Origin: Nitrospinota bacterium
GTDB lineage: Bacteria > Nitrospinota_A > UBA7883
Direction: 5' to 3'
Length of the DNA: 37,456 nt
Assembly (NCBI GenBank): GCA_029879765.1
Contig: JAOUPQ010000003.1
Coordinates: 1-37,456 of the forward strand
Shown here: one piece after another, positions 1-37,456 of the stretch
How the letters are laid out: the number at the start of each line of letters is the position of its first letter
Position numbering within the stretch: the first letter of the stretch is position 1
Program-made: the position numbers and the translations under genes
The notes under the pieces: generated by a model
Database searches by the model: none
The model's input: the letters and a program-made list of their open reading frames with translations, nothing else
What the model was told of the DNA's origin: nothing

Positions 1-22
1 TCAAAGCTTATGGGAGGATGGA

Positions 23-421
23 ATGACGAGTAAAAGCGGCAAGAAATTTGTTTTTACGACCCTGGCCGGAGGCTTCGTGATGTGGGTCGTTGCAGGAATA
101 TGGCACAACCTGATAATGGCAAGCTTATATGAGCAGGTTCACGCCAGGCATGAAGGCATCGGAATTCTGCTGATAGCCTATTTCATTCTGGCCATGTTCA
201 TGGCTTATCTGTATCCCTTGGGATTCAAGGGTAAAAACACGGTGAAGGATGGCTTGCGGCTGGGTGTTGTGGTGGGCCTGCTGTGGGTGTTTCCCCATGG
301 GCTGGCCATGGCCGGCGCTCATGGCGAATCCATTTTGTATGTCGCTAAAAATTCCTTATGGCACATGGTGGAGCAGGGAATCGGGGGGATCGTGGTCGCG
401 GTCACATATAACAGGATGTGA
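23..421 (+). CDS. small integral membrane protein, unknown function
   Basis: 132-aa ORF with several hydrophobic segments (GGFVMWVVAGIWHNLIMA, GILLIAYFILAMFMAYLYPLG, LGVVVGLLWVFPHGLAMA). Confidence 0.6.
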   Translation: MTSKSGKKFVFTTLAGGFVMWVVAGIWHNLIMASLYEQVHARHEGIGILLIAYFILAMFMAYLYPLGFKGKNTVKDGLRLGVVVGLLWVFPHGLAMAGAHGESILYVAKNSLWHMVEQGIGGIVVAVTYNRM

Positions 422-551
422 AGCGTTGATCTACTGGAAGGCGGGTTTAGGCACCCTCCAGCATCCGCGCCATTTCATCAACTTTTTCGACCTTACCCCT
501 CCGCATGAAATAAGCGGGAGCTTGGCATGGGCGCTGCGCAGAATAAATCCA

Positions 552-1487
552 TTACTGTGAAGTCAGGATTGTGCCGTTATCACCTACAGTCACAAACTGG
601 GTTCCAGACCATATCACGTCCCTCAAAGTTGAAGAATGGGACATGGATTTTTGCTGCGTCCAGGATATGCCATCCGGCGATGTCATAATGGTACTACCGG
701 CTGCCACCAACATGCTTCCATTCCACACCACTGCACGTAATGCGCCAGTAGTGGGGGAATGCCGCTCTGTCCAGGTTATGCCGTCCGGGGAAGTCATGAT
801 CACGCCATCACCCACCGCCACAAACTGAGTTCCAGCCCAAGTCACGCCATATAACTTAATTCCGGTCAGTCGAGTATTCCAGGATATGCCGTCCGGCGAA
901 GTCCGGACCTCACCGGTACCTACAGCCACGAAAAGGGTTCCCGACCACGCCACATCTTCTATGTTTTCATATGAATCTAGCCGGTGAACACCCTTCCAGG
1001 ATTCCCCATCCGGCGAAGTCAGGATCCTACCACAACAACCCCCCGCCACGAACTGGGTTCCAGACCATACCACGCTTAGTAAAAAACCAGGATAATTTGT
1101 ATTGTGATCTGTCCATGTGATACCATCCGGTGAAGTCAGAATTTCAAAAGAATTACTAGCTTTTGATCCACCCACAGCCACGAACTTGGTTCCAGACCAG
1201 GTCACGTCATGTAAAAAATACGGATCTATATTTTGCTCCGACCATAAGGTTCCATCCGGGGAGGTCATGATCACGCCGTTACCCACAGCCACGAACTTGG
1301 TTCCAGACCAGGTCACTCCCAGTAATTGGCTCTGGACGCCTGAATCCCTTTCTATCCATTCTTTGCCAATATTGGATGATTCTCCACCGCTTCCGGACGA
1401 TTGACCGCCACTGCAGTCGGCTAGAACAGAGAAGAAAAGAAGGGCCGGAACCAAAATCAGTTTTTTCACCAGAATAGTCGTCTTCAT
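552..1487 (-). CDS. lipoprotein with seven WSGTxFVAVG...SPDGxxW repeats, predicted beta-propeller
   Basis: Signal peptide with lipobox-like LADC; repeated unit (V/I)xWSGTxFVAVG...ILTSPDGxxWT about every 36-45 aa. Confidence 0.85.
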   Translation of the reverse strand: MKTTILVKKLILVPALLFFSVLADCSGGQSSGSGGESSNIGKEWIERDSGVQSQLLGVTWSGTKFVAVGNGVIMTSPDGTLWSEQNIDPYFLHDVTWSGTKFVAVGGSKASNSFEILTSPDGITWTDHNTNYPGFLLSVVWSGTQFVAGGCCGRILTSPDGESWKGVHRLDSYENIEDVAWSGTLFVAVGTGEVRTSPDGISWNTRLTGIKLYGVTWAGTQFVAVGDGVIMTSPDGITWTERHSPTTGALRAVVWNGSMLVAAGSTIMTSPDGISWTQQKSMSHSSTLRDVIWSGTQFVTVGDNGTILTSQ

Positions 1488-1624
1488 CGTAAATGCCCCC
1501 TCATGGCAATATATAAATCACTAGCAGTTTCCTGATAGTATGTCATGCTGTGCCTTTGGTGGCAACTATAATTTACCGATTGGATGTGATCTTATACCGG
1601 CTCTGAGATGGTGAAGTTTGAGCA

Positions 1625-2209
1625 TTATGTTCCGTCAAACAAAAGGTTATCTTTATGGATATTTCTATTCAGCGCCACCAAAATCCGCAACGTAAGGCCC
1701 CAAATCTCCTTCCCCTCGAAAACGATTCCCGGCCGGGACGCGCCGGGATCGAATTCACGAACCCTCTCCAGGATATCCAACGGAACCCAGAAAAACTCCG
1801 CCACTTCCGCCGGGGCGATTTCGATCGGCGGTTCTTCCTTCAGCGTCCCCACCACTGGCCATACTACAAAGCCGGTGGTTTTGGTCCGGGTGACCGGCAT
1901 ATGCCCCACTATCTCCACCAAATTGGCAGGGACGCCGATCTCTTCCTCCGTTTCCCGCAACGCGGCTTGAAGTGGCGTCTCGCCAGGCTCGATTTTCCCG
2001 CCAGGAAAGCAGACCTGGCCGGAGTGCAACTCCGGCGCCATGGCGCGGCGAATGAGCCCGATGGCCGGTCCCGCTTTCGAGGGGGCGAAAAGGATCATCA
2101 CCGCCGCGCGCACCCCGGTGTTACTTTCACAGTCCCTGGCGGTTACCGACAGTGACCCCGCGAGCCTGCGCCTGATTTCAGCTATGTTCATCTGGCCATA
2201 ATCGTTCAT
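1625..2209 (-). CDS. Nudix hydrolase, CoA pyrophosphatase-like (NudL type)
   Basis: Nudix box GGKIEPGETPLQAALRETEEEIGV; N-terminal layout AAVMILFAPSKAGPAIGLIRRA...HSGQVCFPGGK resembles NudL. Confidence 0.88.
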   Translation of the reverse strand: MNDYGQMNIAEIRRRLAGSLSVTARDCESNTGVRAAVMILFAPSKAGPAIGLIRRAMAPELHSGQVCFPGGKIEPGETPLQAALRETEEEIGVPANLVEIVGHMPVTRTKTTGFVVWPVVGTLKEEPPIEIAPAEVAEFFWVPLDILERVREFDPGASRPGIVFEGKEIWGLTLRILVALNRNIHKDNLLFDGT

Positions 2210-2297
2210 TTATCAATTATATGCCCATTGGCCATCCCTTTGCAGGATTGGATCGCCCCTTGCATTATCTTGATTGCCTGCTATACACGGAAGTAGA

Positions 2298-2672
2298 ATG
2301 AAAACATATACTTTTAAAGAGTTTAACAAAGCCATGGCCCTGATAGGCATATTGAACACGGCGAGGACTTTGAAGCAGGGCGCCACCATGCATATCGCCA
2401 AGGACGCGCCGGAGTATCTGGAAGCGATAAGCTATGTGGGTGTCTCCGCGCGGGAGATGGAAAAAGCCGGGATCAGCGAAGGCGACGACGTGGTGGTGAT
2501 CAGCGACCATGGCCAGGTGACCGTCCAGGCCAGAAAGATGGATCTGCAGCCCGGCTCGTTTTTCATGCCGCTGTCCTATCTGGCCAACCGCCTGGTATCC
2601 GCCGAAACCCACGGCGCGGGAGTTCCAGGATTCAAGAACACCGTCGTCACCATAAAGAAACCGGACGAATAA
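2298..2672 (+). CDS. fwdD: formylmethanofuran dehydrogenase subunit D-like, molybdopterin dinucleotide-binding domain
   Basis: Short protein MKTYTFKEFNKAMALIGILNTARTLKQGATMHIAK...EKAGISEGDDVVVISDHGQVTVQAR...GSFFMPLSYLANRLVSAETHGAGVPGFKNTVVTIKK fits FmdD/FwdD; directly upstream of fwdB. Confidence 0.85.
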   Translation: MKTYTFKEFNKAMALIGILNTARTLKQGATMHIAKDAPEYLEAISYVGVSAREMEKAGISEGDDVVVISDHGQVTVQARKMDLQPGSFFMPLSYLANRLVSAETHGAGVPGFKNTVVTIKKPDE

Positions 2673-2699
2673 TCTACAATCAACCATGGGAGAGAATCC

Positions 2700-4019
2700 A
2701 TGACAGCAGTAAAACAGGATGAAGGGATCACGGTAACCGAACATGTGGTGTGCCCCTTCTGCGCCACGCTTTGCGACGATCTGGTCATCCATGTGCAGAA
2801 CAACCAGGTGGTGAAGGTGCGCAATGGATGCAACCTGGCCAGGGGAGTGTTCGAAAACGCCCACAAGGAGTGGGCTACCCCCAGGGTAAATGGCAAGGAG
2901 GTTCCCTATGACTCGGCGGTGGAGGAAGCCGCCAGGATTCTGGCCGCCTCCAACAATCCGCTTATCTACGGCCTCGCCGCCACGGATGTGGACGCCCAGA
3001 AAAAGTGCATAGAGCTGGCGGACCTGATCGGCGCGAACCTGGACAACGCCTCCTCGGTTTGACACTCCCCCACCATGGTGGCACTACAGCTCGGCGGTGC
3101 GCCGGCTGCCACCTTGGGCGAAGTGAAGAACCGGGCGGACCTGGTCATATTCTGGGGCTCCAACCCAGCCGAGAGCCATCCGCGCCATTTCACGCGGTAT
3201 TCCGGCTCGGCCAAGGGAAGGATGAACCCCAGAGGGCGCAAGGACCGATACATTGTGCTGGTGGACATCCGCCCCACGCCATCGGTCAAATACGCCGACG
3301 AGTTCATCCAGATCAAGCCGGGGCATGACTATGAGGTGTTGACGGCCATGCGCATGCTCACCAACGGGAACCGGCCGGATATGGACAGCGTTGGCGATGT
3401 GGCGATCCAGACCCTGGAGCGGCTGGTCCAGCGATGCAAGGACGCCCGGCTGGGCGTTCTGTTCTTTGGCCAGGGGATCACCGAAACCCGTGGCAAACAC
3501 CAGAACTCCATGGCCATTTATCAATTCGGGAAGGATATGAGCCGCCACAGCAAGTTCCTGACCCTGCCGATGCGGGGCCATTACAACGTGGTGGGCAGCG
3601 GCAACACCATGTGCTGGCAGACCGGATACCCCTTCGCCGTGAACTTTGGCCGGGGATATCCCCAGTTCAACCCTGGCGAGTTTTCCGTGGTGGACCTGCT
3701 CAAGCGCAAAGAGCCGGACGCGGCGCTGATCGTGGCCGCCGAGCCGATGGATCATCTGCCTTACGAGGCGGCTCGGCATCTGGAAAATATCCCCACCATA
3801 GTGCTGGACCCGAGGGAGACCTTGACCACCAAGATGGCGGACGTGGTGATCCCGGTGAAACACGCCGGGGTCTCCGTGGAGGGGACGGCGTATCGCATGG
3901 ACCACATCCCGATCAAGATGCGGTCGGTGCTCAACTCCCCATGGCCGAAGGATGACGAGCCGTTGTCCACCATCATCGCGCGGATCAAGGCGATCAGGAA
4001 GGAAGAGGCGGAAACCTAG
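2700..4019 (+). CDS. fwdB: formylmethanofuran dehydrogenase subunit B, predicted selenoprotein with UGA-encoded Sec at codon 121
   Basis: ORFs 2700-3062 and 3075-4019 share a frame, separated only by TGA at 3060-3062. Read-through gives ...LDNASSV-U-HSPTMVALQLGGAPAATLGEVKNRADLVIFWGSNPAESHPRH..., with Sec at the known FwdB/FDH active-site Cys/Sec position. N-terminal VCPFCATLCDD...NGC [4Fe-4S] motif. Confidence 0.92.
3060..3062 (+). other. in-frame UGA predicted to be decoded as selenocysteine
   Basis: Homologous coding sequence continues in the same frame on both sides of the TGA; V-U-H-x-P context matches molybdopterin formate/formyl-MFR dehydrogenases; SECIS-like hairpin downstream. Confidence 0.9.
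3087..3108 (+). promoter_or_regulatory. bacterial SECIS-like stem-loop
   Basis: CAGC[U]CGGCG-GUG-CGCCGGCUG: 4 bp + bulged U + 5 bp, apical loop GUG (3097-3099), 34 nt after the UGA; bulged U and GU loop mirror the E. coli fdhF SECIS. Confidence 0.75.
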
Positions 4020-5660
4020 ATGGGAATCAGGATAGTAAATGGCGAGGTGATCGACCCTGCCCATGGCGAGGACAGGGTGAAAAGAGACGTCCATATCAAG
4101 GATGGCAAGATCGTGGCCGACGCCGGGCAGGACGCCACCGTCATCGACGCCACCGGCTGCGTGGTGATGGCGGGGGGGGTGGATATCCACACCCACGTGG
4201 CCGGGCCGAAGGTGAACTTCGCCCGCCTGATGAGGCCGGAGGACCATCGATATGAGCATGTGTCCCGGGAGGATGGATATGAGCGATCGGGAACCGGCGG
4301 GGTGGCCGCCACCACATATACCACCGGGTATCGATACTGCGAGATGGGATACACCACCATCGTGGAGCCTGCGGTGCCGCCGCTGGGCGCCCGCCATGCC
4401 CATGAGGAGCTGGTGGACATCCCCCAGGTGGATAAGGCCATATTCACATTGCTCGGCAACTCGGAGATCATCTTCCAATATCTGGAAAAGGGAGAGACCA
4501 GCAAGATCAACGAATACATCTCCTGGATCATGGACGCCACCAAGTCCTACTCGGTGAAGATCGTCAATCCCGGCGGGGCGAACATGTGGAAGTATCGCGC
4601 GGACATCCACGACATAGACCAGAAGCTGCGTGATTTCGACACCACACCGCGCCAGATTATCCTGGCCATAGCCGACGCCATGGCCACCCTGGGCCTGCCC
4701 CATCCCTTGCATCTGCACTGCAACAACCTGGGGGTGCCGGACAGCTATAAGACAGCCATCGCCACCGCCGAGGCGATGGAAGGCCGACCGCTGCACCTGA
4801 CCCATCTTCAATTCAGCAGCTACGGCGCCTCCGGCAAGCGCAAGTTCTCCTCCGAGGCGCCCAGGCTGGCCCGGATGGTGAACGACAACAAGAACATCAC
4901 CATCGACGTGGGGCAGGTCCTTTTCGGCAAGACCACCACCATCACCGCCGATGGACCCTTCGAATATCACCTGCACAAGCTCACCGGCTCCAAATGGTAT
5001 AACGGCGATGTGGAGTGCGAGGATGGATGCGGAGTGGTGCCCTATGACTACAAGCGCAAGTCTTTCGTCAACTGCATCCAGTGGGCGGCGGGGCTGGAGC
5101 TGTTCCTGCTGATTGACGACCCGTGGCGGGTGTATCTGACCACCGACCACCCCAACGGCGCTCCATTTATCACATATCCCCACCTGATCCGCCTGCTGAT
5201 GGACAAGGATTTTCGCCGGGAACAGGTGGAGAAGATCAGCGCGGAAGCCGCCGCCGAGATTCCCCTGAAAGTCCTGGATCGGGAATATACCTTGTATGAA
5301 ATCGCCATTATCACCCGCAGTGGCACGGCCAGAAGGCTGGGTCTTGTGAACAAGGGGCATCTGGGAGTTGGGGGCGATGCGGATGTGGCGGTGTATCGCG
5401 CCAGCAGGAATTGGGAGGAGATGTTCGCCAAGCCGGCCTGGGTGATCAAGGATGGGCAGGTGGTGGCCAAAGAGGGGAAGGTGACCCGGCAGGTGTTCGG
5501 AACTACCATGTATGTCCATCCGGCGCGGGGGTTTGCCGATATCGAAAAGGATCTGGCGGATTTCTTCGAGAGCTATTACACGGTGAACATCAACAACTAT
5601 CCTGTGGGATTGGAATACCTGCCCCGGCCGGAGCTTATCCCCTGTCAGGTGAAGGCATAA
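4020..5660 (+). CDS. fwdA: formylmethanofuran dehydrogenase subunit A (amidohydrolase superfamily)
   Basis: 546 aa; VIDATGCVVMAGGVDIHTHVAGPKVNFARLMRPEDH metal-binding region; VKIVNPGGANMWKY; PLHLHCNNLG; YLTTDHPNGAPF; starts directly after the fwdB stop. Confidence 0.95.
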   Translation: MGIRIVNGEVIDPAHGEDRVKRDVHIKDGKIVADAGQDATVIDATGCVVMAGGVDIHTHVAGPKVNFARLMRPEDHRYEHVSREDGYERSGTGGVAATTYTTGYRYCEMGYTTIVEPAVPPLGARHAHEELVDIPQVDKAIFTLLGNSEIIFQYLEKGETSKINEYISWIMDATKSYSVKIVNPGGANMWKYRADIHDIDQKLRDFDTTPRQIILAIADAMATLGLPHPLHLHCNNLGVPDSYKTAIATAEAMEGRPLHLTHLQFSSYGASGKRKFSSEAPRLARMVNDNKNITIDVGQVLFGKTTTITADGPFEYHLHKLTGSKWYNGDVECEDGCGVVPYDYKRKSFVNCIQWAAGLELFLLIDDPWRVYLTTDHPNGAPFITYPHLIRLLMDKDFRREQVEKISAEAAAEIPLKVLDREYTLYEIAIITRSGTARRLGLVNKGHLGVGGDADVAVYRASRNWEEMFAKPAWVIKDGQVVAKEGKVTRQVFGTTMYVHPARGFADIEKDLADFFESYYTVNINNYPVGLEYLPRPELIPCQVKA

Positions 5661-6478
5661 TGATTACTCTGACGCTTAAGGGAAAGCTTTCTATCCCGCT
5701 GGAGGCGGATTCGGTCACCCCGGACAATTTGCATGACAAGTCCAACCACCAGATAAAGGAGCAGACAGTCTACTGGGGAAACAAGAAGAAGACCATCGGT
5801 GATTTTTTCGAGGTGGAGGGGGAGAGGTCGGACCGGATCACCGTGGTGGGAGATTGCGCCAAGGTGAAGTTGTTGGGGCATAAGATGAGCTTCGGGGCCG
5901 TGCATGTGAAAGGGAACACAGGCTATAACACCGGCTCCTATATGACCGGGGGGGCTATCACCATCGACGGGAACACCGCCGACTACCTGGGCGCCATGAT
6001 GGAGGGGGGGCTTATCGACCTGAAGGGGAACGCTGGCCATTTTGTGGGGGGCGCATACAAAGGGGAGACCGCCGGGATGACCGGTGGCGAGATCATTGTT
6101 CGGGGAAACGTGGGCCACGAAACGGGGAGCTTCATGCGGCGAGGTTTGATCGCCGTGGGAGGGAACGCCGGGGATTTTACCGGGCTTTTCATGCTGGCGG
6201 GGACGATTGTGGTGTTGGGGAAGGCTGGGGAGAGAGTGGGGGCGAACATGAGCCGTGGCTCCATCATCCTGATGAACCAGGCCAGGCTGCTGCCCAGTTT
6301 TCTGGAAAACGGAGTGGTGGCCACCCCGGCGGTGGAAATAGTCTTGGGCAGAGTCCGGGAGCTGGGGCTGGCTCCCGCTGGTGGTGGGCGATATGTGAGG
6401 CACACCGGCGACGTAAACGCAGTGGGGCGTGGGGAGATTCTGATGCGGGTGGTGAACCGGAACCACTTGCAGGTCTGA
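5660..6478 (+). CDS. fwdC: formylmethanofuran dehydrogenase subunit C (GXGXG / glutamate-synthase C-terminal-like domain)
   Basis: Start codon overlaps the fwdA stop (TAATG); repeats such as GNTGYNTGSYMTGGAITIDGNTADYLGAMMEGG...GGEIIVRGNVGHETGSFMRRG. Confidence 0.93.
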   Translation: MITLTLKGKLSIPLEADSVTPDNLHDKSNHQIKEQTVYWGNKKKTIGDFFEVEGERSDRITVVGDCAKVKLLGHKMSFGAVHVKGNTGYNTGSYMTGGAITIDGNTADYLGAMMEGGLIDLKGNAGHFVGGAYKGETAGMTGGEIIVRGNVGHETGSFMRRGLIAVGGNAGDFTGLFMLAGTIVVLGKAGERVGANMSRGSIILMNQARLLPSFLENGVVATPAVEIVLGRVRELGLAPAGGGRYVRHTGDVNAVGRGEILMRVVNRNHLQV

Positions 6479-6555
6479 CTTTCCCATCCGTAACGATAAT
6501 CGTATATATGGAAGTCCTTTTTGTTAAGAACAGGTTTATCAGATAGAAATAAACT

Positions 6556-6585
6556 TTGACATCAACAATGTACTGTTGATATATT
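6556..6585 (+). promoter_or_regulatory. sigma70-like promoter overlapped by an inverted-repeat operator candidate
   Basis: TTGACA (6556-6561), 18-nt spacer, TATATT (6580-6585); dyad ATCAACA-N6-TGTTGAT at 6561-6580 fills the spacer. Confidence 0.55.
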
Positions 6586-7007
6586 ACCCTCGGTTGTCTG
6601 CAAGAGGGTTCATATTGCTTTGGATTTGCATCAGTTGGTTTTCCGGGAGAGAGACTGATTGGTGTTGTTTAAAGGGTTGACAGATGTCAGTTTGTAGGCG
6701 GGGTGTTTTTAATCAAGCTGCTATGCAGTCGAGCCACAAAGGCAAATCAACTACCACACAACTCCATCACATAGTCGCAGGAGTAATTCTGCTCATATAA
6801 ATATAAAGCCCTTTTGTTATGGACCGAGCGTAGAAAGCCTTACTTTGTAAGATCATAGTATTTCTGGTTATTTTTACGTTCTTTTTGGGGGGATGGTTGG
6901 AATAGGGGCGAAGTTTCCGCTGGAATGTCGGAGGCAGTTCGTCACCTTGTAAATATTTCGATGTAACGCAAAGTTACCGCGAAACAACTATTTTGGAGGA
7001 GAGAAAG

Positions 7008-7427
7008 ATGAAGAAGCTCGCGTTTGCACTGTTGATTGCTTTGACCTTTACTGGATTGACCGGATGTCCTGGATCCGATCCCGCCAAAGGAACCGCCCAG
7101 TTTTACAATGACCTGGTATACTCCAGCGGTCGGGAGTTCATGGCCAGGTTCGTGGTCGGAGGCATGACCATGGACGCGTGGACCGGCCGATGGTCTGCGG
7201 AAGCCAGCTCGGAGGATTGCGGAGGCCAGAAACCCGCCACCTTGTATCTGGATGGGGATAATTACGGCACCAACGATATAACCTTTGACTGCGATGTTCA
7301 TAACCTGTACAAGGTGACGTTGGTAAATGGCAATATTACCGTGCAGTACAGCACCGGCTCGAAAATGCGGGAGACCGTATCATACGCCCTTCCCGAGGGA
7401 AGCCCGTTTTCGGCCTTGTCGGAGTAA
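7008..7427 (+). CDS. small lipoprotein, unknown function
   Basis: MKKLAFALLIALTFTGLTGCPGS signal peptide with lipobox LTGC; upstream GGAGGAG ribosome-binding site. Confidence 0.75.
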   Translation: MKKLAFALLIALTFTGLTGCPGSDPAKGTAQFYNDLVYSSGREFMARFVVGGMTMDAWTGRWSAEASSEDCGGQKPATLYLDGDNYGTNDITFDCDVHNLYKVTLVNGNITVQYSTGSKMRETVSYALPEGSPFSALSE

Positions 7428-7629
7428 GGCGGATCTGACTGTTCGCCACTCTGCATGACGACGGCTGGCGCCTTTGGGCGAGGCCATCGGGCGTGGAAAG
7501 GCGGTAGAATGAAGGATCGCGGGGCGTTGGCGGTGGATGGACTGGTTTCATTCACGCCAGCGCCCTGTTTATTTTTCGGGCAGCCACCTCTGGAAAAAGT
7601 GAGTGGCTGATTTTCTGGTGAATTGAGCT

Positions 7630-8574
7630 TTAATATCTCCGCCAGCTCATGGGAACGCTGTTTTGCGCCGCATAGCTATCCAGCTTGCTCAACAGCCGGT
7701 CCGCTTCCCGGTGTTGATCCTCTGCAAAGCTGGCTCCCTCGCTCCCCCTGGAACCAGAGGATTTAAGCTGTTCGGAGTATTGCTTCCATCCGGTTCTCAT
7801 CCGGGAAAATTCATAGAACCACGAACGCCACCATGTTTCATCATGGCCGCCAGGTCTGCTTTGGGATTTGGGAAGCTCCTGGAAAATCAACAGATGGCGC
7901 TGGTTGTCCAGGGACATTTTATAGTTGGCCATGAAATCCATCCCCACCAGCCCCTCGAATGCTCTGGACATGGATTTGGACGTCACCTGCACCGGCACAA
8001 ATTCCACCGATCCCTCCCCCACCTCTATTTTGTCGATAATAGTGAGGATGGCCGGGATGCTTCCGCCGATTCCCCCAGAGCGAATCTTAAGCTTGCCTGT
8101 GTCGTTGTCGAAAACACCGATTTTTCTGGCGAGCTTTTCGGTGATAAGGACTCCTGGCGCCCCGGTGTCCAGCAGCATGGGCGCCGTCACAGAGCCGTTG
8201 AACCTGACGTTTACTATGATCCTTCGGGCCGTTCCCTCAAACGCCCGGTAGGGCACCACGAAGCTTTTCAGTGTCCCGGGCGCTTGGCCGCTTCCCCCTC
8301 CAAACTCCTGACTATCATTGTTCTTCCAGGGCGGCGTCCAGGGAGTGGAGCTCTTTTGCTGTTCCTTGATTTTATACTCCTTGCGCTCAATCTTCTCCCG
8401 ATACTCCACAGGAACTTCCCCCTCCGAGTCGGAATAATGCACATTCCCCTCTTTATCTTTCCATTTTATGACTTCCCCAGCAGATCCCAGGTTTGTGGCC
8501 CACAGCCCCATGGCCAGACCCATCAATGCTGACAGAAGAAGAAAGTCGATCTGTTTCCTTTGCAAAAGCTTCAT
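7630..8574 (-). CDS. DUF4124-domain protein with retropepsin-like aspartic protease domain
   Basis: Signal peptide; DUF4124-like GEVIKWKDKEGNVHYSDSEGEVP; aspartyl protease motif APMLLDTGAPGVLITEKLARKIG. Confidence 0.82.
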   Translation of the reverse strand: MKLLQRKQIDFLLLSALMGLAMGLWATNLGSAGEVIKWKDKEGNVHYSDSEGEVPVEYREKIERKEYKIKEQQKSSTPWTPPWKNNDSQEFGGGSGQAPGTLKSFVVPYRAFEGTARRIIVNVRFNGSVTAPMLLDTGAPGVLITEKLARKIGVFDNDTGKLKIRSGGIGGSIPAILTIIDKIEVGEGSVEFVPVQVTSKSMSRAFEGLVGMDFMANYKMSLDNQRHLLIFQELPKSQSRPGGHDETWWRSWFYEFSRMRTGWKQYSEQLKSSGSRGSEGASFAEDQHREADRLLSKLDSYAAQNSVPMSWRRY

Positions 8575-8748
8575 TTGAACCTACGGCGGAAAATTGGAAA
8601 AACAACGCGCGGACATGTAAAAGCAAATCATGCGCTACTCTGATTATATATTATAGGGCGCCAGGCCATGAAGCGCCACCCCGGGCCATCGGGAGCCCCC
8701 GCTCCAGGCTTTCCCGGGGGAAGGGGAGGGAAAGGAGGGCTGCGGGGA

Positions 8749-9405
8749 TCAGCCGGGTTTTCGCATCCGCGCCGCCAGGTTGAATATTCCTGCTCGTCCC
8801 AGGCTCTCCAGCCGCAGCCCCGCCGAAGAGGCCATGGAAGCCAGATCCTCCTCCCCGAACAGGTGGATGTCAAACCCATGCCTTCCGTGCCACCACCGGT
8901 AGAGTTTGCCCGGAGCGCTGTTCGTCGGGGCCAGCAGGGTCAATTGCCCCCCTGGCCGCAGCACTCGCGCCGCCTCCAGGAAAAACAGGGGGGGCGACTC
9001 CATGAACTCCAATGCGCCCGCGCAGAGCACGACGTCGAAAACCGGCTTGAAAGGCAGAGACTGGGAGTCCGCCACCAGCGCGTCCATCCCCTCGTCCCTG
9101 GCCCTGACCACCATGGAAAAAAGCGCGTCCAGCGCCACATAGGCTTTCGGCTTTTGCAAAGCCAGCCGTTTGGCATACCATCCCGCGCCACACCCTGCGT
9201 CCAGGATAACCAGCCCCGTTATGGAGCCGAGTTGGCTGGCCACAGCATTGTACTCGGCGTTTTTCAGCCACGCCCAGGCGCCCTTCTCGCTGTTCTCTCC
9301 ATACTCCTTGGCCGCAGCGTCGAAGTAGCTGTTCACTGCCCCCCTGCGGATGCTGTCTCCGGGGATGGGGTCTTCTGGTCCGCTCTGGGAAAATGGCTCG
9401 TTCAT
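8749..9405 (-). CDS. class I SAM-dependent methyltransferase
   Basis: Motif I VILDAGCGAGWYAKRLA, motif II VALDALFSM, FDVVLCAGALEF, EAARVLRPGGQLTLLAP. Confidence 0.88.
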   Translation of the reverse strand: MNEPFSQSGPEDPIPGDSIRRGAVNSYFDAAAKEYGENSEKGAWAWLKNAEYNAVASQLGSITGLVILDAGCGAGWYAKRLALQKPKAYVALDALFSMVVRARDEGMDALVADSQSLPFKPVFDVVLCAGALEFMESPPLFFLEAARVLRPGGQLTLLAPTNSAPGKLYRWWHGRHGFDIHLFGEEDLASMASSAGLRLESLGRAGIFNLAARMRKPG

Positions 9406-9511
9406 CTGGATATTCTGTTTTGATTAGAGGCGAAAGTTAACATGTCGGATCAAGTATAGCAGAAACCATGGGGGGAGCCGGAGCTTGCGCAAGAGAAGGC
9501 CGCCGGGCCGG

Positions 9512-10051
9512 TCAGTTGAGTTTTTCCCCTGTGAATCCGGAAGTTCCGCTGCACTCCGTGTTGTAATTGAGCAAGGTGATTTCCACAATATAGGCCCCCG
9601 CCACTCCCTTGTCGGTGAATTTCCCCTCAAACCTCTGGTGGATATCCACCGGCCCGGCGTCTCCGGCGTTGGGCCAGTGATCATAGCTCTCGGCGAAAAA
9701 TGTTCCATCTTCGGCCACAGTGCCGTTCATGTTGGTCGAATCGCCCTGGGCGCCGGCCTGGGCCGCCTGGCGCATGTTGATCAGATTCCAGTTGAAATCG
9801 ATGGAGTGCAGCAGAATATTTTCCCCATCCTGGGTGACTTCCACCCTGAATTCCTGACTGGGGAGCGGAGTCATCGACATGGCCAAACCGGTGGTTTTTT
9901 CCTGACACCGCAGATTAACCGGGTCGGTGATGATCAGGTATGTTCCACCGAAGTTGATGGTGGTGCTGGAGCTTCCCTCGATACATCCGGAGGCGAACAA
10001 GGCAAAGGATAAAAACAGGGGGGCCAAGGCCTTCATGGGAAAAAAATTCAT
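9512..10051 (-). CDS. putative lipoprotein, unknown function
   Basis: MNFFPMKALAPLFLSFALFASGC signal peptide and lipobox; GGAG upstream of the 10051 start, preferred over 10072. Confidence 0.65.
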   Translation of the reverse strand: MNFFPMKALAPLFLSFALFASGCIEGSSSTTINFGGTYLIITDPVNLRCQEKTTGLAMSMTPLPSQEFRVEVTQDGENILLHSIDFNWNLINMRQAAQAGAQGDSTNMNGTVAEDGTFFAESYDHWPNAGDAGPVDIHQRFEGKFTDKGVAGAYIVEITLLNYNTECSGTSGFTGEKLN

Positions 10052-10134
10052 AGCGATACTCCATGCATACAATACAACCAGGCGTATAACATCCTGCGTC
10101 CAATATACTCCAACCGGTACTGCCGGTCAAAATG

Positions 10135-11166
10135 TTAACAGATGCGGGGCAATATTTCCCCATGGGGCATGTTGATCATCCTCTCCCCCCCCACCACGGA
10201 GGCGCTGGACACCCTTCCTGCCCGGCCTTCTTCCACGCGCCCTATGACCGCGGAGAGCTTTCCCAGGGGGTGGGCGCGCATTATGGCCAGGGCCTTTTCC
10301 ACATCCTTTTCGGGGGTAACCACCACCATCTTCCCCTCGTTGGCCACCACCATCGGATCCAGCCCCAACAGCTCGCACGCTCCGGCCACCGCCGTGGCCA
10401 TGGGGATGGCGCGCTCGTCCAGACGGATGGCCACGCCGGAGTCCGCAGCGATCTCGCATATGGTGGTGGCAAGCCCGCCCCGGGTGGGGTCGCGCATCAC
10501 ATGAGCGTCAACTCCCCCATCCAGCAGCGCCCGCGCCAGGGTGTGCAGCGCCGCGGTGTCGCTTTGTATCGGGGACTGAAAGCGCAATCCCTCCCGCTCG
10601 GACATCACGGCGATCCCATGGTCGCCAATGGTTCCGTTGATTATCACCACGTCTCCCGGACGCGCGCCAGAGGCGTGGATCTGCACCCCATCCGGGCGGT
10701 ATCCCACGCCGGAGGTGTTTATGAATATGCCGTCCGCCTTGCCGTGGGGGACCACTTTTGTGTCTCCACAAACGATCGGCACACCCGACGCTCTGGCCGC
10801 TTGGCCCATGGACCGCATCACCGTCCGCAGGTCCGCCAGCGGGAAGCCTTCTTCCAGGATCAGCCCGACGCTGAGGGCCACAGGAATGGCGCCGCTCATG
10901 GCCAGGTCGTTTATGGTGCCATTGAACGCCAGGTCGCCGATATTCCCCCCCGGAAAGGCCCAGGGGGAGACCACATAGCTGTCGGTCGTGAAGCTAAGCC
11001 AGGCGCCCGGTATGGTGAGAAGCGCGGAATCCTCCATGGGTGGCGCCCCATCGGCGCCATAGAGGGCGGGGACTATTGTCTTGCTGATCAGGTCATGAGT
11101 CAGCTTCCCCCCGGAGCCGTGGCCCAGAGAGACCAGATCCGCCCTGCTACTCACCATACCCTCCAT
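10135..11166 (-). CDS. hypE: hydrogenase expression/formation protein HypE
   Basis: AIRS-family sequence VSLGHGSGGKLTHDLISKTIVPAL...EDSALLTIPGAWLSFTTDSYVVSPWAFPGGNIGDLAFNGTINDLAMSGA; C-terminus ends PRIC as in HypE. Confidence 0.97.
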   Translation of the reverse strand: MEGMVSSRADLVSLGHGSGGKLTHDLISKTIVPALYGADGAPPMEDSALLTIPGAWLSFTTDSYVVSPWAFPGGNIGDLAFNGTINDLAMSGAIPVALSVGLILEEGFPLADLRTVMRSMGQAARASGVPIVCGDTKVVPHGKADGIFINTSGVGYRPDGVQIHASGARPGDVVIINGTIGDHGIAVMSEREGLRFQSPIQSDTAALHTLARALLDGGVDAHVMRDPTRGGLATTICEIAADSGVAIRLDERAIPMATAVAGACELLGLDPMVVANEGKMVVVTPEKDVEKALAIMRAHPLGKLSAVIGRVEEGRAGRVSSASVVGGERMINMPHGEILPRIC

Positions 11167-12244
11167 ATCTGTACGCCGCCGCGCAGGTGCCTTCCGAAGA
11201 GACCATGCAGGCCCCGATAGGATTGTCCGGCGTGCAGGCGGAGCCGAAGAGCCTGCACTCCGGAGGATCGTTGAGTCCCTTCAGTATCCGGCCGCAGATG
11301 CAGGCAGGGTTCTCCTTCGGCTCCGGCAGGGTGACGCCGAACTTTTTTGACGCGTCGAACTTATCGAACTCCTCGGAAATGGCCAGTCCGCTGTCCGGTA
11401 TCGTCCCCAGTCCACGCCACACCGCGTCGGACTTCACAAACACCTGCCGCAGTATCTGCTGGGCCTTCTTGTTCCCCTCCGGTTTCACTACACGGTAATA
11501 CTCGTTTTCCACCTCCGCCCGCCCTTCGGCAGCCTGGCGCGCCAGCATGGCCAGCCCCTTCAGGATATCCAGCGGCTCAAAACCGGTGACCACGCAGGGC
11601 ATGCTGAATTTCTTCGCCACTGGAATGTACGCGTCGGCGCCTATGATGGCGGAGACATGGGCGGGGCATATGTATCCGTCCAGTTTGATTTCGCCGGAAG
11701 TGAGAACCTCCATGGGCTCCGGCATGGTCTTGTGGGCGCACAGCACGGAGTAATTGGCGATTCCTTCCCGTCTGGCCTCCAGGATGGAACAGGCGATCAG
11801 CGGGGCGGTGGTCTCGAACCCCACACCGAGGAAAACCACTTCCTTTGCCGGATTCTCTTTGGCCAGCGCCACTGCGTCCAGCGGGGAGTAGACCACCCGG
11901 ATCTCTTTTCCCGAGCTGCGCTCTTTTTGCAGGGTGGAGCGGCTGCCGGGAACCCGGACCATATCCCCAAAGGTTGTGATGGCCACGTTGGGTTGGGCGG
12001 CGATCTCCACGGCGGTGTCTACATAATTTATCGGGGTGACGCACACGGGGCATCCCGGCCCGGAGACCAGTTTGATACTCTTTGGGATCATGGAGCGAAT
12101 ACCGTAGCGGTAAATCGCCATGGTGTGGGTGCCGCAAACCTCCATCAGGGTAATCTGGCGATCCAGCCCGGAGGCGGCTTTGCGGATATCATCCGCCAGC
12201 TTGTCGGCGGTTTCTTTGTCGCGGAATTCGTTTATGTATTTCAT
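11147..12244 (-). CDS. hypD: hydrogenase formation protein HypD
   Basis: MKYINEFRDKETADKLADDIRK...VCGTHTMAIYRYGIRSMIPKSIKLVSGPGCPVCVTP; start overlaps the hypC stop (ATGA), so the 12469 ORF start is not used. Confidence 0.97.
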   Translation of the reverse strand: MKYINEFRDKETADKLADDIRKAASGLDRQITLMEVCGTHTMAIYRYGIRSMIPKSIKLVSGPGCPVCVTPINYVDTAVEIAAQPNVAITTFGDMVRVPGSRSTLQKERSSGKEIRVVYSPLDAVALAKENPAKEVVFLGVGFETTAPLIACSILEARREGIANYSVLCAHKTMPEPMEVLTSGEIKLDGYICPAHVSAIIGADAYIPVAKKFSMPCVVTGFEPLDILKGLAMLARQAAEGRAEVENEYYRVVKPEGNKKAQQILRQVFVKSDAVWRGLGTIPDSGLAISEEFDKFDASKKFGVTLPEPKENPACICGRILKGLNDPPECRLFGSACTPDNPIGACMVSSEGTCAAAYRYGGYGE

Positions 12245-12471
12245 CCGTCTGGGTTTTCCGTGTCGAGTATGTCCCGCATAAGTCGTATGGTCTCCTCCGC
12301 CGCTTCGGGGTCCACCTTTTCGATGGCGAACCCGGCGTGGATCATCACATAATCGCCCACCTCTACACCGTCGAGCATCATCAGGCTGGCCTCCTTGCGC
12401 ACCCCGCCGATCTCCGCGACGCAACGGTATTCCGATATCTCCACCACTTTCATCGGCACAGCCACACACAT
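12241..12471 (-). CDS. hypC: hydrogenase assembly chaperone HypC/HupF
   Basis: 76 aa; N-terminal MCVAVPMKV motif; GDYVMIHAGFAIEKVDPEAAEE. Confidence 0.96.
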   Translation of the reverse strand: MCVAVPMKVVEISEYRCVAEIGGVRKEASLMMLDGVEVGDYVMIHAGFAIEKVDPEAAEETIRLMRDILDTENPDG

Positions 12472-12475
12472 GGTT

Positions 12476-14764
12476 CTATTTCTCCTTTCCTGCCAGGATT
12501 CTTTGTCCGGCGATCAGCGCCTGGCCCAGGGCGATGCCTCCATCGTTGGGCGGGACGCGGCGGTGGCGGAAAACGGTGAAGCCATCTTCCCGCAGCCTCT
12601 GGCCCAGCCTGTCGCTCACATACCGGTTCTGGAACACTCCGCCGGACAAGAACACCCGGTCCAGGCCCGTCTGTTTTTTCAGTCGCATGGCCACGGTCGC
12701 GGCGCCCTGCACCACGGCCTGATGGAACCTGGCGGCGATGAATTCCGTGGGCTTTTCCCGGATCACGTCCTCCACCAAAGCCTGGAATACCGGATAAAAG
12801 TCTAGAATCGGCAAGCCGTCATTCTCCACGACGCCCATCGGGTAACCTTCCTCCACAGGATTTTCAAGCGCCATTTCCAGCTCCAGGGCCGCCTGCCCCT
12901 CGAATGTTATCTTGGAGCGAATGCCGACAAGAGCCGAGGCCGCGTCGAACATTCTTCCCATGCCGTGGGAGAGGGGGGAGTTGAGCCTGTTGGTGGCCAT
13001 TTTCAGAATATTATTTTTCGTGTCCTCACTCAGCTCAATCAGCCAGGAAAGGGGCATCCGGGGGATATTTGGCCCATATATCCCGCCCAGGATGGCCAGG
13101 GCCACTCGCCACGGCTCCTGGATCGCCTTGTCGCCTCCCGGAAGAGGAACGGGGCTGACAGAACCCATCCGCTGATATCCATTGATCCCCCCGACGAGGA
13201 ATTCACCTCCCCAGATTCCCCCATCCTCGCCATAGCCTGTGCCATCGAAAATGATTCCGATGGCCTCTCCCTCCTGGTGGGTTTCCGCCATCAAGGACAC
13301 CATATGGGCATGATGATGCTGCACCGCCACCGTGGGGGCCATCTTCTGCTCGCTGGCCCAGTGGGAGCTCATGTAATCTGGGTGCATGTCATGCGCCACC
13401 GCCTCCACCTCCTTGATGTCCAGAAGCCGCATGAACCTTTCGATGGTCTCGCCGAGAGCCTCATACACGCTCTTATGTTTCAGGTCACCAATATGCTGGC
13501 TCAAAAACGCCTTGGATCCCTTTATCAGGCAGAAGGTGTTTTTCAGGTCCCCCCCCACCGCCAGGATGGATGGATACTCCCTGTTCAACATGATCGGCAC
13601 CGGCGCGTATCCCCTGGAGCGGCGCAGCACCACGCTTCCATGGGACATGGGCCGCTCGATGGAGTCATCCTCCCGGGTGTGGATCTCCCGGTCGTGGGTC
13701 AGGAATGCGTCCGCCACTCCCCCAAGCTTCTCCAGCGCGTCCTCGTCCTTGAAGACTATCGGCTCATCGGAATTGTTGGCGCTGGTCATGATCATGGCGC
13801 CCAGGAACGCGTCGCTCATGATCAGGTGATGCAGGGGGGTGTATGGCAGCATGGCGCCGATGTACCGGTTGCGGGGCGAGGCTGATTTCATCAGACGGGA
13901 GTATTTCTTCTCCACCAGGATAATGGGCCGGCTGTGGGACTCCAGCAGCGATCGCACCGTGTCGTTTTCCATGATGAAAGGAATCAGCGCCCCGTAGCTG
14001 GGGAACATTACCGCGAACGGTTTTTCGTCGCGTTTCTTCAGCTCCCGGAGGCGATGCACCGCTTTTTCATCCAGCGCGTTTACAGCCAGGTGGTATCCCC
14101 CGATCCCTTTTATCGCCACCACGTGCCCCCTCTTTAGCTGAATCATTGTGGCCTCGAGAGGGTCGGTATAACTTGCTGGCTTGAAATTGGAGTCCCGATA
14201 GGTGAGCCTGGGGCCGCAGGAGTGGCAACCTATCGGTTGGGCATGGAACCGGCGGTTCTGGGGGCTTTCATACTCCGCTCGGCATTCGGAGCACATGCTG
14301 AACCTGCCCATGGTGGTGTTGGGCCTGTCATAGGGGATGTCTGTAATGATGGAGTAACGGGGGCCGCAATCGGTGCAGCTGATGAATGGATAGCGGTATC
14401 TCCGGTTTTGCGGATCGAAAAGCTCCCGTATGCATTGCTTGCAGACGTCAGAATCCGGCGCTATAAGCGCGGATTTCTCCCCTTCGCCCATGCTCTTTTC
14501 GATGCTGAACCCGCGAGTGGATTTTAATTCAATGGATACTTCTTCCAGCTTGATAATATGGGCCATGGGCGGGGCCTCGTTCATAACTCTCTGCGCGAAG
14601 GCATCAACCGATTTTTCCGGGCCCTGGATCTCTATCTCCACCCCTTTGCCATGGTTTAGCACATGACCGGCAAGGTTCATGTAGTTGGCCAGGTTATATA
14701 CAAAAGGGCGGAATCCCACTCCCTGGACGATTCCCTCGATCTTGATCAGGGTTCGTTTCATCAT
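12476..14764 (-). CDS. hypF: carbamoyltransferase HypF
   Basis: Acylphosphatase motif GIVQGVGFRPFVYNLA; zinc-finger motifs CKQCIRELFD...CTDCGPRYS; YrdC-like and Kae1-like regions (VQHHHAHMVSLMAE). Start set at MMKRTLIKIEG. Confidence 0.96.
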   Translation of the reverse strand: MMKRTLIKIEGIVQGVGFRPFVYNLANYMNLAGHVLNHGKGVEIEIQGPEKSVDAFAQRVMNEAPPMAHIIKLEEVSIELKSTRGFSIEKSMGEGEKSALIAPDSDVCKQCIRELFDPQNRRYRYPFISCTDCGPRYSIITDIPYDRPNTTMGRFSMCSECRAEYESPQNRRFHAQPIGCHSCGPRLTYRDSNFKPASYTDPLEATMIQLKRGHVVAIKGIGGYHLAVNALDEKAVHRLRELKKRDEKPFAVMFPSYGALIPFIMENDTVRSLLESHSRPIILVEKKYSRLMKSASPRNRYIGAMLPYTPLHHLIMSDAFLGAMIMTSANNSDEPIVFKDEDALEKLGGVADAFLTHDREIHTREDDSIERPMSHGSVVLRRSRGYAPVPIMLNREYPSILAVGGDLKNTFCLIKGSKAFLSQHIGDLKHKSVYEALGETIERFMRLLDIKEVEAVAHDMHPDYMSSHWASEQKMAPTVAVQHHHAHMVSLMAETHQEGEAIGIIFDGTGYGEDGGIWGGEFLVGGINGYQRMGSVSPVPLPGGDKAIQEPWRVALAILGGIYGPNIPRMPLSWLIELSEDTKNNILKMATNRLNSPLSHGMGRMFDAASALVGIRSKITFEGQAALELEMALENPVEEGYPMGVVENDGLPILDFYPVFQALVEDVIREKPTEFIAARFHQAVVQGAATVAMRLKKQTGLDRVFLSGGVFQNRYVSDRLGQRLREDGFTVFRHRRVPPNDGGIALGQALIAGQRILAGKEK

Positions 14765-14771
14765 TTCTCCC

Positions 14772-15434
14772 TTAACGCTCCTGGAGCAGGGAAAGCAGAA
14801 AGTCGTACCAGTCATCCATGCCATCGCCGGTTTTGGCGGAGACGTGGAACACTTTCAATGACTGGTTCACCTTCATGGAGTAATCCAGAAGCCGACCCAT
14901 GTCCAGATCCAGGTGGGGCAGCAGATCGGTCTTGGTGATGATCATGGCCGACGATGAGCGGAACGCTTTGGGGTACTTCACCGGTTTGTCCTCCCCCTCG
15001 GTGACGGAGACCAGGGCCACTTTCATCTCCTCGCCCAGGTCATAGGAAGCCGGGCAAACCAGGTTGCCCACGTTTTCGATGAACAGAAAACCGGGACCCG
15101 CAAAGCCCAGCTTCTCCAGCGCTTCCTCCACCATGGCCGCGTCCAGATGGCAGGCGGACTGGGTGTTGATCTGTATTACAGGGGCCCCCGTGGCGGCGAT
15201 CTTTCTGGCGTCGTTGTCGGTCTGTTGATCCCCCTCCAGCACCGCGATGGGAACCCTCGATTTAAGATCCTCGATAGTCTTCACCAGCATGGTGGTCTTG
15301 CCGGAACCTGGGGAGCTGATGAAATTGATGGCCACTATCCCCCTCTGCCGCAGCTTCTCTCTTATGCCTGCGGCTATCTGGTCGTTCTTCGACAGAACGT
15401 CCTTTTTGACATCAATTATCCTCACCCCGATCAC
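14772..15434 (-). CDS. hypB: hydrogenase nickel incorporation GTPase HypB (no His-rich N-terminus)
   Basis: P-loop SSPGSGKTTMLVKTI; VLEGDQQTDNDARKIAATGAPVIQINTQSACHLDA; NVGNLVCPASYDLGE. Confidence 0.96.
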   Translation of the reverse strand: MIGVRIIDVKKDVLSKNDQIAAGIREKLRQRGIVAINFISSPGSGKTTMLVKTIEDLKSRVPIAVLEGDQQTDNDARKIAATGAPVIQINTQSACHLDAAMVEEALEKLGFAGPGFLFIENVGNLVCPASYDLGEEMKVALVSVTEGEDKPVKYPKAFRSSSAMIITKTDLLPHLDLDMGRLLDYSMKVNQSLKVFHVSAKTGDGMDDWYDFLLSLLQER

Positions 15435-15772
15435 TCCACGGAAATGTTATCCACATACAATTCCTCCCCGCTGACTATCCTTCCCCCGAAGGCGCCGCAT
15501 TGGGGGCAGATGGCCAGAGGATTGTCCGGTTTAAACTCCCGGGCGCACTCCCCGCACACCGCCCTGGCTGCCACCCTCTCGATCACCAGCTCGCTTCCTT
15601 CCGCCGCCGTGCCCATGGCGCAGGCGGAGTAGCAGAATTCCACTGCCCCAGCCTCCACGCCAGAGAGCTCCCCAACGGTCACATTGACCTTCATCACCCT
15701 GGCGCCCCCCTCCTCATTTAGCCGGGACACGGCTATATCCACAATGCTCATGGCCACAGACATTTCGTGCAT
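15431..15772 (-). CDS. hypA: hydrogenase maturation nickel metallochaperone HypA
   Basis: MHEMSVAMSIVDIA N-terminus; zinc site CGECAREFKPDNPLAICPQCGAFGG. Confidence 0.93.
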   Translation of the reverse strand: MHEMSVAMSIVDIAVSRLNEEGGARVMKVNVTVGELSGVEAGAVEFCYSACAMGTAAEGSELVIERVAARAVCGECAREFKPDNPLAICPQCGAFGGRIVSGEELYVDNISVE

Positions 15773-15789
15773 GGCCTCGGCCGCGCCTT

Positions 15790-16299
15790 CTACCTGTCCA
15801 CCGTCACTTCCGCCGCCACCGGCGTCGCAAGCTTCATGGTGGAGGAAACGGGGCAATGGGCCGCCGCCAGGTCTATAAGCTCCCTGGTTTTAGCTTCATC
15901 GGCGGTGGTTTTGAGCCGGACTTTATACGACACATTCCGGAAACCCGGATTAACGTCCGCCACGTTGAACAACCCCCGCAGGTCGATATCTCCTGTCAGT
16001 TCCACATTCACCGCCTCCAGCTCGATATCCAGCATGGCGGCGTATTCCACGAACACCGCGCTGACACAGGATCCCAGCGCCATCAGCATCATCTCCATCG
16101 GGTTGGGGGCCTGGTCGTCCCCGCCGGAAGGAACCGGATAGTCCGACATGACAACATGGGTCCTGATACGGTTTTCGTTGAGCAGGCCGCCTTTCCATTC
16201 TGTGGACACACCAGGCCGATACACCGCGGCCTCAGGTTTTTTAACGAAGAGCGCCTTGCGGCTGGTCAGGATGTCTTTAAGAGGACGTCGCTCATTCAA
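15790..16299 (-). CDS. OsmC/Ohr-family protein
   Basis: DYPVPSGGDDQAPNPMEMMLMALGSCVSAVF; C-terminal HCPVSSTMKLATPVAAEV. Confidence 0.85.
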   Translation of the reverse strand: MNERRPLKDILTSRKALFVKKPEAAVYRPGVSTEWKGGLLNENRIRTHVVMSDYPVPSGGDDQAPNPMEMMLMALGSCVSAVFVEYAAMLDIELEAVNVELTGDIDLRGLFNVADVNPGFRNVSYKVRLKTTADEAKTRELIDLAAAHCPVSSTMKLATPVAAEVTVDR

Positions 16300-17776
16300 G
16301 TCCGGCTCTCCTGTGGATAAAATCGAGCATCACGCGCACCCCGGCGCCGGTCCCCCCTTTGCGGATATACCCTTTCTCCTTGTCGGAGAAAGCCGTGCCC
16401 GCGATGTCCACATGGGCCCACTTGCCGGTGACATGCTTTTTCAAAAACGCCGCCGCCGTGCTGGCGCCGCCGCCCCTGGGCCCTATGTTGGCCACATCCG
16501 CCACCTGGCTTTTTATGTCGTCCTCATATTCCTGGAACAAAGGAAGAGGCCACAGCTTGTCCCCGGTGCGCATGCCGGATTCGCGAAGCTGGCCGATCAA
16601 CTCGTCGTCGTTGCCGAACAGGCCGGAGCAATGGGCGCCTAGGGCCACCATGCAGGCGCCGGTGAGGGTGGCGAAATCCACGGTGCAGTCCGGCTTGTAC
16701 CGCCCGGCATAGGCCAGGGCGTCGGAGAGAATCAGCCGACCCTCGGCGTCGGTGTTGAGCACCTCCATGGTGACGCCGGATAGACCGGTGAGCACGTCGC
16801 CTGGCTTGGTGGCCGTGCCGGAGGGCATGTTTTCCGTGGCGGGGACCAGCCCCACCAGGTTCACTTTCAGTTTCATTATGGCCACCGCTGTCATGACGGC
16901 TATGGTGGCGGCGCCCCCGGACATGTCCGATTTCATCTCGTGCATATTCAGGGCTGGCTTGATGGAGATGCCGCCGGAATCGAAGGTCAGCCCCTTGCCC
17001 ACCATCACTATCGGCTTCTGGCTCTTCGGTCCCTTCATGTATTCCATGACGATGAATTTCGGCTCCTCCTGGCTTCCTCTGGACACACCGATCAGGCCCC
17101 CCATCTTCATCTTCTCTATGGCTTTTCGTCCATGGACAGCGCATTTGAAGCCATGCTTTTTGCCCAGAGCGGCCGCCTGGTTCCCCAGATACGTGGGGGT
17201 GGCATAGTTGGCCGGAGTGTTGATAAGGTCCCTGGCCAGCATCACCGCGTCGGCCGTCGCAGCGCCGTTTTTCATCCCCTTTTCCGCCGCCGCGCCATGC
17301 CCCAGGATGACAATCTCTTCCAGCATAACTGGGGTTTTCTCTTTTTTGAAAGTATCGAAGTTATATAGCGCCAGCCTGGTCCCCTCCACCGTGGCCTGGG
17401 CGATGGTTTTCGCATCATCTTCCGAGCCAGCCAGTGACGCCATCGCCGAGGCGCAGCTTTTTACTCCAGCGGATTTTACCGCCCTGGCGGCCACTGCCGA
17501 AGCGTACCGGTACGAATCGCTGGTGGCGCCATCACGCTTGCCCACGCCCACCACCACCACATACCTGGCAGCAATAGCGCCCATGGTCTCCAGCGGCATG
17601 ACCTGCCCTCGTTTCCCCTCGAACTTGCGCCTCTTGGCCATGGCGCCCAGTTTCCCTTCCAGCGCCTTGTCCAGTTCCTGAAAGTCCCCTTTATCCAACT
17701 CCCCCTCGAACACGCCGATCACCAGCCCTTCGGCTTTTGACTCAACGGCTCGGGAGTTATCTACCCTGTATTTCAT
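16292..17776 (-). CDS. pepA: leucyl aminopeptidase (M17)
   Basis: M17 signature NTDAEGRLILSDALAYA; VGKGLTFDSGGISIKPALNMHEMKSDMSGGA. Confidence 0.96.
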   Translation of the reverse strand: MKYRVDNSRAVESKAEGLVIGVFEGELDKGDFQELDKALEGKLGAMAKRRKFEGKRGQVMPLETMGAIAARYVVVVGVGKRDGATSDSYRYASAVAARAVKSAGVKSCASAMASLAGSEDDAKTIAQATVEGTRLALYNFDTFKKEKTPVMLEEIVILGHGAAAEKGMKNGAATADAVMLARDLINTPANYATPTYLGNQAAALGKKHGFKCAVHGRKAIEKMKMGGLIGVSRGSQEEPKFIVMEYMKGPKSQKPIVMVGKGLTFDSGGISIKPALNMHEMKSDMSGGAATIAVMTAVAIMKLKVNLVGLVPATENMPSGTATKPGDVLTGLSGVTMEVLNTDAEGRLILSDALAYAGRYKPDCTVDFATLTGACMVALGAHCSGLFGNDDELIGQLRESGMRTGDKLWPLPLFQEYEDDIKSQVADVANIGPRGGGASTAAAFLKKHVTGKWAHVDIAGTAFSDKEKGYIRKGGTGAGVRVMLDFIHRRAGLE

Positions 17777-17898
17777 ATCAATTCCTTTTACACACTGATA
17801 CGCCCGGCGGCTCCGGACCCAGTTAGTTAATCAACCATGCCAGACTTATAGTATATTTGTAGAAAGCGGGAGGAGCAAGAGGATAACCAATGAGGATG

Positions 17899-19869
17899 CT
17901 ATCGAAAGCTCGAACCCGCCATTACTCTTGGGAACTGGGCGCGCAGTTCATCCAGCACCACTTCCGGGCAGCTTTCATACCTTTTGGAAAAATGGAAAGG
18001 CGCCAGGCGCTTCACCCCGGCGGCCAGGGCGATCTTTCCGCACGCCTGGGCGGTTAGATGTTTGGTGAGCTTTGCCTGGGACTGATCCTCCATGGTGAAC
18101 ACGGCTTCCAGGAACAGAAGGTCCGCTCCCTTCGCCAGCCGGATCAGCCGCTCCTGGTTCCGGGGAGTGTCCCCCAGGTCGGTGGCATAGGCCATCTTCC
18201 CCCCCGGGGCGCGCAGAACCAGGTCTTCGGCCAGCTCTCGCACACTTCTGGCCTGGGCGCCAGGGGGAGTGATCATGGCGTCCATTTCGCCGCGCAGTAT
18301 CCTGACCTTCAGCTCCCCCAGCCATTTGCCTGGCGAAAGGGACAACTCCAAAAGCTTGTCCTTGCGGATGTTCAAGGTTTCCGGCTGCTCGAAAGAATAT
18401 GCCATCACCGGGGTTTTATGGTCCAGCTCCGTGGCCCGGATGGTGAAAAGATCCTCCTCCAGGATAATCCCGTCGACAACCTGTCGCACCCCCAAAGGCT
18501 CCACAGTGTCCACTCCCGCCTGAACCCTGCTTGTAGTCATGGTTTCCCCCGCCAGTTCCGCCACCTCGAACACAGGCCCCCTCAGTCCTATCCTGTCCCA
18601 CAAGATCCCATCCACCATCCCCTTGATATGGGCGCACAGCCCCGGGGGGCCGTAGATCCGGCAGGCAGGCAGGATGCCTATGCGAGAGCGCAACAACCAA
18701 AGAAACCCGCCGATGTGGTCTATATGGGCATGGCTGATGAAGATATCGGTCAACTGGTGGGCTATCCTGCCGGGCAGCCGAGTGGCCTCTCCCAGGTCGA
18801 ACAGCAGGCTGCGGCGCTGGTCACGAAGGCGCAGGTGCAGCAAGGGGTCGCCGAACACTCCATTCAACAGCGCTACGCTGGCTTGTCCCACCCGGGTGGC
18901 GTAGGCCGGGCCGTGGCTTGTCGTTATTTCCGAGTCGGGATACATGTCCGGGGCCAGGCCGCGCCCCTCCCGGCGGGGGTCGCGCCGCGAGGTTTTTACA
19001 AGACCTCGTGAATCCCGACAGGCGTCCCGGACCAGCAGGCTGTGCCATTTGCTGTCCCCGGGGCGCATCATGGCCCGGATGACCCCATCTTTTGTGATCG
19101 AGATTATTTCCCCCATGGACACAGTGGCGCCACGGCTATCTATCAGCGCCGCCTGTCTGCCCGGCCATGCGTCTATGGCTTCCACGGGCGGAGGAGCCCC
19201 CACCAGAGGAACGGATCGGGTGTCTATATCCAGGGTCTGCGCTCCATCCATGTAGCGTTCCCATAACCTGGTTCTGGTGGTGTCTCGTTCCTTTGTGGAA
19301 AGGCTCCTTGCCTCGGCGGAGGGAGGAACCGTGAAGATTTCAACTCCTGTCGCGCCAAGCTCGGAAACCATGGCTGGAGCCGAATCTTTATCAGAAATAA
19401 CCACCACGGCTTCTGCTTTTGCTCCTCTTGCGATCCCCTCCAGAAGCTCCGCGCGCGCCATCCCCCGCATCACTCCCGGCATGTCGATGATCAGGAACGC
19501 GTCCCTTTCCACTTTCGCCGCCAGGGCCGTGGCAGCCAACACCAGGGGAAGACGGAACCTGGCCGCATTCAAGCTGCACAAGGCTGCGGAATGGACAAGC
19601 TCCCATGCGCCACCGCTCCATCGGCCCAGATTGGCAGCGCCGGGAGGACCGAAGGATGGGGAACCGGGATCGGCGGCCAGGATAAAGGTCTTGCCCTGGT
19701 TGGAGATAATGGAGGCCATGGCCGCGGCGAGGGTCGATTTTCCCGCGCCGGGCGGGCCGAAGACCATCACCCTGCGATGAAGTTTGAATGCAAGCCGCGG
19801 GATCCGCTCCAAATCAGGCCAAGTGTCGGCGCTATCCTCTCCGGTCCTGGGTGATGGCGTCGACGCCAT
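17899..19869 (-). CDS. fusion: N-terminal Clp1/Grc3-type P-loop polynucleotide kinase domain + C-terminal RNase Z-like metallo-beta-lactamase domain
   Basis: Walker A VMVFGPPGAGKSTL; Clp1-like ILAADPGSPSFGPPGAANL; FLIIDMPGVMRG; MBL motif FISHAHIDHIGGF; RNase Z-like YATDLGDTP, KHLTAQACGKIALAAGVKRLAPFHFSKRY. Start 19869 follows the mgtE stop; the ORF track start is 19902. Confidence 0.8.
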   Translation of the reverse strand: MASTPSPRTGEDSADTWPDLERIPRLAFKLHRRVMVFGPPGAGKSTLAAAMASIISNQGKTFILAADPGSPSFGPPGAANLGRWSGGAWELVHSAALCSLNAARFRLPLVLAATALAAKVERDAFLIIDMPGVMRGMARAELLEGIARGAKAEAVVVISDKDSAPAMVSELGATGVEIFTVPPSAEARSLSTKERDTTRTRLWERYMDGAQTLDIDTRSVPLVGAPPPVEAIDAWPGRQAALIDSRGATVSMGEIISITKDGVIRAMMRPGDSKWHSLLVRDACRDSRGLVKTSRRDPRREGRGLAPDMYPDSEITTSHGPAYATRVGQASVALLNGVFGDPLLHLRLRDQRRSLLFDLGEATRLPGRIAHQLTDIFISHAHIDHIGGFLWLLRSRIGILPACRIYGPPGLCAHIKGMVDGILWDRIGLRGPVFEVAELAGETMTTSRVQAGVDTVEPLGVRQVVDGIILEEDLFTIRATELDHKTPVMAYSFEQPETLNIRKDKLLELSLSPGKWLGELKVRILRGEMDAMITPPGAQARSVRELAEDLVLRAPGGKMAYATDLGDTPRNQERLIRLAKGADLLFLEAVFTMEDQSQAKLTKHLTAQACGKIALAAGVKRLAPFHFSKRYESCPEVVLDELRAQFPRVMAGSSFR

Positions 19870-19870
19870 G

Positions 19871-21250
19871 TCAGTGGAGCAGGTGGATAAGCGCCGTGGC
19901 AAAAGTGAGGAATATGAACACGGCGGTGATATCGTTGAGCGCCAGGACGATCGGCCCCCCAGCGATGGCCGGGTCTACATCCAGCCATTTGAAAATGAGA
20001 GGTATTCCGGCGCCCATCAGCGCGGCCAGGTTTATTGCCAGAAAAACAGCCCCGCCCATGATCAATCCCATTTCCGCGGAAGACTGCCATGCCCAGGCCG
20101 CCACGCCGGAGATCAATCCGCAAACAATCCCGAGGATGAAGCCGACTTTGACTTCTTTGAAGATAAAAGCCCCCAGGGCGCCTGGATCTATCCTGCCCGT
20201 GGCGATGCCGCGAACCACCAGTGTGGAGCTTTGGCTTCCCACGTTGCCGCTCATTCCCATGACGATGGGGATGAAAGCGGCCAGCGCAATCGCCGCCTCC
20301 AGGGTTCCTTTGAACAGCAGGATCAGCGCGCCAGTGACGAATCCTCCCGCCAGACTGGCGGTGAGCCAAGGCAGCCGGTATCGGGCCATCTCCACCACGC
20401 TGGTGGCGGGGGAGAGAACCTCATCGCCAGCGCCCACCAGGGCCATGATATCCTCGTCCGCCTCTTCCACGAAAACATCCACGATATCGTCAATGAGGAT
20501 CCTGCCCAGCAGGACCATGTTTCTGTCCACCACCGCCAGGGAAATCAGATCGTATTTCTTGAAGAGGCTGGCCACGTTTTCCTGGTCGTCGTCGGCGTAG
20601 ACGTAAATGGGGGGATGCCCCTCGTCCACCATGTCGCCCACTTTTTTCATGCCGGGATTGAGCAAAAGCTCGATGATCGGGGCAACTCCCTTGAGCCGAC
20701 CCAGGTTGTCCACCACGAAAATGTTGTATACCTCCCGGTTTATGTCTGGGCGGGAGCGCAACAGGTCCAGGGTCTGGTCCAGGGTCATCTCCTCCCTGGC
20801 GGCGATAAGCTCGGTCTGCATGATTCCGCCGGCGGTTTCCGGCTCGAACTGCAGAAGCCGGGAGACTTGCGCGTCCACCTCCGCCGAAGTGGAGCCGAGC
20901 ACTTCCTCGGCCACCTCTTCTTCCATCTCCCCCAGCAGATCCGCGGCGTCATCGGTGTTCATCTCGCCGATCAGTTCGGCCAGTTCCTCGGGAGTGGAGT
21001 TGTCCAGGATAAGTTCGCGGGAGCTTTCGTCCAGCAGGGGGAGGATCTGGGAGCCCATTTCCACCCCCACGGCGGAGAACGCCTCCAGCATTCTGGATTC
21101 GTCCTCTATATGCTCTATGGCGGCGGCGATATCCGCCGGGTGATACATATCCTCCAGCGATTTGTCGGGCTGGCCTTGACCCAGGATCTCCTCCTGGATA
21201 GCCAGGTATTTTTCTTCTTCAGGTGTCATAATGTCACCACAATAGCCCAC
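19871..21250 (-). CDS. mgtE: magnesium transporter MgtE
   Basis: N domain plus CBS domains plus TM domain with RLPWLTASLAGGF and PIVMGMSGNVGSQSSTLVVRGIATG. Confidence 0.95.
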   Translation of the reverse strand: MGYCGDIMTPEEEKYLAIQEEILGQGQPDKSLEDMYHPADIAAAIEHIEDESRMLEAFSAVGVEMGSQILPLLDESSRELILDNSTPEELAELIGEMNTDDAADLLGEMEEEVAEEVLGSTSAEVDAQVSRLLQFEPETAGGIMQTELIAAREEMTLDQTLDLLRSRPDINREVYNIFVVDNLGRLKGVAPIIELLLNPGMKKVGDMVDEGHPPIYVYADDDQENVASLFKKYDLISLAVVDRNMVLLGRILIDDIVDVFVEEADEDIMALVGAGDEVLSPATSVVEMARYRLPWLTASLAGGFVTGALILLFKGTLEAAIALAAFIPIVMGMSGNVGSQSSTLVVRGIATGRIDPGALGAFIFKEVKVGFILGIVCGLISGVAAWAWQSSAEMGLIMGGAVFLAINLAALMGAGIPLIFKWLDVDPAIAGGPIVLALNDITAVFIFLTFATALIHLLH

Positions 21251-21283
21251 CAGAGGGGACGAATTATAAATGCAGATCCGATA

Positions 21284-22141
21284 TCACATCGGCCCGGAAG
21301 TCTCCTCTTCCGGATTGGGCGTCGGATCGTCAGCACCCTTGCGCCAAGACAGGAACCACTCCACAGGGCCGTGGAGCATATACGCCGCCGCCATGGCGAA
21401 AAGCATATGGTGCGGGAATAGCGCCACGATGAACAGGAAGAGCACTATCCATAGGAACAGATGGAAAGGGCGCCTCTTTTTGGTATCGATATATTTGAAG
21501 TTGCGATACGGGACGTTGCTCACCATCAGCAGCGCCAGGGTGTATACAGTGACCAGCATCACCATACCGGGGGCCTTTTCCATCTCCAGCGCGCCATTGG
21601 TCAGCAACACCGTGGCGGCCAGCAGCCACGCCGCGGCGGGGATAGGCATCCCCACGAAATGGTCTTTTCGAATGTCGGACTGCTGGATGTTGAACCGCGC
21701 CAGCCGCAAGGCCCCGCACAGGGCAAAGAGAAACGCAGCCATCCAGCCGAGCCTGCCGTAGGGCTGCAGAACCCAGTTGTACATCAGGATAGCCGGCGCC
21801 AGGCCGAAGGACATGAGGTCGGACAGCGAGTCGAACTCCACGCCGAAGTTCGATGTGGCCCCCATGGCCCTGGCTATCCGCCCATCGAGCCCGTCCAGGA
21901 TCATCGCCAGGATGATTGCCCACGCGGCCTTGTAATAGTCGCCATTGATGGAAGCCACCACCGTGTAGAATCCACAGAAGAACGCCGCAGAAGTGACCAG
22001 GCTTGGGACAATGAATACACCTTTGCGGAAGCGGTGCAGCCTGCCGCCGGGCTGCGCCTGTTCTTCCGGCGGCATCCCGTCCAGATCCATCTCCCCGTTC
22101 ATGTTTTCCTTCTGCTCGTCTTTCCGGTTTTCCATGGTCAT
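21284..22141 (-). CDS. pssA: CDP-diacylglycerol--serine O-phosphatidyltransferase
   Basis: CDP-alcohol phosphatidyltransferase motif DGLDGRIARAMGATSNFGVEFDSLSDLMSFG; start overlaps the psd stop (ATGA), so the longer ORF start at 22528 is rejected. Confidence 0.93.
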   Translation of the reverse strand: MTMENRKDEQKENMNGEMDLDGMPPEEQAQPGGRLHRFRKGVFIVPSLVTSAAFFCGFYTVVASINGDYYKAAWAIILAMILDGLDGRIARAMGATSNFGVEFDSLSDLMSFGLAPAILMYNWVLQPYGRLGWMAAFLFALCGALRLARFNIQQSDIRKDHFVGMPIPAAAWLLAATVLLTNGALEMEKAPGMVMLVTVYTLALLMVSNVPYRNFKYIDTKKRRPFHLFLWIVLFLFIVALFPHHMLFAMAAAYMLHGPVEWFLSWRKGADDPTPNPEEETSGPM

Positions 22142-22776
22142 GGCTTTTTTACAGGTATCCTGGCCATCACGGAGCTTCCTCCGGATACTTTGTCCCCCAT
22201 CTTGGAAATAAGCTCCACATTCCTGGGGAGGATAAGGTCCACCCTGGAGCCGAACCTGATGAGCCCGATATGCTCCCCTTTTGCCAGGGTCTGGCCCACG
22301 CTCACCCTGGTGACCACTCTTCTGGCCACCAGCCCGGCGATCTGTTTCACCCCCACCTTTCCAATGGCGGTGTCGAAGATCGTCAGGTTGTTTTCGTTGT
22401 CCTCGCTGGCCCTGTGGTCCCACGCCGCCAAAAAGCTGCCCTTGTGGTATTTCTTGTTGGCCACGGTCCCTGCGATGGGGGAGCGTTGCACATGGACATT
22501 GAAAATGGAGAGAAATATGGAGACGCACACCGCCCCATCGGGGAAGTCATCGTTCTGATATGAGGGATCTATCCGAATGACCTTCCCGTCGGCGGGGGCC
22601 ACGATCAGATCCTCATCCTCCGGGATGACCCGGCTGGGATCCCGGAAAAAGAAAAGGACAAACGCCACCAGCCCCACCAGCGCCCAGGCGGGCTTGGCCC
22701 ATCCAAAGAGGAAGAGGGCCAGCGCCGCGATGGTCAGCGGGATGACGAATAAAAGGCATTCTCGATCAAACGGCAT
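22138..22776 (-). CDS. psd: phosphatidylserine decarboxylase, short type
   Basis: PSRVIPEDEDLIVAPADGKVIRI; NVHVQRSPIAGTV; RFGSRVDLILP processing-site region. Confidence 0.92.
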   Translation of the reverse strand: MPFDRECLLFVIPLTIAALALFLFGWAKPAWALVGLVAFVLFFFRDPSRVIPEDEDLIVAPADGKVIRIDPSYQNDDFPDGAVCVSIFLSIFNVHVQRSPIAGTVANKKYHKGSFLAAWDHRASEDNENNLTIFDTAIGKVGVKQIAGLVARRVVTRVSVGQTLAKGEHIGLIRFGSRVDLILPRNVELISKMGDKVSGGSSVMARIPVKKP

Positions 22777-22780
22777 CGTC

Positions 22781-23812
<1,032 letters not shown>

Positions 23813-23846
23813 TTAATAAGGAACAGGGCCGGACGCGGTGTATGGC

Positions 23847-24335
23847 CTATCCCAGGGTCTTTTTCCCTCGGGACATGGCGATCTTGCCGCTGCGGGCGAT
23901 CTCGATTATCCCAAGAGGTTTTATCATTTCCACAAAAGCGCTCACTTTTTCCTCGGCGCCCGTGACTTCTATAGTGTACGTCTTGGGCGAAACATCCACC
24001 ACCTTGCCGCGGAAAATTTCCGTCATCCGCAAAATCTCGGCGCGGTTGTTAGGCTCGGAGTTCACCTTCACCAGGACGATTCCCCTTTCGATGAAATCCT
24101 CCTCGGAAAAGTCGATCACCTTAATGACATCGATAAGCTTGTTGAGCTGTTTTGTGATCTGCTCGATGATGGCGTCGTCTCCCCGGGTGATGATGGTCAT
24201 CCGGGAGGTGGTCTGGTCCAGAGTGGGGGCCACGGAGAGCGACTCTATGTTAAACCCCCGGCCGGAGAAAAGGCCCGATACCCGGGACAGCACGCCGAAC
24301 TTGTTCTCCACCAGCACTGAAATGGTGTGTCTCAT
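23847..24335 (-). CDS. ilvN: acetolactate synthase small subunit
   Basis: ACT domain RHTISVLVENKFGVLSRVSGLFSGRGFNIESLSVAPT. Confidence 0.96.
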   Translation of the reverse strand: MRHTISVLVENKFGVLSRVSGLFSGRGFNIESLSVAPTLDQTTSRMTIITRGDDAIIEQITKQLNKLIDVIKVIDFSEEDFIERGIVLVKVNSEPNNRAEILRMTEIFRGKVVDVSPKTYTIEVTGAEEKVSAFVEMIKPLGIIEIARSGKIAMSRGKKTLG

Positions 24336-24344
24336 ACTCCCCCC

Positions 24345-26033
24345 TTACGCCAGTAGCATCTTGTTGATCGGGGATCCGGCCGGCACCATGGGGTACACGT
24401 TTTCCTCCCGATCCACCACAAAGTCAATAATCGTCGGCCTGCGGGCGGCGATGGCCCGCTCCAGGGCCGGGCCCACCTCTTCTGGCAAGGTGGCGCGGAT
24501 GCCCAAAGCGCCATACGCCTCGGCCAGCTTCACGAAATCCGGCTGGCTCTCCATGCAGGTATACGAATACCGGTTGCCGTGGAACAGCTGTTGCCACTGG
24601 CGCACCATTCCCAAAAATCCGTTGTTCAATATGGCGATAATCACCGGCAGGCGCTGCTGCACCGCGGTGCCCAATTCCTGGATATTCATCTGGATGGAAC
24701 CATCCCCGGCGATGTCGAAAACCACCTTGTCCGGAAACGCCGCCTGGGCGCCGATGGCCGCGGGAAAACCATAGCCCATGGTTCCCAGCCCGCCACTGGT
24801 CAGGAATGTGCGGGGGTTTTTCAGGGTCAGATACTGGGCCGCCCACATCTGGTTTTGCCCCACCTCGGTGGCGAAGATGGCGTCCCCGCCGGTCACCCGG
24901 TCGATCTCCTCGATGACGAACTGGGGCTTGATCACCTTCGTCTTTTTCACATACTCAAGCTTGTTGGCGTGTTTCCATTCGTCTATCTGGTCCAGCCACG
25001 GCTTGTGCTTGGTTTTCCAGTCCACTTTGCTCTCGGCGATAACCGCGTTGAGCTTCTTCATGGCGTCCTTCAGATCCCCCACCACAGGGATGTGGGCTGT
25101 GACGTTTTTCGATATGGCCGTGGGATCCACATCCACATGGGCCACTTTGGCGTTGGGGGCGAATTCGTCCAGCTTGCCGGTGACACGGTCGTCAAACCTG
25201 GCGCCCAGGGCCACGATAAGGTCTGTATGGGTCACCGCCATGTTGGCGCGGTAGGTGCCGTGCATCCCCAGCATCCCCAGGCACAGATCGTCCAGCGAGG
25301 GGAAGCTGCCCAGCCCCATGAGGGTCATGGTGACGGGGGCATGGATGGCCCGGGCAAGTTTTTTCAGTTCGGCGGCGGCGTTGGTCAGGATCATTCCGCC
25401 CCCCACATAAAGCACAGGGCGCTTTGCCTCTTCCAGCGCGGCGGCCAATCTGTCGATCTGGCGTTTATTGGCCACGGTGGTGGGGCGATAGCTGCGCATC
25501 TCCACTTTTTCCGGGTACTCGAACCTGGTCTTGGCCAAAAGCACATCCTTGGGCAGATCCACTAACACAGGGCCAGGCCTGCCGGTGGTGGCTATGTAGA
25601 AAGCCTCAGCGATGGTGTTGGCCAGATCCTTCACATCCCGCACCAGATAGCTGTGTTTGACGCAGGGGCGGGTGATGCCGACGATGTCCGCCTCCTGGAA
25701 GGCGTCGTTGCCGATAAGCCCGGTAGGGACCTGCCCCGTGAACACCACAATGGGGATGGAGTCCATATATGCGGTGGCGATGCCGGTGACGGTGTTGGTG
25801 GCGCCTGGGCCGGAGGTGACCAGGGCAACGCCCGGCTTTCCGCTGGCTCGGGCGAATCCGTCGGCCATATGCACCGCGCCCTGCTCGTGGCGCACCAGGA
25901 TATGGCGCAGCTTGGGTGTCTTGAACAGTTCGTCATAAATCGGCAGCACCACACCTCCGGGATAACCGAAGATCAGGTCCGCGCCCTGCTTTAGCAGAGA
26001 TTTAACAAAAATCTCAGCGCCTGTATGTTCCAT
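24345..26033 (-). CDS. ilvB: acetolactate synthase large subunit
   Basis: ThDP enzyme; [62 protein letters not shown]. Confidence 0.97.
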
Positions 26034-26071
26034 TTGTCGATATCGCCTGTTATTATGGCTAAACTATTGAT

Positions 26072-26099
26072 GATATAGTATGTGGTTTAACATAGTCAA
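26072..26099 (-). promoter_or_regulatory. candidate promoter for the ilvBNC directon
   Basis: On the minus strand: TTGACT, 16-nt spacer, TATATC, about 38 nt before the ilvB start. Confidence 0.35.
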
Positions 26100-26125
26100 T
26101 TACTCAAAAGCCGTTTGGGGCTCTG

Positions 26126-27301
26126 ATGGCCGAAAAACAGGAAAACATGTCCGGTGTCCTGCCGTCACAGGCGCTGATTGAATTAATCGGGGGGGGAGCG
26201 ATCACTGCCCCCGGCTCTTCCGGGGCGCAGATGGCCTCGCAGGTCCAGCCCGCCTCTGTGGATCTGCGTCTTGGCCCCACCGCATACCGTCTCCAGTCAA
26301 GCTTTCTGCCACAGTCGGACACGGTGGAGAGCAAAATGAGCGATCTGGTGATGTACGAGCTGGGTCTGGAGAAAGGCGCCATCCTGGAGCGGGGGGCCGT
26401 ATACCTCATCCCGCTGATGGAGGAGATGAGCCTGGGCGTCGGCGTCCGGGGAAAGACCAATCCCAAAAGCTCCACTGGCCGGTTGGATGTCTTCACCAGA
26501 GTAATCACCGACAATTGCTCCCGATTCGAGGAGATAGCCGCCGGGTATCATGGGAGGCTGTATCTGGAGGTGGTGCCACGCTCCTTCACCATAAAGGTAA
26601 AAGCGGGGCAAAAACTCAACCAGTTGCGACTATTCACCAATGGGGCGTCTGGGGGAGCCGACAGTGCGTTGACCGTAAAACCGGGGGTGGTGGAAGGGGA
26701 GTTGTCCTCCCTTTACCGGACAGAGGAACTGCTGATGGATCCGGAGGGCGTCTTTATCGCCCAGCCTGGTGTGCGCCTGGCGGACGATGGACTGCTTATG
26801 GGGGTGGATTTGACCTCGCAGAGCGGTGGGCCCATAGGATATAAAGCGAAGAAAAACAGTCATGTGATCGACCTGGAGAAGGTGGCCCACTATTGCGCCG
26901 ATGAATTCTGGGAGCCGATATACCCCCCCCGCAATGGCCGCCTTATCCTAGAACCGGAGGAGTTCTATATCTTCGCGTCGAAGGAGCGGATCCGGGTGCC
27001 GATGTCGTGCGCGGCGGAGATGGTGGAGTTTGACGCCGGTTCCGGCGAGTTGCGCACCCATTACGCCGGTTTTTTCGATCCCGGATTCGGCTATGGGCGC
27101 AATGGAGAGGTGGAAGGGACCAAGGCGGTGCTGGAAGTCCGGCCTCACGATGTGCCTTTTATTATAGAAGATGGGCAGATTCTGTTTAAAATGAAATATG
27201 AAAGGATGAGCCAGGCGCCGGAAATATGGTATGGAGCGGAAATCGGCTCCAACTATCACGATCAGGTGTTAAGATTGGCAAAACAATTCAAGCAAATGTA
27301 G
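26126..27301 (+). CDS. dcd: 2'-deoxycytidine 5'-triphosphate deaminase, long tandem-domain form
   Basis: QPASVDLRLGPTAYRL; GVRGKTNPKSSTGRLDVFTRVI; second-half THYAGFFDPGFGYG...GTKAVLEVRPHDVPFIIEDGQ. Confidence 0.85.
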   Translation: MAEKQENMSGVLPSQALIELIGGGAITAPGSSGAQMASQVQPASVDLRLGPTAYRLQSSFLPQSDTVESKMSDLVMYELGLEKGAILERGAVYLIPLMEEMSLGVGVRGKTNPKSSTGRLDVFTRVITDNCSRFEEIAAGYHGRLYLEVVPRSFTIKVKAGQKLNQLRLFTNGASGGADSALTVKPGVVEGELSSLYRTEELLMDPEGVFIAQPGVRLADDGLLMGVDLTSQSGGPIGYKAKKNSHVIDLEKVAHYCADEFWEPIYPPRNGRLILEPEEFYIFASKERIRVPMSCAAEMVEFDAGSGELRTHYAGFFDPGFGYGRNGEVEGTKAVLEVRPHDVPFIIEDGQILFKMKYERMSQAPEIWYGAEIGSNYHDQVLRLAKQFKQM

Positions 27302-27661
27302 GAGTATGGATATATTCACGGCAAAAAGTCGATAATTCGTCGATTATGAAAAACTGTGATAAAATAACTCATTATGATTGGCGCTGATATTAGCTTGGCC
27401 GTTCCGACTCAAACAGGTGTATAGCCATATGAGCTTGCATGATGTGACCTTTGGTTCTTTGCCTGTGGGCTGTATATTTTTCCGCTTCCTGGCGAATTCA
27501 ATTCCAATCTTCTGTTCATATTTACTCCCATCCCCCGCCACTGATTTGAAATGTAGGATCCCATCCACGGTTCATATCGGGGGGGAGGAGGCTTCATATA
27601 ATCTCGCAACATTAATCCCGGCGCATAATGTCGCCATGTCGACAAGAGGAGAAATACGACA

Positions 27662-30448
27662 ATGAGCACCTGGAGGCTTCAATCCAAACTTCTGGTTTAT
27701 TTCCTGGCTGTGGGTTTTATCCCGTTCTTCATGATAGGCATGCTTGCCAATAATGAAATGACAAAAGCCTTGGAGGATCAGGCTAATGGCCAGCTGGAGG
27801 GGCTGCGGGAAATTAAAAAGCTGCAGATAGAAAAATTCTTCAAGGAGCGCCGGGGAGACATGGGCGTGATCATGGAGACCGTGGCCACTCTGCGCCGCGA
27901 AGCCATCGCCAAGATGGAAGCTGTCCGCCAGATAAAAGCGCACGAGATCAAAAAGCATTTCGAGAACAAGCTGGCCGAGCTGGAGGATGTGAAACGAAAC
28001 CTCCGGTTCACAGGTGGCGTCCAGGAAATGGAGGATGTCTTCCGATATGGAATCAACAGCCAGCAATATAAAGAAGCGTACAGTCGCAGGTTTTCCGGAT
28101 TCCAGTCGTTCGAAAAAAGTTTCCGCTTCTACGACGTTTTCCTTATAGACAATTCCGGCAACGTGGTCTTCTCCGTGGAGAAAGAAGGGGATCTGGGGGA
28201 GAACCTGCTCACCGGCAAGCTGAAAGACAGCGGGCTGGCCAGGGCTTTCAGGGAAGGGCGATCCAGGCCGGTCTTTATCGATTATTCCTGGTATGACGTT
28301 TCCAATGACGTCGCCTCCTTTCTGGCCACTCCTCTTTATGACACCAATGGCGGGGTGCTGGGTGTGGCGGCTTTCCAGGTATCGCTGGAGGAAATCAACA
28401 ACATCATGACCCAGAGAGATGGCATGGGCAAAACCGGGGAGACATATCTGGTGGGATCGGACATGCTGATGCGCTCCGATTCATTTCTGGACCCCACCCA
28501 CCACTCTGTGAAAGCCTCTTTCGCCAACCCGGACAAGGGAAAAGTGGACACGGAGGCCGCCAGGGAGGCTCTTGCCGGCAAAACCGGCGCCGACGTCATC
28601 CTCGACTATAACGGCAACCCTGTGGTTTCCGCCTACGCCCCCCTGAAAATCGGTGATGTAACCTGGGCCATTCTGGCGGAGATTGATGTGGCGGAAGCTT
28701 TTTCCCCGGTGGACCAGAACGGGAACGAATACTACAAGAAATATGTGGACCTCTACGGATACTACGATCTGTTCCTGATCAATCCTGACGGGCATGTCTT
28801 CTACACCGCCGCCAAGGAATCGGACCTGAACACCAACATGGTGAACGGAAAATACGCAAGCTCCGGCCTGGGCAAGCTCACCCGCCGTGTGCTGGAAACA
28901 AAACAGTTCCAGTTCGCCGATTTCGAGCCATACGCTCCCAGCGGCGGGGCTCCCGAGGCCTTCATCGCCGAGCCTGTGGTTCATAGCGGTAATGTGGAGA
29001 TCATTGTGGCCTTGCAGCTCTCTATCGACGCCATCAACGAGGTGATGACCACGCGGGCCGGAATGGGAGCCACAGGCGAAACATACCTGGTGGGCAAGGA
29101 CAACCTGATGCGCTCCGATTCCCGCGAGGATTCGGCAAACCGCTCGGTCAAGGCTTCCTTTGCTAATCCCGGCAGCGGCCGGGTGGAGACCAGGGCCTCC
29201 AGAGAAGCCCTCTCCGGCACCTCCGACGCTGATGTTATTGAGACGTATAACGGAGACACTGTCCTGTCCGCATGGGCTCCTGTCCGGGTGTTCGACACCA
29301 CCTGGGCGATGATGGCCGAGATAGATGAAGATGAAGCTTTCGCCGCCGTGGCCAAGGTGCAGATGTATATGGTGATTTTTGGCGTAATTGGCCTTGTGTC
29401 GATCGCAGTGTTCGCCATATATATCGCGCGGTCTATCACCAACCCGATCAACCGCATCATCGGCGAGATGAACGAGGGATCAAACCAGGTGGCCTCCGCC
29501 TCCACCGATATCTCCAACTCCAGCCAGAGCCTGGCCGAGGGCGCCACGGAACAGGCCTCCAGCCTGGAGGAGACATCCGCCGCCCTGGAGCAGGTGGCCG
29601 CCCAGACCAAGCAGAACGCCGACAACGCCAACATGGCCAACTCCCAGGCTGGCCAGACCCGCAAGGAAGCGGAGAACGGAACCGCCACCATGACAGAGAT
29701 GATCGGCTCCATGGAGGCGATCAACAAGTCCTCCCAGGAGATCGGCAAGATCATCAAGGTTATCGAGGAGATCGCTTTCCAGACCAACCTGCTGGCGCTC
29801 AACGCCGCCGTGGAAGCGGCCCGGGCCGGCGAGCATGGCAAGGGCTTTGCCGTGGTGGCAGAGGAGGTGCGCAACCTGGCCCAGCGCTCCGCCGCCGCCG
29901 CCAAGGACACCGGCGCCTTGATAGAGGAAGCCGTGCGCCGCGCCTCTGATGGCAACGATATGGCGCGCAAGTCCGGGGAGGTCCTGGGGCAGATCGTCAA
30001 TGGGGTCAAGAAGATGAGCGACCTGATCGGCGAAATCGCCGAGGCCTCCAACGAGCAGGCCCAGGGCGTGGACCAGGTGAACTCCGCCATTGCCCAGATG
30101 GACAAAGTGACCCAGCAGAACGCCGCCAATGCCGAGGAAGCCGCCGCCGCCTCCGAGGAGTTGAATGCCCAGGCGGACAAGCTCAATGACATGGTGATGG
30201 ACCTGACCAGGCTTATCGAAGGAACCGCCGACAGAGATATCGGCTTGCGCGCCAGGGCGCATACGGCCCCCAAGATGCTCACCGGGGGAATCCGGGGCGC
30301 CCGCAAACCCGCCCCCATGGCCAGGAATGCGGCCCCACGCAAAGCGCCGCCAAAAGCGGCCCACGTGCCCCCGCCTCCGCCGCCCAAAAAGCGGGAAAAA
30401 ACTCCAGAGGAGACCATCCCGCTGGAAGACGATATGGACGGGTTTTAA
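27662..30448 (+). CDS. methyl-accepting chemotaxis protein with duplicated extracytoplasmic sensor module
   Basis: N-terminal TM; two copies of [21 protein letters not shown]...[13 protein letters not shown] hairpin tip [45 protein letters not shown]; proline-rich tail. Confidence 0.95.
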
Positions 30449-30454
30449 ATCCAA

Positions 30455-30497
30455 TGGGGAAACATCCAGGGGCTCCACCAGCCCCGGATGATCCCCA
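30455..30497 (+). repeat. extended stem-loop downstream of the MCP stop codon
   Basis: TGGGGA-aa-CATCC-a-GGGGCT-ccacc-AGCCCC-GGATG-a-TCCCCA: 17 complementary base pairs with two small interruptions. Confidence 0.7.
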
Positions 30498-30509
30498 ACC
30501 GTTACTAGG

Positions 30510-30543
30510 AGCGCCCGGGTCAAAAACCGGGCGCTTTTTTTTT
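30510..30543 (+). terminator. Rho-independent terminator
   Basis: AGCGCCCGG-gtcaaaaa-CCGGGCGCT followed by a run of T (9-bp perfect GC-rich stem). Confidence 0.9.
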
Positions 30544-30625
30544 GGGGCCAGGGAGGGGCCCGCGCGCGCCATTGTTATCAGCCAGCAGTTTCTGTCATTG
30601 TCGCCGTCTGCGCTATACTATTTCC

Positions 30626-32605
30626 ATGGAAAACAAATTCAAACTAGTCTCCCCCTTCGAGCCCCAAGGGGACCAGCCGGAGGCCATCCGTCAACTGGTG
30701 GATGGGCTGGGGGCGGGGCTGGAGAGCCAGGTGCTGCTGGGGGTCACCGGATCGGGAAAAACATTCACCATCGCCAATGTCATAGAGCGGGTTCAGCGCC
30801 CCGCGCTGGTCATCGCCCACAACAAGACCCTGGCGGCCCAGTTATATTCCGAATTCAAGGCGTTCTTCCCGGAAAACGCCGTGGAGTATTTCGTCAGCTA
30901 TTACGACTATTACCAGCCGGAGGCCTATCTCCCCTCCACGGGGACGTATATAGAAAAGGACTCGTCGATAAACGAGGAGATCGACAAGCTTCGTCACAGC
31001 GCCACCCGGTCGCTGTTCGAGCGCCGCGATGTCATCATAGTGGCCTCGGTCTCCTGCATCTATGGGCTTGGTTCACCGGAGGCGTATTTCGACATGAAGG
31101 TCCGGGTGGAAGTGGGGCAACATAGGGAGCGGGACGAGCTGCTCGAAGCGCTGGTGGGGATAAGATATGACCGCAACAACGTCGATTTTTCCCGGGGGAC
31201 GTTCCGGGTGAACGGCGACGTGGTGGAGGTGCTGCCCATATACGAGACAGACTCGGCCATCCGGATCGAATTTTTCGGCGATGAGGTGGATTCCATCCAC
31301 AGGGTGGATCCGCTCACCGGTCGGAAGCTGGAGAAGCTGGACGCGGTGAATATATATCCCGGTTCCCACTATGTCACCCCGCCGGAGCTTATGGAGAAGG
31401 CGCTGGTGGAGATCCACAGCGAGATGGAGACGGCCCATGAGAACTTTCTGGACCAGGAAAAATATGTGGAAGCCCAGAGGATCCGGGAGCGGACCCTGGG
31501 GGATATAGAGATGATCAAGGCCATAGGCTATTGCAACGGGATAGAGAACTATTCGCGGGTGATAACCGGTCGCCCTCCGGGCTCGCCCCCGCCCACGCTG
31601 ATGGAATACTTTCCCGACGACGCGCTGATCATAATAGACGAGAGCCACCAGACCGTGCCCCAGGTGGGCGCCATGCTGAAGGGGGACCGAAGCCGAAAGG
31701 ACACCCTGGTGGGGCATGGGTTCCGTCTGCCGTCGGCCTACGACAACAGGCCGCTTTCGTTTGATGAGTTCGAAAGCCATGTGAACCAGGTGATATATGT
31801 TTCCGCCACTCCCGCCAGTTACGAACTGAACAAAACCGGGGGGGTGGTGGTGGAACAGGTGGTCCGCCCCACGGGGCTTGTGGATCCGCCGGTGGAGGTG
31901 CGTCCTGCCCACAACCAGGTGGATGACCTGCTGGGGGAGATCGGCAAGCGGACCGGGATGGGGCATCGCACGCTGGTGGGCGCCATGACAAAACGCCAGG
32001 CGGAGGATCTGACCGACTACCTGCAGGGGCTGGGGGTCCGGGCCAGATATCTGCACTCCGATATCGCCACGCTGGAGCGGATGGCGATAATAAACGAACT
32101 TCGGGAAGGGGAGTTCGATGTGCTGATAGGGATAAACCTGCTTCGGGAAGGGCTGGATATCCCGGAGGTGGGGCTGGTGGCGATCCTGAATGCGGACATG
32201 GAGGGGTTTTTGCGAAGCGAGACTTCCCTGGTGCAAACCGCAGGCCGCGCCGCCAGAAACTCCCAAGGGCTGGTGATCCTTTACGCCGACAAGATGACCG
32301 GCTCCATGAAACGGGCGATCGGGGAAATGGACCGCCGCCGGGAGCGCCAGATCGCCTATAACACGCTCCACGGAATCACCCCCACCAGCGTGAGCAAGCA
32401 GATATCCAAAGCGCTGGCGTTCGCCTTGGGGAAGGAGGGGGAGGAGGAAGTGGATGAGTTTTCCCATCTGACCGGGGAGCGGATAGACCGATTGATCAGC
32501 GACTATGAGGCGAAAATGAAGGCCGCCGCCGGTGAGCTTGATTTCGAATCCGCCGCCGAATGGCGCGACAAGATCAAAAAGCTTCGGCGACTGAAGATGA
32601 TTTGA
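30626..32605 (+). CDS. uvrB: excinuclease ABC subunit B
   Basis: [77 protein letters not shown]-terminal UVR motif. Start set at [14 protein letters not shown]. Confidence 0.98.
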
Positions 32606-32630
32606 TTTTCGCGATCCCATCTGTATCCGA

Positions 32631-32661
32631 TTTATCAATAATCCGCGATTAATCTGATAAA
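32631..32661. repeat. AT-rich inverted repeat between uvrB and the first 7TMR-DISM kinase
   Basis: TTTATCA-a-TAATC-cgc-GATTA-atc-TGATAAA: 7-bp and 5-bp complementary arms. Confidence 0.6.
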
Positions 32662-32692
32662 ATGAAAGTTTATTACCTGGTCCCTGGGGGAA

Positions 32693-35086
32693 ATGGGGTT
32701 AATCAAACTTTCCGCTTTTGCGCTGTCGTTCTGTTTCGCCTTTTTTGGCGCCGCACTGGGCGCCCATGGGGCGGTTTTGGCGCTTCCTGCGCAAATTTCC
32801 GAAAACGTGGGGCCCATATCCCTGGCGCCGCATATGGAGTGGATGGAGGACAGGGGCCGTGAATTGACCATCGAGGATGTGACCTCGCTCCCCAGATCTT
32901 CCGATTTCCGGCCGGTAGGCGCCAGCTTTTACAGCTATTTTCTTTCCGAATCCGCTTTCTGGTATCGGCTGACCATCAGGAATCCATCGTCAAGGGAGCA
33001 GCTGATGGTTCTGCAGAACGAAGTATCGTGGCTGGATGTGGTGGAGATGTATGAGCAGGGCCCGGAGGGTGGATTCCGGATGCGGCGGGCTGGGGATTCC
33101 ATACCTTTCCGGGAAAGAGAGTTCTCCCACCCCACGGCGGTGTTCCACATCTCGCTGGCGCCGGGAGAAGAGAGGACATTCCACTTTCGGGTGGAGGCCA
33201 TGGATGCTTTCCTCTCCCCCTTTACCCTGTGGGAAGACAAAGCCTTCGAAGAGAGCGACCGGGGCCGGACCATATATTTCGGGACTATCCTGGGGATAAT
33301 CACGGTCATGTTCTTCTTCAACGTGATCCTGATGTTTTTCCTGCGGGAGAGACGCTATCTTCAATACAACATCTATCTGTCCATCCTGGGTATATGGTTT
33401 CTCACCTACAACGGATTTTCCTTCCAGTATATCTGGCCCGAATCTCCCGTGTTCCAGAACAGGATGATGGTCTTTCTGGACTATGCCATGCAGCTTAGCG
33501 CGGTACTGTTCACCAGGGCGTTTCTTGACTCGAGAAACACCTTGCCGACTCTGGACAAGGTGCTATCGGGAGTCATCTGGCTATTCGTGGTCATGATTGT
33601 CGTCGATATAATAACTCCATTCCATTACTTCACGGGATTTGTATGTCTTGTCTTCCTGCAACTGTATGGCCCCTTGCTGGCGGTCTCCGGGCTGGTGGCG
33701 TTGCGCGCAGGCATCCGGTCAGCCCGGTTTTTCCTGCTGGCGTGGATTTCCACCACCATCGGTGTGTCGCTGACGGCGCTGATAGTGGTGGGCGTTCTGC
33801 CCTACAGCTTCTGGCTGTTCAGGGCAGGGGAGATCGGCGTGATGATGGATATCGTGCTGCTGGCCCTGGCTTTGGCGGACCGGATAAACATCCTGCGTCT
33901 GGAAAAAGAGGAGGCCCAGCTCACATCCAGAAAAGTCCTGGAAAAAGCCAGGGAGGAATTGACCGTCAAAGTGGAGGAGCGTACCTTGGAGCTGCGTGAG
34001 GCCCTGCGTCGGGCGGAAGAGGCCACGAAGCTGAAAGACAAGTTCGTCAGCCTGGTCTCCCACGATCTGCGCAGCCCCCTGGCCTCCATGAAAGGGTTGG
34101 TGGAGGCGATAGACCTGGATGATGACTCGCCGACTGTGGCGGAGAAAAACATCAATTATCTGCGGCGCGTGTCGCTATCGCTGGGTGGTCTGCTGCAAAT
34201 GACAGAGCAGCTTCTGAATCTGACCCGTATCAAGACTGGCAGAATCACCCCTATGAAAAAGATGTTCAACGCCCGGCAGAGGGTGGGGGCGTTGCTGGTG
34301 TTGATGGAGCCCACCGCCTCTCAGAAAGGAATAGAACTGGCCAACAACCTGCCGGAGGATATGACTCTGCTGGCGGATCTGGACCTATACCAGGAAGTGA
34401 TCCGCAACCTGGTGTCCAATTCCATAAAGTTTTGCAGGTCTGGGGACATGGTGACGGTGCACTCTCCCCCAGGGTACCAGAACACCGTGGCGGTTCGGGA
34501 TACGGGGCCTGGCATAGATAAAGAGACTTTGTCCAGGCTGTTCACCCATGGAGAGAAAACCACCAAAGTGGGAAGCGCTGGGGAAAAGGGGACCGGGCTG
34601 GGGCTGGAGTTCAGCCACGAGATAATGCTGGCCCATGGCGGAGACCTTACCGTCAGCCCCTTGGAGGGTGGTGGTGTGGAGTTTTATGTGACCCTGCCGG
34701 CCAGCCGCGCGATCATCCTGCTGGTGGATGACCAGAAAGTCCATCGAAAAATGATGCTGGACGCCATGGGCTCCGAGCTTTCCGTCGACGTGCTGGAAGC
34801 GGATGATGGGATCGAGGCGCTGGAGATAATGAAGCTGGCCAGGCCAGACCTTGTGGTGGTGGATGTTTTTATGCCGGGGATTAACGGACTTGAGCTTCTT
34901 AAGATAATGAAAAACACCCCCGCGCTCTCATCCATCCCGGTGATTATAGCGGCCACAGTTTCCCACTACGATGGCCAGGCAGACGCCATGCGGGCCCAGG
35001 CTTTGCAGATGGGAGCGGTGGATCTGGTGGAAAAGCCGCTGGAAGCCGAAGAATTCCTTGAGGCCATTTTAAAAATTCTCGCATAA
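32693..35086 (+). CDS. 7TMR-DISM hybrid histidine kinase with C-terminal REC domain
   Basis: Signal peptide, DISMED2-like N-terminal domain, 7TM region, HisKA FVSLVSHDLRSPLASMKGL, HATPase NLVSNSIKF...DTGPGID...GTGLGLEF, REC IILLVDDQ...LVVVDVFMPG...VEKPL. Confidence 0.93.
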   Translation: MGLIKLSAFALSFCFAFFGAALGAHGAVLALPAQISENVGPISLAPHMEWMEDRGRELTIEDVTSLPRSSDFRPVGASFYSYFLSESAFWYRLTIRNPSSREQLMVLQNEVSWLDVVEMYEQGPEGGFRMRRAGDSIPFREREFSHPTAVFHISLAPGEERTFHFRVEAMDAFLSPFTLWEDKAFEESDRGRTIYFGTILGIITVMFFFNVILMFFLRERRYLQYNIYLSILGIWFLTYNGFSFQYIWPESPVFQNRMMVFLDYAMQLSAVLFTRAFLDSRNTLPTLDKVLSGVIWLFVVMIVVDIITPFHYFTGFVCLVFLQLYGPLLAVSGLVALRAGIRSARFFLLAWISTTIGVSLTALIVVGVLPYSFWLFRAGEIGVMMDIVLLALALADRINILRLEKEEAQLTSRKVLEKAREELTVKVEERTLELREALRRAEEATKLKDKFVSLVSHDLRSPLASMKGLVEAIDLDDDSPTVAEKNINYLRRVSLSLGGLLQMTEQLLNLTRIKTGRITPMKKMFNARQRVGALLVLMEPTASQKGIELANNLPEDMTLLADLDLYQEVIRNLVSNSIKFCRSGDMVTVHSPPGYQNTVAVRDTGPGIDKETLSRLFTHGEKTTKVGSAGEKGTGLGLEFSHEIMLAHGGDLTVSPLEGGGVEFYVTLPASRAIILLVDDQKVHRKMMLDAMGSELSVDVLEADDGIEALEIMKLARPDLVVVDVFMPGINGLELLKIMKNTPALSSIPVIIAATVSHYDGQADAMRAQALQMGAVDLVEKPLEAEEFLEAILKILA

Positions 35087-35164
35087 ACTGGCCCAAGCTA
35101 AAAAAATAGCCCAGGCTTGCGTGGATGGATTACAATTCTATATCGGTATATGTCGAAGGTTCTC

Positions 35165-37456
35165 ATGAAAACTGGTTGGCTAGCTTTATACATTTCTGTT
35201 TTCTGCCTCCTTGCGCCCAATCCTGCCCGGGCGGCGGTGGCCGGATCTGCCCCCAAAGTGGTTTTATCCGAGGATCAGGGAAAATACATCCTGGGATACT
35301 CCATGAAGATTGTGGAAGACAAGCAGCGACAGTGGACTATTGAAGACGTCCGGTCGAAGAAAATCGACGCCATGTTCACGCCGCTGAAAAAACAGGTTCC
35401 CAGCCTCGGTTTTACCTCCAGCGCCTATTGGTACAAGGTGGAAATCTACAATTCCACCCGGCAGGTGTTCGAAGGAATCCTGGAGGAGGAGATCGCCTGG
35501 ATAGACCAGATCGATATATACGAGGTGAGAGCCAACGGAAGCGCCCATATCCTGCGATCCGGGGAGCTTCGCCTCAGGGACGAGGCGCAGATGCGGAGCA
35601 GGTCCCATCTGTTGGACATTTCATTCCACCCTTATCAAATCAAGACCTTGTATATCAGGGTGGAGACAAAAGACACCTTCGTCACTCCTTTTACACTCTG
35701 GAGCGTCAAAGCCTTCGCCCAGGCGGATTCCTGGCGGGCCTATTATTTCGGCGCCCTTTTCGGGGCTATCGCGCTGATGTTTGTCTACAACCTGGTGCTC
35801 CACGCGTTCACCCGTGACGTAAATTATTTGTACTACGTGGTGTACCTGTTCGCCGGTTTCATGTTCGCATTCTCCTACAACGGATTTTCCCGGCTGCTGC
35901 TGTGGCCGGAGCATCCAGGGTTTTCCGACACTATCGTAAACGCGCTAAGCTTCCTTTTCCAGATGACGGCCACTATCTTCACCAGGCAGTTTCTGCAAAC
36001 CAGGCAGGCCATGCCCCGGGCGGACAGGCTGCTCCAGGGGATGGTGTGGATGTACGTGGCGCTGGCCCTTCTTCGGGGCGCAGGGGTGGCGGTTTACTCC
36101 ATGAATTACATGGCTGTGCTGACCTTGCAGCTGTACATGCCGGTGTTGGCGGTGATTGGTATTGTCGCTTTCCGGAATGGAAACCGGGCCGCCAGGTTTT
36201 TCCTGATGGCCTGGCTGGCCTCCACTGTGGGCATGGTGGTGGGCGCTTCCACTGTGATGGGGATTATAAGTTACAGCTTTCTTGGAATGCACGCGGGGGA
36301 GATGGGGGTGATGCTGGACATGGCGCTTCTGGCGGTGGCGCTGGCGGACCGGATAAACATCCTTAACACACAAAAACAGGCCGCGGAGCATCTGGCCCGG
36401 CGGACCATGGAACAAGCCAGGGACACCCTGGAGATGAAGGTGGCCGAGCGCACGGTGGCGCTGAAGCAGGCAAAGGACAGGGCCGAGGAAGCCACCCGGC
36501 TAAAAGACAATTTCATGAGCCTGATCTCCCACGATCTGCGCAGCCCTGTGGGGGCCATCTCCGGTTTGCTCAACCGCGCCATCAGCCTGCCTGTCGCCGA
36601 AGAGGAGAAAAAGAAGGACTTCATATCCCGAGCCCAAAGCGCCGCCGATCGCATGCTGCGCATGCTCGACCATCTGTTGAACATATCCATGTTGAAGACC
36701 GGCAAACTGGTTCCCATAAAAGCGCTGTTTCGCCCAAGGGCCCTGTTGGATGACCTTCTGGAGGATGTAAGCATCCTTGCCACCCGGAAGGAGGTGCGGA
36801 TCATCAACGATCTGCCCGCGGAAGCCAGCCTGATGGCGGACAGGAGCCTGACCAACGAAGTGCTGCTCAACCTGCTGACCAACGCCATAAAGTTCTGCCG
36901 CAGTGGCGACACGGTGACCGTATTCCTGGCGCAGGAAGAACCGATGGTCATCGGCGTGAGGGACACCGGCATGGGGATCAGCATGCCCATTGAGGATCTG
37001 TTTCGTCATGAAGTAAAGACCACCACCCCCGGCACGGCAGGAGAGCGGGGAATGGGCCTGGGGCTGCCATACTGCCAGGATATTATGGAAGCCCATGGCG
37101 GCCATATCGAAGTCGGCTCCACTCCCGGCGCCGGGAGCGAGTTTTTGCTCCGGTTCCCTCCCCGCAGGCGTATGGTGATGCTGGTGGATGACCAGCAGGC
37201 CCACAGGAGCATGATGAAAGAGGCGATCCAGGAGGTGGAGAATGTTGACTTTGTGGAGGCCAACAACGGGGTGGAAGCGATGGAAATCGTGAGAATGGGG
37301 GCGCCGGACCTGATTGTGACCGATGTGGTGATGCCTGGCATGGGGGGATTGGAGTTTCTTCAGAAGCTTCGGGATAATCCGAAGCTGAAAAACACACCGG
37401 TGATCATGGCCACTGCCCATTCTAGCTCGGAGGATGAGGAAAAAACGCTCCGGTTG
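35165..37456 (+). CDS. second 7TMR-DISM hybrid histidine kinase with REC domain, truncated by the window end
   Basis: Open frame (absent from the ORF track because no stop lies in the window): MKTGWLASLYISVFCLLAPNPARA...; HisKA FMSLISHDLRSPVGAISGL, HATPase NLLTNAIKF...DTGMGIS...GMGLGLPY, REC MVMLVDDQQAHRSMM...LIVTDVVMPGMGG. Alternative in-frame ATG at 35150. Confidence 0.9.
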   Translation, partial: MKTGWLALYISVFCLLAPNPARAAVAGSAPKVVLSEDQGKYILGYSMKIVEDKQRQWTIEDVRSKKIDAMFTPLKKQVPSLGFTSSAYWYKVEIYNSTRQVFEGILEEEIAWIDQIDIYEVRANGSAHILRSGELRLRDEAQMRSRSHLLDISFHPYQIKTLYIRVETKDTFVTPFTLWSVKAFAQADSWRAYYFGALFGAIALMFVYNLVLHAFTRDVNYLYYVVYLFAGFMFAFSYNGFSRLLLWPEHPGFSDTIVNALSFLFQMTATIFTRQFLQTRQAMPRADRLLQGMVWMYVALALLRGAGVAVYSMNYMAVLTLQLYMPVLAVIGIVAFRNGNRAARFFLMAWLASTVGMVVGASTVMGIISYSFLGMHAGEMGVMLDMALLAVALADRINILNTQKQAAEHLARRTMEQARDTLEMKVAERTVALKQAKDRAEEATRLKDNFMSLISHDLRSPVGAISGLLNRAISLPVAEEEKKKDFISRAQSAADRMLRMLDHLLNISMLKTGKLVPIKALFRPRALLDDLLEDVSILATRKEVRIINDLPAEASLMADRSLTNEVLLNLLTNAIKFCRSGDTVTVFLAQEEPMVIGVRDTGMGISMPIEDLFRHEVKTTTPGTAGERGMGLGLPYCQDIMEAHGGHIEVGSTPGAGSEFLLRFPPRRRMVMLVDDQQAHRSMMKEAIQEVENVDFVEANNGVEAMEIVRMGAPDLIVTDVVMPGMGGLEFLQKLRDNPKLKNTPVIMATAHSSSEDEEKTLRL

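Follow-up and report, generated by a model that had tools for sequence, protein, structure and literature searches.

Clp1/Grc3-family proteins are 5'-hydroxyl polynucleotide kinases, and Clp1-family kinases are encoded by 0.9% of 1,543 complete bacterial genomes (PMC6777427). Among them, standalone bacterial Clp1, exemplified by Ts-Clp1 of Thermus scotoductus (PMC6777427), is nearest in kind to the protein described here. In eukaryotes, Clp1 members are teamed with RNA endonucleases in the multi-subunit TSEN-CLP1 and CPSF73/Pcf11-Clp1 mRNA 3'-end machineries, where CPSF73 also has an MBL fold, but of the beta-CASP type. Eukaryotic Las1-Grc3, the ITS2 nuclease-kinase complex, likewise joins an RNA nuclease physically to a Clp1-family kinase, although its nuclease is HEPN rather than MBL and two chains are involved; the likeness to the bacterial protein is one of working arrangement, and the kinase folds match. 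Las1 leaves a 5'-hydroxyl end and RNase Z a 5'-phosphate. Bacterial Pnkp and fungal Trl1, both end-healing enzymes, likewise unite a 5' kinase and a 3'-end phosphoesterase in a fusion; those domains belong to unrelated families, and both enzymes have an RNA ligase domain, which the protein described here lacks.

We analyzed a 37,456-nucleotide stretch of a Nitrospinota bacterium genome (the window), in which the original prediction had placed a Clp1/Grc3-type kinase domain and an RNase Z-like nuclease domain on one chain. The reading frame lies on the minus strand between an ATG at 19869 and a stop at 17899-17901, the open frame reaching back to a TTG at 19902; the plus-strand frame of 17899-19869 is broken by stops and is non-coding. 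All of the motifs quoted in that prediction, GPPGAGKST, ADPGSPSFGPPGAANL, HAHIDHIGGF, KHLT and GVKRLAPFHFSKRY, were recovered in the minus-strand frame, at residues 38-46, 66-81, 380-389, 603-606 and 618-631, respectively. The locus comprises:

19871-21250, minus strand: mgtE magnesium transporter (TIGR00400, 325 bits), one base upstream of the fusion gene
17899-19869, minus strand: fusion gene, 656 aa, Clp1-type P-loop plus RNase Z-type MBL (open reading frame, profile matches, congener at 74% identity)
18991-19806, minus strand: Clp1/Grc3-type domain, residues 22-293, with P-loop core and C-terminal beta domain (CLP1_P, hhalign, Foldseek, AF2)
18895-18990, minus strand: inter-domain linker, residues 294-325 (pLDDT below 50 at 298-308 and 311-318)
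17914-18894, minus strand: RNase Z-type MBL domain, residues 326-652 (NF002558/PRK02126, TIGR02651, Lactamase_B_2; Foldseek 2fk6/4gcw/2cbn)

A leucyl aminopeptidase gene (16292-17776, minus strand) follows on the same strand. The order of mgtE and then the fusion gene, or its MBL-only relative in congener G002, is common to both congeners (L002 and L003) and missing from other fusion loci. Across 15 fusion loci, no conserved neighbors were found except between close-relative pairs and for one family common to two loci. Since the 15 loci have only the fusion in common, the mgtE linkage is restricted to the window genus. The fusion was not found in the plasmid, phage and viral-contig collections searched, where 16 plasmid records matched the MBL half alone, and PADLOC returned just weak P-loop matches, with no mobile or anti-phage defense setting found. 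With neither neighbors beyond close relatives nor carriage on plasmids, phages or viral contigs, the fusion thus acts as a self-contained chromosomal gene. Elsewhere in the window, a 545-aa plus-strand frame antisense to mgtE (19784-21421) resembles the shadow frame of a G+C-rich gene, and two minus-strand frames of 811 aa (3084-5519) and 266 aa (2265-3065) have no NCBIfam match.

The Clp1/Grc3-type identity predicted for the N-terminal half was borne out. Pfam CLP1_P scored 53.7 bits over residues 32-208 (curated cut-off 26.6). By hhalign, the profile aligned with that of standalone bacterial Clp1 across 259 columns at 99.7% probability, and the alignment took in the C-terminal beta domain that lies past CLP1_P. 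Modeled alone with AF2, this half gave a pLDDT of 85.1 and a pTM of 0.84, and all 22 Foldseek matches at E<=1e-3 were Clp1, Grc3 or NOL9; the next fold was the SRP receptor at 5.8e-3. The N-terminal half of the full-length model best matched human CLP1 of the TSEN complex (8hmy_E, E 1e-13), and also matched C. elegans Clp1 with RNA. When the kinase alignment by itself was searched as a profile against PDB sequences, P-loop proteins such as RecA and midasin dominated the hits, although these also included Grc3 and Clp1 chains; it was the structure search that decided the fold. Other P-loop families (MeaB, AAA, SRP and others) were rejected, as their matches were weak and local to the P-loop and their folds much weaker. 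A profile search for a second Clp1 domain found none in the window genome, both CLP1_P matches lying in the fusion gene.

Consensus motifs of Clp1 and their roles have been published (PMC6777427), with RxxxxR as the spacing of the lid arginines. The equivalents in the window protein are:

19735-19758, minus strand: Walker A GPPGAGKS, residues 38-45, intact in 31/31 fusions
19639-19671, minus strand: Walker B-type DPGSPSFGPPG, residues 67-77, aligned with Clp1 DxGQ....PPG, Gln replaced by Ser
19471-19485, minus strand: clasp equivalent DMPGV, residues 129-133 (Clp1 consensus [T/S/L]xGW)
19273-19287, minus strand: lid arginines R195 and R199 (RxxxR), aligning to R190/R194, which are invariant in standalone Clp1

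Like standalone Clp1, with which homology extends over the whole length, the fusions have Walker A, the Walker B Asp, PPG/PG, the lid RxxxR and the C-terminal beta domain. The Walker A pattern GxxxxGK[S/T] is present in all 31 fusions, and RxxxR in 30 of them (first Arg 30/31, second 31/31). Differences lie in the Walker B and clasp motifs. For the Walker B pattern [D/E]hhQ (DxGQ), Asp67 is found in 31/31 fusions but Gln in 0/31, the fusions reading DPG[S/T/N/A/L/M] where Clp1 has DxGQ; the Gln is kept in 37/37 standalone bacterial Clp1 proteins. On this account we class the protein as a divergent relative of Clp1/Grc3 rather than as a proven active kinase. The motif that had been likened to D-x-G-Q is thus present in the window protein without its Q, as D-P-G-S. 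The clasp reads D[A/G/T/P/M/L]PG[V/L/M], with the consensus Thr in 4/31 fusions and the Trp in 0/31; the Trp is also missing from most standalone bacterial Clp1. Residues R104, R106, D129, P131, G132, R135 and G136 are specific to the fusion clade and invariant or nearly so in the fusion alignment. Some eukaryotic Clp1 proteins that have lost kinase activity show motif changes, above all in the clasp (PMC10598085). Because Walker A, Asp67 and the lid arginines are kept while the Gln and the clasp Thr are lost, we predict that nucleotide binding by the fusions is likely, and put the chances of 5'-hydroxyl kinase activity at about even.

RNase Z-like character of the C-terminal half was likewise upheld. 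NCBIfam PRK02126 (NF002558, 'ribonuclease Z') matched residues 332-649 at 264.8 bits (E 1e-78), under its own cut-off of 315, and the equivalog TIGR02651 gave 113.6 bits, under its cut-off of 293, whereas Lactamase_B_2 scored 51.3 bits against a cut-off of 27. By Foldseek against the PDB, the best match to this half of the AF2 model was the RNase Z-tRNA complex 2fk6 (E 2.3e-18, TM 0.74). Aligning the protein to B. subtilis RNase Z gave the residue assignments below, with motifs as defined in PMC3161902:

18715-18732, minus strand: motif II HAHIDH, residues 380-385, zinc ligands; H380, H382, D384 and H385 invariant in 16 fusions
18418-18420, minus strand: motif III His484, invariant in 16 aligned fusions
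18202-18384, minus strand: flexible-arm (exosite) equivalent, residues 496-556, with GP-like motif (alignment, model)
18178-18180, minus strand: motif IV Asp564, invariant in 16 aligned fusions
18106-18108, minus strand: invariant site in the alignment of 16 fusions
18058-18060, minus strand: His604, counterpart of the HST-motif His (HLT in the window protein), invariant in 16 aligned fusions
17992-17994, minus strand: motif V His626 (FHFS), invariant in 16 aligned fusions

tRNase Z motifs I-V are complete, with D358, HxHxDH, H484, D564 and H626 invariant in the 16 aligned fusions. The HEAT Glu (E588) and HST His (H604) are also invariant, with differing neighboring letters (LEAV/CEAx and HLT). 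D358, H380, H382, D384, H385, H484, D564, E588, H604 and H626 make up the tRNase Z metal-ligand and proton-transfer set (PMC3161902). Between motifs III and IV, the AF2 model places a helix-bearing insert of the size of the flexible arm that, with its GP motif, is defined in PMC3161902. Compared with GxPxGP, this motif reads PGKW in the window genus, GLxPGPW in most fusions and GLPxGPW in many standalone relatives. Fusions therefore resemble RNase Z in motifs I-V, the HEAT Glu, the HST His, the arm-sized insert and the best structural match. Unlike RNase Z, they score below both the NF002558 and TIGR02651 cut-offs, bear an additional N-terminal kinase-type domain and lack PxKxRN, a motif absent from 84/84 MBL rows. 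PxKxRN is tied to rejection of CCA-bearing tRNA; T. maritima-type enzymes are true tRNase Z although they lack it, and CCA is believed not to block them (PMC3161902). The full-length model, built with 16 fusion homologs, had a mean pLDDT of 83.7 but a pTM of 0.54, indicating that the single domains are well predicted and their relative placement is not.

The genomic setting bears on this assignment. As to whether a separate canonical rnz exists, no TIGR02651 match above cut-off was found in the window genome or in 18 more genomes reached through fusion loci and congeners, whereas 9/14 control genomes had one. Vreelandella rituensis alone has a near-canonical RNase Z copy, at 260 bits. With the exception of V. 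rituensis and one genome without a retrieved fusion, the best RNase Z-like match in the 18 genomes was the fusion itself (in G002, its MBL-only relative). Canonical RNase Z was also present in just 1/21 genomes with a standalone PRK02126-type MBL; in a comparison uncorrected for phylogeny, this suggests that PRK02126-type proteins take the place of canonical RNase Z. CCA is encoded by 28 of the 32 tRNA genes read in the window genome. Those without it are Thr-TGT, Thr-CGT, Lys-CTT and Arg-GCG (L132, L135, L141 and L142).

At least 31 sampled bacteria carry the fusion; they belong to the Gamma- and Zetaproteobacteria, to the Deltaproteobacteria/Desulfobacterota and to the window genus. Gammaproteobacterial hosts include Nitrosomonas sp. 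Nm33, N. communis Nm44, Methylomicrobium sp. RS1, Vreelandella rituensis and several Chromatiales; further hosts are Mariprofundaceae and Desulfobacterales/Deltaproteobacteria. Scanning roughly 85,000 species genomes with MBL-derived patterns gave at least 19 loci reaching into the kinase half and at least 61 with MBL only (L068-L128). An even sample of 369 genomes from the class of Vreelandella held 14 genomes with a fusion-length frame bearing both motifs (the centre included) and 4 with a standalone Clp1. In the phylum of Geomesophilobacter, CLP1_P was found in 61/396 genomes, mostly as standalone frames of about 300 aa. One genome (G062) has, in addition to the fusion, another RNase Z-like frame (contig C231:333-1250), whose 779 aa would allow a second fusion.

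The fusions group as a single clade of the MBL tree (SH-aLRT 100), with just two solo rows inside it: G002, inside the window genus, and L061, a gene cut by a contig edge. In the kinase tree, fusions and standalone Clp1 form two sides of one branch with support of 100. Fusions thus differ from standalone Clp1 in forming a separate clade and in being always joined to MBL, G002 being the only exception seen. One congener (G001) encodes the fusion in a single frame at 74% identity. The other, G002, has a 354-aa MBL protein with a short N-terminus and no kinase half directly behind mgtE (L003 402-1466, minus strand), and a CLP1_P search of its whole assembly, which is 81% complete, gave no match. 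The kinase half of G002 appears to have been deleted cleanly in frame, although in a draft assembly a misassembly is possible. The simplest history is one fusion followed by one loss of the kinase half in a congener, and the G002 gene offers a natural kinase-minus version for comparison. In the comparison of congeners, dN/dS was about 0.17 (kinase half) and about 0.12 (MBL half); for a Nitrosomonas pair the values were 0.19 and 0.14. Both halves are therefore maintained under purifying selection, and the architecture is that of a conserved protein family.

An unfused arrangement was seen in one gammaproteobacterium (G265, L192, plus strand), where a standalone DVGQ Clp1 (5153-6091) is followed after 80 bp by a standalone PRK02126-type MBL (6171-7226), in the gene order of the fusion and on the same strand. 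An MBL gene adjoined 1/34 standalone Clp1 loci checked. This second, maybe independent Clp1-MBL association is suggestive only, because, for standalone Clp1 in the phylum of Geomesophilobacter, 0/30 loci had an MBL gene within 1.5 kb.

A literature search combining ribonuclease Z, Clp1 and fusion, in a library with few subscription papers, found nothing; the original prediction, too, named no characterized bacterial example. The architecture was not described in the searched passages of two Clp1-family surveys, and the main text of Saito 2019 mentions neither lactamase nor RNase Z.

Given the domain identities, the conserved catalytic residues, selection on both halves and the missing canonical RNase Z, we consider it slightly short of an even bet that the fusion is a nuclease-kinase that processes RNA ends, its activities, substrate and coupling being inferred from sequence and models. 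The C-terminal half would be the genome's RNase Z-type nuclease, holding two zinc ions through HAHIDH, H484, D564 and H626. Its flexible arm would grip the tRNA elbow, and the nuclease would cut a tRNA or tRNA-like RNA 3' of its acceptor stem, leaving a 3'-hydroxyl and a 5'-phosphate. The cut would probably fall after CCA, given that the CCA-sensing PxKxRN is absent and that CCA is encoded in most of the tRNA genes here. The N-terminal half would be a Clp1-type NTP-dependent 5'-hydroxyl kinase that phosphorylates 5'-hydroxyl RNA ends passed on by, or adjoining, the nuclease, for example fragments from nucleases that generate 5'-hydroxyls. Phosphorylation would then either open the way to decay that depends on a 5'-phosphate or withhold the ends from RtcB. 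A 3'-end nuclease coupled to 5'-phosphorylation is favored because nearly all fusion genomes lack canonical RNase Z. Against a kinase stand the DxGQ Gln in 0/31 fusions, the clasp Thr in 4/31 and G002, which lacks the kinase half. Furthermore, RNase Z cleavage itself leaves a 5'-phosphate, so a kinase is not needed for the nuclease's own product. The fuller proposal, of a single-chain nuclease-kinase that replaces canonical RNase Z in its hosts, couples MBL cleavage to Clp1-type 5'-phosphorylation through an active site without the DxGQ Gln, and is a convergent counterpart of Las1-Grc3 and CPSF73/Clp1, is more tentative.

The leading rival holds that the protein is a tRNase Z for housekeeping 3' processing whose Clp1-like P-loop domain binds ATP and RNA and positions or regulates the nuclease without being a kinase. 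Yeast Clp1, which binds ATP without kinase activity, is a model for such a domain. In favor of this reading, almost every fusion has lost the Walker B Gln and the clasp Thr/Trp, G002 manages without the domain, and kinase-dead Clp1 proteins show motif changes, above all in the clasp (PMC10598085). However, near-invariance of the Walker A Lys, Asp67, the lid arginines and the clade-specific set, with a dN/dS of about 0.17, exceeds the apparent need of a scaffold, and we regard a regulatory domain as unlikely while taking it seriously.

Alternatively, the kinase could make 5'-phosphates while the MBL half, as a phosphodiesterase, opens 2',3'-cyclic phosphates, readying broken RNA for ligation. 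Healing enzymes such as Pnkp and the kinase-CPD part of fungal Trl1 pair a 5' kinase with a phosphodiesterase, and the fusion mirrors that combination. The MBL half nonetheless bears tRNase Z signatures (arm with GP-like motif, HEAT Glu, HST His) unlike a generic phosphodiesterase. RtcB, which needs 5'-hydroxyl ends, was found in 17/18 fusion or congener genomes searched, whereas the ATP-dependent RNA ligase PF09414 was above cut-off in 4/18, the window genome not among them. A link to ATP-dependent RNA ligase was rejected, as most searched genomes lack one, and these counts do not favor ligation-based repair as the purpose of the kinase, which leaves end healing improbable. The RtcB homolog of the window genome (G000, contig C48:4746-5762) matches its profile in two pieces with the middle unmatched; as the match is similar in both congeners, it reflects a divergent RtcB rather than an error.

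Far less probable is a role for the MBL half outside RNA, with the P-loop domain as partner, for example in stripping AMP from proteins. RNase Z was reported in 2025 to remove SelO-attached AMP from proteins (PMC12663964), but gene neighborhoods give no pointer in that direction and the kinase half is specifically Clp1-like, a family of RNA-end enzymes. An assembly or frameshift artifact joining two genes, conceivable for a draft of 378 contigs with one congener lacking the N-terminal half, was ruled out by the single frame recurring in the 74% congener and about 30 other independent assemblies, including cultured Nitrosomonas, Methylomicrobium and Vreelandella, and by the single fusion clade in both domain trees, so that the predicted single chain stands.

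Regarding what Clp1-family kinases do in bacteria, the fusion names a partner activity for a rare bacterial family, and the question thereby becomes testable in one purified protein. It also has parallels in the nuclease-kinase partnerships with which eukaryotes splice tRNA, process rRNA and form mRNA 3' ends, and it suggests that many bacteria may rely on a variant RNase Z in place of the canonical enzyme.

Beyond the fusions, PRK02126-type MBL proteins are widespread in bacteria without an above-cut-off RNase Z and may be an unrecognized replacement.
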